The notes under the pieces are model-generated. The model searched no databases and had not been told where the DNA came from. It was given only the letters and a program-made list of their open reading frames with translations. Position numbers and translations under genes: made by a program. From positions 124,001-188,000 of the forward strand of contig NZ_CP132294.1 of assembly GCF_030734285.1 (NCBI RefSeq): 64,000 bases of DNA, given 5' to 3'. Origin of the DNA: Natronococcus sp. AD-5 (GTDB lineage Archaea; Halobacteriota; Halobacteria; Halobacteriales; Natrialbaceae). Positions 1-64,000 of the stretch are shown here, in pieces; the stretch's first letter is position 1, and the number at the start of each line of letters is the position of its first letter.

Positions 1-991
1 CGGCGGGGACGTTGGCTTCGACGACCCCCCATCCGAGTATCGGAAGGAAAATCAAGACTCCGAACACGAGCGGAATGAGCCACCGCAAGAATCGACGGAG
101 GTTCATCAGGTCGGAGATCCGTTGAATATCCCAGCCTTGGATGACCAGGACCGCCCGGTAGAGTTCCTGTGGTGTAGCGGTGCGCTTTAGTTCGCCATCG
201 TCGTCAAGAATGTAGCTGTCGATCTCGTCCTGTTTGTACGCGGGCAGCGATTGTTTGCTTACCCAGATCCACTTCGTGAGATTGTAGAGCCTCTTCCCGG
301 CGAAATCGTCGGCCGGAACGCCGATCGTTCCGTCCTTTCGAATTGGCTGATCGGTAACCCAGTCCAGTCCGATCTCGAGACTCCAGTCGAGTCGGTGCGG
401 TTCGCGATCTGACGATGCTTCATCGAGAAGCTCGTAGACGAAAACGCGCTGTGCGTTCGCCCAGTAGTACGCCGATAAGAACACGACGTACTGTTCGCGT
501 CGTACGGCGCTTTTGGCCTGGTCTAACTGGCTCATCGCGACGTCTATTCTGTTCTTCACTTCCGCGGATTTTAGCCCGTCCTCGAATTGGCTGTTCGATT
601 CGTCGCCTTGGTCGTCCCCCTCGTCGTCACCGGTGAGTAATTCGTTGTACTTACACAGTTCCTCACGTTCGCGGTCTACCAAGTCGAGATAAAAGCACTG
701 CTTCTTGTTCAGTCGACAGAGGAAGAGACCGGTGAATCCGAGCGCGAGGAGGCCAGTTGAAGCGATTCCGAAGGCGAACGGAACGATCGCGAACCAGCTC
801 GCACCCAGACCGAGGAGAGCGACGACGCTGAAGAGGACGCTCGCGTAGAACAACGGGGTCTTCTGCCAGTACTGGTGAATGTACGTTCGGACGCTTCGGA
901 ACAGTCGGACGGCGGTGTCTACCCATGTTCCAGCAGATTGACCGTTCGTCGAATCCCCACCGTTTCCCTCCGACGGCTCGCCTGAACACAT
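1..991 (-). CDS. Membrane protein of unknown function (3' part cut by window edge)
   Basis: Reading leftward from the ATG at 991 there is an open frame of 330 codons with no stop before base 1, so the C-terminus is outside the window. It starts MCSGEPSEG and has a short acidic N-terminus. A hydrophobic hairpin of two membrane helices spans about residues 47-66 and 68-92. A charged domain of about 200 residues follows (acidic stretch near 118-130), and another membrane helix lies near residues 303-323. The layout resembles a membrane-anchored sensor or effector, but I do not recognise the family. No partner gene is visible on the same strand. GC3 is lower than in neighbouring genes, which might hint at accessory origin. 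Confidence 0.7.
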   Translation of the reverse strand, partial: MCSGEPSEGNGGDSTNGQSAGTWVDTAVRLFRSVRTYIHQYWQKTPLFYASVLFSVVALLGLGASWFAIVPFAFGIASTGLLALGFTGLFLCRLNKKQCFYLDLVDREREELCKYNELLTGDDEGDDQGDESNSQFEDGLKSAEVKNRIDVAMSQLDQAKSAVRREQYVVFLSAYYWANAQRVFVYELLDEASSDREPHRLDWSLEIGLDWVTDQPIRKDGTIGVPADDFAGKRLYNLTKWIWVSKQSLPAYKQDEIDSYILDDDGELKRTATPQELYRAVLVIQGWDIQRISDLMNLRRFLRWLIPLVFGVLIFLPILGWGVVEANVPA

Positions 992-1156
992 GTGAATAGA
1001 ACAACACGAACCCGATAGTAGTAATACACCCCTCAGTCGCATGGCCCTCATATTACGCAGCACCCACCAACTCGGAACCGAACATATCGGATTGAAAGAC
1101 AGTTACTTCGACCGAAACCACCGAGATGTAAGTACGTGCGTTTCTCAGTCGTCATC

Positions 1157-1234
1157 ATGAAACCACTCGTCGACGATACGGACGAGCGCGTTCCCGGGGC
1201 GTTCTCGAGCAACTGGCCGCGTGATCACAAATGA
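1157..1234 (+). CDS. Possible 25-residue leader ORF
   Basis: ATG at 1157 opens a 25-codon frame (begins MKPLVDDTDE) whose TGA overlaps the ATG of the FAD oxidoreductase as ATGA at 1231-1234. Codon choice is GC3-rich. Such an overlap would allow translational coupling if the short ORF is translated. Nothing beyond the overlap and codon use supports it, and it may be chance in high-GC DNA. Confidence 0.25.
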   Translation: MKPLVDDTDERVPGAFSSNWPRDHK

Positions 1235-2427
1235 CCGAGGAAGCGGAACTCGCCGTCGGCGCGGACGCGTTCACGCAACGGGGCGCGGACCTCGAGGTCG
1301 CCGTCGTCGGCGCGGGTGCGATCGGTGCGACGGCCGCCTATGACCTGGCGCGCGAGGGCGTAGACGTGACCCTGTACGACCGCGGCTCCATCGCGAGCGG
1401 TTCGAGCGGCCGCGCCGCGGGCGTTTGCTACGACGCCTTCGCGGACTCGCTCGACGCCGAGATCGGCAGCGACGCGATCGAGCGGTTTCGGTCGCTCTCG
1501 GGCGACGACACGTTCCCGTTCGTCGAGTGTCCCTACGTCTGGCTGGCTCGCGAAGGGGACGAGCGGAACGTCGAGGCCCTCCGCGAGCAAGTAACGCGAA
1601 TGCAGCAGAACGGGACGATCGCGCTCGAGGTCGACGGCGACGAACTGGCCGAGCGGTTCCGCGCCCTGCGGACGGACGACGTCGCGGTCGCGGGCATCGC
1701 CGGCGCCGCGGGGTACACCGATCCGGCGAGGTACACGGCCTGTCTCGCGGCCGCCGCGGAGGGGGCCGGCGCGACGCTGCGACCGGAGACGCCCGTCCGG
1801 GTTCGCACCGACCCCGCGCGGGTCGTCCTGGACGCCGACGGCAGCGTCCACGAGGTCGACGCCGTGCTCGTCGCCGCGGGAGCCCACACGAAGCGCGTGC
1901 TCGCGGAAGCCGGGATCCCGATCGCACTGAAGCCGTACCGCGTCCAGGCGCTCGTGGCTACCTACGACCTCGCGGAGCCGATGTGTTACGACGCGACGGC
2001 GGGGTTCTACCTGCGTCCCCATCCCGACGGGCTCCTGGCGGGTAACGGCACCGAGTACGTCGAGGCCGATCCGAACGCGTACGACCGCGACGCGTCGCCG
2101 GGGTTCGCGGCCGACCTGCTCGAGCGCGTCGACTACCGACTGTCGGGCGTCGATATCGATCCCGAACGCGACCTCGAGCGCGCCTGGGCCGGCCTCTGTA
2201 CGGCGACGCCGGATCGGGACCCGCTGGTGGGCCGGCTCGAGAGCGAACTGTACGTCGCGACCGGGTTCCAGGGCCACGGCTTCATGCGCGCGCCGGCGCT
2301 CGCGGAACGCGTCGCCGACGAAATTCTCGGCGGCGACGGGATCGATCCCTTCGATCCCGCGCGGTTCGACGGCGACGAGGAGTTCGACATCGTGGAGGGA
2401 ATGACGATCGAGACGGCGAACGAGTAG
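1231..2427 (+). CDS. FAD-dependent oxidoreductase, DAO family
   Basis: This 398-residue protein has the N-terminal dinucleotide-binding glycine motif GAGAIG at residues 27-32, followed by the acidic end of the second strand (LYDRG), as in D-amino-acid oxidase, sarcosine oxidase and glycine oxidase proteins. The C-terminal signature region (ATGFQGHGF, about residues 348-356) fits the conserved segment that contacts the flavin. The family oxidises secondary or primary amine substrates such as sarcosine, glycine or D-amino acids; the substrate cannot be assigned here. It is probably cytoplasmic, as no signal peptide is seen. The ATG at 1231 overlaps a short upstream ORF by four bases. A Hsp20 gene faces it on the opposite strand. 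Confidence 0.85.
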   Translation: MTEEAELAVGADAFTQRGADLEVAVVGAGAIGATAAYDLAREGVDVTLYDRGSIASGSSGRAAGVCYDAFADSLDAEIGSDAIERFRSLSGDDTFPFVECPYVWLAREGDERNVEALREQVTRMQQNGTIALEVDGDELAERFRALRTDDVAVAGIAGAAGYTDPARYTACLAAAAEGAGATLRPETPVRVRTDPARVVLDADGSVHEVDAVLVAAGAHTKRVLAEAGIPIALKPYRVQALVATYDLAEPMCYDATAGFYLRPHPDGLLAGNGTEYVEADPNAYDRDASPGFAADLLERVDYRLSGVDIDPERDLERAWAGLCTATPDRDPLVGRLESELYVATGFQGHGFMRAPALAERVADEILGGDGIDPFDPARFDGDEEFDIVEGMTIETANE

Positions 2428-2505
2428 CCGCCGAAAGCAGCGCACGCTCGAGCACACAGCCGTCGCGCGCTCGGGGCGCGACCCGTTTCAGCCGGTGCTG
2501 GGACG

Positions 2506-2943
2506 TCAGTCCCGGTCCTCGACAGTGAGCGCTTCCGCGTCGGAAGCCGTCGCGTCGTCCTCGAGCGAGGACGCCTTCGGAATCTCGATGCGTAGGGCAC
2601 CCGACTCGGTGAGCTTGGCCGTTCCCGCGTTCGGCTCGACGACCGCGTCGCCGGGGAGTTCGGCTTCGCCCTGGAGTTCCATCCCGCGGCCGGGAAACCG
2701 CATCTCGTAGCCGTCGTGGAACTGACGGAAGCGATCGATCTGGATCGTGACGGTGCCCTCGAGGTACCGAACCTGGATGTCGTCGGGTTCGGCGCCGGGC
2801 GCGTCGAAGACGACGAGGTAGCTCGATTCACCCTCGAGGATATCGACCGGAAGCAGCCGGTGACGCTGGACGCGCCCGTTCGCGCGACCGAGCTGTCGGT
2901 AGAGCGCGCTTCCGAGCGCGTTGCCGAGTTCCTTGAAACTCAC
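2506..2943 (-). CDS. Hsp20/alpha-crystallin family small heat-shock protein
   Basis: The 145-residue protein consists of an alpha-crystallin domain (roughly residues 30-125) with short flanks. The beta-strand pattern VVFDAPGAEPDDIQV near residues 43-57 and the late ALRIEIPKA segment are typical; the latter takes the place of the usual GVLTVxxPK motif. Members form oligomers that hold unfolded proteins in solution. The C-terminal tail is acidic and lacks a clear IxI motif. The gene faces the oxidoreductase tail to tail, and its promoter region holds a palindrome (see 3012-3025). Haloarchaeal HSP20s also include gas-vesicle GvpH-type proteins, but no gvp genes are nearby. Confidence 0.85.
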   Translation of the reverse strand: MSFKELGNALGSALYRQLGRANGRVQRHRLLPVDILEGESSYLVVFDAPGAEPDDIQVRYLEGTVTIQIDRFRQFHDGYEMRFPGRGMELQGEAELPGDAVVEPNAGTAKLTESGALRIEIPKASSLEDDATASDAEALTVEDRD

Positions 2944-3011
2944 GGGCTATCACCCCCGTACGACGGTCGGAGGCGACCGGAAGCCGGGGCGGGGACCGGG
3001 CAGTAGGTACT

Positions 3012-3025
3012 GGACATGTCCGGAC
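3012..3025. promoter_or_regulatory. Overlapping palindromes upstream of the Hsp20 gene
   Basis: GGACATGTCC (3012-3021) overlaps GTCCGGAC (3018-3025). Both are perfect palindromes about 70-80 bp upstream of the Hsp20 start. A TATA-like stretch for leftward transcription (TTTATTTTATCC on the minus strand) lies near 3064-3075. The palindromes therefore sit between the likely promoter and the start codon, as an operator would. The function is inferred only. Confidence 0.35.
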
Positions 3026-3105
3026 GTCTCGGTACGAGAGCCGCGTTCTTATTGGTTTTGATGGGATAAAATAAACGTCTGACGCGTTCGGCGCGGATTG
3101 GCCGC

Positions 3106-3264
3106 TCAGAGTTCGACCGGTTCCAGGCAGTCGGTGCCGCCACAGACCGGACACGAGAGCGACGAGACGTCGAACTCGTCGGGGACGTCGTAGGTGTAGT
3201 GGTTCTCGAAGAGGTCGAGAAAGCAGTCCTCGGCGGTACAGACGATCTCTTCCGTCGGTGGCAT
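3106..3264 (-). CDS. Small zinc-binding protein, DUF7559-like
   Basis: I chose the ATG at 3264, giving 52 residues (MPPTEEIVCTAEDC...). A longer in-frame upstream extension exists, but it is arginine-rich and lacks the acidic haloarchaeal composition. Four cysteines form two knuckles, C-x4-C near residues 9-14 and CPVCGGTDC near 38-46, a likely single zinc ribbon. Very small CPxCG-type proteins are widespread in haloarchaea and several have regulatory phenotypes, but the role of this one is unknown. It is divergent from the radical SAM gene. Confidence 0.75.
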   Translation of the reverse strand: MPPTEEIVCTAEDCFLDLFENHYTYDVPDEFDVSSLSCPVCGGTDCLEPVEL

Positions 3265-3420
3265 GGGCGCTAGTAGCGCCACGACGCCTATCAACGTCCG
3301 GGTTACGGCACGCCGAACCGTCTCCCGTTCCGAAAGTGTCGAGCCGGTCGAGATCGCTCCGAAAGCCCGTTTCGGTCCACGCGTGTCGGCCGGCCGAACG
3401 GGCCACCGGTGGGCGGGAAT

Positions 3421-3467
3421 GAAAGGGGCGACGGGCCGGGCGCGGCGCCCGGCCCGTCTGGGCTTTC
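3421..3467. repeat. Perfect 13-bp inverted repeat with 3-base loop, plus outer arms
   Basis: The left arm (3430-3442) pairs perfectly with the right arm (3446-3458) around the loop CGG. Outer arms GAAAG (3421-3425) and CTTTC (3463-3467) extend the dyad. It lies 40-90 bp upstream of the radical SAM start and so may be in its promoter region or 5' leader. The geometry matches the other short-loop palindromes of this window. Confidence 0.8.
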
Positions 3468-3508
3468 GTGTAGTCACCGTTTTACCGCTCGAGGCGCTAT
3501 CCGCCGCT

Positions 3509-5236
3509 ATGACCGACCCCGAGACGCTGTCGGTGACGATCGTCGACGGCTACGTCGACGAGCCCGCGCACTTCGGGGTGCCGCCGTACATCTCGACGTA
3601 CCCCCGGTACGCGGCGGGCGCGCTCGTCGACGCGGGCGTCCCGCGAGAGCGGATCACGTACCACACGATCGACGGCTTGCGCGACGAACCCGACCAGTGG
3701 CGCGACGTCGACGAGGCGGACCTCCTGATCTACCTCGGCGGCATGACCGTCCCGGGCAAGTACGTCGGCGGTACCCCCGCCGAGCCCGACGAGGTGCGGA
3801 AACTCGCCTGGACCGCGAGCGGCACGAGCCTGATGGGCGGGCCCGTCAAGTTCGGCGTCGGCGACGAAAACGCCGGGGCCACGGAAACGGCGCGCCAGGA
3901 CCTGGACTTCGACTTCGTCGCCAAGGGCGACGTCGAGGCCGCCGTCTTCGATCTCGTCGAGAGCGGCCTCGAGGGCTTCAACAACCGGATGCGGGACGTC
4001 GACGAGGTGTCGCGGTGGGCCCAGGAAGGAGCGTTCGTGGTCGAGGAACACCCCAACCACCCGGACCACCTCATCGCCGAACTCGAAACCTCTCGCGGTT
4101 GCGCCTACCGCTGCTCGTTCTGTACGGAGCCGCTGTACGGCAACCCATCGTTCCGGCCGCCGCCGACGGTCGTCGGCGAGGTCGACGCGCTTTCGAACTA
4201 CGGCGTCGAGCACTTCCGGATCGGCCGCCAGGCCGACATCCTCGCCTACGGCGGCGACGGCGAGGCCCCGAACCCCGACGCGCTCCGGGAACTCTACGGC
4301 GGAATCCGCGAGGTCGCGCCCGACCTCGAGACGCTCCACCTGGACAACATGAACCCCATCACGGTCGTCGAGTGGCCCGAGAAGAGCCGGGAGGGGATTC
4401 GGATCATCGCCGAGCACAACACGCCGGGCGATACGGCCGCGTTCGGCCTCGAGTCCGCCGACCCGCTCGTCCAGGAGGAGAATAACCTGAACGTCAGCGC
4501 CGAGGAGTGTTTCGAGGCCGTCAAGATCGTCAACGAGGAAGCGGGCTGGCGACCCGGAGAGGAACCGGCGGATGCACCCACCTTCGGCGACGACGCCCCG
4601 CGACGCCTGCCCAAGCTCCTGCCCGGGATCAACCTCCTGCACGGGCTCAAGGGCGAACGCGAGGAGACCTACGAGCGCAACCTCGAGTTCCTCCACCGGG
4701 TCTACGACGAGGGCTACATGCTCCGCCGGGTCAACATCCGGCAGGTGATGGCCTTCGACGGAACCGACATGTCCGATACGGGCGCCGAGATCGCGAACGA
4801 ACACAAGAAGCTGTTCAAGCGGTACAAGCGGCAGGTCCGCGAGGAGATCGACAACCCGATGCTCGCCCGCGTCGCGCCGCCCGGCACCGTCCTGCCGGAC
4901 GTCCACCTCGAGTACCACCAGGACGGCAAAACGTTCGGCCGTCAGCTCGGCACCTACCCGCTGCTGGTCGGCATCCCCGGGGAGCGCGACCTCGGGGAGA
5001 CGATCGACGTCGCCGTCGTCGACCACGGCTACCGGTCGGTGACCGGCGTTCCCTACCCGCTCGATCTCAACGATGCGTCGATGGACGAACTCACCGTCAT
5101 CCCCGGCATCGGCGATCGAACCGCGGGCGACATCGTCGTCAACCGACCGTACGAGTCCGTCACCGAGGCCGACCTCGGAAGCGAGGTCGACCTCGAGGGG
5201 TTCGCCACGACGCGGCCGCTCGAGCGGGCGGATTGA
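3509..5236 (+). CDS. Radical SAM protein with C-terminal helix-hairpin-helix
   Basis: The 575-residue protein carries the [4Fe-4S]/SAM motif C198-x3-C202-x2-C205 (GCAYRCSFC) in the middle of the chain. An N-terminal region of about 190 residues resembles a B12-binding-like Rossmann domain. The end (about 520-560, LTVIPGIGDRTAGDI) is a helix-hairpin-helix DNA/RNA-binding motif. This architecture is that of the archaeal COG1031 family, whose substrate is not established. The reading frame continues upstream to 3263, but ATG 3509 (MTDPETLS) gives the usual length and follows a non-coding palindrome. It is possibly a tRNA- or nucleic-acid-modifying enzyme by analogy with other radical SAM proteins; that is inference. 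Confidence 0.85.
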   Translation: MTDPETLSVTIVDGYVDEPAHFGVPPYISTYPRYAAGALVDAGVPRERITYHTIDGLRDEPDQWRDVDEADLLIYLGGMTVPGKYVGGTPAEPDEVRKLAWTASGTSLMGGPVKFGVGDENAGATETARQDLDFDFVAKGDVEAAVFDLVESGLEGFNNRMRDVDEVSRWAQEGAFVVEEHPNHPDHLIAELETSRGCAYRCSFCTEPLYGNPSFRPPPTVVGEVDALSNYGVEHFRIGRQADILAYGGDGEAPNPDALRELYGGIREVAPDLETLHLDNMNPITVVEWPEKSREGIRIIAEHNTPGDTAAFGLESADPLVQEENNLNVSAEECFEAVKIVNEEAGWRPGEEPADAPTFGDDAPRRLPKLLPGINLLHGLKGEREETYERNLEFLHRVYDEGYMLRRVNIRQVMAFDGTDMSDTGAEIANEHKKLFKRYKRQVREEIDNPMLARVAPPGTVLPDVHLEYHQDGKTFGRQLGTYPLLVGIPGERDLGETIDVAVVDHGYRSVTGVPYPLDLNDASMDELTVIPGIGDRTAGDIVVNRPYESVTEADLGSEVDLEGFATTRPLERAD

Positions 5237-5331
5237 CCGCCGCTCGCGAGACAATTGGCACCGTTCACCACGGTACTCGGTCGGTAGTTCTATTACGGTT
5301 GCCACTCTGAGTCAAACTTGAGGGTCTACCT

Positions 5332-5739
5332 GTGGAAATATCTGAAAAACTGTTGTGTTTGTTCAGTACGGAAGTCTCGGCAGAGGAAGATCGGTACGTC
5401 ATCGAGGTGCCACGGCAGGAAGTCGAGACCGGCGACATCGACGCCGGAGACGTCTACCGCGTCGCGCTCATCTCACGTGACGAATCGAGCGAGGAAGGGT
5501 CCGCGTCGGCGACGCAGCCACAGACCGCACCGTCGGAACCGCAGCCGCCGGTCGACGTCGGCGAAACGCGGTACGTCGAGATCGAAGACATCGGCAAGCA
5601 AGGTGACGGGATCGCGCGCGTCGAGCGCGGCTACGTCATCATCGTTCCCGGTGCGGACGTCGGGGAACGCGTCAAGGTGGAAATCACCGAGGTCAAGTCG
5701 AACTTCGCCGTCGGCGAGATCATCGAGGAGACGTTCTAG
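5332..5739 (+). CDS. TRAM domain protein
   Basis: The start is GTG at 5332 (read as M, then EISEKLLCLF), which matches the usual N-terminus of haloarchaeal TRAM proteins. The 135 residues comprise an N-terminal conserved segment, a low-complexity acidic linker with proline and glutamine (about 50-75), and a TRAM beta-barrel from about residue 80 (YVEIEDIGKQGDGIARV ... GERVKVEITEVK). TRAM domains bind RNA, and stand-alone archaeal versions act as RNA chaperones or tRNA-associated factors. No operon partner is evident. A cluster of palindromes follows directly downstream. Confidence 0.85.
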   Translation: MEISEKLLCLFSTEVSAEEDRYVIEVPRQEVETGDIDAGDVYRVALISRDESSEEGSASATQPQTAPSEPQPPVDVGETRYVEIEDIGKQGDGIARVERGYVIIVPGADVGERVKVEITEVKSNFAVGEIIEETF

Positions 5740-5766
5740 CAACGAACTTTTAACCGGGTCCTCGCA

Positions 5767-5920
5767 CGGCCGCAGGCCGCGCTCGAACCCGATTAAAAAC
5801 TTCGATGAAAAACACCGGAGAGCTTGCTCTCCCGAGTTCTCGCTCGTTCCTTCGGAACTCGCGAGAAAGGCCAGCGCGCCTGTAAGCGCGCTCGGGGAAA
5901 CGGCGCGCTTCGCGCGCCGT
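5767..5920. repeat. Cluster of five perfect short palindromes
   Basis: Within about 150 non-coding bases there are five perfect inverted repeats: CGGCC-GCA-GGCCG (5767-5779); GGAGAGC-TT-GCTCTCC (5817-5832); GTTCC-TTC-GGAAC (5846-5858), nested in GAGTTC/GAACTC arms (5834-5860); AGCGCGC-6 nt-GCGCGCT (5873-5892); and ACGGCGCGC-TTC-GCGCGCCGT (5900-5920). Most loops are 2-3 bases. One or two could act as a terminator for the TRAM gene, but five in a row look like accumulated palindromic elements. Confidence 0.8.
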
Positions 5921-6183
5921 GTGCTACCTTTCACTATAGCGTCGCTTGGCCCTACTGAGGTCTCCGGACGCTCTATTCTCGAAAACGCCGTTACGCAGAG
6001 AGTGCGAACCTACTGCTACTCCTGGCAGCTACCGATGATGTCGGTAGAGCCGTGCTGAATACGCGGCGCGGATGTGGCACGAGCGGGGGGCCGACTACCG
6101 AGGAAGGAGGGTCGCTTGATGAAGGGACTTCACTGAAACGAGAACCCGTCAATATTTGTACATTCGTGGAATGTGCATTAAAT
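5921..6183. other. Non-coding gap upstream of lipoprotein
   Basis: Together with the palindrome cluster this fills the 444-base gap 5740-6183. I see no convincing gene on either strand. A TATA-like AATATTTGTA (about 6150-6160) lies roughly 25-35 bp before the lipoprotein start and is the likely promoter. Around 6000-6070 the base composition and a short imperfect repeat (CGATGATGTCGGTAG) differ from the flanks and could be the edge of a decayed insertion sequence, though I cannot show this. Confidence 0.5.
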
Positions 6184-6687
6184 ATGCGCCGCCGTGCCCT
6201 CCTCACCGGCCTTCCAGTCGGTGTGCTCATTATCGCCGGGTGTCTGAGCGATTCCACCACTGACGATACCGATGATAACGCTTCTAACGAAGCAGATACC
6301 GACTCCGATGCGCCCGAATTCGAGGTCGACGAAGATGCGCCCGGTGAGTTTATTCTCCTTCGAAATCAGCCGCAGGAACCGAACGGCGTCACCGTTGGCG
6401 ACGAATTTGAAACCGGCGTTGTTCTCGGAAACGCCGGTGGCGAATCTATTGCCGGCGAAGTTGGCATCGAACTTGTCCCACCAAACGAAGACGAGGACGT
6501 TCAGACGGCTTCCATCGTTGTTCAAGGTGATGACGAAATCCCTTCCGGGGCAGCGAGGTTTTTCACCGCTGGGTTGTTCGAAGCGACGGTTGCCGGCGAC
6601 TGGGAACTCATCGCCGGCTCCGAGATCGAACACGTTCACCGAACTTACGACCCGATAGTCACCGTCGAAGCGCACCCTGCGGACTGA
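6184..6687 (+). CDS. Secreted lipoprotein of unknown function
   Basis: ATG at 6184 gives a 167-residue protein beginning MRRRALLTGLPVGVLIIAGC. The twin arginines, the hydrophobic core and a lipobox ending in cysteine 19 indicate a Tat-exported lipoprotein, as is common in haloarchaea. After the cysteine there is a Thr/Asp/Ser-rich linker, then an Ig-like all-beta domain (about residues 45-167) with pairs such as VTVGDEFETGVVLGNAGGE that recall CARDB/DUF11-type modules. It is probably anchored on the outer membrane face. An upstream in-frame extension to 6052 is rejected because it would bury the signal peptide. The ligand or role is unknown. GC3 is lower than in housekeeping neighbours. Confidence 0.75.
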   Translation: MRRRALLTGLPVGVLIIAGCLSDSTTDDTDDNASNEADTDSDAPEFEVDEDAPGEFILLRNQPQEPNGVTVGDEFETGVVLGNAGGESIAGEVGIELVPPNEDEDVQTASIVVQGDDEIPSGAARFFTAGLFEATVAGDWELIAGSEIEHVHRTYDPIVTVEAHPAD

Positions 6688-6974
6688 TCGATACCTCTAC
6701 GCATCTCCGCTCAATCACTGCTCAAGTTCGTAACTGAGGGGTGATACAAAAGCGGCGTTCGATCCGAACGCTTCTCTTTCGGGTAGTTCAGATTCGACAG
6801 GATGAGATAGAGCGGACCGTCGCGATGGATACATCCTCCCTATTCAGCACGCTACTCTCGACAGCTATCGGGAGGATCGATTGTCGTTCCGTTAATTACT
6901 CGACCCGTACATAACACGCCTACCGAAGACCGATCAAAAATACGCTTTTCAGTAGTCCGCTCGTTCTCGCGTCC
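6688..6974. other. AT-richer intergenic region
   Basis: There is no open frame with plausible composition on either strand. The stretch is lower in GC than its surroundings and lies between the 3' ends of two convergent genes. I see short T-runs but no clear stem-loop, and nothing else I can name. Confidence 0.5.
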
Positions 6975-7739
6975 CTACTTCGGAATCGTCTCGCGAAACG
7001 TCTCCGGATCGTCGTGGAAGCAGTCGCCGACGACGATCGCGTCCGCGCCGGCCTCGAGGATTTCGCTCGCTTTCTCGGCGCTGTCGATCCCGCCGCCGTA
7101 GAACAGCGCCGTCTCGGAGAGGTACCTCGCGGCCGCCTCGACGTCCGTCGGGCCGCCGTAGGTGCCCGAATACTCGACGTAGAAGATCGGAAAGCCGTAA
7201 AGTGCTTCCGTGGCGAGGGCGGCGCCGGCGACCTGCTCCGGGGTGTACTTCGCGTCGACGCCCGAGACGGCGGCCGCCGTCGACTCGAGGTGCTGGACGA
7301 CGTACCCCTCGCCGACGACCTTCGCCGCGAGTTCGGTCACCGCGTCGACGCCCTTCGACGCGATCAGGTCGCCGACGATCGGGATGCCGGAGCCGAGCAG
7401 TTCGTCGGGCTTCTTTCCGACCTCGGTGAAGAGATCGACGTGCTTGCCGACGAAGTGATCCCAGTCGCCGTTGTAGACGGCGGGAATCGAGAGGTAGTCG
7501 GCCGCCTCGACGGTGTCCCGCGAGACGTGCTCCGAACTGTACGGCTCCTGGAAGATCGGCAGTTCCGGGAACGCGGCCGTAACTCGCTCGATCGCCTCGA
7601 GGCTGTTACCCTCGCTGACGTTGTCGGAGCCGCCGACGAGCACCAGGTTGGTCCCCTCGAGGACCTCGAGGTCCGGCGGTAACGGTTTGGCCGGATCGAC
7701 CTTCGTGACGTGGGTGATCTCGTCCCAGTCGATATCCAT
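6975..7739 (-). CDS. Phosphoglycerol geranylgeranyltransferase (GGGP synthase)
   Basis: The 254-residue TIM-barrel protein matches the PcrB/GGGP synthase family. It starts MDIDWDEITHVTKVDPAKPL, contains the phosphate-binding elements VLVGGSDNVSEGN (about 34-46) and GGGIDSAEKA and ADAIVVGDCFHDD near the C-terminus, and has the conserved FYVEYSGTYGGP segment. It joins geranylgeranyl diphosphate to sn-glycerol-1-phosphate, the first ether-bond step of archaeal membrane lipids. It acts in the cytoplasm or at the membrane surface. The length is normal for the family. The neighbouring YkgJ gene, transcribed in the same direction, lies 23 bp upstream, so they may share a transcript. Confidence 0.88.
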   Translation of the reverse strand: MDIDWDEITHVTKVDPAKPLPPDLEVLEGTNLVLVGGSDNVSEGNSLEAIERVTAAFPELPIFQEPYSSEHVSRDTVEAADYLSIPAVYNGDWDHFVGKHVDLFTEVGKKPDELLGSGIPIVGDLIASKGVDAVTELAAKVVGEGYVVQHLESTAAAVSGVDAKYTPEQVAGAALATEALYGFPIFYVEYSGTYGGPTDVEAAARYLSETALFYGGGIDSAEKASEILEAGADAIVVGDCFHDDPETFRETIPK

Positions 7740-7762
7740 GGCGACGGATTCCGCGGTCGGAC

Positions 7763-8476
7763 CTAATTCCTGTCGGTTCCGCGCGCGTCCGGCGGGCGGG
7801 GCGTGCCGTCGATCCGTTTCGCGCCCTCGGAGTCGTGGACGACGACCTCGCCCGGTCCGGGGTCGGCGGATTCGTACTTATCGCGGACGCCGATCGCCTC
7901 CTCGAGTTCCCGGACGGCGCGCTCTTTCAGCGCGCGGGCGAGTTCCTCGGCGTCCTCGCGGGAGATGTCTCGGCCGAGTCCCTCGCACTCGTGGGCGCGG
8001 ACGACGCCCTCCTCGTCGACCGCTTCCCCCATCGGCTGGCTGGTACCGGCCAGCGCGACGCTGAAGGGGTACGTACGACAGATCAGCGGGCGGTCGTCGT
8101 GAGCAGTACAGGCGCCGACGCCGTCGTCGTCCTCCGCGTAGAAGACGCAGTCGCCGCAGCCGTCGGTCTGGAGCGCCCACTCGAACGTCTCGCCCTCGAG
8201 TTCGCCGTTTCGCTCCTCGAGGCCGTAGGGCACGGGCCGAGCGACGTCGCGCCAGTCGCGGTCGTCTGATTCGGGGGCGGTATCGCTATCGACGTCGGCG
8301 GCCTCGAGTTCGCGGACCTCGTCGGGAAACACCGTCGCCGTGTGTTCGTCCTCGCCGTGGCCCGTACAGCAGGCGCCACAGCGAGTGCACTCGAAGCCGA
8401 TCGACTCGATGGCGTCGGCGAGGTCGTCGATCGCGAGGCCCCGGGCGGACTCGAGTTCGGCCTCCAGCGATTGCAC
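7763..8476 (-). CDS. YkgJ family cysteine-cluster protein
   Basis: The conserved core starts with a cysteine cluster C30-TR-C33-GA-C36-C37, with later cysteines near DGCGDCVFY and VGACTAHDDRPLICRTYPF. This is the UPF0153/YkgJ pattern thought to bind a zinc ion or an Fe-S cluster. I prefer the GTG at 8476 (VQSLEAELESARG), giving 237 residues. The in-frame extension to 8596 would overlap the divergent gene's start, and its 40 residues lack the usual acidity. The function in archaea is unknown. It probably shares a transcript with GGGP synthase downstream. Confidence 0.78.
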   Translation of the reverse strand: MQSLEAELESARGLAIDDLADAIESIGFECTRCGACCTGHGEDEHTATVFPDEVRELEAADVDSDTAPESDDRDWRDVARPVPYGLEERNGELEGETFEWALQTDGCGDCVFYAEDDDGVGACTAHDDRPLICRTYPFSVALAGTSQPMGEAVDEEGVVRAHECEGLGRDISREDAEELARALKERAVRELEEAIGVRDKYESADPGPGEVVVHDSEGAKRIDGTPRPPDARGTDRN

Positions 8477-8582
8477 ACCGAATCCGACGCGATCGAGCGG
8501 GAAAAGCCGGTCGCTTGTGACCGACGCCCTCGCGGTCTGAACGGGACAAACCGTTACGGGTATCCGCGACCTATGGTACCTA

Positions 8583-8846
8583 ATGTCGTCACTCAACGAC
8601 GAGATGGCCGACGTCCAGGCGGAGATCGACCGGGTTCGGGATCACCTTCGAACGGAGGTTCCGAACCTCTTCGCGTTCGACGTCACCGTCAGCCGAATTG
8701 AATACAACGCGAACAACAACAGCGTCACGCTCACGGTCGAGCCGAGTTCGGAAGCGCGCAAGCAGATCTCCGACGAGTTCGGCGGCGTGCGAGTGCGGAT
8801 GGACGACCAGTTGACGTTCGACTTCCAGTTCACCTCGGACGCGTAA
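8583..8846 (+). CDS. Conserved haloarchaeal small protein, unknown function
   Basis: This is an 87-residue acidic protein with an N-terminal amphipathic helix (MSSLNDEMADVQAEIDRV) and a predicted alternating-strand C-terminal half (VTVSRIEYNANNNSVTLTV ... VRVRMDDQLTFDFQF). Codon use is typical of the genome, supporting a real gene. It starts about 105 bp from the divergent YkgJ start. Its end overlaps the 3' end of the MBL hydrolase on the other strand by 17 bases. I do not recognise a named domain. Confidence 0.7.
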   Translation: MSSLNDEMADVQAEIDRVRDHLRTEVPNLFAFDVTVSRIEYNANNNSVTLTVEPSSEARKQISDEFGGVRVRMDDQLTFDFQFTSDA

Positions 8847-9639
8847 CGCGGCCGTCCGAACGAGGCGTAGCGCGCTCGCCGTTCCACTCGAGTCGCCCCT
8901 CGACCGCGAGTTTCTCGAGGTGGGCGCGAACGGTCGCCAGCGCGAGGTCGCGGACCCCGGAGAGGTCCTTCTCGTAGGCCGCCTCGAGGATCTCCGCGAG
9001 CGATTCGGCGCCGTTTTCGACCGCTTCGAGCACCCGACGCTCGCGACGATACCGGTGAGCGATGAGTCGCTCGAGGGTCTCCCGCGGGGGGTCGATCACG
9101 GGGCCGTGGCCGGGGTGCAGCGTCGGCGGGTCGATCGCCCGGAGCCGACGGAGGGTGCTCAGGTACGCGCGCACGTCGCCTTCGGGTGCGCCGACGACGA
9201 CGCTGCCCTCGCTGACCGCGCAGTCGCCACAGACGACCGGTCCGTCCGCGCCGGCCTCGAGTGCGACGTGGTCGGGCGCGTGACCGGGGGTGTCGAGCAC
9301 CCGAACGCGCTCGTCGCCGAGCCGGATCGTCGCTCCGGGGCGCAGTTCGCGGTCAGGGAATCGTCCCGTCGCCTCGCGAAAACGGTCCGCCCGGCCGTAT
9401 CGCGCCCAGACGGTCGCGTCCGTCTCGCTCGCGTAGGCGTCGAGCGCCCCGACGTGGTCCGGGTGGGTGTGCGTGCAGACGATGTGATCGACGGCGCGGT
9501 CGTCGATCAGTCGGTCTAGTTCTCCGGTACGGGCCGCGGGATCGACGAGTATCGCCGACCGCGTGCCGATCAGGTACGCGTTCGTGCGCCCCCCGGGTGC
9601 GCGCGTCGAGGCGGGAACCGAACAGCGGACGACGTCCAT
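8830..9639 (-). CDS. MBL-fold metallo-hydrolase
   Basis: The 269-residue protein has the metal-binding motif H57-T-H59-P-D61-H62 (CTHTHPDHVG), followed by the downstream ligands in VLDTPGHAPDHVALE and LHPGHGPVI, the full set for two zinc ions. The C-terminal about 80 residues form a winged-helix-like extension (LERLIAHRYRRERRVLEAV ...), as in LACTB2-type enzymes, which are endoribonucleases or thioester hydrolases. The substrate is not determinable. It is likely cytoplasmic. It overlaps the convergent small gene by 17 bases. Confidence 0.85.
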   Translation of the reverse strand: MDVVRCSVPASTRAPGGRTNAYLIGTRSAILVDPAARTGELDRLIDDRAVDHIVCTHTHPDHVGALDAYASETDATVWARYGRADRFREATGRFPDRELRPGATIRLGDERVRVLDTPGHAPDHVALEAGADGPVVCGDCAVSEGSVVVGAPEGDVRAYLSTLRRLRAIDPPTLHPGHGPVIDPPRETLERLIAHRYRRERRVLEAVENGAESLAEILEAAYEKDLSGVRDLALATVRAHLEKLAVEGRLEWNGERATPRSDGRVTRPR

Positions 9640-9682
9640 ACCCGGCTATCACGGCGGGCGAAAAAAGACCTGTTGGCGGCGG

Positions 9683-9964
9683 TCAGTGCTTGAGGAAGTA
9701 GACCTGCTTGCGGGCGTCGCGGAAACTGTACCGAGAGCCGATGAGATCGACGTCCTCGAGGCGGTTGAGCGCGTAGCGGACGGTCCGGTCGGGGAGCAGC
9801 GACTCCTCGGCCAGTTGCCCCTGGGAGAGCGGCGAATCGGTCTCGAGCACCTTGGCGACGAGTTTCGCACTCGGCGGCAGGTCACGAAGCCGATCGCGAT
9901 ACTCGTCTTCGGAGAGGGGTTCTTCGGCGGCAGCGGCGCGGTCCTCTGCGGTACTCATGCTCAT
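9683..9964 (-). CDS. MarR/TrmB-like winged-helix protein
   Basis: This is a 93-residue single-domain winged helix-turn-helix protein. The helix-turn-helix spans about residues 47-72 (LSQGQLAEESLLPDRTVRYALNRL, given here in part: QLAEES ... TVRYALNRLE) and a short beta wing follows (DLIGSRYSFRDARKQVYFL). The N-terminus is acidic. Two ATGs are possible, 9964 and 9958; I give the longer. The size and lack of an effector domain suggest a small DNA-binding regulator common in haloarchaea. An AT-rich upstream gap probably holds its promoter. Target genes are unknown. Confidence 0.78.
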   Translation of the reverse strand: MSMSTAEDRAAAAEEPLSEDEYRDRLRDLPPSAKLVAKVLETDSPLSQGQLAEESLLPDRTVRYALNRLEDVDLIGSRYSFRDARKQVYFLKH

Positions 9965-10288
9965 ACCTACTGCTGTGAAATCGTCGATGGTAAAGCTTCC
10001 CTATATGTGGATACGAACAATCCAGTTTGTATTAGGTGTATAAACGAAATATAATCACAGTTAGCTAACGTATTCTCGTTCGCCGCGTCCGCTCGATCGT
10101 AGCAGAATACGAAACAGACGTTAGACGGCCAGCAGACGCGTATTCGGCGAACAGGATCGGACGAGAAACCGAGCCACTGAGCCGCCGGTCGATCGGTATA
10201 TGCGTGTTCTGATACGTATCGCCCCCGGGATAGCTGTCGACAGACTCCAGTATCGTTTTATCCCACGGCTGCAGTAGTTGCTTCCAGT
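9965..10288. other. AT-rich divergent promoter region
   Basis: This 324-base gap separates the winged-helix gene (leftward) and the methyltransferase (rightward). The part from about 9975 to 10080 is strikingly AT-rich (for example TATAAACGAAATATAATC near 10040) compared with the genome average, and contains several TATA-like elements for either strand. No gene or tRNA is seen. A TATA-like CGTTTTATCCC (about 10253-10263) lies about 26-36 bp before the methyltransferase GTG start. Confidence 0.5.
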
Positions 10289-10996
10289 GTGAAAGGACAG
10301 GAGTGGTACCAGGCCGACGACGTCGCCGAGGAGTACGACGACAAGCGGTTCTCCCAGGGCGGTCAGCTGATCGACCGCCGGGAGAAGGAGGCCGTGCTCG
10401 ACGCGATCATGCCCGTCGAGGATCGGAACGTCCTCGAGATCGCCTGTGGTACCGGGCGGTTCACCGTCATGCTCGCGGAGCGCGGCGCGGACGTCGTTGG
10501 ACTGGATATTTCGGCAGCGATGTTGCAGCAAGGACGGAAGAAAGCCCAGAACAGGGGACTCGCGGGAACGCTCGAGTTCCTCCGGGGCGACGCCGGCCGG
10601 CTCCCGTTTCCGGACGATCACTTCGACACCGTCATCGCGATGCGATTCTTCCACCTGGCAGACGATCCGGAGGCGTTCCTGCGGGAGATGCGTCGGGTTT
10701 CGAGCGACCAGATCGTCTTCGATACGTTCAATCGGTTCAGCGCGCGCAGCGCCTACAACTGGGCGCTCCCGATGGGATCGCGGCTCTACTCGAAAAGCGA
10801 GGTGAGCGTCCTGCTCGCGAAGACCGAACTAACGCTTGTCGACGTCGAGGACGACTTCCTCGTTCCCTACGGCGTCTACCGGTCGATTCCGAACGGACTC
10901 GCCACTCCGATCCGTACCTTCGACGAGATCGTCGGCGGCCGTCCGATCACCGATCACCTGGCGTCGGTCTCGTACTGGAACACGCGCGTTCGCTGA
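10289..10996 (+). CDS. Class I SAM-dependent methyltransferase
   Basis: The start is GTG at 10289 (KGQEWYQADD). The 235-residue protein has motif I VLEIACGTGRF at residues 48-58, the acidic strand-2 end VVGLDIS, motif II-like LPFPDDHFDTVIA and the FFHLADDPEAFL segment of Methyltransf_11 proteins. Ubiquinone/menaquinone and small-molecule methyltransferases share this layout, and the acceptor is not identifiable. The glycosyltransferase begins 66 bp downstream on the same strand. The TATA-like stretch before the start suggests a near-leaderless transcript. Confidence 0.82.
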   Translation: MKGQEWYQADDVAEEYDDKRFSQGGQLIDRREKEAVLDAIMPVEDRNVLEIACGTGRFTVMLAERGADVVGLDISAAMLQQGRKKAQNRGLAGTLEFLRGDAGRLPFPDDHFDTVIAMRFFHLADDPEAFLREMRRVSSDQIVFDTFNRFSARSAYNWALPMGSRLYSKSEVSVLLAKTELTLVDVEDDFLVPYGVYRSIPNGLATPIRTFDEIVGGRPITDHLASVSYWNTRVR

Positions 10997-11062
10997 CGAT
11001 ACTTGTGGCCGCGGGATCGAATCCCATCCTATTTTTATTCTCGGCTCAATCTATTATCCCGT

Positions 11063-11965
11063 ATGGAGCTCTCGGTAGTCGTCTCGACGCTCAACGACCG
11101 GGAGCAGTTGCTGTCGTGTCTCGACGCGCTCAGCGCGGAGACGCCGGCGACTACCGAAATCGTCGTGGTCAACGGCCCCTCGTCGGACGGCACGACCGGC
11201 GTCGTTCGCGAGCGCTCCGACGTCGACGTGCTCGTCGAGATCTCCGAACGGAACCCGAACGTCTCTCGAAACGCCGGGTTCGAGGAGGCGACGGGCGACG
11301 TCGTCGCCTTCCTTGACGGCGAGTACGCGATCGAACCCGGCTGGTACGAGGCCGTCGAGCGCGCGGTCGGAAACGACGCCGACGTGGTCACCGGGCCGAT
11401 CAAAGAAGCCGACGGAACGACGTCGGGCGGGGAGACGACGCGGACGGTCGCCGGCCGCAGCGTGGCCGCCTTCGACGGGGACAACGTCGCCTTCGATCGG
11501 ACCGTCCTCGAGGCGCTCGACGGGTTCGACGAGTACCTCGAAGCCGACGGCACGCGGGACTGCGCCCACCGCGTGGCCGGTCTCGGGTTCGAGGTCACCT
11601 GGTCGACGACGATGACGGCCCGCAGCGACGTCGGTGCCGACGGCGGACAGACCGATCCCGACTGGGGAGCCACCTACCGTGCGCTTTCCTACCGCCTCGC
11701 GAAGAACTACGGCCCGCGACCGACCGTCCTCGCCCGGACGGTCGGCAGCGCGGTCCGCGACGGGGTCGCCGGCGTTCGAGAGATCGTTACGGGCGACGCG
11801 ACGCCGACGGGGTGGCTCTCCGACGGGGTCGACGTCGTCACGAACGCCGGCGGCGGGTTCCGGGACGGCGTTCGCGCCCGCTACGCCGATCGGTCGTCCC
11901 GGCGAAACCCGAACGGGCTCTCGGTGCGCCACGATCGGGCGGTCCGGGTGTACGATCGCCGGTGA
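11063..11965 (+). CDS. Family 2 glycosyltransferase
   Basis: ATG 11063 gives 300 residues (MELSVVVSTLNDREQLLSCL). The GT-A fold signatures are the N-terminal VVVSTLNDRE and IVVVNGPSSDGT strands and the metal-site region VVAFLDGEYAIEPGW at residues 81-95. The usual D-x-D is D85-G-E87 here, a conservative change. There is no membrane helix, so it probably works at the inner face of the membrane with a nucleotide-sugar donor. The frame extends 20 codons upstream, but the TATA-like CTATTTTTATTC (about 11030-11041) fits a start at 11063. It may add sugars to lipid carriers or glycoproteins; the acceptor is unknown. Confidence 0.82.
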   Translation: MELSVVVSTLNDREQLLSCLDALSAETPATTEIVVVNGPSSDGTTGVVRERSDVDVLVEISERNPNVSRNAGFEEATGDVVAFLDGEYAIEPGWYEAVERAVGNDADVVTGPIKEADGTTSGGETTRTVAGRSVAAFDGDNVAFDRTVLEALDGFDEYLEADGTRDCAHRVAGLGFEVTWSTTMTARSDVGADGGQTDPDWGATYRALSYRLAKNYGPRPTVLARTVGSAVRDGVAGVREIVTGDATPTGWLSDGVDVVTNAGGGFRDGVRARYADRSSRRNPNGLSVRHDRAVRVYDRR

Positions 11966-11971
11966 GGCGGC

Positions 11972-12760
11972 TCACTCGCGGCGGAACTGCGGCTCTCGCT
12001 CCTCGAGTCTGGCCTCGAATCCCTCGCGGTAATCGTCGGTGTCGTCCAGTTCGCGCCCGAGCGCGCGCTCGAACCGGAGCCCCTGCTCGAGCGGCGTCTC
12101 GAGGGCCGCGTTGAGCGCCCGTTTGCCGCTCTCGAGACCCAGCGGCGCGTTCTCGCAGAGGCGATCCGCGAACGCTTTCGTTCGCTCGTCGACCGCCTCG
12201 TCCTCGCAGAGTTCGTGAACCAGCCCCATCCGCGCCGCCTCCTTGGGGTCGACGAACTCGCCGGTGAGAACGATCTCCTTGGCCTTCGAGAGCCCGATCA
12301 ACCGGGGTAGACGTTGGGTTCCGCCGCCGTGGGGAAAGGTTCCCAGCGTGACCTCGAGCAGGCCGTACTTCGCGTCTCGGCCGAGGATCCGGAAGTCGCA
12401 GGGGAGGGTCAGTTCGAACGCGCCGGCCGGCGCGGCCCGCTTGATCCCGGCGACGACCGGCTGTCGCGTCTCCTCGATGGTCTCGAGCAGCGTCGGGAAG
12501 ACGTCGCGGTCGATCCCGGAGTCGGGTTCGACGCGGTCGCGCATCATCGCGAGGTCCATCCCGGCGCTGAAGACGGAGCCTTCTCCGAGGAGGGTGACCG
12601 CCCACGCCTCTTCGTCGGCGTCGACGCGCTCGAACGCCTCGGTCAGATCCCGCATGAGGTCGACCGTCATCGCGTTTCGCTTCTCCGGTCGAGAGAGATA
12701 AACGTCCGCTCGCCGGTCGTTCCAGTCGATCGCTGCGAGCCCCGTGCCGACAGATTCCAT
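11972..12760 (-). CDS. Enoyl-CoA hydratase/isomerase (crotonase) family protein
   Basis: The 262-residue protein shows the crotonase fold: the oxyanion-hole segment SAGMDLAMM (about 65-73) and PAGAFELTLPCDF, plus LLEVTLGTFPHGGGTQRLPR. Both catalytic glutamates of hydratases are present, E116 and E136, 20 residues apart as in the mitochondrial enzyme (144/164). Hydratase activity on 2-enoyl-CoA esters is therefore plausible. It probably acts in fatty-acid or branched-chain amino acid breakdown. It is convergent with the glycosyltransferase (6 bp between ends), and no other beta-oxidation genes are adjacent. Confidence 0.88.
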   Translation of the reverse strand: MESVGTGLAAIDWNDRRADVYLSRPEKRNAMTVDLMRDLTEAFERVDADEEAWAVTLLGEGSVFSAGMDLAMMRDRVEPDSGIDRDVFPTLLETIEETRQPVVAGIKRAAPAGAFELTLPCDFRILGRDAKYGLLEVTLGTFPHGGGTQRLPRLIGLSKAKEIVLTGEFVDPKEAARMGLVHELCEDEAVDERTKAFADRLCENAPLGLESGKRALNAALETPLEQGLRFERALGRELDDTDDYREGFEARLEEREPQFRRE

Positions 12761-12844
12761 GGGGAACAGCTCAAGAGCCAGGAGTATAACGTTCGGGTTC
12801 GGGCTGGAGCGTCTACCGCAGCGGGGAGAAATCGGGTCCGCTCG

Positions 12845-13807
12845 CTACTCGGGATCGAAGCCGCCGGCGAGGAGGTCGAGCGCGAACAGCGCGAGCGCGC
12901 CGAGAAGCGCCCACGCGCCCGTCAGCAGGACCGTCTCCGCGGTCCAGGCGTACGCCTCGCCGATGTTGTGAAGCGGCGCGGGTACCGAGCCGGCGATGAG
13001 CCCGACGAGGAAGACGAGCGTCACCCCGCGGTGGTGATCCAGCGCTCGCCGCACGATTCTGGCGATCGTCACGAGCCCGAGGACGCCGCCGGCGACGAAC
13101 ACGACGACGGTCGTCCCCGGCTCGAGGAGGCCCGCGAGCGTGCCGTCGGCGAGGGCGAGGTCTCGAATCGACCGCATGAACGCGGTCAGTTCCGACGAGA
13201 GGAAGACGTACTGACCGAGCAGGATCAGGATCAGCGAGCCGGAGACGCCCGGCAGGATCATCGCGCTGACCGCCAGCGCGCCCGAGAGGAAGATCAGGAC
13301 GACGCCGCTTCCCGGCAGCTGGAGCACGTTACTGGCGATCAGCAGCGCGAGGCCGATTCCGGCGGCGGCCGCGAGCGCGTGTTCGACCGTCGACAGCGTC
13401 AGGCTCCGGAAGAGGACGATCGCGGACGCGGCGATCAGCCCCGTGAAGAAGCCGAAGAGCGCGAGCGGATGGGACTCCGCGAGCGCCGAGACGGCGCCGG
13501 CGATGAGCGCGACGGCGGTCACCATCCCGACGCCAAGCGGCAGGAGAAACTGCAGGTCCATCTCGAGCAACGCTTCCCGAGCGCGCTCCCGCCGGTCGGG
13601 ATCGTACCCGCGGAGGACGGCGAGCGCGCGTCCGGGCGTGAGCGCGGTCACGGCGGCGATCAGTCGACCGTAGAAGCCGAGCAGCAGGGCGACGGTGCCG
13701 CCGGAGACGCCGGGGAGCGCGTCGGCCGTCCCCATACAGAGGCCGTAGCAGTAGGTGCGAAGGAAGGCCAGCCGATGGCCGAGTCGCTGTTCGAGGGCGT
13801 GTAACAT
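12845..13807 (-). CDS. DUF368 membrane protein, predicted polyprenyl-phosphate translocase (PopT-like)
   Basis: This is a 320-residue, highly hydrophobic protein with about nine membrane segments. The repeated signature GTADALPGVSGGTVALLLG (about 26-44) and SAMILPGVSGSLILILLG in the second half are the paired motifs of the DUF368 family. Bacterial DUF368 proteins were recently shown to flip undecaprenyl phosphate. In an archaeon the cargo would be dolichyl phosphate used for protein N-glycosylation and S-layer assembly; this is inference from the family. It stands alone on the minus strand, with a gap of more than 100 bp to both neighbours. Confidence 0.85.
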   Translation of the reverse strand: MLHALEQRLGHRLAFLRTYCYGLCMGTADALPGVSGGTVALLLGFYGRLIAAVTALTPGRALAVLRGYDPDRRERAREALLEMDLQFLLPLGVGMVTAVALIAGAVSALAESHPLALFGFFTGLIAASAIVLFRSLTLSTVEHALAAAAGIGLALLIASNVLQLPGSGVVLIFLSGALAVSAMILPGVSGSLILILLGQYVFLSSELTAFMRSIRDLALADGTLAGLLEPGTTVVVFVAGGVLGLVTIARIVRRALDHHRGVTLVFLVGLIAGSVPAPLHNIGEAYAWTAETVLLTGAWALLGALALFALDLLAGGFDPE

Positions 13808-13958
13808 ACCTGGTAGTCACCGTTCGGTCGTCGTTCTCGAGCCGGCCGAGCCGGCCGCTCGTGTCGCGACCATACGTACCGAACGTTCCGGGACGAACAT
13901 AAATCGACTCACTCCGATCGGCGGCCGATAATTCGACGGTTCACCGGGTCACAGCCGC

Positions 13959-14789
13959 TCAGTTCCGCGATTGCGCGTCCGGCGCGAGCGCGTCGATCAC
14001 TCTGCAGGCGTTCTTCGAGAACGCGCGACGCAGCAGATCCTCCGAGACGTCCAGCGTGAGGATTTCCATCACGGCCACGTTCGGGTGGCAGGCGGGACTG
14101 GCGCTACCGAAGAGCACGCGGTCGGGGTGTTCCCGGAGCGCGCGCTCGAGGTGGTCGCGGTACCTGACGAAACTCGTCTCGAGGTAGCAGTCGTCGTAGC
14201 GCTCGAGGAGGTCGATCATCTCGGACATGAGCGGCCGATCGAGCGGGTGGCCGCCGAAGTGCGCGACGACGACCGGGAACGTCCGGCCGAGAAGCGTTTC
14301 CGCCAGCGCCTCGGGCGGCGCGTCGACGCCGCCGCGGACGATCAGCGGGAGTCCGACGTCCTCGAGGGCCGCGAGCACCGCCTCGTCGGGGTAGTCGTCG
14401 ACGCCGGGGTCGAGGACGAAGCCGTGAAAGCGGTCGTCGTACGCGTACTTCTCGATATCCGCGGGGGTGGTGTGGTGGTCCCCGCGTCGACTGACGGCGT
14501 TTCGAAGCCGACCCGTCGCGGTCGTCTCGGGTTCCCGGGTCCCGTTGATCCGGGCGAACGCGACGAACGGCCGGTCGACGCTGCGCCTGGCGACGCCGTT
14601 GTTCGGGGCGACGTAAGCCGTCCCCGCCACCGCGGGCGGAAAGACGATCGATCGAGTGATTCCCGCCTGGTGCATCTCCCGCTCGAGTCGATCCGGGGAG
14701 ATCGTTCGACTCCCGGTCGATCCCCGACCGCTCGGTATCAGGCGCGCGTAGACGTCCACGATTCGAAACCCGTGTTCCAGCTCCAGCAT
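13959..14789 (-). CDS. Amidohydrolase-like TIM-barrel protein
   Basis: The true start is ATG 14789 (MLELEHGFRIVDVYARL), giving 276 residues; the frame stays open far upstream only because it lies opposite the thermosome gene. The sequence resembles the Amidohydro_2 family (PF04909): a barrel with FHGFVLDPGVDDYP, PLIVRGGVDAPPEAL, VVVAHFGGHPLD (about 193-204) and ERVLFGS-like DRVLFGSASPACHP. The first-strand HxH metal motif is not evident (DVYARL replaces DxHxH), so it may bind one metal or none. It could be a hydrolase or decarboxylase; the substrate is unknown. It diverges from the thermosome gene. Confidence 0.75.
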   Translation of the reverse strand: MLELEHGFRIVDVYARLIPSGRGSTGSRTISPDRLEREMHQAGITRSIVFPPAVAGTAYVAPNNGVARRSVDRPFVAFARINGTREPETTATGRLRNAVSRRGDHHTTPADIEKYAYDDRFHGFVLDPGVDDYPDEAVLAALEDVGLPLIVRGGVDAPPEALAETLLGRTFPVVVAHFGGHPLDRPLMSEMIDLLERYDDCYLETSFVRYRDHLERALREHPDRVLFGSASPACHPNVAVMEILTLDVSEDLLRRAFSKNACRVIDALAPDAQSRN

Positions 14790-14916
14790 CCCACCCTCCT
14801 GTTTCTGGAACGGACATATTTTGCTACCGACTCTTCTCGCTATCGACTCGTCTCGCGAGGTGTGCACACGGTTCGCACGACGTAATCGCAAGACGAGACG
14901 CCGGCAGGGAGGGAAA

Positions 14917-14930
14917 AGATTATATAGAAG
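14917..14930 (+). promoter_or_regulatory. TATA box of thermosome gene
   Basis: AAGATTATATAG lies 30-45 bp before the thermosome ATG at 14961 and is preceded by the purine-rich GGGAAA expected of a BRE. Transcription would start near 14948, giving a leader of about 12 bases. The ATG at 14941 would lie upstream of that start point, so it is unlikely to be used. Confidence 0.6.
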
Positions 14931-14960
14931 TGCTGACGACATGGTTAGTGAGGATCCACA

Positions 14961-16538
14961 ATGGCACAACAGCGACGCATGGGCGGACAGCCTATGTTCA
15001 TTCTGAGCGAGGACAGCCAGCGAACGCAGGGCCGAGACGCCCAGTCGTCGAACATCATGGCCGGCAAGGCGGTCGCCGAGTCGGTACGGACGACGCTCGG
15101 TCCCCGCGGGATGGACAAGATGCTCGTCGACTCGAGCGGCGAGGTCGTCATCACGAACGACGGCGCGACCATCCTGAACGAGATGGACATCGAACACCCC
15201 GCGGCCCAGATGCTCGTCGAGGTCGCCGACTCCCAGGAGGAGGAGGTCGGCGACGGCACGACGACCGCGGCCGTGATCGCTGGTAACCTGCTCGGTGAAG
15301 CCGAGGATCTCATCGAACAGGACGTCCATGCGACGACGATCGTCGAGGGCTACCACGAGGCCGCCGAGATCGCCCTCGAGGCGATCGCCGAGCAGGTCAG
15401 CGAGGACGCGGTCGACGACGAAGTCCTGAAGCAGGTCGCCGAGTCGAGCATGACCGGCAAGGGCACCGGCGGCCTGACCGCCGAGTCGCTGGCCGAGACG
15501 GTCGTCGAGGCCATCCGCCACGTCGAGACGGACGAGGGCGTCGAGCGCGAGAACGTCGCCGTCCACACGCAGATCGGCGCGTCCTCGAACGCGACCGAGC
15601 TCATCCCCGGCATCGTCATCGACGAGGAGGCCGCCCACGACGCGATGCCGAGCGAGGTCGAAGACGCCTCGATCGCCGTGCTCGACGTCGAACTCGGCGT
15701 CCGCACCGGCGAGATCGACGCCGAGTACGCCATCGACTCGATCGACCAGCTCAACGCCGCGATCGACGCCGAAGAGAGCGAGGTCCGAGGTTACGCCGAA
15801 ACGCTCGCCGAGAGCGGCGCCGACGTCGTCTTCACGACCGACGACGTCGACGACCGCATCAGCTCGTTCCTCGCCAACGAGGGCGTGCTCGTCTTCGACG
15901 ACATCGGCAACTCCGACGCCCGCAAGATCGTCTCCGCGACGGGCGCCAGCCGCGTCGGCGCCCTCGAGGACCTCGAGGAATCCGACTTCGGCGCGGCCGA
16001 CCGCATCCGGGCAAAGAACTACGGCGACGACGACCTCGCGTTCGTCGAGGGCGGCGCGGCCGCCGAGGCCGTCACCGTCTTCGTCCGCGGCGGCACCGAA
16101 CACGTCGTCGACGAACTCGAGCGCGCCATCGACGACGCGCTCGACGTCGTCGCGACGGCGCTCGACTCGGGCGAGGTCGTCCCCGGCGCCGGGGCGACCG
16201 AGATCGCCGTCGCGGACAAGGTCCGCTCGGCGGCCGCCGGAATCGAGGGCCGCAAGCAACTCGCCGTGACGGCGTTCGCCGACGCGCTGGACGTCGTCCC
16301 GCGTACGCTCGCCGGGAACACGGGTCAGGACCCGATCGACGCGCTCGTCGATCTCCGCGCCGCCCACGAGTCCGAGGGTCGCGCCGGCCTCATCACCGAC
16401 GGCGAGGAAGTCACCATCGACGATCCGTTCGAGTACGGCGTCGTCGACCCCGCCGACGTCAAGCGGGAGGCCATCGAGAGCGCGACCGAAGCCGCGACGA
16501 TGATCGTCCGCATCGACGACGTCATCGCCGCCGAGTAA
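14961..16538 (+). CDS. Thermosome (group II chaperonin) subunit, tail-less type
   Basis: The 525-residue CCT/TCP-1 family chaperonin has the equatorial ATP-site motifs [12 protein letters not shown] (46-57), TNDGATIL and GDGTTT (97-102), and the late [14 protein letters not shown]. It forms double-ring folding machines in the cytoplasm. Unlike the main haloarchaeal subunits it lacks the glycine-methionine C-terminal tail and ends in IDDVIAAE. In length and ending it resembles the minor third subunit of Haloferax volcanii (Cct3). A strong TATA box precedes it, and a T-run (near 16563) follows the stop. Confidence 0.92.
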
Positions 16539-16557
16539 CGCTCCGTATCCCGAATCT

Positions 16558-16570
16558 CTCGTCTATTTTT
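16558..16570 (+). terminator. T-rich termination stretch after the thermosome gene
   Basis: CTCGTCTATTTTTGG lies about 20-30 bases past the thermosome stop. Oligo-T runs are sufficient for archaeal termination. It also separates the convergent DUF62 gene. Confidence 0.5.
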
Positions 16571-16610
16571 GGCCGGTACGAGCGACGCCGCGAGCGACCG
16601 GTACCTCGTT

Positions 16611-17447
16611 TCAATCGGCCGCGGGCGTCGGCTCGAATTCGACCCGATCGCCGACCCCCAGGTCGAACGCCTCGTCGCCCCGGTCCCGATTGACGTCGAG
16701 TTCGACGTAGCCGTGGCTGCCGACGGTCGCGAGTCGATCGCCCGCCGGAACGGCGGCGAACGTGTCGCCGACCGGAACGGGATCGCCGTTCGCGACGATC
16801 CGATCCCTGTTCTCGAGGTAGCCGCCGGGCACGTTCGTGATGACGTTCCCGAAGTCGTCGACGACCAGGACCTCGCCGGCGGCCCGGTCCCCGTCTACGG
16901 TCGCGGCGGGAAGCGCGAGGTCGACGCGGTCGTCCGTCGGTTCGAGGAAGCCGAGCGACTCGAGCCGATCCGGATCGGTCCCGTGAACCGCCGCCGCGGC
17001 GGGGGCGAAGACGTCTCGTCCGTGGAAGGTCGAGCTGGCTGGGCCTCGGTCGGTACCGCTAGCGGGGTCGACGGCCGCCGTCCCGGCCGTCGGTTCGACC
17101 GGCTCGAGCCGCTGCTCGTCGATCACGTACGTCTCGAGGTCGCCCTCGCCGGCGAGGCGACGGGCGGCGGGGAAGAGAACGCCGTTGTCCGGGCCCACGA
17201 GCGCGTGGTCGCCGGCGCGGACGACGAGCGCGTCGCGCTCGGTCCCGACGCCGGGATCGACGACGACGAGGTGGGTCGCCGGCGGAAAGTACGGGAGCGT
17301 CTCCCGGAGCCAGAACGCCGCGGTGCGGACGTCGTGTCGCGGGAAGTCGTGGCTGACGTCGACCAGTCTGGTATCGGTGCGCTGGAGCACGACGCCTTTC
17401 ATCGCCGCGGGATACGGCGTGCCGAAGTCCGACGTGAGCGTGATCAT
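16611..17447 (-). CDS. SAM hydroxide adenosyltransferase (DUF62 family)
   Basis: The 278-residue protein carries all family motifs: TLTSDFG (3-9), VDPGVG (63-68), GPDNGVLF (85-92), STFHGRDVFAP (139-149) and VVDDFGNVITNV. The family hydrolyses S-adenosylmethionine to adenosine and methionine using water/hydroxide, and is related to fluorinases. Residues about 117-137 (EPTAGTAAVDPASGTDRGPA) form an extra, low-complexity segment just before the STFHGRD motif, encoded by palindrome-rich DNA. Its upstream neighbour on the same strand is nadM, 112 bp away. A shared link through adenine nucleotide metabolism is possible. Confidence 0.88.
   Translation of the reverse strand: MITLTSDFGTPYPAAMKGVVLQRTDTRLVDVSHDFPRHDVRTAAFWLRETLPYFPPATHLVVVDPGVGTERDALVVRAGDHALVGPDNGVLFPAARRLAGEGDLETYVIDEQRLEPVEPTAGTAAVDPASGTDRGPASSTFHGRDVFAPAAAAVHGTDPDRLESLGFLEPTDDRVDLALPAATVDGDRAAGEVLVVDDFGNVITNVPGGYLENRDRIVANGDPVPVGDTFAAVPAGDRLATVGSHGYVELDVNRDRGDEAFDLGVGDRVEFEPTPAAD
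17051..17091. repeat. Palindromes inside the DUF62 insertion
   Basis: Perfect dyads CGGTACCG (17051-17058), CCGCTAGCGG (17056-17065) and GACGGCC-8 nt-GGCCGTC (17070-17091) lie exactly in the codons of the extra protein segment of DUF62. The rest of the gene shows no such density of dyads. Confidence 0.7.
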
Positions 17448-17559
17448 GGGTGGGGGTACGGATCGATCGCTGAAAATCGGTGCGCCTCGGAACGGATCGG
17501 GCTCGAGTGGCGGTAGCCGTTCCTCGAGTGGTGCTCGGGGCGGCGGCGAGAGACGGACG

Positions 17560-18075
17560 TCAGTCGCCGTTCGAGTCGGAGCCGCTGACCATCTGGATGC
17601 GCTCGATACCGCCGATCTCGTCGACGACCTCGACGACCGCCTCGGGAACCAGCGACTCCCAGTCGCCGTCGTTGATCATTCGCTCGCGGACCTCGGTGCC
17701 CTCGAGCACCTCCCGGTTGAACATCGGCGACTGGCGGATCTCGATGTCGGCCTCGCGAAACAGTTGGATGACGAGCGGGTTGTTCGAGTACGCGACGTCG
17801 AAGTCGGGACTCATGCTCTGGACGTGGCTCACCCACACCGAGTTGCGCTCTAAGTCCTCGATCGGGACGGCGTAGGTCACGAGGTCGGTGTCGACGAGCG
17901 ACTTGGTGATCATCATGATGCGCTCGCCGGCGGTGAACGGATTCCGGACGGTGTGTGAGTCGTCGGCGCTTCCGATTCCCAGCACGAGTTCGTCGACGTC
18001 CTCGGCGATTTGCGCGACCATGTTGCGGTGGCCGTTGTGGAACGGCTGGAAGCGGCCGATGTAGAACCCCCTCAT
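17560..18075 (-). CDS. nadM: Nicotinamide-nucleotide adenylyltransferase, archaeal type
   Basis: Starting at ATG 18075, the 171-residue protein begins MRGFYIGRFQPFHNGH. This is the nucleotidyltransferase GRFQPxHxGH motif at residues 7-16, with catalytic histidines 13 and 16. Later segments VLGIGSADDSHTVRNPFTAGER and SNNPLV fit archaeal NMNAT. It makes NAD from NMN and ATP. The usual C-terminal ISSTxxR motif appears as EGTEVRERM. The in-frame extension to 18162 is rejected because the archaeal enzyme starts right at this motif. It is divergent from lonB. Confidence 0.9.
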   Translation of the reverse strand: MRGFYIGRFQPFHNGHRNMVAQIAEDVDELVLGIGSADDSHTVRNPFTAGERIMMITKSLVDTDLVTYAVPIEDLERNSVWVSHVQSMSPDFDVAYSNNPLVIQLFREADIEIRQSPMFNREVLEGTEVRERMINDGDWESLVPEAVVEVVDEIGGIERIQMVSGSDSNGD

Positions 18076-18317
18076 GCCGTAACACTGTTCGTGCGCGGCG
18101 CTTAAGCGTGGCGAGTTTTCTCCGAATCGATCGCCCCGATCGACCGGGTCGGAAGCTGACATTTACGGCGAATCCGTCGGTGCCGAACGGATTCCTCTTC
18201 GGCGTAATCGCGCCACACCGGGGCCGTAGTCTGTGATTTCGGGCACTAGCGCCGTGCGCCGCATGGAGAAAGTATATCAGTCGCAATCCCTTCGGATCAG
18301 GTACTGAACAGAGTTCT

Positions 18318-20486
18318 ATGAGTAACGATACGAACGTTGACGACTCCCCTGAAGGCGCACCTGACGCCGCTCCCGACGAGGCCCAGCGAGAGGAGCAGCG
18401 CTCGGAGCGCCAGGGGGACCGGTCGCCAGATGTGGACGACGGCGACCGGACCGACGAGTCCGGCGGCGCTCCGGACGAGGCGTTCGACCCCGGGTCGGAA
18501 ACCGACGAAACCGATGCCGAGGTCGAAACGGTCGAAGACCTCGGCAGTACCGTCGAAGTCGATCCGGGCGTCGAAGTCGATGAAGAGAACGCCGAGGACG
18601 ATCTGCTCGGCGGGCTCAAGATCGACTCGACGGCGGACATCGAGGTTCCTGACCGCCTCGTCGATCAGGTTATCGGACAGGACGAAGCTCGAGACATCAT
18701 CATCAAGGCGGCCAAACAGCGCCGACACGTGATGATGATCGGCTCGCCGGGGACCGGGAAGTCGATGCTGGCGAAGGCGATGAGTCAGCTGCTCCCCCAG
18801 GAGGATCTTCAGGACGTTCTCGTCTACCACAACCCGGACGACGGTAACGAGCCGAAAGTCCGGACCGTCCCCGCCGGCAAGGGCGAACAGATCATCGACG
18901 CGCACAAGGAGGAAGCCCGCAAGCGCAACCAGATGCGGTCGATCCTGATGTGGATCATCATCGCGATCGTCGTCGGGTACGCGATCCTCGCCCGGCAGAT
19001 CCTGCTCGGCATCCTCGCGGCAGGTATCATCTGGTTCATCTTCCGCTACACGAGCCGCGGCACGGACGCGATGGTGCCGAACATGATCGTCGACAACGGC
19101 GATCAGCGCACCGCGCCGTTCGAGGACGCGACCGGCGCCCACGCCGGCGCGCTGCTCGGCGACGTCCGCCACGACCCGTTCCAGTCCGGCGGGATGGAGA
19201 CGCCCTCGCACGACCGGGTCGAACCCGGATCCATCCATAAGGCGAACAAGGGCGTGCTGTTCGTCGACGAGATCAACACGCTGGACGTCCGCACCCAGCA
19301 GAAGCTGATGACGTCGATCCAGGAGGGCGAGTTCTCGATCACCGGCCAGTCCGAGCGCTCCTCGGGCGCGATGGTCCAGACCGAACCCGTCCCCTGTGAC
19401 TTCGTCATGATCGCTGCAGGGAACCTGGACGCGATGGAGAACATGCACCCCGCCCTCCGCTCGCGGATCAAGGGGTACGGGTACGAGGTGTACATGGACG
19501 ACACCATCGAGGACACGCCCGAAATGCGGCGCAAGTACGCCCGCTTCATCGCTCAGGAGGTCGAACGCGACGGGCGCCTGCCCCACTTCGAACGCGAAGC
19601 CGTCGAGGAGGTCATCCTCGAGGCCAAGCGCCGCGCGGGCCGAAAGGAACACCTCACGCTGCTGTTCCGGAACCTCGGCGGTCTCGTGCGGGTGGCCGGC
19701 GACATCGCCCGCGCCGAGGACCGCGAGTACACGACGCGCGAAGACGTCCTGCAGGCCAAGGAGCGCTCGCGCTCGATCGAGCAACAGCTCGCCGACGACT
19801 ACATCGAGCGGCGCAAGGACTACGAGCTGCAGGTCAACAAGGGCGGCGTCGAGGGCCGCGTCAACGGCCTCGCCGTCATGGGCGAGGACTCGGGCATCAT
19901 GCTCCCCGTGATGGCCGAGATCGCGCCCGCCCAGGGCCAGGGTCAGGTCATCGCGACCGGCCAGCTCAAGGAGATGGCCGAGGAGTCCGTCCAGAACGTC
20001 TCGGCGATCATAAAGAAGTTCTCCGACGTGAACCTCTCGGAGAAGGACGTCCACATCCAGTTCGTCCAGGCCGGCCAGCAGGGCGTCGACGGCGACTCCG
20101 CCTCCATCACGGTGGCGACGGCCGTCATCTCCGCCTTAGAGGACATCCCGATCGACCAGTCGGTCGCCATGACCGGCTCGCTCTCGGTTCGGGGCGACGT
20201 CCTCCCCGTCGGCGGAGTGACCCACAAAATCGAGGCCGCCGCCAAGGCGGGCTGCGACAAGGTTATCATCCCCAAGGCCAACGAACAGGACGTCATGATC
20301 GAAGACGAGTACGACGAGATGATCGAGATCATCCCGTGCTCGAACATCAGCGAAGTCCTCGACGTCGCCCTGATGGGCGAACCGAAGAAGGACTCGCTGG
20401 TCGACCGGCTCAAGTCGATCACCGGATCGGCGTTCGACCAGCAGGCCGTCGGCGGCGCCGGCGGCTCGAACCCGAGTCCGCAGTAA
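18318..20486 (+). CDS. lonB: Membrane-anchored ATP-dependent protease LonB
   Basis: The 722-residue archaeal Lon has an acidic N-terminal tail of about 95 residues, then an AAA+ domain with Walker A GSPGTGKS (141-148). Two membrane helices are inserted inside the AAA+ domain (about 212-252), and the C-terminal protease domain holds the Ser594/Lys637 dyad (GDSAS ... GGVTHK), spaced 43 residues as in classical Lon. It degrades unfolded and regulatory proteins at the inner membrane face and is essential in Haloferax, where it affects carotenoid synthesis. The stop at 20486 is followed directly by the ATG of a membrane protease, indicating one transcript. Confidence 0.95.
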
Positions 20487-21428
20487 ATGGCTGATTGGAC
20501 GGCGTTCGCCGCCATTACGGGCGTCGTCCTCGCGTTGCTGCTCGTTCTCTCTACGCTCACCCAGTCCGCGTTCGGAGGCGTGGATCTCGACGCCGATTCC
20601 GGTACCGACGCCGCGTCCGGAAGCGACGGCGATTCCGCGGTCGATTCGACGCCGGAGAGCGACGGCGTCGACCTCGAGTCGCCGGCCCCCGGCGAATCCG
20701 ATCCGGCGAACGGGTTGGCCGACGCGATCGGCGGCCGCGAGCCGGATACCGACGACCGGAGCGCCGAATCACCGGTTCGCGAGCAACCGCACGCCGGCGA
20801 CCGGAGCGTCGATCCGGAGTCGCTGACGACGGGGATGGTGCTCGCGAACGTCGCGGCGTCGCAGGGGCTGTTCGCGTTCGTGTTGCTCGGCGCCGTGCTC
20901 TACACCGGGATCCCGGTCGACGCCCTGGGGATCGAGTTCTCGCGGTCGTACCTCGAGACGGGCCTGCTTCTCGGCACCGCGTTCGGTCTCGTGCTCTACG
21001 TCGCGAACGAACTCGGCGCCGCGACTGCGACGCGGTTCGGCTTCGACCACGACGAAAAGCTTCGAGAGCTGCTCGCGCCGGAGTCGACCCGGGGCTGGCT
21101 CGTCCTGTTAGGGGTCGTGCTCCCGATCATCGCGGTCTTCGAGGAACTGCTCTTTCGGGCGGCGCTGATCGGCGCGTTTTCCGCCGGGTTCGAGATCTCA
21201 CCGTGGCTGTTGGCCGTCGTCTCGTCGGTCGCGTTCGCGGCCGGCCACGGGGTGCAAGGAAGCGTCGGAATCGTGGTCACCGGCCTCCTCGGGTTCGTCC
21301 TCGCGACCCTCTTCATCGTCACCGAGAGCTTGCTGGTGGTCGTGATCGCCCACTACTTCGTCAACGCCTTCGAGTTCGTCGTCCACGAGGGACTCGAGTT
21401 CGAGTGGGCGGAAACCCTCGAAAGCTAA
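20487..21428 (+). CDS. CPBP-family intramembrane metalloprotease
   Basis: This gene begins at the base after the lonB stop. The 313-residue protein has an N-terminal membrane helix, an acidic disordered stretch (about 30-110) and a block of about six membrane segments. It carries the CAAX/CPBP active-site motifs: EELLFR (219-224), the histidine of FAAGH (H254) and HYFVN (H289/N293). The family includes Rce1 prenyl-protein proteases and bacteriocin-related proteases. Coupling to lonB suggests a membrane protein quality-control role; that is inference from context. Confidence 0.88.
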   Translation: MADWTAFAAITGVVLALLLVLSTLTQSAFGGVDLDADSGTDAASGSDGDSAVDSTPESDGVDLESPAPGESDPANGLADAIGGREPDTDDRSAESPVREQPHAGDRSVDPESLTTGMVLANVAASQGLFAFVLLGAVLYTGIPVDALGIEFSRSYLETGLLLGTAFGLVLYVANELGAATATRFGFDHDEKLRELLAPESTRGWLVLLGVVLPIIAVFEELLFRAALIGAFSAGFEISPWLLAVVSSVAFAAGHGVQGSVGIVVTGLLGFVLATLFIVTESLLVVVIAHYFVNAFEFVVHEGLEFEWAETLES

Positions 21429-21453
21429 GAGGACCGGCCCGATGGGATCCGAT

Positions 21454-21807
21454 ATGAACGGGACGATCGATCTGCCCGAGTCGACGCGCAAGCTGATCGT
21501 ATACGGCGTGCTCTTCTATTTTTCACTGTTCCTCTACGCCACGGTGACCGGAGACGAACTCGCGGTGTACGCGCGGGAGTTCGTCTTCGGCGTGATCGCG
21601 GTCGGAATCGGCGTGATCCTCTTTCGGGAAGCCGAGATGGAACTGTCGGTCGTCGTGGTCGCCGCGGTCTGTCTCATCGCGGGCGGACTGCTGCAGTTCG
21701 CCTACCTGTTCAGCCGACTACAGGAGCTCAACCTGGCGACCACGCTGCTCGTCTTCACCGGGATCGCCCTCTACATCTACGCGGTCTGGCGCGGTCAGCA
21801 ACGGTAG
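21454..21807 (+). CDS. Small four-helix membrane protein
   Basis: I take ATG 21454 (MNGTIDLPESTRKLIVYGV; 117 residues), though ATG 21442 four codons upstream is also possible. Four hydrophobic segments follow each other with short loops (KLIVYGVLFYFSLFLYA; EFVFGVIAVGIGVILF; LSVVVVAAVCLIAGGLL; TTLLVFTGIALYIYAVW). I see no catalytic or binding motif. It lies 25 bp behind the CPBP protease and may be the third gene of the lonB transcript. Function unknown. Confidence 0.7.
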   Translation: MNGTIDLPESTRKLIVYGVLFYFSLFLYATVTGDELAVYAREFVFGVIAVGIGVILFREAEMELSVVVVAAVCLIAGGLLQFAYLFSRLQELNLATTLLVFTGIALYIYAVWRGQQR

Positions 21808-21900
21808 ATCGAAGCGCAGCGTCCCGGAGCGGAAACGTCGATCCGCCGGGGATGATGAAATCGCAACAAAAGCTATACCGGCGATCGTTCTACGCCGAAT

Positions 21901-22113
21901 ATGGTCTCCACCGATACGACCGAAGAGCCCGCGTATCTCGGAAATCTCCTGTTTCTCATGGCCGCGTTTTTCGTCACCGTGCTCGCGACGGCAACGGTCG
22001 TCTCGGTGCTGGGCGTCGAGGGGGTCGTAGCGTACGCGGTTGCGGCGATCGCGTTCGTCGCTGCGTTTTTCGGACTACTGGCGTTCTACAACTACTACTA
22101 CCTCGCCAATTAG
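21901..22113 (+). CDS. Small two-helix membrane protein
   Basis: The 70-residue protein has an acidic N-terminus (MVSTDTTEEPAYLG) and two membrane helices (about 14-36 and 42-65), ending YNYYYLAN. A TATA-like AAAAGCTATACC lies about 30 bp before the ATG, suggesting its own leaderless transcript. Function unknown. Confidence 0.62.
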   Translation: MVSTDTTEEPAYLGNLLFLMAAFFVTVLATATVVSVLGVEGVVAYAVAAIAFVAAFFGLLAFYNYYYLAN

Positions 22114-22188
22114 GCCGGTTCGAACGCGACCGTCCGCCTCGAGCGAGAGAACCGTGAGGATCGTCTCCGAGCGCGACCGTCTCAGCCG

Positions 22189-22659
22189 TCACAGCCCCTC
22201 GAGCGACCGTAACTTCTGTTCGACCGGCGGCGGCGCGGCGCTCGGACCGTCGCGAACGCGGTGGTCGGGGATGAGGATCGGGGCCGGGTTGTCGTCCAGC
22301 GCCGTTCGCACCAGGTTCACGTCCTCGTCGTCGTCGGGATCGAGGTCGGGCGTCATCCGGGCGAGGGTGCGGACGTCGACCTGGTCGCCGTAGGGGATCT
22401 CTCGGACCTGCTCTAACACCGACCGCTGATCGGTCGGCATCGTCAGCGCGACCTGAACGTCGTCGAATTCGATCTCCTCGAGGCCGTCGAGGTACTCGAA
22501 GATCCGCTCGAGCACGGGGTGGTCGGCCTCGGCGTCCGGCTCCGGCGTGTCCGGAAACGTGACGCGCAGCACCCGTCCGCTCGCGACCCCGAGCTGGACG
22601 TACCGGTCGAGGTACGACGACTCCTGCGCGTAGATGCCAGCGTCCGTGACCTCGTCCAT
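22189..22659 (-). CDS. Alkyltransferase-like protein (MGMT family, no acceptor Cys)
   Basis: ATG 22659 gives 156 residues ([12 protein letters not shown]). The C-terminal half follows the O6-alkylguanine-DNA alkyltransferase pattern: IPYGDQVDV (helix-turn-helix region), the arginine-finger position ([12 protein letters not shown]118) and then [13 protein letters not shown]. The invariant PCHR active site reads P131-D132-H133-R134, so the alkyl-accepting cysteine is aspartate. Proteins of this kind (ATLs) bind alkylated DNA without repairing it and pass lesions to excision repair in other organisms. It is divergent from trpC across a 96-bp gap. I read the codon as GAC directly. Confidence 0.82.
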
Positions 22660-22720
22660 GCCCGAACGGTAGGGGTGCCACCCATGAATATTCGCCGGTC
22701 GGATCGCCCCGATGACGCAA

Positions 22721-22752
22721 GTCTTATGTACATAACAGTACGTCGATGTACA
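22721..22752 (+). promoter_or_regulatory. trpC promoter with twin TGTACA boxes
   Basis: TGTACA occurs at 22727-22732 and again at 22747-22752, 20 bp apart (two helical turns). The first overlaps the TATA-like CTTATGTA (22723-22730) and the second lies at the expected transcription start, just before the ATG at 22756. Each box is itself a palindrome. This is a typical position for a repressor of trp genes; the binding factor is unknown. Confidence 0.5.
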
Positions 22753-22755
22753 ATA

Positions 22756-23533
22756 ATGAACTCTCGAACGGAGCTCGCTCCCGCGGTCCGGTCCATCCTC
22801 GAGACGGCCCGGGAGCGATCGGGCGGCGACCGCGAACGGCTGTCCGTCGAGGCGCGGTCGCTTCCCGACGCGCTGGCTCGAGCGGAGGCGGACGGTCGCG
22901 TCCCGATCGTCGCGGAGGTGAAGCCTACGAGCCCGACCGCGGACGGGACGCGCTCGGACGACCCCGTCGAACTGGCCGAGGCGATGGTCGAGGGCGGTGC
23001 GGCGGCGATCTCGGTACTCACCGAACCGTCGCACTTCGGGGGCTCGCCCGACGCGCTGCGCCGGGTTCGCGAGGCCGTCGACGTCCCCGCCCTCCGCAAG
23101 GACTTCGTGCTCGACGAGGATGGCATGGACGTCGTCGAGGCCGATCTCCTGTTGCTCATCGCGCGGTTCGTAGACGACCTCGAGGGACTGGTGGCGGCCG
23201 CACGCGAGCGCGGCTTCCAGCCGCTCGTCGAGGTTCACGACCGCGAGGAACTCGAGGCCGCGCTCGAGGCTGGGGCCGAAATCGTCGGGGTGAACAACCG
23301 GGACCTGGCGCGACTCGAGGTCGATCTCGGAACGTTTGAATCCGTCAGTCCCCACGCTCCGGACGACGTGACGCTGATCGCGGAAAGCGGCGTGTCGACG
23401 CCGGAAGACGTCCGACGGATGCGCGAGGCGGGCGCCGACGCGCTGCTCGTCGGCAGCGCCATCATGGACCACGGCGGCGACGGCGACGTCGCTGAGAACG
23501 CGCGGCAACTGACGCGAGCGGAGATAACCGACA

Positions 23534-23541
<8 letters not shown>
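22756..23541 (+). CDS. trpC: Indole-3-glycerol-phosphate synthase
   Basis: The 261-residue TIM-barrel enzyme starts at ATG 22756. It has the family motifs [15 protein letters not shown] (catalytic lysine region), [36 protein letters not shown] and LIAESGVST. It closes the indole ring from CdRP in tryptophan synthesis. The frame runs further upstream but the promoter and ATL gene lie there. Its last 8 bases overlap trpB (ATG at 23534), so translation is probably coupled. Confidence 0.95.
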
Positions 23542-24890
<1,349 letters not shown>

Positions 24891-24898
<8 letters not shown>

Positions 24899-25790
24899 CG
24901 AATCCGCCACCGCGGAGAGCGACGTCGAGATCGCCATCCGCGAGAACCACCCCGCGCTCATCACCTACATCACCGCGGGCGATCCCTCGCTCGAGGACAC
25001 CAAAGCGTACGTCGAGGCCTTAGACCGCGGCGGCGCGGACCTGATCGAACTCGGCCTGCCGTTCTCGGAGCCGATCGCGGAGGGGCCGACGATCCAGGCG
25101 GCGATCAACCGCGCGCTGGACGCGGGGACGACGCCGCAGGGCTTCTTTGAACTGGTCGACGACCTCGAGACGGAAGCGCCGCTGCTGGTGATGACCTATT
25201 ATAACGTGATCCTCCAGTACGGCCCCACGGCCGACGTTCGGCCGTTCGTCGAGCGCGCCGCGGAGGCCGGCCTCTCGGGCATCATCGTCCCCGACCTTCC
25301 CGCCGAGGAGGCCGACCCGCTGCGCGACGCCTGCGACGATCACGGGCTCGACCTCGTCTTCATCGTCGCGCCGACGACCGAGGGTGAGCGCCTCGAGACC
25401 ATCATGTCCAAGGCCTCGGGCTTCGCCTACGTGCAGGCCCGGCTCGGGACGACGGGCGCTCGGGCGGACGTCTCGAACGCCACGCACGACAGCCTCGCGC
25501 GTCTCGAGGAGTACGACGTTTCGGAACCGCGTTCCGAGGCTCGTCGGGCGCAGTCCGACGGTGTTCCCAAAGCGGTCGGCTTCGGCGTCAGCGAGGGCGA
25601 CCACGCCGCAGAGATCGTCGAGGCGGGCGCCGACGGCGTCATCGTCGGCAGCGCCCTCGTCGACATAATCGCCGATCACGGGGAGGGAGACGCGCCCGCG
25701 GCGACCGATCTCGAGGCCAAAGCCCGCGAACTCAAACGCGGCGCGCTCCGCGGCGCCGGGGGAGAAGTACCGGAACCAGAACAGCCATAA
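24891..25790 (+). CDS. trpA: Tryptophan synthase alpha chain with an extra loop
   Basis: The start is GTG at 24891 inside the end of trpB. The 299-residue barrel has YITAGDPS and the active-site glutamate E53 ([16 protein letters not shown]). The second catalytic acid, Asp60 of the E. coli enzyme, is glutamate here (E64). TrpA cleaves indole-glycerol phosphate to feed indole to TrpB. After EEYDV there is an insertion of about 15 residues ([15 protein letters not shown]), after which the expected [10 protein letters not shown] continues. The insertion is encoded by two perfect palindromes. Confidence 0.94.
25521..25560. repeat. Palindromes inside the trpA insertion
   Basis: TCGGAAC-CGC-GTTCCGA (25521-25537) is a perfect 7-bp stem with a 3-base loop. 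CGTCGG-7 nt-CCGACG (25542-25560) follows directly. Together they make up almost the whole 45-bp insertion in TrpA. Confidence 0.8.
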
Positions 25791-25814
25791 CCTCCAGTTT
25801 GCTACACACTCGCA

Positions 25815-26609
25815 ATGACCACCGGAATCGACGCACGACTCGAGCGCATCGGCACAGACGGATCGTACGTAATCGTCCCGATGGACCACGGCATCACGAT
25901 GGGCGCCGTCCAGGGACTGAAAGACATCGAATCGACCATCGACGCCGTGACCCGCGGCGGCGCCGACGCCGTCCTCACGCAGAAGGGAATCGCGCCGCGC
26001 GTCCACGATAACAAGAACGGCAAGGGCTACATCGTCCACCTCAACGCCTCGACGACGATCGGGCCCGACGAGCAGGACAAGCGCATGACGGGCACCGTCG
26101 AGGAGGCGATCCGGGCCGGCGCCGACGCGGTCTCCTTTCACATCAACGTCGGCTCGAACTACGAACCCGACCAGATCACGCAGCTGTCGGAGGTGACGGA
26201 GCGGGCGACCCGATTCGGGATTCCGGTCCTCGCCATGGCCTACGCCCGCGGTCCGGGCGTCGACTCCGCGGATCCCGAGGCGCTCGGCCACGCGGTTCGG
26301 CTCGCCGAGGAGGTCGGCGCCGACCTCGTGAAGACGGGCTACAGCGGCGACGCCGACAGCTTCCAGCACGTCGTCGAGTCGACCCGCCTCCCGGTCGTCA
26401 TCGCCGGCGGCTCGAGAGGGTCCGACCGCGAGACGGTCGAGATGGTCCGGGGCGTCATGGACGCCGGCGGCGCGGGCGTCTCGATGGGACGGTCGATCTT
26501 CCAGCACGAGGACCCCGAGGCCATCGCGACCGCCGTGTCCGGCGTCGTCCACGACGACCGCTCGGCCGACGACGCGCTCGCGGAGTCCGGGCTGGCGCTC
26601 GAGGTCTGA
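25815..26609 (+). CDS. 2-amino-3,7-dideoxy-D-threo-hept-6-ulosonate synthase (class I aldolase)
   Basis: This 264-residue DeoC/FbaB-type barrel starts MTTGIDARLERIGTDG. It has IVPMDHGITMG, VSFHINVGSNYE, the Schiff-base lysine segment LVKTGYSGD and IAGGSRGSD. It matches ADH synthase, which makes the first dedicated intermediate of the alternative shikimate route used by many archaea that lack DAHP synthase. The later partner, 3-dehydroquinate synthase II, is 3.7 kb downstream. A fructose-bisphosphate aldolase role is possible for close relatives, but the trp context favours aromatic synthesis. It follows trpA by 24 bp and may be co-transcribed. Confidence 0.86.
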   Translation: MTTGIDARLERIGTDGSYVIVPMDHGITMGAVQGLKDIESTIDAVTRGGADAVLTQKGIAPRVHDNKNGKGYIVHLNASTTIGPDEQDKRMTGTVEEAIRAGADAVSFHINVGSNYEPDQITQLSEVTERATRFGIPVLAMAYARGPGVDSADPEALGHAVRLAEEVGADLVKTGYSGDADSFQHVVESTRLPVVIAGGSRGSDRETVEMVRGVMDAGGAGVSMGRSIFQHEDPEAIATAVSGVVHDDRSADDALAESGLALEV

Positions 26610-26663
26610 CGGCTCCGGACTCCCGTTCGTCCGCCTTCGACGGTGATCGTTCGACGGCGAGTG

Positions 26664-26680
26664 CGGCGGTTTCTCCGCCG
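26664..26680 (+). terminator. Stem-loop after the ADH synthase gene
   Basis: CGGCGG-TTTCT-CCGCCG is a perfect 6-bp stem 55 bases after the stop. It may end the trp-ADH synthase transcript, although archaeal termination depends mainly on T-runs, and only a short one (TTTCT) is in the loop. Confidence 0.35.
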
Positions 26681-26804
26681 TCTTCCGATCGGGATCGACG
26701 ACCGAGATACGTCTGCGTCCGGACCGGTCCCTCCGTCGGAGTTACTGTCAATCCGTAGACGACCTATATCTACTCGCGACGCCTCCGTTCTAGTGGAGAT
26801 TACC

Positions 26805-27398
26805 ATGAGCACAACTACTTCCGAAGCCGGAACCGAATCCCTGCGGAGGGGATGGCGAACGCTCGCGCTCGCGGGCGGCGTCCTCGTATTACTCGGCCTC
26901 CTCGCGATGTTGCTGCCGATCGCGACGGGTGTCGCGATAACGTACCTCGTCGGCGCGCTACTGGTCGTCGGCGGGATCGTCCACGCCGGTCACGCCGTCA
27001 CCGCGCGCGGATGGCGGGGCTCCCTCTGGCAGCTGACGCTGGCGATCGTCTCGGTCGTCGCCGGGATCCTCCTCCTCGTAAACCCCGTTCTCGGGCTTCT
27101 GAGCCTGACGATCCTGGTCATCGCGTACCTCTTGGTGGACGGCGTCGCGGAGCTCGGGATGAGCCTTCGAATGGGGGGCGAACCCGGCCGGGGGTGGATC
27201 GCGGCTAGCGGCGTGACCTCGCTCGTACTCGCGGGCCTCCTCTGGGCGGGCTTCCCCGCGGATGCGGCCTGGGCGATCGGACTGCTCGTCGGTATCAGCC
27301 TGGTCGTGACCGGCCTCTCGATGGTCGCCGTGGCCTACGACGGCCGCCGCACGGCCGAGGACGCCACTCCGTCCGCGACCGAACCGCGCGGCGCGTGA
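26805..27398 (+). CDS. HdeD/DUF308 family membrane protein
   Basis: ATG 26805 gives 197 residues with six membrane helices arranged as three hairpins, the DUF308 pattern (LALAGGVLVLLGLLAMLLP; ALLVVGGIVHAGHAV; VSVVAGILLLVNPVLGLLSL ...). The recurring GIxLLxxPxxGL element is typical. HdeD helps enterobacteria survive acid, but the archaeal role is not known. A TATA-like ACCTATATCTAC lies about 35 bp before the start, so it has its own promoter behind the aromatic genes. Confidence 0.82.
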   Translation: MSTTTSEAGTESLRRGWRTLALAGGVLVLLGLLAMLLPIATGVAITYLVGALLVVGGIVHAGHAVTARGWRGSLWQLTLAIVSVVAGILLLVNPVLGLLSLTILVIAYLLVDGVAELGMSLRMGGEPGRGWIAASGVTSLVLAGLLWAGFPADAAWAIGLLVGISLVVTGLSMVAVAYDGRRTAEDATPSATEPRGA

Positions 27399-27412
27399 AT
27401 TCCCTTTTTACG
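27399..27412 (+). terminator. T-run after the DUF308 gene
   Basis: AATTCCCTTTTTACGG directly follows the stop codon at 27398. The T5 run is a plausible archaeal terminator. Confidence 0.35.
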
Positions 27413-27477
27413 GCGTTCTTCCGAGCGGCCAGAGCGCCCGCCAACAATTATCTCGAGCGGGGACGTCCCTCGAACTC

Positions 27478-28071
27478 GTGGTTCGGGCAACCATCACGAC
27501 GCGACCGCTCGCGGCGACCGAGACGGGACACCGAACGGAACTGCTGTACGACGACGGCTCGAACGACGAGGTGCTGCTCTGTGCCGTCCACGGCGGCGAG
27601 GTCGAACCCGGCACCGCGGAACAGGCGCTCGAGTTGGCGACGCGGCTCCCGGCCGCCAGCTGCTGGGCCTGTCTGGGGTACGACGACGAGACCGACGCGT
27701 TCGACGAGTGGCATCCGCCCTCGTCGGCCGTCGACACCGAGGACTACCCGCTGCTCGCGGAGATCGCCGACCGCGACTTCGAGACCGTGATCAGCTTCCA
27801 CGGACTCGGCGACGACCGGGTGCTCGTCGGGGGCGGGACCGACGCCGAGGTCAAACGAACGGTGGCCGCGCGTCTCGAGGCGGCCGTCACGCTCCCCGTC
27901 GAAACCGTCTCGGACGGCCCGTACGCCGGCGCCAGCCCGAACAACTTCGTCAACTGGCTCGCGGCGGACGGCGGCGGACTTCAGCTCGAGCAGGGACTCT
28001 CCGTCCGCGAGCGCGAGGCCGACGCCGTGGTGTCGACGCTCGAGGCGGCGGTCGCGGAGGGCGTACTGTAA
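27478..28071 (+). CDS. Poly-gamma-glutamate hydrolase-like zinc protein
   Basis: The start is GTG at 27478 (VRATITTRPLAATETG), 197 residues. The motif H38-G-G-E41 in AVHGGEVEPGT corresponds to the HGxxxEPGT zinc site of phage PghP, with a further histidine in VISFHGLGDD (about 104) and a conserved SPNNFVNWL region. PghP-type enzymes (DUF867) cut gamma-glutamyl bonds of poly-gamma-glutamate. Some Natrialba-type haloarchaea make this polymer, so remodelling or turnover of a capsule is conceivable, but no signal peptide is seen here. The true substrate is unknown. Confidence 0.8.
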   Translation: MVRATITTRPLAATETGHRTELLYDDGSNDEVLLCAVHGGEVEPGTAEQALELATRLPAASCWACLGYDDETDAFDEWHPPSSAVDTEDYPLLAEIADRDFETVISFHGLGDDRVLVGGGTDAEVKRTVAARLEAAVTLPVETVSDGPYAGASPNNFVNWLAADGGGLQLEQGLSVREREADAVVSTLEAAVAEGVL

Positions 28072-28229
28072 CGACGTCCGAGCGGATCCGCCGCGACGAG
28101 GTCCTCGGCGACGGCCGACCCGCGCGACGGTTCTCGATCGCCGGCGCGAGACTCGCCTCGGTCCCGTCGAACTTCGACGGGATGTCGGAATTCGGAACTG
28201 TTTCGAGGCTCGGTTTCGTTCGTCGATCC

Positions 28230-28799
28230 GTGACCGACGCGGACCTCACGATCGACGACGAGATCGTCGCCCGCGCCCGCATTCACGCCCGCGAGGTCAT
28301 CGGCGAGCACGATCTCGCGCTCGAGTTCGACGCGCTCGAGTGGCGGGTGTCCGCGAGAGCGCGCCGCCGGGCGGGGCTGTGCCGGTGGCACGCCGACCGC
28401 GAGGTGGCGACGATCGTGCTCGCACGGCGGGCCTACGAGCGATACGAGTGGCCCGAGTTCGCGGCCGTCGTCCGACACGAACTCGTCCACGCCTGGGAGT
28501 TTCAGCGGTTCGGCGAGTCGGGACACGGCCCGCGGTTTCGCGAACTGGCCGCGACGCTCGAGGCGCCCCGTCACTGCCGGTCGTTCGCCGACCCGCGGTA
28601 CGTGCTACGCTGTCGCGAGGGCGACTGCCCGTGGCGGGCGACCCGCCACCGGGCGTCGAAGCCGGTTCGAGCGCCCGACCGGTACCGGTGTGGCGAGTGC
28701 GGCGGCGTCGTCGAGGTCGAGCACGCCGACAGCGGGCGGACGTGGAAGAGCGCGAGCGGGTTCGGCGTGGCGAAGGCGGCGCTCGGCGACGAGTGGTGA
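28230..28799 (+). CDS. SprT-like zinc metalloprotease
   Basis: I prefer GTG 28230 (VTDADLTIDDEIVARARIHA; 189 residues) over ATG 28182, because the 16 codons between them lack the strong GC3 bias of coding DNA. The metalloprotease motif H83-E-L-V-H87 and a following H in SGHGPRF fit the SprT fold. Two CxxC pairs near the C-terminus (CREGDC and CGECGG) form a zinc ribbon. SprT/SPRTN proteins cut proteins cross-linked to DNA, and an equivalent repair role is inferred. Confidence 0.82.
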   Translation: MTDADLTIDDEIVARARIHAREVIGEHDLALEFDALEWRVSARARRRAGLCRWHADREVATIVLARRAYERYEWPEFAAVVRHELVHAWEFQRFGESGHGPRFRELAATLEAPRHCRSFADPRYVLRCREGDCPWRATRHRASKPVRAPDRYRCGECGGVVEVEHADSGRTWKSASGFGVAKAALGDEW

Positions 28800-28869
28800 G
28801 CGGACCGCGCGGCTCCGACGGCGAGTCGGCCGCGGAACACTTATTCGGCGACCGCATGCAGGTTCATCC

Positions 28870-29412
28870 ATGGGAATACTCGATTTGATGCTGGGGAAGT
28901 CGGGTGAAGGTCAACAGGGAGTCGAGGGTCACTCGTACATGCTCCCGGAGGAGACCCACGCGTTCGTTCACCCGGTCGCGGTCCGACACGAGGAACTCGC
29001 GGCCGTCGACGAACTGCTCGCGGCCGACGAGGAGGCGCCGTCGCTGGAGGAGAACGCGGACGAGCTACAGGACGCGTTCGACGACCTCTTCGACGGCGAC
29101 GGCCCCAGCGCGGCCGATCTCGTCGAGCGGGAACGGGCGGCGCGACGCACCGTCGAGACGCTGCTCGAGGCCTGGCGCGAGCGGGTCGACGCGGAAGCCG
29201 ACGCGCTCGGCGTCGTCTACGTTCGATCGGCCGATCACTCGTCGCTGGCCGCATTCGTCAAGCGCTGTGCGGAGCGCGGCGAGCGAGAGGACGATCCGTT
29301 CGAACTCCCCGACTCGTTCCCGGCCGTCGCGCCCCTGCTCGAGCGGCTGGACGAGGCGACCGACAGCAGGTACCGCGCCGTCGTCCACACCGACCTCGTT
29401 CCCTCGACGTAG
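28870..29412 (+). CDS. Conserved haloarchaeal protein, unknown function
   Basis: ATG 28870 gives 180 acidic residues (MGILDLMLGKSGEGQQGV). The N-terminus could form a short amphipathic helix. The middle is Glu/Asp/Ala-rich and probably helical (AAVDELLAADEEAP ... LVERERAARRTVETLLEAW), and the end contains an apparent alpha/beta stretch (YRAVVHTDLVPST). Codon use is typical. It is convergent with the HAD gene (21 bp between ends). No named domain is recognised. Confidence 0.65.
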   Translation: MGILDLMLGKSGEGQQGVEGHSYMLPEETHAFVHPVAVRHEELAAVDELLAADEEAPSLEENADELQDAFDDLFDGDGPSAADLVERERAARRTVETLLEAWRERVDAEADALGVVYVRSADHSSLAAFVKRCAERGEREDDPFELPDSFPAVAPLLERLDEATDSRYRAVVHTDLVPST

Positions 29413-29433
29413 CCGTCCGTCGCCGGCGCGGCC

Positions 29434-30111
29434 TCAGACGATCGACTCGAGGCGTTCGAGCGTCGAGAGCTCGTAGGTCGGCTCGTGTTCGTCTTCCGCC
29501 GTGCGGTCGCGGCCGACGTCGATCCACGCCGAGTCGATCCCCATCGCGTTGGCGCCGGCGATATCGGCGCGCAGCGAGTCCCCGACGTGGATCGCGGCGT
29601 CGGGCGTCGCCTCGAGTTCGGCGAGCGCGCGCTCGAACGGCGCCGCGTCGGGCTTCGGGTGGATGCCGGCGCTCGGGTCCGTGTAAACGCGAACGTCGAA
29701 CGCGTCCTCGATGCCCAGCGACCGGAGTTTCTGGATCTGGGTCGTTCGTCCGCCGTTCGTGATGAGGCCGACCCGCCCGCGGTCGCGGGCGTACTCGAGG
29801 GCGGCCTCCGCGCCGGGTCGAAATCGGACGGCGCTCGGATCCTGCAACTCGAGATATCGGTCCGCGAGCGAGGACACGACGGTCGAATCGGCGCCCGCTC
29901 GGTCGGCGACTTCGCCGAAGAGGTGCTCGTAGAACTCGCGGGCCGTCTCGGCGGTCGGCAGCGACGGAACGGCGGCGCGGAGATCGGACGGCGTACAGAA
30001 CCGGTCGCAGTCGACGCCCTCGAAGGTCCGCTCGAGCAGCGTCGCGGGGTCCTGCGTGGGCTCGCAGATCGTCCTGTCGAGATCGAAACAGATCGCGTCG
30101 TAGGGAGCCAT
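29434..30111 (-). CDS. HAD-superfamily hydrolase
   Basis: ATG 30111 gives 225 residues. Motif I is FDLDRT with nucleophile D10 and D12 (the usual DxDGT reads DLDRT). A helical cap follows, then VGLITNGG (motif II), the lysine in GIHPKPDAAPF (motif III) and IHVGDSLRADIAGA (motif IV). This is a subfamily I phosphatase, similar to phosphoglycolate phosphatase or pyrimidine nucleotidase types. The natural substrate cannot be read from the sequence. The frame stays open upstream to 31563 only as the shadow of the facing gene. Confidence 0.87.
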   Translation of the reverse strand: MAPYDAICFDLDRTICEPTQDPATLLERTFEGVDCDRFCTPSDLRAAVPSLPTAETAREFYEHLFGEVADRAGADSTVVSSLADRYLELQDPSAVRFRPGAEAALEYARDRGRVGLITNGGRTTQIQKLRSLGIEDAFDVRVYTDPSAGIHPKPDAAPFERALAELEATPDAAIHVGDSLRADIAGANAMGIDSAWIDVGRDRTAEDEHEPTYELSTLERLESIV

Positions 30112-30270
30112 CTTGCCAACAGTATGGCACCAAGCGTTCTCAACGTTTCGCACCGAAGGGTGGTCCCCGCGGTGAGGTGCGAGAACGCCTGTCACGACCC
30201 CGACCTTTCGATTGCCCCGACTGCTGCCAGATCCGCCACGTTCAAGCCGTTCCCCTTCGAGCATCGTGGT

Positions 30271-31455
30271 ATGACGAGAGCTGTCTGGGTCAAGGCCGAC
30301 GACGCCGTCGGCGACTGGGACGATCGACGAGCGCGGATCACGACCGCGCTCGAGGCGGGCGCCGACTGGGTACTGATCGACGAGGCGGACGTCGAACGCG
30401 TCCGCGAACTCGGCGAGATCGGCGTCGCGGCGTTCCGGACCGACGGTGACGTGACGCTGGTCGACGACGTCGACGCCGAGAGCGACGCGACGAACGCGGA
30501 ACCCGACGCCATCGTCGTCGGCAAGGAGGGCGAGGGAGACGGGACGATCGATCTTCCGGACGACCTCTCCGGCTCCGCCGACCTCTCGACGCTGCGCCGC
30601 GACGGCGAACTCGACCGGGGCGCGTACGTGCGCATCCTCGGAAAGGAGTACGAGTCGTTCGCCGAAACCGCCGCCGAGGAGGCCGACCACACGATCGTCG
30701 TCGGCGAGGACTGGACGATCATCCCCCTCGAGAACCTGATCGCGCGCATCGGCGAGGAGACCGACCTCGTCGCGGGCGTCACCTCCGCCGAGGAGGCGAA
30801 GACGGCGTTCGAGACCCTCGAGATCGGCGCCGACGCCGTCCTGCTCGACTCGGACGACCCCGACGAGATCCGCCGGACGGTCGAGGTTCGCGACGAGGCC
30901 GAGCGCGAGTCGCTTTCCCTCGAGTACGCGGAGGTGCTCGACGTCGAGCAGGTCGGCAGCGCGGATCGGGTCTGCGTCGACACCGGCTCGCTGCTCGAAC
31001 ACGACGAGGGAATGCTCGTCGGTTCGATGGCCCGCGGGCTCGTCTTCGTCCACGCGGAGACCGCCGAATCGCCCTACGTCGCCTCGCGGCCCTTCCGGGT
31101 CAACGCGGGCGCGGTCCACGCCTACGTCCGGACGCCCGACGGCGGCACGAAGTACCTCTCGGAGCTCCAGAGCGGCGACGAGGTCCAGGTCGTCGACACC
31201 GACGGTAACACCCGCGAGGCGATCGTCGGCCGCGTCAAGATCGAGAAGCGGCCGATGTTCCGGATCGCCCTCGAGACGTCCGACGGCGACCGCATCGAGA
31301 CGATGCTCCAGAACGCCGAGACGATCAAGGTCCCCACGAGCGCGGGCCGAACGGCCGTCACCGACCTCGAGGCGGGCGACGAACTGCTGCTCTACTGCGA
31401 GGACACCGCGCGACACTTCGGCGAGGCGGTCGAGGAGAGTATTATCGAGAAATAG
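30271..31455 (+). CDS. 3-dehydroquinate synthase II (AroB')
   Basis: The 394-residue protein starts MTRAVWVKADDAVGDWDDR and matches the archaeal 3-dehydroquinate synthase II family across its length. It has IVVGEDWTIIPLENLIA, DTGSLLEHDEGMLVGSMARGL and SRPFRVNAGAVHAYV. It uses NAD to deaminate and cyclise the ADH synthase product to 3-dehydroquinate, bypassing the classical AroF-AroB steps. It is separated from the ADH synthase gene by five unrelated genes on this chromosome. ATG 30271 was chosen because the frame upstream is antisense to the HAD gene. Confidence 0.93.
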   Translation: MTRAVWVKADDAVGDWDDRRARITTALEAGADWVLIDEADVERVRELGEIGVAAFRTDGDVTLVDDVDAESDATNAEPDAIVVGKEGEGDGTIDLPDDLSGSADLSTLRRDGELDRGAYVRILGKEYESFAETAAEEADHTIVVGEDWTIIPLENLIARIGEETDLVAGVTSAEEAKTAFETLEIGADAVLLDSDDPDEIRRTVEVRDEAERESLSLEYAEVLDVEQVGSADRVCVDTGSLLEHDEGMLVGSMARGLVFVHAETAESPYVASRPFRVNAGAVHAYVRTPDGGTKYLSELQSGDEVQVVDTDGNTREAIVGRVKIEKRPMFRIALETSDGDRIETMLQNAETIKVPTSAGRTAVTDLEAGDELLLYCEDTARHFGEAVEESIIEK

Positions 31456-31673
31456 CTCGTTTCCGGAACGTCTTCGTCCCCTGAAACAGGGTATTGCTAC
31501 CGTACCGCACGCTTTTCGAGGAGTCAGTCGAGGCTGTGCCATCCGTCTGACGTGACCGCACAAATTCGGCTAATCGAACACTATTTGACGAAGAAACGTC
31601 GAAATATTCCAGTAATTTACCCTCGTCGTTGACAAAATCTATGCTGATTGGTGGCATGCTCTCCCCCGGGGCC

Positions 31674-32906
31674 ATGAGCGTAACTCGAGAACAACTTCGA
31701 GGGGTCGAACTGCCCGAGTTCGCGGTCACACTCCGAAACGCGGGAGTCGCAGGCGCGGGCGGTGCCGGGTTTCCGTCATACGCCAAGTGGGAGCACCTCG
31801 AGTCGGTCGACTCGTTGCTGGTGAACCACCAGGAGAGCGAACCGAACTACTACATCGACAAGTGGCTCGGTCGGAAGCGAACGGACGAACTGGCCGCGCT
31901 GTTCGACGGCTTGCTCGATCACGCCTTCGACCGGATCGTGATCGGCGCCAAGCGGACCGACCGAGAGGAGTGGGTCGTCGACCTCGAACGAGCGACCGAC
32001 GCGACGATCTACGAGCCGGACGAGCTTCCGATCGACGAGAGCGAGCGCGGCGTCGTCGTCGCCTACACCGAGGACAAGTACGAGTACGGGATGGAGAGCG
32101 TCCTCCTGCGACTCGTCGCGGGCGTCGTTATGCAGGGCGGGGAGTTGCCGATGGACCACGGCTGGCTCGTCCAGAACACCGAGACGCTTCGGAACGTCCG
32201 CACCGCGCTCGTCGACGGCGAACCGACGACCCGCAAGTTCGTCCACGTCGACGGACGGGTGCCCCGCCACCGCTTCCTCGAGGTGCCGATCGGGACGCCC
32301 GCGACCGATCTGCTCGAGGCGGCGGGACGGACCGACGGGCTCGACGAGAACGAGGTGATCCTCGACGGCGGTCCGGGGTGGTGTTTCGAGATCGACGACT
32401 CGCCGGACGAGTTCGGCGTCCGCAAGCGGACGAACTGCCTGCTGGTGATGGAGCGGTCGGTCGTCGAGGAGAACCGTCTCGGCGGCGGCGGGCGCGTCAA
32501 CGTCCTCGCGTCGGCGGCCTGGAAGCACTCGGTCCACGAAACCGAGCCCGCGGAGACGATCCGCCCGGACCGCGTCGAAGTGCCGCTGATCACGAACCCG
32601 GATTTCGAGGGCGTCGTCACGCCGAGCGAGCCGATCGTCCGGCCGGGCGACGAACTCGAGGAAGGGGAGATGATCGCGCGGCCGGGCGAGGGGATCAGCA
32701 TCGCCCAGCACTCGCCGATCGACGGGACGGTGACCGCGGTCGACGACCGTTCGATCTCGATCGACGCCCGCGGTGAGTCGGCGACCGACGCAGCCGCGAG
32801 TCACACGGTGTACTGGACCTGGTGTACCGACTGCGGCCGGTACGTGCCGAAACCCGAGGTTCAGGTCGCCGATCCGACGGCGTACGTCTGCGATCGCTGT
32901 CGCTGA
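31674..32906 (+). CDS. Stand-alone NuoF/RnfC-like flavoprotein subunit with zinc ribbon
   Basis: ATG 31674 gives 410 residues (MSVTREQLRG); ATGs at 31641 and 31656 are also in frame. GAGGAGFPSYAKW (27-39) corresponds to the NADH/FMN-binding glycine-rich segment of complex I 51-kDa and RnfC proteins. An SLBB-like part and a lipoyl-type barrel-sandwich domain follow (IVRPGDELEEGEMIA ... SPIDGTVTAVDD). The last 40 residues hold CTDC and CDRC, a zinc ribbon or small Fe-S site. No other nuo or rnf genes are adjacent, so it may serve a separate electron-transfer partner; its role is unknown. Confidence 0.75.
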   Translation: MSVTREQLRGVELPEFAVTLRNAGVAGAGGAGFPSYAKWEHLESVDSLLVNHQESEPNYYIDKWLGRKRTDELAALFDGLLDHAFDRIVIGAKRTDREEWVVDLERATDATIYEPDELPIDESERGVVVAYTEDKYEYGMESVLLRLVAGVVMQGGELPMDHGWLVQNTETLRNVRTALVDGEPTTRKFVHVDGRVPRHRFLEVPIGTPATDLLEAAGRTDGLDENEVILDGGPGWCFEIDDSPDEFGVRKRTNCLLVMERSVVEENRLGGGGRVNVLASAAWKHSVHETEPAETIRPDRVEVPLITNPDFEGVVTPSEPIVRPGDELEEGEMIARPGEGISIAQHSPIDGTVTAVDDRSISIDARGESATDAAASHTVYWTWCTDCGRYVPKPEVQVADPTAYVCDRCR

Positions 32907-32958
32907 CGGCGTCGCTCGTCCGGTGCGTCGTCGATCGCGCGGAGAACGGTTCGCGGAG

Positions 32959-33120
32959 CTATCGGCAACACGGCCGCACGGCCGTCGATCGGATCCACGC
33001 CGCGGCGTTCCGTCGGTCGCAGATGACCGTGGCGCCGTCGTCGTCGTAACTTACGTACGCGTCGAATTCGGGGACGGCCGGCTCGTCCCGGACCGTCTCC
33101 TGGTGACTGTTCTGATTCAT
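32959..33120 (-). CDS. Small DUF7331-like protein
   Basis: A 53-residue frame from ATG 33120 to TAG 32959 reads MNQNSHQETVRDEPAVPEFD, then AYVSYDDDGATVICDRRN and AAAWIRSTAV. The pattern of an acidic start, a tyrosine/aspartate-rich strand, then a Y/CD-x-N-x-x-AWI end resembles the small haloarchaeal DUF7331 family. Codon use is GC3-rich. It lies alone in the gap 32907-33255, convergent with the NuoF-like gene. Function unknown; the family link is from memory of the pattern. Confidence 0.6.
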   Translation of the reverse strand: MNQNSHQETVRDEPAVPEFDAYVSYDDDGATVICDRRNAAAWIRSTAVRPCCR

Positions 33121-33255
33121 CTCGAGTAGCTCCCGCCGGCCGCCGAGCGCGGCCGACGTCGGTGCCCCTCGTATCCGAGTAACGCGGAAAAGGGTTCCGT
33201 CAAAGTACTACTAGTGTGGTTATATCCCGTGGATCACGGCTCATCGACGCCGATC

Positions 33256-33678
33256 TCAGGGAGCCGGCGATTCCTCGTCCTCTCGGGGCTCGAGGCGGCT
33301 CGTACACCAGTGACAGAAGGTAAGCTCTTCGTCGAGCGGTTTCCCGCACTCGGGACAGCTCGGCCCGTCGCCGTCGTCGCCGCTCGAGTTCGGCGAAAAT
33401 CCTATCGCGCGGAACGTCGCGTCGATCGTGGCAAACAGTACGATAAACGAGAGGACGAACTGGCTGATCGTGTCCGTCTCATCGGTGACGAGCGTCATCC
33501 CGTCGCTCACGGAGCTGATGGCCGCGAGCTGGTCGGCCGGCGGCAGAAAGATCGCGAGCGCCGCCACGAATACGCCGCCGAACGCCAGCGCGCGCACCCA
33601 GTCGCGGATGAGCACGTGGCCCGCACCGGGGAGGAGCACCGAGAGGCCGGCGGCCGCGAGCGCACGGAGCCATGTCAT
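33256..33678 (-). CDS. Membrane protein with C-terminal zinc ribbon
   Basis: The 140-residue protein has membrane segments near residues 5-25, 30-46 and 72-92, then a short acidic linker and a zinc-ribbon CPEC-13 aa-CHWC at about 108-128. Many haloarchaeal proteins combine a few helices with such a ribbon; the role is unknown. It lies downstream of aroD on the same strand, 110 bp away, with a hairpin between. Confidence 0.7.
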   Translation of the reverse strand: MTWLRALAAAGLSVLLPGAGHVLIRDWVRALAFGGVFVAALAIFLPPADQLAAISSVSDGMTLVTDETDTISQFVLSFIVLFATIDATFRAIGFSPNSSGDDGDGPSCPECGKPLDEELTFCHWCTSRLEPREDEESPAP

Positions 33679-33742
33679 TGTACGTGGAAGTAGTGGGTGA
33701 CCGTCGCCCTTAACATTCCGATTTCGATCTATTTTCGGTTAA

Positions 33743-33767
33743 CAGGCCTCCGAGCGGGCGAGGCCTG
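33743..33767 (-). terminator. Inverted repeat after aroD
   Basis: CAGGCCTC-9 nt-GAGGCCTG is a perfect 8-bp stem located 22 bases past the aroD stop in the direction of transcription. On the minus strand it is followed by an A/T-rich stretch (AACCGAAAATAG). It may terminate the tfb-aroD transcript. Confidence 0.4.
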
Positions 33768-33788
33768 GAATAACGGCGTTCTCGGGTG

Positions 33789-34472
33789 TCACTTCAGCTG
33801 CGAGACGAGTTCCGAGAGCGTTTCGAGGTCGTACTGGCCGGGCGCCGTCGCCGCCTCGGGATCGACGGGCGCGTACCCGATCTTCGAGCCGTAGACGGGC
33901 GCGACCGCGCGCGTGTGACTGCCGACATCGCCCATCGCCATCGTCGCGACGGCGTCGCCGTGAGCGGTCAGCCGTTCCGTCGCGGACAGCAGCGCCAGGG
34001 TATCGGCTTTCGACTCCGCGGTGACGGCCAGTTTCGCGACGTCGGCGTACTTGCCGGCCTCGGTCAGCGTCCGGACCAGTTCCGTGCGAGGCGGCGTCCC
34101 CTCGAAGTCGTGGGACGAGGCGACGACCGCGACGTCGCGCTCGCGTGCGGTCTCGAGCAGGCCGTCGGCCTCGCCCTCGAGAATCGACTCGAGTTCGACG
34201 TCGATCGCGCCGACCGCGTCGATTCGGGCCGCTTCCGCGAGGGTCTCGAGGCGGCCGTCGTCCGCGGCCTCCCCGCCTTCCCGCTCCGTCCGGTTCGTCG
34301 CGAGGATCGGGAGGTCGCCGTCGTAGTTCTCGAGCCCCCCGAGGGGCTCGTCGGCTAAGTCCATTCGAAACTCGACGGCATCGGCGTGTTCGCGAGCGAT
34401 CGGGTCGTCAGCGTCCGAAAGGTCGGCGGTCGGAGCCGCGAGGACGAACGAATCGAACTCTATGCGTATCAC
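33789..34472 (-). CDS. aroD: 3-dehydroquinate dehydratase, type I
   Basis: The start is GTG at 34472 (read M, then IRIEFDSFVLAA), 227 residues. The catalytic histidine H121 (VVASSHDFEGTPP) and Schiff-base lysine K147 (YADVAKLAV) are both present, with the ELESILEG and ATNRTEREGG segments of the type I barrel. It converts 3-dehydroquinate to 3-dehydroshikimate, directly after the step catalysed by the AroB' protein encoded 3.3 kb away. It lies 49 bp behind tfb on the same strand and may be read through from it. Confidence 0.93.
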   Translation of the reverse strand: MIRIEFDSFVLAAPTADLSDADDPIAREHADAVEFRMDLADEPLGGLENYDGDLPILATNRTEREGGEAADDGRLETLAEAARIDAVGAIDVELESILEGEADGLLETARERDVAVVASSHDFEGTPPRTELVRTLTEAGKYADVAKLAVTAESKADTLALLSATERLTAHGDAVATMAMGDVGSHTRAVAPVYGSKIGYAPVDPEAATAPGQYDLETLSELVSQLK

Positions 34473-34521
34473 TGTTCGTCACTGGGAACGGGACGGCGAA
34501 AAACGGTGTCGTTCCGGCGAG

Positions 34522-35502
34522 TTACGCTATGCCGAGGGTTTCCTCGGCCTCGAGCAGTTCGTGGTAGCGGTTTCGAATGGTGACTTCCGAGATGTCGGCG
34601 ACGTCGCTGACGGCGGCCTGGGTCGTCTTCTCGTTGGTCAGTAGGGCGGCGGCGTAAACGGCCGCGGCGGCGAGGCCGACCGGCGACTTGCCGCTGTGAA
34701 CGCCCTTCTCCTTCGCGTTCTGGAGCAGCGCGCGGGCGCGGTGCTCGGCTTCGTCGGAGAGTTCGAGTCCCGAGGCGAACCGCGGGACGTAGCTCTCGGG
34801 GTCGGCCGGCTGGACCTCGAGGCCGAGTTCGCGGACGACGTAGCGGTAGGTGCGGGCGATCTCGTTCTTCTCGACGCGGGAGACGTCGGCGATCTCGTCG
34901 AGCGAGCGGGGGACGCCGGCCTGACGGGCGGCGGCGTAGACGCAGGCGGTCGAGACGCCCTCGATGGAGCGACCCGGAAGCAGGTCCTCGTCGAGCGCAC
35001 GGCGGTAGATGACCGAGGCGGTCTCGCGGACGTTCGTCGGCAGGCCGAGCGCGCTCGCCATCCGGTCGATCTCGCCGAGGGCCTGTTTCAGGTTGCGCTC
35101 TTTGGAGTCGCGAGTGCGGAAGCGCTCGTTCCACTTGCGCAGGCGCTGCATCTTCTCCCGCTGGCGCGAGCCCAGGGAATTCCCGTAGGCGTCCTTGTTT
35201 CGCCAGTCGATGTTCGTCGAGAGCCCCTTGTCGTGCATCGTGTTCGTCGTCGGCGCGCCGACGCGGGACTTCTCGTTCTTCTCCGCGGCGTCGAACGCGC
35301 GCCACTCGGGCCCGCGGTCGACCGAGTCCTCCTCGACGACGAGGCCGCAGTCTTCACAGACCGTCTCGCCGTGCTCGTCGTCGACGACGAGGTTTCCGGC
35401 GCACTCGGGGCAGGCGACGTCGCTCTGCTCGCTCTCGGCGGTTTCCGCTTCCGTCTCTCGTTCGCTACGTCGTACTCTGGTGTTCGATGTTGCGTTAGTC
35501 AT
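34522..35502 (-). CDS. tfb: Transcription initiation factor IIB (TFB)
   Basis: ATG 35502 gives 326 residues. An acidic N-terminus is followed by the zinc ribbon C31-x2-C34 ... C49-x2-C52, the B-finger/linker (GPEWRAFDAAEKNEKSRVG) and two cyclin-like repeats (about 125-205 and 220-310). It recruits RNA polymerase to TBP-TATA complexes. Haloarchaea carry many TFB paralogues with different promoter sets; which one this is cannot be told here. The region just upstream on the minus strand has a TATA-like CCTTAAATCC (near 35580-35588). The longer frame to 35577 lacks coding character. Confidence 0.95.
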   Translation of the reverse strand: MTNATSNTRVRRSERETEAETAESEQSDVACPECAGNLVVDDEHGETVCEDCGLVVEEDSVDRGPEWRAFDAAEKNEKSRVGAPTTNTMHDKGLSTNIDWRNKDAYGNSLGSRQREKMQRLRKWNERFRTRDSKERNLKQALGEIDRMASALGLPTNVRETASVIYRRALDEDLLPGRSIEGVSTACVYAAARQAGVPRSLDEIADVSRVEKNEIARTYRYVVRELGLEVQPADPESYVPRFASGLELSDEAEHRARALLQNAKEKGVHSGKSPVGLAAAAVYAAALLTNEKTTQAAVSDVADISEVTIRNRYHELLEAEETLGIA

Positions 35503-35720
35503 TGGATGACGAGCACAGCCCGGCCGAGCCGCGCACAGAAGCCGGACGTGATTGTTACCTACGTGGTTCCGAGACACTGGATTTAAGGATTTCGGAATCT
35601 CCGTCCGTCACGGGTCGAGAACCTGTCCTTCGTCAAAATTGGTGCAGAAAAGCGAAACATTGAAGCTATCTATCGGGCCCGAAGCGGGACGCCCAAACCG
35701 ATCGACCGCGAGTGTCGAGT

Positions 35721-36236
35721 ATGGACGTCGCAGTCGGGAGCACCAACCCGGTCAAGGTCGACGCGGTCGAACGAACGCTCGAGCGGTACGAACCGACGGT
35801 GACCGCGGTCGCGGTCGACTCCGGCGTCGCCGAACAGCCGTGGTCGATCGCCGAGACCGTCACCGGCGCCGAAACCCGCGCCCGTCGCGCGCTCGAGGTG
35901 ACCGGCGCCTCGTACGGGGTCGGCCTCGAGGGCGGCGTCGCCCGGCTCGAGGGGGTCTCGGGCCTCTCGCTGATCATGTGGGGCGCGGCGACCGACGGCG
36001 AGCGGATGGAACGGGGAAGCGGCCCGACGCTTCGGCTGCCCGACCGGGTCGCGGGTAGACTCGAGGACGGCGAAGAACTCGGCCCGGTGATGGACGACGT
36101 CCTCGGACGAGAGGGAATCGCCGAGAGCGACGGCGCCGCCGGCGTGCTCACGAACGGATTGACCGATCGAACGCGGGCCCTCGGCGAGGCGGTCGCCTGT
36201 AGCGTCGGGCCGCTCCTGGTCGACCAGTACGACTAA
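35721..36236 (+). CDS. Inosine/xanthosine triphosphatase (DUF84/YjjX)
   Basis: ATG 35721 gives 171 residues (MDVAVGSTNPVKVDAVERTL). The N-terminal GSTNPVKxxA, the TGAETRARRAL segment and GVGLEGGV are typical of YjjX-type NTPases, which remove oxidised or deaminated purine triphosphates from the pool. A GTG nine bases upstream is also in frame. It is divergent from tfb with 218 bp between starts. Confidence 0.87.
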   Translation: MDVAVGSTNPVKVDAVERTLERYEPTVTAVAVDSGVAEQPWSIAETVTGAETRARRALEVTGASYGVGLEGGVARLEGVSGLSLIMWGAATDGERMERGSGPTLRLPDRVAGRLEDGEELGPVMDDVLGREGIAESDGAAGVLTNGLTDRTRALGEAVACSVGPLLVDQYD

Positions 36237-36425
36237 CTGACTGATATACTCCGGTAATGCGTTCGTACCGACAACAGTCGTCAGTTCGAACGGATTAGCC
36301 GGCCGTACCAACGCGTCCTTTCCGACCGATTATTCCGTCCTTACTCCCCCCGATAATCGCAAGACTGCGGCGAGTTAACTTGGCGTACCAAACCCCCTAA
36401 GAGCGTTCCCGGCGTCTGCCCCAGT

Positions 36426-36659
36426 ATGAGCACTGCAACGGCCACCGACCTCACGAGCAAACAGCACCAGATTCTCCAGTACCTCCGGGAGAACGCGGCG
36501 ACGAAGACGTACTTCAAGTCGCGGCTCATCGGCAAGGAACTCGGGATGACGGCCAAGGAGGTCGGCTCGAACATCTCCGCGCTCCAGGAAGGTAACTACG
36601 ACGTCGAGATCGAAAAGTGGGGTTACTCCTCGAGCACCACCTGGAAGGTGAACCTGTAA
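36426..36659 (+). CDS. DUF7123 small winged-helix protein
   Basis: The 77-residue protein begins MSTATATDLTSKQHQILQYL. A helix-turn-helix core (KSRLIGKELGMTAKEVGSNI) and the ending IEKWGYSSSTTWKVNL are characteristic of the haloarchaeal DUF7123 family. It probably binds DNA, but no target is known. The 189 bp upstream contain an A/T-richer promoter stretch. Confidence 0.8.
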   Translation: MSTATATDLTSKQHQILQYLRENAATKTYFKSRLIGKELGMTAKEVGSNISALQEGNYDVEIEKWGYSSSTTWKVNL

Positions 36660-36768
36660 CGGCCCGATTGTAGCGCCGCGCTCGATTCGTCCCGGTCACT
36701 GCGAGAAGAGCGATTCTGATTCGAGACCCTCGTACGCGAGACTATCGTCCGACTCGACGGTCGGCGAG

Positions 36769-37386
36769 TTATCCGTCGTACGCGAGGAACTGGTCGGCGT
36801 TTCGCGCGAAGCGTCGGGCTCGGTCGCCGAAGGAATCCGCGTGACGGACGACCAGTACCAGCACGGTTTCGGGTCGCTCGACCGCGTAGCCGTCGGCGCG
36901 CGAAAGCAATCCCGCATCCTCGAGTTCGCCGGCGTACTTGCTCACCGTCGGCGGCGAGACGTCGAGGGCGTCCGCCAGATCGCCGGCGGTCGAGTCGGGA
37001 CGTAAGAGGAGTTCGATCAGCATTCCGCGGGGGGTATCCCGACGGAGATAGCCCAGCGCGAGCTTCTCGAACTCGTCGAACCGGCCGGCCGGAACGAACC
37101 GCTTGTAGTCGCCGTCCCGGTATCGCTCGACGACGCCCTGATCCTCGAGCTGTCGCAGGTGGTGCTGGGTTTCCCCGGTCCCCAGCTGGAGGTCGTCCCG
37201 AATCTTCGAGAAGTGCGCGCCGGGCGTCGTCGAAAGGTAACCCGCGATCGCGTCGCGGGCGTCGCTCCCTCGGGTTTCGGCTGCCGCCGACTCCGCGAAT
37301 CCGGCGACGGGCGAAGCGGCACCGAGAGCGGCGAATCGGCGCAGGGTCGAACGTTTGTCGTCGTCGACCCTATCGGACGGTGTCAT
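36769..37386 (-). CDS. Two-domain winged-helix regulator with Tat-like N-terminus
   Basis: The 205-residue protein has two winged-helix units: about 45-105 (IAGYLSTTPGAHFSKIRDDL ... ETQHHLRQLEDQGVVER) and about 115-175 (PRGMLIELLLRPDS ... PPTVSKYAGELEDAGL). The first 45 residues carry LRRFAALGAASPVAGFAESAAA, a twin-arginine pair followed by a mildly hydrophobic stretch and an AxA-like end, which is unusual for a DNA-binding protein. It may be a degenerate signal or anchor, or chance. Related haloarchaeal regulators often have N-terminal membrane parts. Targets unknown. Confidence 0.75.
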   Translation of the reverse strand: MTPSDRVDDDKRSTLRRFAALGAASPVAGFAESAAAETRGSDARDAIAGYLSTTPGAHFSKIRDDLQLGTGETQHHLRQLEDQGVVERYRDGDYKRFVPAGRFDEFEKLALGYLRRDTPRGMLIELLLRPDSTAGDLADALDVSPPTVSKYAGELEDAGLLSRADGYAVERPETVLVLVVRHADSFGDRARRFARNADQFLAYDG

Positions 37387-37619
37387 ATCTACCTACCGTT
37401 CGAAATGAGACCCGCAGTAAAACAGGTTTCGCTCCGTTTCGTTGACCGCAAGCGACGGATCTCGCACGTTGATATCTCGCCGTCCGTTCAACTCTGCACA
37501 ACATCCGACTTCAGCGGCGTAGACGCGGACGGTTGAGGGTTCGGTCGCCGCGGTCGTCTCGGAAACCGATGCGAACGAGAGCCCGCGAGAACAGGACCGC
37601 CGGACGTACCCGCTCGCGC

Positions 37620-38783
37620 TCAGTCGTCCGTGTTCGAGTCCCCGGCGTCGGCGGTCCCGCCGTCGGTCTGCCCCTGGAACTCCTGGTCCATCTCTTCGAT
37701 GACCTCGTCGGGGTCCGTGATGTTCGCCGGATCCTTCCCTTCCTTGATCGCCTTGGCCTCCTGTTCCATCGCTTCGACGTCCATGTCGGCCTCCTGATCG
37801 ATCTCGCCGATGATCTCGCTGATGTCGTCGAGGCCGATCAGCTCGCGGGTCTCCTCGTCGAACTCGAGGCTCTCGAGTTCCGCGCCGTCTTCCTTGACGT
37901 CGCTGCCCGAGAGGTGCTTGCCGTAGCGGCCGACCATCGAGGACAGTTCCTGCGGGAGGACGAACGTGGTGGACTCGCTCCGGCCGATCTCGGTCAGGGC
38001 GTCCATTCCCTTGTCGATGACGGCGCGCTCGCCCATCGACTCGGCCGAGCGGGCGCGCAGGACGGTCGAGATCGCGTCACCCTGCGCTTCCAGGATCTGG
38101 CTCTGCTTTTCACCCTGGGCGCGGATGATCTGGCTCTGCTTGTCACCTTCCGCCTTCTCGACGGCGCTGCGGCGTTCACCCTGCGCCTCGAGGATCATCG
38201 CGCGGCGCTTCCGTTCGGCGGAGGTCTGTTGCTCCATCGCGCGCTGGACGTCCTTCGAGGGGTTGACCTCGCGGACCTCGACGCTCTCGACGCGGATCCC
38301 CCACTCGTCGGTGGGCTCGTCGAGTTCCTGGCGAATCTTGGCGTTGATCTCCTGGCGCTTGTTGAGCGTATCGTCGAGTTCCATGTCGCCCAGGACGGCG
38401 CGCAGCGTCGTCTGGGCGAGGTTCGAGACGGCCTTCTTGTAGTCGTCGACCTCGAGGAAGGCCTTCTTCGCGTCCATGACCTTGATGTAGACGACGGCGT
38501 CGGCCGTGACGGGCGAGTTGTCCCGCGTGATCGCCTCCTGACGCGGGACGTCTAGCGTCTGCGTTCGCATGTCGAACCGGTAGGTGTTCGAGACGAACGG
38601 CGGGACCCAGTTGATCCCGGGCTCGAGCAGTTTGCGGTACTCGCCGAAGACGGTCAGCGCACGCTTCTCGTACGCGTCGACGATCTCGATCGCGCTGAGT
38701 AGCGCGGCGACGACGACGACGAGAACGAGCGCACCGAGAAACAGCAGTGCGCCGCCGGTTTGCAGGGGAAACGCTTCGATCAT
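37620..38783 (-). CDS. SPFH/stomatin-like membrane protein
   Basis: The 387-residue protein has one N-terminal membrane helix (about 12-32), an SPFH/band 7 domain (about 35-200, with AYEKRALTVFGEYRKLLEPG and DVPRQEAITRDNSPVTADAV) and an Ala/Glu-rich coiled coil (185-250). It ends in a long acidic tail with a final Thr/Asp-rich part. Stomatins oligomerise at membranes and often act with NfeD proteins. The NfeD gene lies 65 bp upstream on the same strand, so the two form an operon. A role in membrane quality control or microdomains is inferred from the family. Confidence 0.92.
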   Translation of the reverse strand: MIEAFPLQTGGALLFLGALVLVVVVAALLSAIEIVDAYEKRALTVFGEYRKLLEPGINWVPPFVSNTYRFDMRTQTLDVPRQEAITRDNSPVTADAVVYIKVMDAKKAFLEVDDYKKAVSNLAQTTLRAVLGDMELDDTLNKRQEINAKIRQELDEPTDEWGIRVESVEVREVNPSKDVQRAMEQQTSAERKRRAMILEAQGERRSAVEKAEGDKQSQIIRAQGEKQSQILEAQGDAISTVLRARSAESMGERAVIDKGMDALTEIGRSESTTFVLPQELSSMVGRYGKHLSGSDVKEDGAELESLEFDEETRELIGLDDISEIIGEIDQEADMDVEAMEQEAKAIKEGKDPANITDPDEVIEEMDQEFQGQTDGGTADAGDSNTDD

Positions 38784-38848
38784 ACGTCGATCTTACGGGG
38801 GTGACGGGAAAAATGTTCCCCCATCTACCATTTGGAGTGGGGCTCCGA

Positions 38849-39409
38849 TCAACCCGACTTCTCCGTCTCCGGTTCGGTCACCGACTCGTCGGTATCCGAC
38901 GTCGCTTCCCTCGCGAGCGCGCGGTCGATCTCGTCTTCCCCGATCGAGCCGAGGGCTTCGACCGTGAGGACGTTCCCCCCGCCGGGATCGAGGACGATGA
39001 TCTCCTCGCCCTCCTCGATCGAGCCGCTCGTCGTGCGGGCGCTGTAGTAGGGCGCGAAGCCGCCTTCGTCGAGTTTGACCTCGCCGCTGCGGCTGGTGAC
39101 GGTCTCGGTCGCGTATCCCGTCGAACCGGCGAGCGAGGTCGAGTCCTTCGTCTGTGCGGTTCCCTTTCCGCCGTAGAAGTCGAACTCGCGATAGACGTAG
39201 GTCGCGACGATTCCGATGGCCAGCGTCAACCCCGCCAGCACGAGCACGTTCGCCGCCGGCGGGAAGAGCATCCCGACGAGTCCGGCGCCGACTAAGGCGA
39301 TGCCGATGACGACGAGGTGCGCCCCGGGCGAGAGAGCCTCGAGCCCCATCAGTATGAGCCCCACCGTCAACAGCAGCAGAGGCATGTTCTCGAAGAGGAC
39401 TTCGACCAT
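38849..39409 (-). CDS. NfeD family membrane protein
   Basis: The 186-residue protein has three to four membrane helices in the first 85 residues (LLLLTVGLILMGLEALSPGAH ...), then a soluble OB-fold NfeD domain (about 100-160: AGSTGYATETVTSRSGEVKL, GEEIIVLDPGGGNVLTVEAL), then an acidic tail. The N-terminal ClpP-like protease domain of long NfeD is absent, so this is the short form that pairs with stomatin. It is the first gene of the NfeD-stomatin operon. Confidence 0.9.
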   Translation of the reverse strand: MVEVLFENMPLLLLTVGLILMGLEALSPGAHLVVIGIALVGAGLVGMLFPPAANVLVLAGLTLAIGIVATYVYREFDFYGGKGTAQTKDSTSLAGSTGYATETVTSRSGEVKLDEGGFAPYYSARTTSGSIEEGEEIIVLDPGGGNVLTVEALGSIGEDEIDRALAREATSDTDESVTEPETEKSG

Positions 39410-39482
39410 GGTCGACGCTAAGGTCTCGTCGTGATTAAATGTTTAGTGGCAATTCGAGAAGGGATCGTCCCCTCGGAATCGG

Positions 39483-39833
39483 TTACACCGGAATCGAAAC
39501 GATGCGAACGATGACGAGAATCATCACGAGCGCGCCCAGGACGACGAAAATAGCGTTCTCGAGGCTCGGCTCTTCCCGCTCGATCGGCGTCGAACTGGGT
39601 TCGGGCGCGTAAGCGTCGTCCGCCTCCTCCCGTTCGTCGTCGGTCCTCCGGTCGTCCGCGTCGCTCGAGAGATCGATCGGGATCCGGTCGGTGACGGATT
39701 TCCGGTCGTCCGCGTCCGAATCGACCGCGTTCCACGCCTCGTCCGTCGAATCCGAAACGTCTCGGTCGGTCGCCGGTGGCTCCCGCGACCCGTCGGTCTC
39801 GTCGCGCCGGTCGCCGGAGGCGTCGCCTGCCAT
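39483..39833 (-). CDS. Tail-anchored acidic protein (DUF7312-like)
   Basis: ATG 39833 gives 116 residues (MAGDASGDRRDETDGSREPP). The first 85 residues are disordered and very rich in Asp, Glu, Arg and Ser. They are followed by PSLENAIFVVLGALVMILV, a single C-terminal membrane helix. This resembles the tail-anchored haloarchaeal DUF7312 family, from memory. It is 51 bp behind pyruvate kinase on the same strand. Function unknown. Confidence 0.62.
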   Translation of the reverse strand: MAGDASGDRRDETDGSREPPATDRDVSDSTDEAWNAVDSDADDRKSVTDRIPIDLSSDADDRRTDDEREEADDAYAPEPSSTPIEREEPSLENAIFVVLGALVMILVIVRIVSIPV

Positions 39834-39884
39834 GTGTACCGGTAGTAGATCCGCCGTCAAAAACCCGCGGTCCGGACGCGGCGG

Positions 39885-41642
39885 TCAGTCGCGGTCGGTG
39901 CGGTCGCCGATGTCCCCGCCGTAGACGACGCCGCGTTCCGCGTCCAGCGTCGCGATCGTGCCGTCCTCGAGTTCGTCGACGTCCGCGCCGCTGATCATCG
40001 GCACGTCGATCTCCCTGGCTACCAGCGACGGGTAGCCGGTCATCCCCCGCTGGGCGTTGACGATCCCGCCGAGGTTCTCGAGGTCGCCCTCGAACTCGTC
40101 GTCGAACTCCGTATCGAGCGCGACGATCGCACCCTCGGGGATCGACGAGAGGTCGCCGTCCTCGAGCCGAACGATCGGGCCGGTCACGCGTCCCTCGACG
40201 ACGACGCGACCGGTCGTCAGCGCGTCGGCGGCGACGTGGACCTTCATCATGTTCGTCGTGTTCGCGCCCTCGAGTTCGGTCATCATCCCGCAGAGGACGA
40301 CGACGGTATCGCCGCTCTCGGCGACGCCGGCGTCGAGCGCCGCCTGCACGGCCTTCTCGACGACCGCACCCGCGCCCTGGTCCGAGACCTGGGCGTACAG
40401 CGGCGTCACGCCCCACGACAGCGCGAGCTGCCGGCGCACGCTGTGACTCGGCGTCGAGGCGACGACCGGGACGCCGGGGCGGTACTTCGCCGTCTTCAGC
40501 GCCGTGTAGCCGGACTCGGTCGCGGCCACGATCGCCTCCGCGCCGATGTCGCGCGCCAGGTAGCGCGCCGACCGGGCCAGCGCGTCCGTCCGCGCCTCGC
40601 CCGAGGCGGGGACGCGCTGCTCCAGGGTCTCGGCGTACTCCTCGGAGTTTTCGACCTCGCGAACGATGCTGTCCATCGCGTCGACGACGGCGACGGGGTG
40701 GTCGCCGATCGCCGTCTCGGCCGAGAGCATGACCCCGTCGGTGCCGTCGAGGACGGCGTTCGCGACGTCGGAGGCCTCCGCGCGCGTCGGGCGGCGGGCG
40801 TGCACCATCGAGTCGAGCATTTCGGTCGCCGTGATGACCGGTGAGCCCGCGTTCCGACACTTGCGGATGATCCGCTTCTGGATCATCGGGACGTCCTCCA
40901 TCGGGCACTCGACGCCGAGGTCGCCGCGCGCGACCATGATGCCGTAGGAGGCCTCGATGATTTCGTCCAGGTTGGTGACTGCTCCGGCGCGCTCGATCTT
41001 CGAGATGATCGGGATCTCCGCGCCCAGTTCCTCGAGCACCTCGCTGACCTCGTAGACGTCGTCCGCGTCCCGGACGAAACTCGCCGCGACGAAGTCGACC
41101 TCCTTCTCGGCGGCGAGTTCGAGGTCCCGCCGGTCGGATTCGGTCACGATGTCGAGGTCGAGGTCGACGCCGGGCACGTTGACGCCCTTGCGGCCGCCGA
41201 GCTCGCCGCCGGTGTCGACCCGCGCTCGAACCGTCCCGCCGTCGCGCTCGAGGACGGTCGTCTCGATCAGGCCGTCGTCGAGCAGGATGCGGTCGCCCGC
41301 TTCGACGGCTTCGATCGGCAGGGAGAGGCCGACCCGCCCCGGGGACGCCTCCTCGCCCTCGACGAACTCGATCTCGGAGCCGGTCTCGAGTTCGACCGTC
41401 TCGCCCTCCGGGAGCGGCGCGGTCCGGATCTCCGGTCCCTTCATGTCGAGCATGACGGCGACGGGTTCGTCCCTCCGTTCGTCGACGGTGCGCACGCGGT
41501 CGATCAGCGTCGCGCGGTCCTCGAGGCTGCCGTGGCTCGCGTTCAGCCGGGCGACGGACATCCCGGCCTCCGCGAGCTCCGTGATCGTCCCCCGGTCGTC
41601 GGATGCGGGTCCCAGGGTACAGACGATCTTCGCGTTTCCCAT
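39885..41642 (-). CDS. pyk: Pyruvate kinase with C-terminal swivelling domain
   Basis: ATG 41642 gives 585 residues (MGNAKIVCTLGPASDD). It has the catalytic lysine segment ISKIERAGAVTNLDE, MVARGDLGVE and ATEMLDSM. It converts PEP and ADP to pyruvate and ATP. Residues beyond about 475 form an extra PEP-utilising mobile-type domain (VVVEGRVTGPIVRL ... RGMTGYPSLVAREIDVPMI), as in Bacillus-type kinases. The phosphohistidine of true swivelling domains (TSHA) is replaced by TGYP, so it is not catalytic. The gene is alone; PEP synthase is encoded 8 kb further on. Confidence 0.94.
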   Translation of the reverse strand: MGNAKIVCTLGPASDDRGTITELAEAGMSVARLNASHGSLEDRATLIDRVRTVDERRDEPVAVMLDMKGPEIRTAPLPEGETVELETGSEIEFVEGEEASPGRVGLSLPIEAVEAGDRILLDDGLIETTVLERDGGTVRARVDTGGELGGRKGVNVPGVDLDLDIVTESDRRDLELAAEKEVDFVAASFVRDADDVYEVSEVLEELGAEIPIISKIERAGAVTNLDEIIEASYGIMVARGDLGVECPMEDVPMIQKRIIRKCRNAGSPVITATEMLDSMVHARRPTRAEASDVANAVLDGTDGVMLSAETAIGDHPVAVVDAMDSIVREVENSEEYAETLEQRVPASGEARTDALARSARYLARDIGAEAIVAATESGYTALKTAKYRPGVPVVASTPSHSVRRQLALSWGVTPLYAQVSDQGAGAVVEKAVQAALDAGVAESGDTVVVLCGMMTELEGANTTNMMKVHVAADALTTGRVVVEGRVTGPIVRLEDGDLSSIPEGAIVALDTEFDDEFEGDLENLGGIVNAQRGMTGYPSLVAREIDVPMISGADVDELEDGTIATLDAERGVVYGGDIGDRTDRD

Positions 41643-41762
41643 ACCGCCCGATAGCGCGAGCACGGCAAAAAAGGTGGCTGGTTTACTCGGTCTCGAGTTC
41701 GTTTTCGAAACCCATCATATGCCACGGGAATCGTTTTCCGCTGCTCCGCCCTCCGGGCGAAC

Positions 41763-42050
41763 ATGCCGACTTACGTCTCCATCGTTCAGCTCGCCGGCCG
41801 AGACGTCCAGAACATGCAAGAACTCGCGTCGATCTGGGGCGAGATCAGGACGGAGTTCGAGGAACACGACGCCGAACTCCACGATTCGTACGCCATCCTC
41901 GGAGAGCACGACTTCCTCGTGATCTTCGAAGCGCCGGATCATAAAGGAGCGTTCAAGGCGGCGCTGACGCTCCATCGGCACGGTTTGGACGCGCAGACGA
42001 TGGAGATCATGGACACCGACGACTTCGCGAGTCTCGTCGACGAAATCTAA
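41763..42050 (+). CDS. GYD domain protein
   Basis: The 95-residue protein has a ferredoxin-like fold with the GYD motif variant LGEHDFLVIFEAPDHKGAFKA (about 46-66, given in part: GEHDFLVIFEAP), as in COG4274 proteins of unknown function. The N-terminal strand is MPTYVSIVQLAG. It is probably a small cytoplasmic dimer. It is divergent from pyruvate kinase with 120 bp between starts. Confidence 0.8.
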   Translation: MPTYVSIVQLAGRDVQNMQELASIWGEIRTEFEEHDAELHDSYAILGEHDFLVIFEAPDHKGAFKAALTLHRHGLDAQTMEIMDTDDFASLVDEI

Positions 42051-42141
42051 TCGCAGTATCGAGAGAAATCGATCGACGCATCCGCCTTTAGCGACGGTCG
42101 ACTGACCGTGCTGATCGGTTTTCGTGTTCGATGGAAACTGC

Positions 42142-42981
42142 TCACCGGAGTACCGGAGCGAGTGCGTGGATGAACGTCGCTGTCAGTACCAGTGCGCATC
42201 CCCCTCCGACGAGAAGGACGGCTCGAGTCGGTCGTTCGAGGATACCGCGCTCGGCCGCGACCGCAGCCAGGTATCCGACGAGCGGGAGTATCTGCAGCGC
42301 GTGGAGACCCGCGAAGTGTGCGGCGCGGAAATCACCGCTCGTCGACCACCCGACGACGGGGACGGTCTGACCGGGCCCGACGGCGCTGGTTTCGAGTGCC
42401 ACCATCACGCCGCCCTCGAAGGCGCCGATGACGAACAGTGCGATCCCGACTCGAATTCCCCACGCGAACCCGGGAGCGACGCCGAATTCGTTCCGACACG
42501 ATCGAACGAGTAGCCACGCAACGAGTGCGGTCATGACGGCGATGGTGGCGCCCATCACGACGTAGATTGACTGGTCGAGGGCCGTCGAGTCGTTGAAATG
42601 TGACTCGACGCCTCGGCCCGCTTGTCCGCCGATCAGCGCGATCTCGACGAGCGCTGCGACGGCGACGCCGATCGATACCCGCCGGAGAAGCCGCTCGGAG
42701 ACCGGGAGGTGATACCCGATCCAGCCCAGCGTTGCGGTAAACAGGGCGATCGAGGCCGCGAACTTCGCGGGTTTGAGCCACGCCGGTTCGCCGCCGATCG
42801 TTCGCGGATCGAGCACGATACCGGAAATAAACGCGACGAGCAACGCCGTTTGCGCGACGGCAACTCCGAAGAGAATCGCGTTCCGACGTCGTAGTTCCGT
42901 GATGACGTGCCACGGTCCGTTCCACCGAACGAATCGGGCCGTCGGTCGCGTCTCAGTAGATTTCTTGCTGAATTCGCTCAT
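42142..42981 (-). CDS. Seven-helix membrane protein, unknown function
   Basis: ATG 42981 (MSEFSKKSTETRP; 279 residues) is chosen over an ATG four codons upstream. Seven hydrophobic segments follow an N-terminal cytoplasmic stretch of 35 residues. Conserved-looking loops are PAWLKPAKFAAS (after helix 1), the SHFNDSTALDQ loop and GDFRAAHFAGLHALQ before the last two helices. The histidines and acidic residues in these loops could bind a metal or haem, but I recognise no characterised family. It lies downstream of an HTH-10 regulator on the same strand (206 bp). Confidence 0.75.
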   Translation of the reverse strand: MSEFSKKSTETRPTARFVRWNGPWHVITELRRRNAILFGVAVAQTALLVAFISGIVLDPRTIGGEPAWLKPAKFAASIALFTATLGWIGYHLPVSERLLRRVSIGVAVAALVEIALIGGQAGRGVESHFNDSTALDQSIYVVMGATIAVMTALVAWLLVRSCRNEFGVAPGFAWGIRVGIALFVIGAFEGGVMVALETSAVGPGQTVPVVGWSTSGDFRAAHFAGLHALQILPLVGYLAAVAAERGILERPTRAVLLVGGGCALVLTATFIHALAPVLR

Positions 42982-43187
42982 AACACAATACACGGGCGAG
43001 ACTCACCTGTGGATTGCCCCAACACGTTGGCTTCGCGCCCGATCGGAATCGGTCCGGTACGAAGATGATCGGTGTGCAGTTCGGATTCGACTTTCGGCGG
43101 AGAGACGGATCTCAGCGAGTTCGCAGTCGGTTCCCGACCCGACGTTTCGACTCCGTTCTCGAACGAGATCCGCCGCGGTCTCCGGGT

Positions 43188-43823
43188 TCAGTTCGGCTCG
43201 TTCCCGACGAGGAACCACTCGAGAACGCGGCCGGAACCGCGTCGAATCGTCTCGCTGGCGGTCGACTTGTCGACTCCGATCGTCTCAGCCACTTCCTCGA
43301 GCGTGCACGCACGCGGCACCTGGAAATAGCCCGCTCCGAGTGCGACGGTCAGACACTCGCGCTGGCGGTCCGTCAGGAGCGTTTCCGGATCCCGATCCTC
43401 GACGACCGAGAGGAGCTCGTAGTCGTAGCCGCTCGCATCCAGTCCAGCCCCGATTCTCTCGAACTGGTCGCGGCTCGCGGTTACGTCGAACTCCATGGCA
43501 CCGTTTTCGATCCGTACGGGGAACTCCGGGGGGAGCGACGAGTCACCGAGGAACTCGTAGAGCTGCTGTTCGACCGCCTCGTACTGTGCGATCGTCCGTC
43601 GCTCGTCGATGTACAGACGCTCGTACTCGACGACGTCCGGGTGAGCTTCGACGGCGTCGCCGGCAGCCTCGGGATCCGCCGCCGTAATCTCGCCCAGTTC
43701 CAGCGCCCTGTCCCCCATCGGGACGCCGGTAAGCAATCTGAACGTCGCCGTCGGAAACGACGTCGACACGTCGGTGATCCAGACGTCCGCCGGCAGCTGC
43801 ATACGGAACCGTGCCTTGATCAT
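43188..43823 (-). CDS. Bacterio-opsin-activator-type (HTH-10) regulator
   Basis: ATG 43823 gives 211 residues (MIKARFRMQLPADVW). The N-terminal about 150 residues form a sensor-like beta domain. The C-terminus (about 155-205) is the HTH-10 module: LLTDRQRECLTVALGAGYF, VPRACTLEEVAETIGVDKST and ASETIRRGSGRVLEWF. Bat-type proteins are haloarchaeal transcription activators or regulators. The upstream in-frame extension to 43943 is rejected as non-conserved. The neighbouring membrane gene is a candidate target. Confidence 0.85.
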   Translation of the reverse strand: MIKARFRMQLPADVWITDVSTSFPTATFRLLTGVPMGDRALELGEITAADPEAAGDAVEAHPDVVEYERLYIDERRTIAQYEAVEQQLYEFLGDSSLPPEFPVRIENGAMEFDVTASRDQFERIGAGLDASGYDYELLSVVEDRDPETLLTDRQRECLTVALGAGYFQVPRACTLEEVAETIGVDKSTASETIRRGSGRVLEWFLVGNEPN

Positions 43824-44320
43824 CGATCCACCTCCCGGATCGGCTTCGGTATCGGTCCGGCCGACATGGTGGGCGAATATTCGCACCGCCGCTTGATAAA
43901 TAGCGGACCGTGACGAGAATTCCTCGCCACTCGAGTCGGTCACTGTACGACGATCCCGATGACGGTCTTGCGCTCGCTCTCGAGCGGTGTTTCCCGTAAC
44001 CGGACGCTGTCGATGCTGGAGTGCCGGTCGCTCTACCGCTCGATCCGTCTGCCGTTTGCCATCCTCCTGGGGGCGTCCCTCTACACCCCGCTATCGGGAG
44101 TGACCGCGCTCGGGACTGCTCATGTAGAAGGGAGCCGTCCTTCGACGGCGGTTACGGTCTCGCCGAACGGAGCGCGAGTACTGATCTCCCTCACCGTTCT
44201 GCCGGACCCTGGCGACGACCGTCCGGTCGTACGCCCGACCCATCGTCGCGAACCAGGCGAGTAGCTCGCTACTGCGCCACGACGAGGACTGACGCAATTA
44301 ACAGGAAAGATCGATCGGCG
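43824..44320. other. Gap of about 500 bases without a secure gene
   Basis: A 101-codon frame on the plus strand (43959-44264) and a shorter one on the minus strand (44091-44297) exist, but neither has the acidic composition or a recognisable domain, and they overlap each other. GC3 of the plus-strand frame is high only in its first half, so a decayed gene is possible. The left end must hold the promoter of the HTH-10 gene. I see no RNA gene. Confidence 0.45.
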
Positions 44321-46408
44321 TTACCGAATCTTCTCGCCGACCTCGGCGTCGCCGCGGGTCGTCAGCAGATCCGCCTGCTCGCCGGCGGCGAGGATCATCC
44401 CGTTCGACTCGACGCCGAACAGCTCCGCCGGCTCCATGTTCGCGAGCAGAACGCACTTCTCGCCGGGCAGTTCGTCGAGGTCGTGCAGTTGCTTGATCCC
44501 GGCGACGATTTGGCGGGTTTCGAAGCCGATGTCGACCTCGAGTCGTGCGAGGTCGTCGGCGCCGTCGATCCCCTCCGTGGCCTCGATCCGCCCGACGCGG
44601 ATGTCGACGTTCTGGAACTCCTCGAAGCCGATCCGGTCCTCGAGCAGGGGCTCGAGGTCGTCAGTTTCTGCCATGTCCGCGGATTCGTCCCCGTCGGTGT
44701 CGTCGCTTTCGGTTTCGCTCTCGTCGTCCGAGGCCGCCGCGACCCGTTCCTCGAGCTTCTCGTTCAACTCCGCGACGCGGTCGTCCTCGATCTTCGCGAA
44801 CAGTTCGCCGGGTTCGTCGAAGCTCCGCGGCGGGGCCTCGAGGGCGTCCTCGAGGTGAGCGTCCGCGACCGTGCCCTCCTCGCCGAGTTGTTCCCACAGC
44901 TGCCGGGCTTTGTCGGGGGCGATCGGCTCCAGGAGGACGCCGACGGCCTTGGCGATCTGGACGCAGTCGCGGATGACCTGCGCGGCCTCTTCCGGCTCCT
45001 CGTCGGTGAGCTTCCAGGGCTCGTTGCGCTGGATGTACTCGTTGCCGAACTGGGCGAGTCGCGTCGCGGCCCGGCCGATTCCGCGCAGCGAGTAGTCGTT
45101 GACGGCCTCGCGAACCTCGCCGATGGCGCCCTCGATGCGCTCGTGGACCTCCTCGGAGACGTCCGCCTCCGGGGTGCCCTCGTAGTTGCGGTAGGCGAAC
45201 AGCAGCGAGCGGTACCAGAAGTTGCCGACGGTGCCGACGAGTTCGCCGTTGACCTTCTCCTGGAAGGAGTCCCAGGAGAAGTCGACGTCCTGCTGGAGGC
45301 CGCCGGTCGTGGTGAGATAGTATCGCAGCAGGTCCGGGTGGAACCCCTCGTCCAAGTACTCCTCGGCCCAGATGGCGCGGTTGCGACTCGTGGAGAGTCC
45401 CTTCCCGTTGATCGTGATGAAGCCGGTCGCGGCGATTCCGCGGGGCGCGTTGTAGTCGGCGCCCTCGAGCATCGCGGGCCAGAAGACGGTGTGGTGCTGG
45501 ATGATGTCCCGGCCGATGACGTGGACGATGTCACCGTCTTCCTTCCAGACGCGCTCCCAGTCGTACTCGTCGCTGCCGACGCGTTCCGAGTACTGCTTCG
45601 TCGAGGCGACGTACTCGACGGGCGCGTCGACCCAGACGTAGAGGACGATGTCCTCGTCGTCCTCGCCCGGATAGTCGATCCCCCACTCCATGTCGCGGGT
45701 GAGACACCAGTCCTGCAGCCCCTCTTCGATCCACTGGCGGGGCTGGTTGCGGGCGTTCGAGGTGCCCTCGAGGCCGTCCAAGAACTCGGTCAGGTAGTCG
45801 GCGAACTCCGAGACGCGGAAGAACTTGTGGGTGCGCTCGCGATACTCGGCCGGGTTCCCGGTGATCGTGCTCGTGGGATCTTTGACCTCGCCGGGCTCTA
45901 AGTGGCGCTGACAGCCCTCGTCGCACTCGTCGCCGCGGGCCTTCGCGCCGCAGTACGGACAGGTCCCCTCGACGTACCGGTCGGGGAGGTACTGGTCGGC
46001 GTCGGGATCGTAGGCGACCTGAATCTCCTTCTCGTAGACGTAGCCCTCCTCGTCCAGCGTGCGGACGATATCCTGGGTGAGTTCGGTGTTCGTCTCGTCG
46101 TGGGTGTGGCCGTAGTTGTCGAAGTCGACGTTGAACTGCGGGAACGTCTCCTCGTACTGGCGGTGCCACTCCAGTGCAAAGTCTTCGGGATCGACGCCCT
46201 CCTGCTCGGCGTTGACGGCGACCGGGGTGCCGTGCATGTCCGAGCCGGAGACGTAGGCCGTCTCCTGGCCGAGCGTCTGGAGCGCGCGGTTGAAAGCGTC
46301 TGCGCCGATGTAGCCGCGGAGGTGGCCGATGTGGAGGTCGCCGTTCGCGTACGGCAACCCGCAGGTCACGACCGCGGGGCGGTCCGTCGGAAAGTCGTCG
46401 TTGCTCAT
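44321..46408 (-). CDS. metG: Methionyl-tRNA synthetase
   Basis: ATG 46408 gives 695 residues. The signature HIGH is at residues 26-29 and the KMSKS loop reads KGLSTS (about 336-341). Zinc knuckles CPYC and CDEGC lie in the connective peptide near residues 143-160. After the anticodon-binding helices comes an acidic linker (Ser/Asp/Glu, about 555-590). The chain ends in a fused EMAP-type tRNA-binding domain (VDIRVGRIEATEG ... LLTTRGDAEVGEKIR). It charges tRNA-Met. The frame upstream of 46408 (to 46516) is not coding-like. Confidence 0.95.
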   Translation of the reverse strand: MSNDDFPTDRPAVVTCGLPYANGDLHIGHLRGYIGADAFNRALQTLGQETAYVSGSDMHGTPVAVNAEQEGVDPEDFALEWHRQYEETFPQFNVDFDNYGHTHDETNTELTQDIVRTLDEEGYVYEKEIQVAYDPDADQYLPDRYVEGTCPYCGAKARGDECDEGCQRHLEPGEVKDPTSTITGNPAEYRERTHKFFRVSEFADYLTEFLDGLEGTSNARNQPRQWIEEGLQDWCLTRDMEWGIDYPGEDDEDIVLYVWVDAPVEYVASTKQYSERVGSDEYDWERVWKEDGDIVHVIGRDIIQHHTVFWPAMLEGADYNAPRGIAATGFITINGKGLSTSRNRAIWAEEYLDEGFHPDLLRYYLTTTGGLQQDVDFSWDSFQEKVNGELVGTVGNFWYRSLLFAYRNYEGTPEADVSEEVHERIEGAIGEVREAVNDYSLRGIGRAATRLAQFGNEYIQRNEPWKLTDEEPEEAAQVIRDCVQIAKAVGVLLEPIAPDKARQLWEQLGEEGTVADAHLEDALEAPPRSFDEPGELFAKIEDDRVAELNEKLEERVAAASDDESETESDDTDGDESADMAETDDLEPLLEDRIGFEEFQNVDIRVGRIEATEGIDGADDLARLEVDIGFETRQIVAGIKQLHDLDELPGEKCVLLANMEPAELFGVESNGMILAAGEQADLLTTRGDAEVGEKIR

Positions 46409-46669
46409 ATGCGTGATCAGTCGGTGGCGGGCGTAAAACCCGCCGGTTTTCGGTCGATCGTTCGAACGGTGCGATACCTGTCGACGTCGGCGCGAGCGTC
46501 CGGGTTTCGATTCCACGTCTCGGCCGTATGACCGGCGGTTCGCGGGTCTCCCCCCGGGTAGCGCTATCGCTGCATCCGCATAGAATAAGCCGCACGGACA
46601 GCGAGCGCCGTCATGGGTCCGCTCGAGCGTACGAGCGGGGCTGACAAAAGTGTACTGTAAGAACGCCGT
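46409..46669. terminator. Intergenic region with stem-loop at 46619-46638
   Basis: CCGCTCG-6 nt-CGAGCGG (46619-46638) is a perfect 7-bp stem 30 bases past the stop of the leftward membrane gene at 46670 and may terminate it. The remainder should contain the metG promoter. No gene is seen. Confidence 0.4.
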
Positions 46670-46996
46670 TCACTCGCGGGAGTCCCGTCCGGCGACCCAC
46701 ACGTCCGGCAGGAGGCCGAGCCGACTGCCGAACAGGAGTCCGATTCCGCAGAGCATGAAGCCGAAGAACGCGACCGGAAATAGCGCGCCGCCGGGGTCGA
46801 TCACCAGGGCGACGGCGGTGCCGACCCACGCCAGCCAGGCGAGCGCCTCCCAGGGGCGCCCGTCGTAGAGTCGCCACGTCGCGAGCGAGAGCAAGAACCC
46901 GCCGAGCGCCGCCGCGACGACGACCCCGTCGGCGACCGTCGACGCCGCCACGAGCCCCAGCAAGCCGACGAGTGCGACGACGTCGAGCCGATCCAT
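46670..46996 (-). CDS. Small membrane protein downstream of mfnA
   Basis: The 108-residue protein has about four membrane segments (DVVALVGLLGLVAASTVADG; VVAAALGGFLLSLATWRL; ALAWLAWVGTAVALVI; ALFPVAFFGFMLCGIGLLF). It starts 9 bp after the mfnA stop on the same strand, so the two are probably co-transcribed. No motif is recognised. Function unknown. Confidence 0.68.
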   Translation of the reverse strand: MDRLDVVALVGLLGLVAASTVADGVVVAAALGGFLLSLATWRLYDGRPWEALAWLAWVGTAVALVIDPGGALFPVAFFGFMLCGIGLLFGSRLGLLPDVWVAGRDSRE

Positions 46997-47005
46997 TTCG
47001 GCACC

Positions 47006-48091
47006 TCAGTCGTCGCTGGCGACCGGTACGCTCGCGCGCACCTCGAGTCGATCCAGATCGCCGACGAACGAGGCGAGCATCTCGCGGGTCACGTGGGGCA
47101 TGCAGACGACCCGGAGTTCGCCCGTAGCGGTCCGCGATATGCGCCATCCCCGCGCGCGAAGCGCGTCGAACGTCGAGCGGGGGACGGTCGCCGCCACGAG
47201 CGGTAGCGTGGGGTCGACGACCTCGTAGCCGCGCTTTTCCAGGGCGTCGGCCAGCCACGCGGCGTTGTTCTGCGAGCGGACGTACTGCCGGCGATACCCC
47301 TCGGGCCACAGCGCCTCCATCGCGGCGACGGCGCTCGCGACTCCGGCGCCCGAGCGGGTCCCGGTCAGCGTCGCCTGCGAGGTCGACTCGAGGTACGGCG
47401 TGTCGACCGCGAGTTCGTCGAGCAGATCGGCGGAGCGAACGAGCAGGCCGCCCGCGGGAACCGCGGCCTGGCCCATCTTGTGCGGGTCGATCGCCATGGT
47501 GTCGACCGGAGCGTGGCCGAAGTGCCACTCGTAGTCGGTAAACGGAAGGACGAACCCGCCCCAGGCGGCGTCGACGTGGAGCATGGCGTCGACCGACCGG
47601 GCGATCTCGCCCAGTTCCGGGATCGGATCGACCCGGCCGTACTCGGTCGTCCCCGCGACGCCGACGACGAGCGCAGTTTCCTCGCCGACGCAGGAACGGA
47701 CGGCCTCGAGGTCCGCCCGGTGATCGTCGTCGGTCGGGACGATCCGGAGTTCGACGCCGAGCAGGTCGGCGGCCTTCCGGAAGCTGAAGTGCCCCGACTC
47801 GGGCATGACGACGTTCGGCGTCCGCGAGTCGGCTCGCTCCCGGGCGATGCGGACGGCCTGGACGTTCGCCTCCGTCCCGCCGCTGGCGACGTAGCCGGCG
47901 GGATCGTCGAGGCCGGCGATCTCTCCGAGCATCGCGATGGCGTCGTCCTCGAGTGCCGTCACGTTCGGATAGGTGCCCGGATCGCCGGGGTTGGTCGCGA
48001 GAAACCGCTCGGCCGCATCGCGCGCGTCCGGGTGGGGTTTCGTACACATCGACGAGAGGACCCGGTCGAACGCCTGCGGCTCGGCTTGCAT
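47006..48091 (-). CDS. mfnA: Tyrosine/aspartate decarboxylase, PLP-dependent (MfnA)
   Basis: ATG 48091 gives 361 residues ([15 protein letters not shown]). It has the PLP-lysine segment AIDPHKMGQ (about 200-208), [22 protein letters not shown] and the [14 protein letters not shown] region of archaeal MfnA. In methanogens MfnA decarboxylates tyrosine for methanofuran. In haloarchaea, which lack that cofactor, the homologue most likely makes beta-alanine from aspartate for coenzyme A. The frame continues upstream but only as a non-coding extension. Confidence 0.9.
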
Positions 48092-48229
48092 ATCACGGAC
48101 GTGTACGGTCAGCGGTATATTCGTTGCGTTTGGCGGTCGTCCCCGTCGCCCCCCGAATCGAGGCGCCGGCCGTCCGGCTTTCTTTCGAGAACGAAAAGAC
48201 TGATTATTCACCGGTCTCGATGTACACGC

Positions 48230-49522
48230 ATGCCTTCGGCCCCGTCTCGAGTCCTCGAACACGGCGGAACCGTTTTCGGTGCGGCTCTCCTCCTGCTTAT
48301 TGGTCTCGTTCACGGGGTGCGGACGCAGACGCTGACGCTCGACCTGTTCGTCGTGAGCGTTCGGTTCGTCTTCCTCGAAGCGCTCTCGGCCGTCGTCGTG
48401 TTCTCCCTCTTCGTGGCGCTCACCGGCGCGCTGCTGGTCCGCGAGGTGTGGTCGTCGCGCTCGTCGTTCGATCTCGCCGCCGACGGCCCGCCGCTGACGG
48501 CGATCGTCCCGGTCTACCGCGACCACCGAGTGCTCGACACGAGCGTCGAGAGCCTCCTCGAGAGCGAGTACGAGGACCTCGAGATCGTCGCCGTCGCCGA
48601 ACCGACCGACGACGCCACGATCGACCGGGCCCGAGAACTGGCGGCCGAGCACGACCGCGTCGAGCTATCGATCAACGGCGAACCGGGGTCGAAAGCCGGC
48701 GCGATCAACCACGCCGTGGCGGAGAGCGACGCGGACCACTTCGCGGTGTTCGACGCCGACGAGTGGATCGCCCCGGAGTTCCTGTCGATCGCGATGGGCG
48801 AACTGACCGCGGGCGCGGACGTCTTCCAGGGCCGGCGGATCCCCCGCCCGACCGGCGCCGTCGAGACGGTCGCCTACTGCGAGCGGATCGTCTTCCACGC
48901 CAGCTACAAACTCGTCGAACTGTTCGGGTTCACGAACTGTCGGAGCTCGTCGACGGCGTTTACCCGCGAGGCGTTCGAGCGCGTCGGCGGATACGACGAC
49001 ATGCTCACCGAGGACCTCGACTTCGCCCACGCCTGCTACCGCGAGGGACTGTCCGTCAGACAGGCGCGCCAGTGTACCAACACCATGGAGGCGCCACACA
49101 CCGTGGCCGACCTCTGGGGCCAGCGCAAGCGCTGGCGCGTCGGCCAGATCGAGGTGTTGCACGCGACGCTTCGAGAACTCCTGCGCGGTCGGGTCGGTCG
49201 CAGGGGGCTCGTGTCGATCGGCCGGATGTGCTCGAGCCTCTTCGGAAGCCTGGTCACGCTCGCGCTCGCCTCGAAACTGCTGTTGTTGCTCTTCCTGGAC
49301 GTCGAGTCGGCCTTCCTGGTTCCGTTTACGCTCCTCGTCGCGACGATCGGCCTCGTCGCTTGGCGCGACGCCAGGGACGGTCGAATCGACGGGGTCGGCT
49401 GGAGCGTTCTGCTCGCGCCGCTGCTGTACCCGGCCTTCGGCATCCTCACGCTCAAATCGCTGCTCGAGTACACGCTCAACTGGGACGGAAGCTGGTACCA
49501 CGTCGAAAAGACCGGAAGCTGA
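48230..49522 (+). CDS. Membrane-bound family 2 glycosyltransferase
   Basis: ATG 48230 gives 430 residues. Two N-terminal membrane helices (about 10-30 and 40-66) precede a GT-A domain with [14 protein letters not shown], the metal motif VFDADEW (about 180-186), the base segment [12 protein letters not shown] and the acceptor motif QRKRWRVGQ. Two to three C-terminal helices follow. This is the processive-type GT2 layout shared by cellulose and hyaluronan synthases. It may make a surface polysaccharide or modify a lipid-linked glycan; the product is unknown. A TATA-like GATTATTCA lies 20-30 bp before the start. Confidence 0.85.
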
Positions 49523-49533
49523 ATAATCGGGCG

Positions 49534-51879
49534 TCAGCGCACCGAATCGAGTAGGAGCTTCTGCTCGACCCGCTTGACCTCGTGCTGGACGTCGCGGACG
49601 GCGTCGATGTTCGCCGAAATGGAGCTCACGCCCTCGTTGACGAGGAACTGGGCCATCTCGGGTTTGGAGCCGGCCTGCCCGCAGATGCTCGTGTCGACGT
49701 CGTGCTCGCGGCAGGTCTCGATGACGGTCCCGATCAGCCGGAGCACCGCGGGGTGGAGTTCGTCGAAGCGGTCGGCGACGTGCTCGTTGTTCCGGTCGAC
49801 CGCGAGCGTGTACTGGGTGAGGTCGTTCGTCCCGAAGGAGGCGAAGTCGATGCCGGCGCCGGCCATCTCCTCGACCGACAGCGCCGAGGCCGGCGTCTCG
49901 ATCATCACGCCCCAGGTGCGCTTCTCGGGATCGATGCCCGCGTCGGTCATGAGTTGCTTAGCGCGGTAGACGTCCTCGGCGTCGTTGACCAGCGGCAGCA
50001 TGATCTCGACGTTGTCGTAGCCCATCTCGTAGAGCCGGCGGAACGCCTCGAGTTCGTGGGCGAAGACCTCCGGCCGATCGAGCGAGCGTCGGATGCCGCG
50101 GTAGCCGAGCATCGGGTTGTGTTCGTCGGGCTCGTCCTCGCCGCCCTCGAGTTCGCGGAACTCGTCGGTCGGCGCGTCGAGCGTCCGGACGCGGACGGGA
50201 CGGGGGTAGAACTCGTCGGCGACGGTGCGGACCCCCTGGACGAGTTCCGTGATGTAGGCGTCCTCGCCGTTCTCCTCGATGAACTTCGCCGGCGTCTGGT
50301 TCAGCGAGAGGATCATGTGCTCGGTCCGCAGGAGGCCGACGCCGTCGGCGCCCGTCGCGGCGGCCCGTTCGGCGGCCTCGGGGATGGAGACGTTGACCTT
50401 GACCTCGGTCGCGGTCATCGGCTTGACCGGCGACTGCGGGCGGACCTCCTCGACGGGTTCGGCCTCCTCGTCGGCGGAGACGATGTCGCCCTCGAGCACC
50501 GTGCCCTTGTCGCCGTCGAGCGTGACCACCTGGCCGTCCTCGAGCACGCTGGTCGCGTTGGTCGTGCCGACGATCGCGGGCACGCCGAGTTCCCGGGAGA
50601 CGATGGCGGCGTGACTCGTCATGCCGCCCTCGTCGGTGATGATCCCGGAGGCCCGTTTCATCGCGGGCACCATATCGGGCATCGTCATCTCCGTGACGAT
50701 GATGTCGCCGTCGTCGACCTTGTCGAGTTCGTCGAGTTTCGTCACGATTTGGGCCGCACCGCTCGCGCGTCCCGGGCTCGAGCCGAGGCCGTCGACGAGG
50801 ACGTCGCCGCTCGCGCCGGCGCTCGCCTCCGACGTCTCGGCGCCGTCGGCGGTCTGGACGCCGCTGCCGTCGGTGAGTCCCTTCGCGGCGTCGCTCGCGT
50901 CGTCGGTCACCTCGACGCCCTCGGCGTCACCCTCGTCGATCGTCGTGATCGGTCGCGACTGGAGCATGAAGACCTCGCCCTCGACGATCGCCCACTCGAC
51001 GTCCTGGGGAGTGCCGTAGTGATCTTCGACGCGCTCGCCGAGTTCGACGAGTCGATCGATCTCCTCTCGCGAGAGCACGCGCGCGTTCCGCTCGTCCTCG
51101 GGAACCTCGCGTTCGACCGTCTCGCCCGTCTCGTCGTCCTTGACGTGCATCACTTTCTTCTCGGCGACGGTCACGTCGACGTCGTCCCCATCGCGCGGAA
51201 CGACGTAGTTGTCGGGCGAGACGGCGCCGGAGACGACGGCCTCGCCGAGCCCCCAGGCGGCCTCGACGATCATCGTCGGATCGCCCGTCGAGGGGTGGCT
51301 CGTGAACATCACGCCCGACTTCTCGGCGTCGACCATCCGCTGGACGACGACCGCGATGTTCACGGCGGAGTGGTCGAATCCCTTCTCCTGGCGGTAGTAG
51401 ATCGCCCGCTGGGTGAACAGCGAGGCCCAGCAGCTTCGCACGCGATCGAGGAGCGCCTCCTCGGTCACGTTCAGATACGTCTCCTGTTGGCCGGCGAACG
51501 AGGCGTCGGGAAGGTCTTCCGCGGTCGCGGAAGAACGGACGGCGACGAACGCCTCCTCCCCGTCGTCGCCGACCTGCCGGTAGGCGTCGAGGATTTCCTC
51601 GCGCAGGTCGTCGGGGAACGGCGTCTCGAGGATGAGCTCCTGGGCGCGCTCCGCCGCGTCCGCGAGCGCGCTCGAGTCGTCGACGTCGACGTCGACCGCC
51701 TCGAACAGTTCCTCGTCGATATTCGCGTTCTCGATGAACGATCGGTAGGTGCCCGCAGTTACGACGAATCCGGGTGGGACGGGTAACCCAGCGCCCGTGA
51801 GCTCCCCCAGAGAAGCTCCTTTGCCGCCGACTTTCTCGAGGTCACCGGCGCTGATCTCGTCCAACCAGAGTACAGCCAT
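49534..51879 (-). CDS. ppsA: Phosphoenolpyruvate synthase
   Basis: ATG 51879 gives 781 residues (MAVLWLDEISAGDLEKVGGK). The ATP-grasp domain (ARG- and Gly-rich AVRSSATAEDLPDASFAGQQ) is followed by a Thr/Ala/Asp-rich linker, the phosphohistidine domain GGMTSHAAIVSRELGVPAI (His about 423) and the PEP/pyruvate barrel with GYRGIRRSLD, SFGTNDLTQYTLAVDRN and CGQAGSKP. It makes PEP from pyruvate, ATP and water for gluconeogenesis, opposite to pyruvate kinase. The frame upstream to 52077 is not conserved. Confidence 0.95.
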   Translation of the reverse strand: MAVLWLDEISAGDLEKVGGKGASLGELTGAGLPVPPGFVVTAGTYRSFIENANIDEELFEAVDVDVDDSSALADAAERAQELILETPFPDDLREEILDAYRQVGDDGEEAFVAVRSSATAEDLPDASFAGQQETYLNVTEEALLDRVRSCWASLFTQRAIYYRQEKGFDHSAVNIAVVVQRMVDAEKSGVMFTSHPSTGDPTMIVEAAWGLGEAVVSGAVSPDNYVVPRDGDDVDVTVAEKKVMHVKDDETGETVEREVPEDERNARVLSREEIDRLVELGERVEDHYGTPQDVEWAIVEGEVFMLQSRPITTIDEGDAEGVEVTDDASDAAKGLTDGSGVQTADGAETSEASAGASGDVLVDGLGSSPGRASGAAQIVTKLDELDKVDDGDIIVTEMTMPDMVPAMKRASGIITDEGGMTSHAAIVSRELGVPAIVGTTNATSVLEDGQVVTLDGDKGTVLEGDIVSADEEAEPVEEVRPQSPVKPMTATEVKVNVSIPEAAERAAATGADGVGLLRTEHMILSLNQTPAKFIEENGEDAYITELVQGVRTVADEFYPRPVRVRTLDAPTDEFRELEGGEDEPDEHNPMLGYRGIRRSLDRPEVFAHELEAFRRLYEMGYDNVEIMLPLVNDAEDVYRAKQLMTDAGIDPEKRTWGVMIETPASALSVEEMAGAGIDFASFGTNDLTQYTLAVDRNNEHVADRFDELHPAVLRLIGTVIETCREHDVDTSICGQAGSKPEMAQFLVNEGVSSISANIDAVRDVQHEVKRVEQKLLLDSVR

Positions 51880-52119
51880 CTGTATCTGCGTGGACACCGG
51901 AACGAATAAAGAAGGTTGCGAACGATTGTGAATATTAGATACTCGATAGCGAGTCAGTTTTCCGTTCGAGAGGCAAGTTTCGCTCTCTCGGCGGAAACGA
52001 GGTGATATCGTTCCTCGCGCGAACGGCGACACGATCGGCGCGTACGACGCGCTCACCGGTTGGTAAACGGCGTCCACTACGCGGGCGTTCGGGAGACGCC
52101 GTCTTCACTCCGGACGTGG

Positions 52120-53025
52120 TCACGCCTCGAGGATTTCGTCTTCGTCGTCGTCGGGTACGGCGATCGATCCGTCCAGCGCGGTCACACCGCGACCGCCGAC
52201 CTGCACGCGCTCGTCGACGCGAACGCGGACGATTCCCGGCCGCTCGACGTAGTGGCCCTGCTCGAGTCGTAACACCTCGGGAAGGTCGTCGTCGAACGCC
52301 TCGAACCGATCGAGGTACGCGCCGACGGCGCCGCTGGCGGTGCCGGTGACGGGATCCTCCGGAACGCCGGCGCCGGGGGCGAACATGCGACCGTGGAGCG
52401 TCGACGCGGCCTCGAGCGCGTCGAACGTGAAGAGGTAGACGCCCGTCGCGTCGAGTTCGTCGGTCAAGGTTTCGATCGCCGCCGGGTCCGGCGCCGCGGT
52501 GCCGACGTCCGAGAGGTACGTGATCGGGACCATCAGGAACGGCAGTCCCGTCGAGACGACCGCCAGCGGGAGGTCGGCGCTCGCCCCTTCGAGCGCCGAC
52601 CGGTCGACGCCGAGCGCCTCGGCGACGCGGTCGTAGTCGACGTCGACCTCGCGGACCGTCGGCGCGTCCTGTGTCATCCAGACCGTTCCGTCCGGCTCGA
52701 GGTCGATCTCGAGGACGCCGACGTTCGTCTCGAGCGTCGTCGTCCCGGCATCGAGTCCCTCCTCGCGGAGGAGCGCGTAGCTGCCGATCGTCGCGTGGCC
52801 GCAGAGGTCGACCTCCTGCGTCGGGGTGAAATACCGGATGCGGCGGTCGGCGTCCGCGTCGTCGCTCGAGCGCAGGAACGCGGTCTCGCTGAGCGCCAGC
52901 TCCCGGGCGATCGCCTGCATCTGTTCGTCCGTCAGGCCGTCCGCCTCGGGAACGACGCCGGCCGGGTTCCCCGTTAACGGCTCGTCGGTGAACGCGTCGA
53001 CCTGCAGGACCCGAATCGTCTCCAT
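52120..53025 (-). CDS. PhzF family isomerase-like protein
   Basis: ATG 53025 gives 301 residues (METIRVLQVDAFTDEPLTGN). The proposed catalytic glutamate is in LALSETAFL (about residue 46). Conserved segments are RYFTPTQEVDLCGHATIGS, the mirror DPVTGTASGAVGAYL and RVGGxxVTAL-like VQVGGRGVTALDG. PhzF folds like diaminopimelate epimerase. Members outside phenazine clusters have unknown substrates, and none of the phz genes are present. An in-frame ATG ten codons upstream (53055) is possible. It lies 48 bp downstream of the lipoprotein gene on the same strand. Confidence 0.88.
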   Translation of the reverse strand: METIRVLQVDAFTDEPLTGNPAGVVPEADGLTDEQMQAIARELALSETAFLRSSDDADADRRIRYFTPTQEVDLCGHATIGSYALLREEGLDAGTTTLETNVGVLEIDLEPDGTVWMTQDAPTVREVDVDYDRVAEALGVDRSALEGASADLPLAVVSTGLPFLMVPITYLSDVGTAAPDPAAIETLTDELDATGVYLFTFDALEAASTLHGRMFAPGAGVPEDPVTGTASGAVGAYLDRFEAFDDDLPEVLRLEQGHYVERPGIVRVRVDERVQVGGRGVTALDGSIAVPDDDEDEILEA

Positions 53026-53073
53026 ACCGTCGGCGTCGAACGGGCGGGGCATCAATCCATCGCCGGCGTCGTC

Positions 53074-54435
53074 TCACAGCGTTTCGATCCAGTCGGCGAG
53101 ATCGGCGATCACCCGCGAATCCACGTTGTTGCGCACGCGATACTCGAAGGCGACGCCGGGTCCCTCGACCGGCATGAGCAGGTGGTTGAGTCCGTCGTAA
53201 CTGTCGAAACTCGTATCGGACCGATCCTCGAGTTCGGACTGCCACAGTCTGAAGTCGTCCTCGAGGCTGGCCTGAAAGTCCCGTTCGCCCTGGAGGAAGT
53301 ACAGGGGCTCGTCGATCCCTCGAGCCGTCTCGAGGGCGTCGTACTCCGCGAGGCTCTCCCAGAACGCGCCGGGGAAGTCGAGCACGACGTCGTCGGACCC
53401 GTAGTCGCCGTCCCGGATACGGTCGATCTCGTCGGCCTGCTTCTCGTACTCGGCGGTCATCGCGGGCCAGTCGTGGCTACCGACCGCGGCCTGGTGCTCG
53501 AGGTGCGCGAGGACGACGTCGTGGAACGGGCGCCCGGGGGCGGCCATCGCGACGCCGCCAGCCAGGTCGCCGTCCCGGGCGACGATCCGGGGGACGGCCG
53601 TACCGCCGAGTCCCAGTCCGACGACGACGGTCCGGTCGTCGTCGACCGCCTCGACGCCCCGGAGTTCGTCGACCGCGAGGAGCGCGTCGTCGACGGTCAC
53701 GGCGTCGAGCGTGCTGTCTTCGGGCTCGACCCGCCCCGGACACGCGTAGGTCCGCTTGTCGTACCTGAGCGTCGCGATTCCCTCCGACGCGAGTCCCTCC
53801 GCCAGATCGGCGAACGCCTTGGTCGCGTCCCTGCTCAGATCTCTGTCGGCCGGTCCGGAGTCGTGGACGAGGACGACGCCCGGGACCGAGTCGGAATCCG
53901 CGTCCGCCGGGAGAGCGACGGTTCCCTGCAGCGAGCACTCCTTGCTCTCGAGGGTCGCTCCGTCTTCCGTGATCGCATCGCGGTCGACGTAGGACGGTCG
54001 CTCGTACGCGTCGTTGACCGCGATCCCCGCCACGTCGCGATCGTCGGTGACCAGGACCCGGAGCTCGTGTTCGCCGCGCTCGAACGCCATCGTGACGTCG
54101 GCGGCGTCGAAACCGCTCGCCTCGGTCTCCGCCGTGTCGGCGACCTCTTGGAACTCGCCGCCGACCGCGGCGTAGCCCAGCCAGAGCTGCTCGAGTTCGC
54201 CGACGGAGACCTGCGCGTCCGGGGCGACCCGCTCGTGTGCTTGCTCGAACCGTTCGTCCGCCAGGTCCTCGACGAACGGGATCGCCGCCTTCGCGGCCGT
54301 TTTGTCTCGTTCGGAGTCGTCTCCGTTCGCGTCGCCCGCCAGTTCGTCGCCGAATAGATCGGTGCAGCCGGCGAGGGCCGACACGGTCGCCGTCGAAACC
54401 GTAGCCAGGAACGCTCGGCGTCGCTGCGTGTTCAT
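53074..54435 (-). CDS. Lipoprotein with alpha/beta-hydrolase fold lacking the nucleophile
   Basis: ATG 54435 gives 453 residues. A twin-arginine signal with lipobox SALAGC (Cys24) predicts Tat export and lipid anchoring. A helical DUF3887-like domain (about 50-130) is followed by an alpha/beta-hydrolase domain (about 160-453). The nucleophile elbow, normally GHSxGG, reads G273-L-G-L-G-G, so the serine is glycine. The later acid (LQGERDFQA) and histidine (DGLNHLLMP) are kept. It is probably a binding protein or inactive enzyme on the cell surface. The PhzF gene follows 48 bp downstream. Confidence 0.82.
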   Translation of the reverse strand: MNTQRRRAFLATVSTATVSALAGCTDLFGDELAGDANGDDSERDKTAAKAAIPFVEDLADERFEQAHERVAPDAQVSVGELEQLWLGYAAVGGEFQEVADTAETEASGFDAADVTMAFERGEHELRVLVTDDRDVAGIAVNDAYERPSYVDRDAITEDGATLESKECSLQGTVALPADADSDSVPGVVLVHDSGPADRDLSRDATKAFADLAEGLASEGIATLRYDKRTYACPGRVEPEDSTLDAVTVDDALLAVDELRGVEAVDDDRTVVVGLGLGGTAVPRIVARDGDLAGGVAMAAPGRPFHDVVLAHLEHQAAVGSHDWPAMTAEYEKQADEIDRIRDGDYGSDDVVLDFPGAFWESLAEYDALETARGIDEPLYFLQGERDFQASLEDDFRLWQSELEDRSDTSFDSYDGLNHLLMPVEGPGVAFEYRVRNNVDSRVIADLADWIETL

Positions 54436-54572
54436 GGTCACTAACTGATCAATACACATTGCAATAACTGCGTTCAGTATTATCGGTGCGTGAAAAAAGA
54501 AGGTCGAGTCGCGGCTCGGACGACTGGTCGTCGATTCGAGCGAAACGAGCGGACTCCGAGACCGACGACCGC

Positions 54573-56009
54573 TCAATCGTCGCCCGTCCCCTCGAGGGAC
54601 TCCGTTTCTCGCTCTTCGAGTTCCGAACGGACGCTCGAGTCGTGCGTACCGACAGGCGGCAGGTTCACCTCGGCTGCGAGCGAGGCCTCGAGGTCCGTTT
54701 CCGTCTCGAGACGGCGCATCTCGCCCGCCTCCCTGGCGTCCTGGTCGATCCGCATCGAGCAGAACTCGACGCCGCACATCGAGCAGAACCGCGCTTCCTT
54801 GTAGTTGTCCCCGGGTAGCGTCTGATCGTGGTACGACCGGGCGCGGTCGGGATCGAGCGCGAGTCGGAACTGCTCGCGCCAGTCGAACTCGTAGCGGGCC
54901 TCGGAGAGGGCGTCGTCCCAGTCTCGAGCGCCCGGCAGGTCGTTCGCCACGTCGCCGGCGTGGGCCGCGATCCGGTAGGCCGCGAGCCCCTCCCTGACGT
55001 CTTCTCGATCGGGGAGGCCGAGGTGCTCCTTGGGGGTCACGTAGCAGAGCATCGCCGCGCCGGCCCGCGCGGCCATCGCGGCCCCGATCGCGCTCGTGAT
55101 GTGGTCGTAACCGGGCGCGACGTCGGTCACCAGCGGCCCGAGCACGTAGAACGGCGCGCCGTCGCAGACCCCCTGCTGGCGCTCGACGTTCTCGGCGACC
55201 CTGTCCATCGGAACGTGACCGGGTCCTTCAACCATCACCTGCACGCCGTGGTCCCGGGCGACGGCGGTCAGCTCGCCTAGCGCGTCGAGTTCGGCGTACT
55301 GCGCCTCGTCGCAGGCGTCCGCCAGACAGCCGGGTCGCAGGCTGTCTCCGAGGCTGAACGTAACGTCGTGTTCGGCGAAGATTTCGCAGATTTCGTCGAA
55401 GACCTGGAACAGCGGATTCTGCTCGCCGCGCTCTTCCATCCACTTCGCCATGATCGAGCCGCCGCGCGAGACGATCCCCGTCTTCCGGCCGTCGGTCAGC
55501 GGGAGGTGTTCCGCGAGGATGCCGGCGTGGATCGTCATGTAGTCGACGCCCTGCTCGGCCTGCTTCTCGACGACCTCGAGCAGCAACTCCGTCGTGATCT
55601 CCTCGGGACTGCCGGCCCGCTTGACCGCCTCGTAGAGGGGAACCGTTCCGATCGGCACGGGCGAGTACTCGACGTGGGTCTCCCGGATCTCGTCTAAGTT
55701 ACTCCCCGTCCCGAGGTCCATCACCGTGTCCGCGCCGTAGTGGACCGCCGCGTGGAGCTTCTCGAGTTCCGTCTCGAGGTCGCTCGTCTCGTCGCTGTTG
55801 CCGATGTTGGCGTTGACCTTGGTCGCGAACTCGCGGCCGATGATCATGGGGTCGAGCGCGTCGTGGTTGACGTTCGCCGGGACGACGGCCCGGCCCTCGG
55901 CGACCCGCTCCCGGACGAATTCGGGATCGCGGTTCTCTCGCTCGGCGACGCGCTTCATCTCGGGCGTGACGATTCCCTCGCGGGCGGCCTGCAGCTGCGT
56001 TCGCACCAT
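54573..56009 (-). CDS. thiC: Phosphomethylpyrimidine synthase
   Basis: The 478-residue protein is full length for ThiC. It has [25 protein letters not shown]-type N-terminal motifs (seen as [16 protein letters not shown]), [28 protein letters not shown]-like segments, EGPGHVPMD and the C-terminal Fe-S ligands C409-x2-C412-x4-C417 (CSMCGVEFC). It is a radical SAM enzyme that converts aminoimidazole ribotide to the HMP pyrimidine of thiamine. It appears leaderless: TATA-like TTTTATTA is about 26 bp upstream. Two copies of a 10-bp repeat sit between TATA and start (see 56012-56034). Confidence 0.95.
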
Positions 56010-56011
56010 TG

Positions 56012-56034
56012 ACCACTAGGTGATACCACTAGGT
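56012..56034 (-). promoter_or_regulatory. thiC operator candidate: twin ACCTAGTGGT repeat
   Basis: On the minus strand ACCTAGTGGT occurs twice (56034-56025 and 56021-56012), separated by 3 bases. The repeats fill the space between the TATA box (about 56034-56041) and the thiC ATG (56009). Binding here would block transcription. Archaeal thiamine genes are known to be controlled by ThiR-type repressors, so ThiR is the likely partner by context. No TPP riboswitch fits, because there is no leader. Confidence 0.6.
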
Positions 56035-56119
56035 AATAAAACTCGGGCTTGCCCTCCCGGAGACCTCGATCGAATCGAAAGAAACTGCGTTCGCGACCTG
56101 TGTCGCCGAAACCGGGTCG

Positions 56120-57448
56120 CTACTCGACTCTGCCGCCGGCGATCGTGACGCCGACCGTATCGCTCGAATCGTCGGGGACGTCGACGGCGGCGTCGACCGC
56201 GTGCCGAAGTTCGTCCCGAGCCTCGTCTTCGTCGCCCTCGAGATCGACGGTCCGACGCTCGCCCGCGATCTCGAGCCAGTAGCTGCCGGGTTCGCTCGCC
56301 GCGACGACGACCGTCGCCGCCACCCGTGTTCCCGGGCGGAGCCGGTCTTCGAACGTGATCGACTCGAGGTCGAGCGTCGCGCCCTCGAGATCGACCTCGA
56401 GCGATTCCTCGAACGTCGTCGTGTAGACGGGCGCGTCCCGTTCGTCGCCACCGTCGTTACCCTCGTCCTCGTCCGGTTCCGCGGCGAGAATTTCGACGCC
56501 GAGGTCCCGCTCGACGTTGCCGATCCGGTTGCAGATCGTCTGCTCGGCCGACCCGGCGAACAACAGCCCGACGAGTTCGCCGTCCTCGAGGAAGACGGGC
56601 GAGCCGCTGTCGCCGCCCTCGGACATGTGGCCGGCGATCAGCTGATCGCGAAGGGTGACGCTGCCGTGCTCGCCGCCGAACTCGACGGTGACGCTCGCGC
56701 TCGTCGCCTCGATCGACGCGCTCGTGACGCCGGTCGTCCGACCCGTCTTGGTGACCGTCTCCCCTCGAAGTTCGTCGTAGCCGTCCCGACGGACGTCGGT
56801 CGGCCAGCCCTCCTCGAGGCCGTAGTAGCTCGCGGACTCCCGGTCGCGCTCGACCGATCGGGCGGCGACGTCGACGCGGACGCCGTCGGCGATCGGGACG
56901 TAGCCGACGAGTTCGCCGACCTCGTCGTCGCGGTCGCCGCCGTCGTGCGGCGACGGCTGCAGGATCGGCTCGCCGAAGTCGGCTTCGTTCGAGCGGGCGT
57001 AGACGTGGTTGTTCGACAGTCGGACGAAGTCGCCGAGGTCGACGGCGTCGCTCCAGACCGCCTCGGTCGCGTCGCCGGTCTCGGTCGCGATTCGGGCGGG
57101 ATAGGGGCCGCCCGTTCCCGCCGTCGAGTTCGCGTTGATCTCGCTCACGCCGGCCGGGACCGGGCGGTGGCGGTCGTCGCGATCCTCGACCGCTTCGGGA
57201 GCCGGCTCGAGAATCGACAGCGGCTCGTATCCGTTCCGGTCCTCGTCGTAGCCGGCGTCGACGACGTCGACGGTCGTGTCGACGGCCGTCTCGTGAACGC
57301 GCTTTTCGACGTCGTCCTCGTCGTCGAGCGTCTCGGGCGGCAGCTTCCGGGAGACGAAGACCCGAACCTTGTCCTCGCGCTCGTCGTAGTCGACGCCGAT
57401 CACGTTCCGGCACTCGAGGAGATACTCGAAATCTTGCGTCGTGGGCAT
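56120..57448 (-). CDS. Trypsin-like serine protease (chymotrypsin fold), no signal peptide
   Basis: The 442-residue protein begins MPTTQDFEYLLECRNVIG without signal or membrane helix. The catalytic triad is readable: H148 (RLSNNHVYAR), D193 (VRVDVAA) and S281 (GGDSGSPVF). The N-terminal 95 residues recall a small alpha/beta subdomain seen in Nal1-like proteases. The last 115 residues (after an acidic linker near 315-330) look like a beta-rich C-terminal domain. It is probably an intracellular protease, or it leaves the cell by an unknown route. It is divergent from the phosphoribosyltransferase. Confidence 0.83.
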   Translation of the reverse strand: MPTTQDFEYLLECRNVIGVDYDEREDKVRVFVSRKLPPETLDDEDDVEKRVHETAVDTTVDVVDAGYDEDRNGYEPLSILEPAPEAVEDRDDRHRPVPAGVSEINANSTAGTGGPYPARIATETGDATEAVWSDAVDLGDFVRLSNNHVYARSNEADFGEPILQPSPHDGGDRDDEVGELVGYVPIADGVRVDVAARSVERDRESASYYGLEEGWPTDVRRDGYDELRGETVTKTGRTTGVTSASIEATSASVTVEFGGEHGSVTLRDQLIAGHMSEGGDSGSPVFLEDGELVGLLFAGSAEQTICNRIGNVERDLGVEILAAEPDEDEGNDGGDERDAPVYTTTFEESLEVDLEGATLDLESITFEDRLRPGTRVAATVVVAASEPGSYWLEIAGERRTVDLEGDEDEARDELRHAVDAAVDVPDDSSDTVGVTIAGGRVE

Positions 57449-57580
57449 AATTTGAAGTCACTACCTGTTCGTACCGAAGGGGCTTAGGTGTGCGGGTCAG
57501 TATCACACGCCGAAACCGAGGGCTCGTTTCAGCCCACTTATGGGGGTCGGGCTACTCCGTCTCGAGTAGGTGGCCACCAG

Positions 57581-58276
57581 ATGTCCGACCTACCGGACGA
57601 TTTCGACTGTACGATAACGAACTGGGACTACATCTACAGCCTCTGTCGCGACGTCAGCGACGAGGTGCGTCGGGACGACTTCGAACCCGACGTCATCGTC
57701 GCGCTCGCCCGCGGCGGCTGGTTCGCGGGCCGCTGTATCTGCGACTTCCTGGGGCTCGACGACCTGACGAGCCTGAAGATGGAACACTACGTCGGCACGG
57801 CCGAGAAAACCGGCGAGCCGACCGTTCGCTACCCCATGCCGGAAGGGAGCGTCGAGGACAAGGACGTCCTCATCATCGACGACATCGCCGACACGGGCGG
57901 CTCGATCGAGCGCGCCTACGAGTACGTCGACGACCGCAACGCCGGGGAGGTTCGCACCGCGACCCTCCAGTTGCTCCAGACCAGCGAGTACGATCCCGAC
58001 TACGTCGGCGAGCGACTCGAGGAGTGGACCTGGGTCGTCTACCCGTGGAACTTCATCGAGGACATGGTCGACCTGATCTCCGGCGCGATGGAGCGGGCAG
58101 ATCAGGAGGAGTTCGCGACCGACGATATCCGTCACTACCTCTCGGAGTACCACGGCATCGAGCGCATGGAGATGGAGATCGCCCAGCCCGACCGCCTCCG
58201 GGAGGTGCTCACGGAGATGGAGCGCCGCGAGGTCCTCGAGATGGTCGAACACGGCGAGTGGGCGCTGGTCGAGTGA
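57581..58276 (+). CDS. Purine phosphoribosyltransferase-type protein
   Basis: ATG 57581 gives 231 residues (MSDLPDDFDCTITNWDYIY). The PRPP loop VLIIDDIADTGGSI is at residues 96-109, with the hood/flexible region VALARGGWFAGR (about 40-51). The C-terminal about 80 residues are an added helical domain (EFATDDIRHYLSEYHGIER). It likely salvages hypoxanthine, guanine or xanthine, but a regulatory role is possible for haloarchaeal paralogues. It precedes the HD hydrolase by 6 bp on the same strand, and MTA phosphorylase, another purine-salvage gene, is 2.3 kb on. Confidence 0.85.
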   Translation: MSDLPDDFDCTITNWDYIYSLCRDVSDEVRRDDFEPDVIVALARGGWFAGRCICDFLGLDDLTSLKMEHYVGTAEKTGEPTVRYPMPEGSVEDKDVLIIDDIADTGGSIERAYEYVDDRNAGEVRTATLQLLQTSEYDPDYVGERLEEWTWVVYPWNFIEDMVDLISGAMERADQEEFATDDIRHYLSEYHGIERMEMEIAQPDRLREVLTEMERREVLEMVEHGEWALVE

Positions 58277-58282
58277 TCGACG

Positions 58283-58942
58283 ATGAACGACGGCTCCGAT
58301 ACCGACGCGGAGTCGAACGGTAATTCCGATCGCGGACGCGACGTCGAGGCGGTACTTCGGGCGTTCGCGCTCAAAGACGAAGGACGAACCGGGTGGCAAC
58401 TCCGCGGCGTCGACGATTCCGAATCGGTCGCCGACCACACGTGGGGCGTGAGTCTGCTGTGTCTGTTCTACGCACCTCTCGCGGGCGTCGACCGCGACCG
58501 TGCGCTTCGAATGGCGGTGCTCCACGATCTCGCGGAAGCCGAAACGGGCGACTTCCCGACTCGGGCCGACACGACGGTCGAGACGATCGACCCGGCAGAG
58601 AAGGAGCGCCTCGAGCGAACGGCCATCGCGGAACTGCTCGAGCCGTTCGACGACGGCGAGCTTCGCGCGCTGTGGGACGCGTACGAACGCCGCGAGGACG
58701 AGACGGCGCGCTTCGTCAAGGATATGGATCTCGTCGATATGTGCCTGCAGGCCGTTCGGTACGAACGCGAGCGACGGTACGATCCGACCGACGATCCGGA
58801 CGACCGCTTCTCCGAGTACGATCACCTCGACGAGTTTTTCGCGACGGCCGAGCCTCGCATTCGTACCGACGTGGGTCGAGAACTGTTCGAAAGCGCGCGC
58901 GAGCGGTACGAAGCCGCGAAACGGTCCGCCGAGGGGACCTGA
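58283..58942 (+). CDS. HD-domain hydrolase, YfbR/HDDC2 type
   Basis: The 219-residue protein has an acidic N-terminal tail, then the HD motif set: SVADHTWGVSLLC (H about 53), MAVLHDLAEAETGDFP (HD about 80-81, E84) and FVKDMDLVDMCLQA (D about 147). The family includes 5'-deoxynucleotidases such as YfbR, which act on dNMPs. Six bases separate it from the phosphoribosyltransferase, so both probably share a transcript and work on nucleotides. It is convergent with the MATE gene (ends touching at 58942/58943). Confidence 0.88.
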   Translation: MNDGSDTDAESNGNSDRGRDVEAVLRAFALKDEGRTGWQLRGVDDSESVADHTWGVSLLCLFYAPLAGVDRDRALRMAVLHDLAEAETGDFPTRADTTVETIDPAEKERLERTAIAELLEPFDDGELRALWDAYERREDETARFVKDMDLVDMCLQAVRYERERRYDPTDDPDDRFSEYDHLDEFFATAEPRIRTDVGRELFESARERYEAAKRSAEGT

Positions 58943-60469
58943 TTACTCGGCCGGCGTTGCGGTCGTCGAATCGGGTTCGTCCTCCTCTTCCTCCCGAGAC
59001 CGCTCGCCGCCGTCCTCGTCCACGATCGCCTCCTTCCAGGTGCCGCGGGTGAACCACGCGATCGCCGCGAGCGCGCCGACGACGTCGCCGGCGACGACGC
59101 CGATCCAGATGCCCGTCGTCCCCCAGCCGGCGACGAAGATGAGGTAGTAGCTCACGGGAACGCGCGCGATCCAGAGGGTGACCACCGAGAAGACCAGCGC
59201 GGTCTTCGTGTTCCCCGCGCCGCGGAACGCCCCGAGGATCACCTGCAGCACGCCCATGAAGACGAACATGATCGCGGCGACCTGCAGGTAGGTGGTCCCG
59301 TAGGCGAGCGTCTCCGCTCGCCCCTCCACGTCGGCCGTGAGGAACACGCCGACGATCGATTCCGGGATCAGGAACGCGACCGCGCCCGCCGCGAGCATGA
59401 TTCCGGCGATCGCGCTCGAGGCGAGCCACGTCGCCTTCTCGGCGCGGCCCGGTCTGTCGGCGCCGAGGTTCTGGCCGACGATCGTGTCGGTCGCCTGTCC
59501 CATCCCCATCGCGGGGAGAAACGCCAGCGAGATGAGCCGATTGCCCAGGCCGTAGGCCGCGACGACCGCGGGCGGGAACGTCGCGACCATCGCCGTCATC
59601 GCGATCATCGCGAGCGAACTCATCGACTGCTCCGCCGCCGTCGGCACGCCCAGCCGGGTGATCTTCGAGACGTACTCGAGGCGCGGAACGAGGTGGTCGG
59701 CCTCGATGTCGGGACCGACGTCCGTGTAGAACAGGACGTAGAACCCGATCCCGGTGGCGATCGCCCGCGAGACGACCGTCGCGACCGCGGCGCCCTGGAT
59801 CTCGAGGCGAGGGAGCGGTCCGACGCCGAAGATCAACAGCGGATCGATCGCGAGGTTGACCACGACGCTGACGAGCATCACGCGCATCGGAGCGTGGGTG
59901 TTACCGTAGCCGCGCATCAGCGAGACGAAGATGAAGAAGCCGAACAGGAACGGCATCCCGAGGAAGAACACCCGCATGTAGTCGCCCGCGAGCGGGACGA
60001 TCTGGGCCTGCGTCTCGGGGTCGGCGGGTAACAGCGCGAGCATCGGATCGGTCAGGAAGTAGCCCGCGACGCCGAGGACGACCGCGACGCTCGAGATGAA
60101 CGAGAGCGTCTGCCCGGCGATCAGCCCGCCCTCGCCGCTCTCGGCCCCGGTGTGTTGAGCGACGAGAATCGCCCCCGCGGCGGTGAAGCCGCCGCCGATC
60201 GAGATCAGAAAGAAGATCAGCGGAAACGCCAAGCTGAGCGCGCCGACGGCGTCGGGCGAGAGCGCGCCGAGCCAGAACGTATCGCCGACGTTGTAAGCAA
60301 CCTGTAGCAGCTGGATGACGACCAGCGGCCAGGCGAGCCGGAACATCGGACGCACGAGCTCGCCGTCGGTGAGGTCGCCCGTCTCGTCCGCGCCCTCCGA
60401 ACCTCCGGAGCTCGCCGCGTCGCTCGTCGCCACGGCTCCGTCTTCGTCGACATCCGGCTCGGAGGGCAT
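58943..60469 (-). CDS. MATE family efflux transporter
   Basis: ATG 60469 gives 508 residues, with acidic tails at both ends and twelve membrane helices between. Typical MATE features are LVVIQLLQVAYNVGDTFWLG in helix 1, the inner repeat symmetry (ALFGTGI-like RGAGNTKTAL and RGYGNTHAPM) and GQNLGADRP. It would export drugs or metabolites in exchange for H+ or Na+; the substrate is unknown. The frame extends to 61054 only antisense to the MTA phosphorylase gene. Confidence 0.92.
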   Translation of the reverse strand: MPSEPDVDEDGAVATSDAASSGGSEGADETGDLTDGELVRPMFRLAWPLVVIQLLQVAYNVGDTFWLGALSPDAVGALSLAFPLIFFLISIGGGFTAAGAILVAQHTGAESGEGGLIAGQTLSFISSVAVVLGVAGYFLTDPMLALLPADPETQAQIVPLAGDYMRVFFLGMPFLFGFFIFVSLMRGYGNTHAPMRVMLVSVVVNLAIDPLLIFGVGPLPRLEIQGAAVATVVSRAIATGIGFYVLFYTDVGPDIEADHLVPRLEYVSKITRLGVPTAAEQSMSSLAMIAMTAMVATFPPAVVAAYGLGNRLISLAFLPAMGMGQATDTIVGQNLGADRPGRAEKATWLASSAIAGIMLAAGAVAFLIPESIVGVFLTADVEGRAETLAYGTTYLQVAAIMFVFMGVLQVILGAFRGAGNTKTALVFSVVTLWIARVPVSYYLIFVAGWGTTGIWIGVVAGDVVGALAAIAWFTRGTWKEAIVDEDGGERSREEEEDEPDSTTATPAE

Positions 60470-60643
60470 TACGGACCGAAATAGCACCCGACCTACTTGA
60501 ACACTCGTGGAGGATGATATCACGGCACGGGATGGCATATCCGTTCGGATATAATCCGACGGTCCGGTCGAAGCCGACTGCACCGAACCCGAGTCGGCAT
60601 CGAACCCGTATCGTTTACGTCCCCGCCCGCGCGACGTGCGTGC

Positions 60644-61546
60644 ATGACCATCGGTGTCATCGGCGGCAGCGGTATCTACGAGGCGCTGCCGCTCGAGAAC
60701 GTTTCGACGGAGTCGGTTTCGACGCCCTACGGCGAACCCAGCGAAGACGTCACCCGCGGCGAACTGGCGGGGCGAGAGGTCGCGTTCCTCCCGCGACACG
60801 GCGGGGATCACCAGCACACGCCGACGGGTGCGGGCTATCGGGCGAACATCTACGCGCTGAAGTCCGTCGGGGTCGATCGCGTGATCGCGACCAACGCCGT
60901 CGGCAGTCTCCGCGAGGAACTGCCCCCGCGGACGCTCGTAGTTCCGGACCAGATCTACGACCGGACGAAACACCGCACGCCGACGTTCTTCGGCGACGGG
61001 ATGGTCGTCCACATGAGCTTCGCCGAACCGTACTGTCCCGAGATGGTCGACCACCTCGCGGAATCGGCGCGCGAGGTGCTACGCACCTCGGATACCGCAA
61101 GCGGTGAAACCGCGAGCCGCGAGGCGACCGACGCCGACGTCTCGGAGGGCGGCACCTACGTCTGCATCGAAGGCCCGCAGTACTCGACGAAAGCCGAGAG
61201 CGAGTTCTACCGCGAGCAGGGATGGGACGTCGTCGGAATGACGACCATCCCGGAAGCGAAACTCGCCCGCGAGGCCGAACTGAGCTACGCGACCGTCGCC
61301 GGCGTCACCGACTACGACGTCTGGAAGGACGACAGCGAGGTGAGCTTAGCGGAGGTGCTCGAGAACGCCGACGCCAACCAGGAGTCGATCAACGCGGTCA
61401 TCGAACGCGCGATTCGAACGATGCCGGAGGACTTCGAGAGCGAGGCCTGGAGCGCGCTCGAGGGAACGATCAACACGCCGACCGATGCGATTCCGGCGGA
61501 GACCCGCGAACGAGTCGACCTGCTGGCCGGCGAGTACCTCGACTAG
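60644..61546 (+). CDS. S-methyl-5'-thioadenosine phosphorylase with extra loop
   Basis: The 300-residue PNP-family enzyme begins MTIGVIGGSGIYEALPLE. It has FLPRHGGDHQHTP (phosphate site), NAVGSLREEL, IEGPQYSTKAE and VVGMTTIPEAKLAREAEL. It splits MTA, or a related purine nucleoside, to adenine and the ribose-1-phosphate derivative, recycling methionine and purine. Between HLAESARE and EGGTYVCIEGPQ it carries about 20 extra residues (VLRTSDTASGETASREATDA) encoded by palindromic DNA. No partner lies in the same operon. Confidence 0.9.
   Translation: MTIGVIGGSGIYEALPLENVSTESVSTPYGEPSEDVTRGELAGREVAFLPRHGGDHQHTPTGAGYRANIYALKSVGVDRVIATNAVGSLREELPPRTLVVPDQIYDRTKHRTPTFFGDGMVVHMSFAEPYCPEMVDHLAESAREVLRTSDTASGETASREATDADVSEGGTYVCIEGPQYSTKAESEFYREQGWDVVGMTTIPEAKLAREAELSYATVAGVTDYDVWKDDSEVSLAEVLENADANQESINAVIERAIRTMPEDFESEAWSALEGTINTPTDAIPAETRERVDLLAGEYLD
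61094..61113. repeat. Palindromes inside the MTA phosphorylase insertion
   Basis: ACCGC-AA-GCGGT (61094-61105) shares its right arm with GCGGT-GAA-ACCGC (61101-61113), so one arm can pair with either neighbour. They lie in the codons of the extra loop. Confidence 0.75.
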
Positions 61547-62020
61547 CGCTGCAGCAATACCGTACCGCGTCGGCGCCCGTCGTCGCGTCGTTTGCGTTCG
61601 AAAACGGTTTGATAATCGAAAATCCGTGCGTTATCGTCCGGCTATCGACGGCGTACCGATCGCCTAGCGAGTTTTGTATCCGTTCACTACGAATCGGATT
61701 TCGGCAACGGGACCGTTCGAACCCGTTATGGACGACCTACGCTAGTGTAGCGAATCGCTACCATACCAAATATCGTTGGAACAATCCATATGGTACTTTC
61801 CTCCGTTCTTTCGAGTACGAAACATTCGGTCCCGCACAAACGCACCATCCTCTCGAGTGTTAAAGGGGCGCCCCGATGGCACTCGCTCAATGTGTGACGA
61901 TCGTGTAGTTTTACGCTCATAGACTCCGCGATAGTTTACTATACTTCTCTATAAGTTAAGAAAATCAAATTATCAAGGAAAGTTTTATGTATCTACGGAT
62001 GTCATTGTCGAGTGCAGAGT
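61547..62020. other. AT-rich gap of about 470 bases with nested dyads
   Basis: I see no convincing gene. A 64-codon frame on the minus strand (61726-61920) has no coding character. Dyads are dense near 61740-61795: CGCTA-GTG-TAGCG (61740-61752), TAGCGA-A-TCGCTA (61748-61760) and TACCAT...ATGGTA (61759-61764/61790-61795). The region 61930-62000 is strongly A/T-rich and ends in the TATA box TTTTATGTAT (61983-61992) for the next gene. Confidence 0.6.
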
Positions 62021-62635
62021 ATGACCCTCAAAACTGACCGTTCAGCCCACTCATCGGACGACCCTGCCCCCCAAGCGGAGTCCGACGAGGCGCCGAAACT
62101 CTCCAGCGACGACATCTTCCACATTCTCCAGACGAATCGCCGACGGGATGCGATCCGGTTCCTCCTCGACCAGGACGGCCCCGTCAAAATGCGCGACGTC
62201 GCCGAGTACGTCGCCGCCCGGGAGAACGACACGACCGTCGCGGAGCTGACCTCGACGGAGCGACAGCGCGTCTACATCCCGCTGTACCAGTCGCACCTCC
62301 CAAAACTCGACGAAGAAGGAATCATCGAGTACAACCAGTCGCGCGGAATCGTCCGTCCGACGGACCAGCTGTACGTCTTCGAACCCTACATCAAGGCGAC
62401 CGAGAACGGCGCGTCGAGTCTCGAAGACCGGGCGTCCGGCGGCCGCGCGATCAAGGAGTACTACGTCACCGCGGTCGCCGCAAGCGCCAGCCTGCTGCTC
62501 GCGTCCGTGGCTGGCATCCTCACGATCCCCGGACTGGTCCTCGGAGCGATCATCACCGCGCTCTTCGCACTGATCACGCTCGTCACGAATCTGTCGCAGT
62601 TCGTCGACTCCGCCGCCAGCCTGACCCCGAGATAA
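62021..62635 (+). CDS. DUF7344 winged-helix membrane protein
   Basis: ATG 62021 (a GTG at 62012 is also in frame) gives 204 residues. After an acidic tail comes the DUF7344 helix-turn-helix domain (about 30-115: DDIFHILQTNRRRDAIRFLL ... LYQSHLPKLDEEGIIEYN), then a linker and two C-terminal membrane helices (about 147-190). Such membrane-tethered DNA-binding proteins are numerous in haloarchaea and are thought to act as regulators. The TATA box at 61983-61992 predicts a nearly leaderless transcript. Targets unknown. Confidence 0.82.
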   Translation: MTLKTDRSAHSSDDPAPQAESDEAPKLSSDDIFHILQTNRRRDAIRFLLDQDGPVKMRDVAEYVAARENDTTVAELTSTERQRVYIPLYQSHLPKLDEEGIIEYNQSRGIVRPTDQLYVFEPYIKATENGASSLEDRASGGRAIKEYYVTAVAASASLLLASVAGILTIPGLVLGAIITALFALITLVTNLSQFVDSAASLTPR

Positions 62636-62726
62636 CCGATTCGTGTCGACGGAGCCGAGCCAGCCCGGCATCTTGTCCCCGCCCTCGAATCGAAGACGAG
62701 AGTCCGTTCTCCGCCCCGGCGCGACG

Positions 62727-63878
62727 TCAGTTCGCGACCGCTTCGGTTCGATCGGAACCGACGGTCGTCCGCCGAATCCAGAGATCCCCGAATAATTCGT
62801 CCTGCTCGAGCAGTATCTCTCCACGGTGGGCCAAAAAGAGTAACCCGAGGTACGTCATCACGCGCGATCCGCCGACCTCGTCGATCTCGGCGTACAGGAC
62901 CTCGTCGCGTCCGCGTTCGTACCGGCGCTCGAGTTCCGCCTCGACGTCGTCGATGACGCGCTCGATGTCCTCCTCGTGAGTCGTGTGCGTGACGTCGTCG
63001 CTCGTCGGTTCGTCGTCGACCCGGAACTCGTCTTCCGCGTGGTAGCTCAGTTCCTGGACGCCGCGGTCGTACCCCCGGGGGGAGTCGCTCGTGTCGTAGC
63101 TCCGGGAATCTTTCCACCACGAGTCGCGCTCCGCGTCTCGAAGCTCGCGCACCAGTTCGTCCAGCGTCTCGGGCTTGCCGCGGGCGTGCTTGCGCTCGAG
63201 TCGCCGTTCCATCTCCGCCTCGAGGCCGTCGATCGGATCGAACGCCGGTCCTCCCGCCGGGTCGGCCCCCGGCCCGTCGTTCGCGAACGGGGCCTCCCAC
63301 GGCGGGAGCTCTTCTTCGTCGGGTTCGTCCGGCGCGAACAGTTCGTCGCTTTTCATCCGCAACAGGACGCTCGCGTAGAACAGCGCCCGCCCGGACGTCC
63401 GCAGGTCGACGTCGTCCAGCGCCTCGAGGAACTTGTCGGTCACCGCCACGATGTCGATGTCCCACGGGTCGATCTCGCCGTCCTTGGCGAGCTGGACGAG
63501 GAGTTCGACGGGTTCGACCTCGTCCTCCTCTGTCTCCTCGTCCGCGTCGTCGTCGTCGACGAACTCGAGCACCGAGTCGCCCTCTTCGCCCGGTCGATCG
63601 CGGTCGTCGTGGCCGGCGATGTTCAGGGGGATGTCGTCACCGTCCTCGGTACGCTGTCCGCCCCGAGGTGGATCGCGCTCGCTTCGCTCGCGCTCACCGC
63701 CGTCGGTTCGAAGCGCCTCGCTGTCTCGCGGGCGCTGCCCGCTCGCGGCTGCGCCGCTCGCATCATCGAGGAACTCACTTCGTTCGCCCCTCGCACCGCT
63801 CGCGTTTTTCGAGCCGCGGAGCGGGTCGCTTCGCTCCCCGCTCGGCTTTTCTGAGCCGCTCCGCGGCTCACTAGTCAT
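62727..63878 (-). CDS. scpA: Segregation and condensation protein A (ScpA) with atypical N-terminus
   Basis: The 383-residue kleisin bridges SMC heads for chromosome organisation. The core starts near residue 82 (DDIPLNIAGHDDRD) with VEPVELLVQLAKDGEIDPWD, TSGRALFYASVLLRMKSDE and a C-terminal winged helix (SRVMTYLGLLFLAHRGEI). The first about 80 residues (Ser, Arg, Gly, Glu, Ala) are low complexity and are encoded by DNA packed with perfect palindromes; usual haloarchaeal ScpA begins only a few residues before the core. The start ATG overlaps the smc stop by 8 bases, so the long N-terminus is really in frame with the coupled start. Confidence 0.9.
   Translation of the reverse strand: MTSEPRSGSEKPSGERSDPLRGSKNASGARGERSEFLDDASGAAASGQRPRDSEALRTDGGERERSERDPPRGGQRTEDGDDIPLNIAGHDDRDRPGEEGDSVLEFVDDDDADEETEEDEVEPVELLVQLAKDGEIDPWDIDIVAVTDKFLEALDDVDLRTSGRALFYASVLLRMKSDELFAPDEPDEEELPPWEAPFANDGPGADPAGGPAFDPIDGLEAEMERRLERKHARGKPETLDELVRELRDAERDSWWKDSRSYDTSDSPRGYDRGVQELSYHAEDEFRVDDEPTSDDVTHTTHEEDIERVIDDVEAELERRYERGRDEVLYAEIDEVGGSRVMTYLGLLFLAHRGEILLEQDELFGDLWIRRTTVGSDRTEAVAN
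63728..63870. repeat. Palindrome-rich DNA in the scpA N-terminal extension
   Basis: Perfect inverted repeats: GCGGGC-GCT-GCCCGC (63728-63742), GCGGC-TGC-GCCGC (63745-63757), GAGCGGG-11 nt-CCCGCTC (63819-63843) and TGAGCCGC-TCC-GCGGCTCA (63852-63870). Most loops are 3 bases. All code for the non-conserved ScpA N-terminus. Confidence 0.8.
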
Positions 63879-64000
63879 CCGCAGGAACCTCCCCTACGTC
63901 CCCGTCGCTCAGGTCGATCCCGGTCACCGCGCTCACGTTGTCCTGTTGCATCGTGACCCCGATCGCGCGCTCGGAGCGGTCGAGCATCGCCGAGCGGTGC
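63871..64000 (-). CDS. smc: Chromosome segregation protein SMC (C-terminal end only)
   Basis: Reading leftward from the window end there is an open frame ending in TAG at 63871-63873. Its visible last residues include RSAMLDRSERAIGVTMQQ and SAVTGIDLSDGDVG, the end of the ATPase head of haloarchaeal SMC proteins. SMC dimers with the ScpA kleisin organise and separate chromosomes. The stop overlaps the scpA ATG within ATGACTAG. The rest of the gene lies beyond base 64000. Confidence 0.82.
   Translation of the reverse strand, partial: HRSAMLDRSERAIGVTMQQDNVSAVTGIDLSDGDVGEVPADD

What the first reader, a model, noticed from the sequence alone, without database searches (positions are those of the whole stretch)
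22189..22659. MGMT-family protein with PDHR instead of PCHR
The codon for the alkyl-acceptor cysteine is GAC (Asp132), while the following His-Arg and the arginine finger are kept. It cannot repair by the classical mechanism and is probably an alkyltransferase-like lesion-recognition protein. Known ATLs usually have Trp or Ala at this place, so Asp is noteworthy.
Basis: partly seen in the sequence, partly recalled or inferred. Interest (0 to 1): 0.5.

Follow-up and report, generated by a model that had tools for sequence, protein, structure and literature searches.

The report
Haloarchaeal MGMT relative lacking its cysteine
The salt-loving archaea sampled almost all carry a relative of the DNA repair enzyme MGMT whose reactive cysteine has mostly become aspartate and whose DNA-gripping parts have also changed, so an old repair enzyme seems to have been kept for a new, still unknown job.

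Summary
The gene is on the minus strand at 22189-22659 (156 aa); codon 22264-22266 is GAC (Asp132) in ILIPDHRV. It is no sequencing error. A relative is found in 390 of 391 sampled class genomes. Of 112 aligned family rows, 103 have Asp, 6 Ser, 1 Thr and 2 Cys; 20 of 20 canonical Ogt rows have Cys. The Cys forms lie in the sister branch of the rest, one of them near the same lon/nadM genes, so the cysteine was probably ancestral and lost. The host genome has a separate canonical Ogt; 39 of 116 sampled genomes do.
The arginine finger is not kept: its place is Asn115, with Arg118 one turn later. The base-flipping Tyr is Val96, the active-site loop is shorter, and the five recognition-helix positions changed in a DNA-binding-dead engineered SsOGT are all substituted. 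Asn hinge, His, Arg and Glu are invariant in 105 rows. Four of five tested ATL criteria fail. Best reading: an alkyltransferase-dead MGMT derivative under purifying selection with a changed role; function untested.

The parts
22189..22659 (-). MGMT-family gene without acceptor Cys (156 aa plus stop), protein P0001
   Evidence: Translation; PF01035 29.6 bits; a relative in 390 of 391 class genomes
22264..22266 (-). GAC, Asp132, at the place of the alkyl-acceptor Cys (C145 human, C119 SsOGT)
   Evidence: Asp in 103 of 112 family rows
22372..22374 (-). Val96 at the place of the base-flipping Tyr (Y114 human)
   Evidence: Tyr in 0 of 96 Asp rows, 4 of 4 deep rows, 20 of 20 Ogt rows
22291..22329 (-). 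Recognition helix 111-123 ([13 protein letters not shown]): Asn115 at the arginine-finger place, Arg118 at the conserved Gly, acidic end
   Evidence: helix 111-122 in the model
22225..22251 (-). Shortened active-site loop (residues 137-145, DGPSAAPPP) replacing the canonical G-[YF] loop
   Evidence: His-to-Glu span 21-22 residues in 96 Asp rows, 26 in the 4 deep rows, 25-31 in 20 Ogt rows
22198..22200 (-). Glu154, at the place of the triad Glu (E172 human)
   Evidence: 105 of 105 family rows and 20 of 20 Ogt rows
22450..22659 (-). N-terminal region (residues 1-70), including the AGIY motif with invariant Gly8
   Evidence: Aligns with the Ogt N-terminal region from residue 13; G8 in 105 of 105

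Best explanation
A haloarchaea-wide orthologous branch of archaeal MGMT that has become alkyltransferase-dead. Shown by alignment: the acceptor Cys is replaced (mostly Asp, some Ser/Thr), with Cys forms in the sister branch; the base-flipping Tyr, the finger Arg, the helix glycine, most basic residues of the minor-groove helix and the long active-site loop are lost, while the Asn hinge, Pro-x-His-Arg, the distal Glu and the N-terminal region are kept under purifying selection. Inferred: the fold is kept as a scaffold, with Asp132 filling the old thiol site in a His133/Glu154 hydrogen-bond network, and the protein no longer flips or senses O6-alkylguanine in duplex DNA in the MGMT/ATL way. It most likely acts by binding another partner (protein, RNA or small ligand) and is neither an MGMT nor an ATL.
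For: Residue table of 125 distinct rows: Tyr in 0 of 96 Asp rows against 20 of 20 Ogts; finger Arg in 7 of 96 against 12 of 12 non-haloarchaeal Ogts; the conserved helix Gly is Arg in 84 of 96 against Gly in 20 of 20; mean helix-region net charge -2.6 against +2.6 (non-haloarchaeal Ogts); His-to-Glu span 21-22 against 25-31 residues. The five helix positions that differ between SsOGT (4zyg) and the engineered tag (6ga0) (S-A, R-A, G-K, M-T, K-E) are D113, N115, R118, T119 and D123 here; papers state that five HTH mutations abolish DNA binding (passages of PMC4605297, and PMC7216122). Haloarchaeal canonical Ogts keep Tyr and Gly at these places (8 of 8 each), which argues against mere salt adaptation. 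Tree without the acid-site column: family one clade (98), split 4 (2 Cys, 2 Ser) against 101 (96 Asp, 4 Ser, 1 Thr). Gene order: lon or trpC found in 27 of 32 named and 15 of 20 unnamed loci, including three of the four deep rows. dN/dS 0.035-0.215 in 14 Asp pairs, 0.237 and 0.272 in two Ser pairs. C-terminal fold: VIA-align Z 11.5 to M. tuberculosis OGT 4bhc, 76 residues, rmsd 1.7 A.
Against: No biochemical data. DNA binding could have been rebuilt with other residues: Arg118 (84 of 96) could be a shifted finger, and haloarchaeal proteins meet DNA in molar salt with unusual surface charge (recalled). Haloarchaeal canonical Ogts also lack the finger Arg (7 of 8 have Val), so that loss alone says little. 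The model's N-terminal half has low confidence, so the pocket could not be examined. The partner and function are unidentified.
Confidence: 0.58

Rival explanations
1. An ATL-like lesion-recognition protein that arose independently: it binds O6-alkylguanine without repairing it and hands the lesion to UvrABC.
For: No acceptor Cys, PxHRV kept, HTH fold kept (S. pombe ATL 3gva Z 8.3, 75 residues, 2.6 A). UvrA in the genome at 1382 bits. 77 of 116 sampled genomes show no canonical second PF01035 match and might need another route.
Against: Tyr, finger Arg, basic helix residues and active-site loop are lost; Asn hinge and N-terminal region are kept, the reverse of ATLs. The family is present in genomes with and without canonical Ogt. 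An acid in the pocket suits a hydrophobic O6-alkyl group poorly (inference).
Confidence: 0.24
2. A true enzyme in which Asp132, with His133 and Glu154, is a carboxylate nucleophile or base, giving a hydrolase or self-regenerating dealkylase.
For: Asp132 in 96 of 105 distinct family rows; H133, R134, N124 and E154 in 105 of 105. An Asp-His-acid triad is used by haloalkane dehalogenases (recalled).
Against: 7 of 105 distinct rows have Ser or Thr, with at least 6 changes of state on the tree. ATL-type chains 2kif and 3gva keep the distal Glu with Trp at the Cys place, so its invariance proves no catalysis. Tyr and long loop are lost.
Confidence: 0.07
3. A decaying remnant without function.
For: Cys and several DNA-binding residues are lost; in two of 30 re-searched genomes (G316, G389) the gene matches in two pieces in different frames.
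Against: Present in 390 of 391 genomes, dN/dS 0.035-0.272 in 16 pairs, 10 of 156 positions identical in 105 of 105 rows.
Confidence: 0.02

Closest known systems
Canonical archaeal MGMT/Ogt (SsOGT, 4zye; human AGT, 1t38)
   Same: Two-part layout, C-terminal HTH fold, Asn hinge, PxHR(V/I), distal Glu
   Different: No acceptor Cys, Tyr, finger Arg, helix glycine or long active-site loop
Alkyltransferase-like proteins (S. pombe Atl1 3gva; Vibrio protein 2kif)
   Same: Acceptor Cys replaced; C-terminal fold; distal Glu kept
   Different: Asp not Trp; N-terminal region and Asn hinge present; Tyr and finger Arg absent
Engineered non-DNA-binding AGTs (SNAP-tag; SsOGT-H5, which 6ga0 appears to be)
   Same: The same five recognition-helix positions are substituted; SNAP-tag chains 3kzz and 3kzy are among the best, though weak, phmmer hits of P0001 (E 0.014-0.019)
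   Different: The tags keep the reactive Cys and their transfer activity

Membership tests
MGMT/Ogt (O6-alkylguanine-DNA alkyltransferase) | Acceptor Cys in PCHR | tested here: not met
   Asp132
MGMT/Ogt (O6-alkylguanine-DNA alkyltransferase) | Pfam PF01035 above gathering score | tested here: met
   29.6 against 27 bits
MGMT/Ogt (O6-alkylguanine-DNA alkyltransferase) | NCBIfam TIGR00589 ogt above cut-off | tested here: not met
   21.2 against 46.4 bits
MGMT/Ogt (O6-alkylguanine-DNA alkyltransferase) | Arginine finger and base-flipping Tyr | tested here: not met
   N115 and V96
MGMT/Ogt (O6-alkylguanine-DNA alkyltransferase) | Asn hinge, His, distal Glu | tested here: met
   105 of 105 rows each
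MGMT/Ogt (O6-alkylguanine-DNA alkyltransferase) | Irreversible alkyl transfer | not testable with these tools
   needs biochemistry
ATL | No acceptor Cys | tested here: met
ATL | Trp (in most ATLs) at the Cys place | tested here: not met
   Asp; 0 Trp in 112 family rows
ATL | Arginine finger and Tyr conserved | tested here: not met
   N115 and V96; criterion from PMC10779285
ATL | No N-terminal domain | tested here: not met
   N-terminal region aligns with Ogt from residue 13
ATL | Asn hinge missing | tested here: not met
   N124 in 105 of 105
ATL | High-affinity O6-alkylguanine binding and UvrA/UvrC contact | not testable with these tools
   only the presence of a UvrA gene was seen

The most novel reading that the evidence does not exclude
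MGMT, the textbook suicide repair protein, was turned in haloarchaea into a regenerating carboxylate enzyme: Asp132-His133-Glu154 attacks an alkyl group or ester, forms an Asp ester and hydrolyses it, as in haloalkane dehalogenases, on a substrate that is no longer duplex DNA.
Probability: 0.06. Interest if true: 0.85.

Novelty: new variant of a known kind. Interest (0 to 1): 0.5.

Why it matters
About two thirds of the haloarchaea sampled show no canonical Ogt (77 of 116), yet 390 of 391 keep a member of this family, which in 110 of the 112 rows examined lacks the cysteine. Annotation as MGMT family (recalled) may credit these archaea with a repair activity that they lack. The family also offers a natural series of Cys, Ser, Thr and Asp forms with loss of the DNA-lesion apparatus. 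It makes two questions testable: what an MGMT fold does without its cysteine and its usual DNA contacts, and how haloarchaea without Ogt handle O6-alkylguanine.

Tried and rejected
Sequencing error: rejected, since relatives share Asp with two synonymous codons. Membership in ATL: rejected, four of the five tested features not met (see table). Arginine finger kept: rejected by two alignments. Loss of helix charge as mere salt adaptation: only partly rejected, because canonical haloarchaeal Ogts keep Tyr and the helix Gly (8 of 8 each) but have mostly lost the finger Arg too and are less basic there (-0.2). Distal Glu as proof of catalysis: rejected by the ATL control (in 2kif the motif reads PWFR, so even the His is not fixed there). 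First structure model (mean pLDDT 49.4) was of no use; the second (mean 59.6) is confident only at about residues 81-140, so the pocket was not analysed. Foldseek gave no match under E 0.001 (best 1.1e-3, an AGT). Viral contigs: two stretches matched the one pattern used, none encoded a relative. A second weak match in G012 looks unrelated.

Literature: ten full-text searches brought no description of this protein that I noticed in the listings: 'haloarchaea' + 'MGMT' 0 papers, 'HVO_0785' 0 (the locus tag is a recalled guess), 'C145D' 3 unrelated, 'haloarchaea' + 'methylated-DNA' 1 unrelated. Of the papers I saw one section and passages of PMC10779285, passages only of PMC4605297, PMC7216122, PMC7776575, PMC7690668 and PMC10117719, and listings of the rest. 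The H. volcanii repair review PMC7776575 holds 0 occurrences of 'alkyltransferase', 'Ogt', 'MGMT' and 'methylguanine'. Only open-licence papers were searchable.

Rows dropped before counts: L002 and L005 (the window gene itself), L003, L004 and the 13-kb loci L097-L116 (copies of rows already in); five identical and three partial rows (L086, L091, L156). In one search's printed tally P0001 was misfiled as an outgroup 'D'; I corrected this (103 = 102 + 1). Some species occur twice among the 112 rows, because two collections were used.

Full report
OBSERVATION. The frame at 22189-22659 is on the minus strand: 156 codons plus stop, ATG at 22659, GAC for Asp132 at 22266-22264. PF01035 matches residues 78-135 at 29.6 bits against a cut-off of 27, covering profile positions 3-55 of 81; the curated ogt model is far below its cut-off. 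The nearest named relatives are Natronococcus (N. pandeyae 90%), so the window is probably from that genus (inference).

DISTRIBUTION. A P0001 relative is found in 390 of 391 sampled genomes of the class; the one miss (G339) is 88% complete. The twelve non-haloarchaeal hits that I fetched are PCHR Ogts, 12 of 12 with Cys. The family seems confined to the class, as far as this sample goes.

RESIDUE AT THE ACCEPTOR. Of 112 family rows, 103 have Asp, 6 Ser, 1 Thr and 2 Cys (with P0001 moved to its own group). Asp is encoded by GAC 77 times and GAT 25 times among the other 102. The two Cys rows (L094 from G021, L095 from G286) and two Ser rows (L092, L096) also keep the Tyr and the longer active-site loop. 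A maximum-likelihood tree of 125 distinct rows puts the 105 family rows in one clade (100/98) with these four as sister (100/92) to the other 101 (100/98). Leaving out the trait's own column gives the same split, family support 98; whether Ser came before Asp is unresolved there. The tool counts at least 6 changes of state. The tree has long branches, and its bootstrap had not fully settled.

ORTHOLOGY BY GENE ORDER. In the window the order is nadM, lon, a CPBP-type membrane protein, a small membrane protein, this gene (reverse), trpC, trpB, trpA, then an aldolase-like gene that I read as an ADTH synthase (names recalled from the translations, not tested). The same neighbours recur: trpC in 21 of 32 named and 12 of 20 unnamed loci, lon in 25 of 32 and 11 of 20; lon or trpC in 27 of 32 and 15 of 20 (loci are cut at about 10-13 kb and some at contig ends). 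Three deep loci, one with Cys (L115) and two with Ser (L113, L116), also lie near nadM and lon. So these Cys, Ser and Asp forms are very probably the same gene. The other Cys locus (L114) shows none of these neighbours, so its orthology rests on the tree.

WHAT ELSE CHANGED. Mapping by profile-profile alignment (probability 99.9) and PDB alignments, with the table. Base-flipping Tyr: V/L/T/I/A in 96 of 96 Asp rows, Tyr in 4 of 4 deep rows and 20 of 20 Ogt rows. Arginine finger: Arg in 7 of 96 Asp rows and 12 of 12 non-haloarchaeal Ogts, but in only 1 of 8 haloarchaeal canonical Ogts, which otherwise have Val. Helix glycine: Arg in 84 of 96 Asp rows and 4 of 4 deep rows, Gly in 20 of 20 Ogts. 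His-to-Glu span: 21-22 residues in Asp rows, 26 in deep rows, 25-31 in Ogts. Kept in 105 of 105: G8, T73, R79, L121, N124, P125, P127, H133, R134, E154, of which G8 and T73 are not conserved in the Ogts. Mean net charge of region 111-125: -2.6 in Asp rows, -3.5 deep, -0.2 haloarchaeal Ogts, +2.6 other Ogts.

A TELLING PARALLEL. One search prints both SsOGT (4zyg: SPRAVGMALSKNP) and an engineered tag (6ga0: APAAVKTALSENP). In this helix they differ at five places; with a further Ser-to-Glu in the loop this fits the review's description of SsOGT-H5 (five HTH mutations plus S132E), whose HTH mutations abolish DNA binding while transfer activity stays (PMC7216122 passages; PMC4605297 passages). 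That 6ga0 is H5 is my inference. In P0001 ([13 protein letters not shown]) all five places are substituted, one identically (Thr) and two with like charge (Arg for Lys, Asp for Glu). SNAP-tag chains are among the best, though weak, PDB sequence hits of P0001 (3kzz E 0.014, 3kzy E 0.019). Much of the change is already present in the deep forms, two of which have Cys, which suggests that the DNA contact changed before the cysteine went (inference).

FUNCTIONAL SETTING. The host genome has one canonical Ogt (100.1 bits; TYGEL...PCHRVV...GYAGG) and a UvrA (1382 bits). In 116 class genomes, 39 have a strong second PF01035 match (one of them, G054, is a fragment) and 77 do not; in those 77 the only match is weak (E 3.6e-13 or weaker) or, in G052, missing, except in G021, whose strong match is the Cys form of this family itself. 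The family is thus not a companion of Ogt. Selection is purifying: dN/dS 0.035-0.272 in 16 pairs that I chose.

STRUCTURE. The better model (mean pLDDT 59.6) is confident only at about residues 81-140. Its C-terminal domain aligns with AGTs (Z 11.5, 76 residues, 1.7 A, 4bhc) and less well with ATL (3gva Z 8.3, 75 residues, 2.6 A); Foldseek's own best E is 1.1e-3. A shared fold does not decide function.

MECHANISM. Shown: loss of the acceptor and of most residues used for flipping and holding an alkylated base. Inferred: no alkyl transfer, no MGMT/ATL-type lesion reading, a retained scaffold with a new partner. The Glu control matters: ATL-type chains 2kif and 3gva keep the terminal Glu, so the invariant His-Glu set does not prove catalysis, though it does not exclude it.

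VERDICT. It is a new variant of a known kind, ordinary among haloarchaea, and not described in what my ten paper searches listed.

Noticed in passing
window 22727-22732 and 22747-22752, upstream of trpC: Two TGTACA palindromes 20 bases apart, of only six in 64 kb; they resemble the TRP box of the archaeal regulator TrpY (recalled). They lie in the 96 bases between this gene and trpC if trpC starts at ATG 22756; an in-frame ATG about 30 bases upstream leaves that start unsure.
   Followed up: no
L001 1483-1875 and L149-L155: Haloarchaeal canonical Ogts have mostly lost the arginine finger: Val in 7 of 8 distinct rows, with Cys, Tyr and the helix Gly kept in 8 of 8.
   Followed up: partly
116 sampled genomes of the class: 77 of 116 show no strong second PF01035 match, hence no canonical Ogt by this search; how they repair O6-alkylguanine is unexplained.
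   Followed up: partly
G316:C1:2691330-2691781 and G389:C37:21084-21475: The orthologue matches in two pieces in different frames: frameshift, local decay or assembly fault.
   Followed up: no
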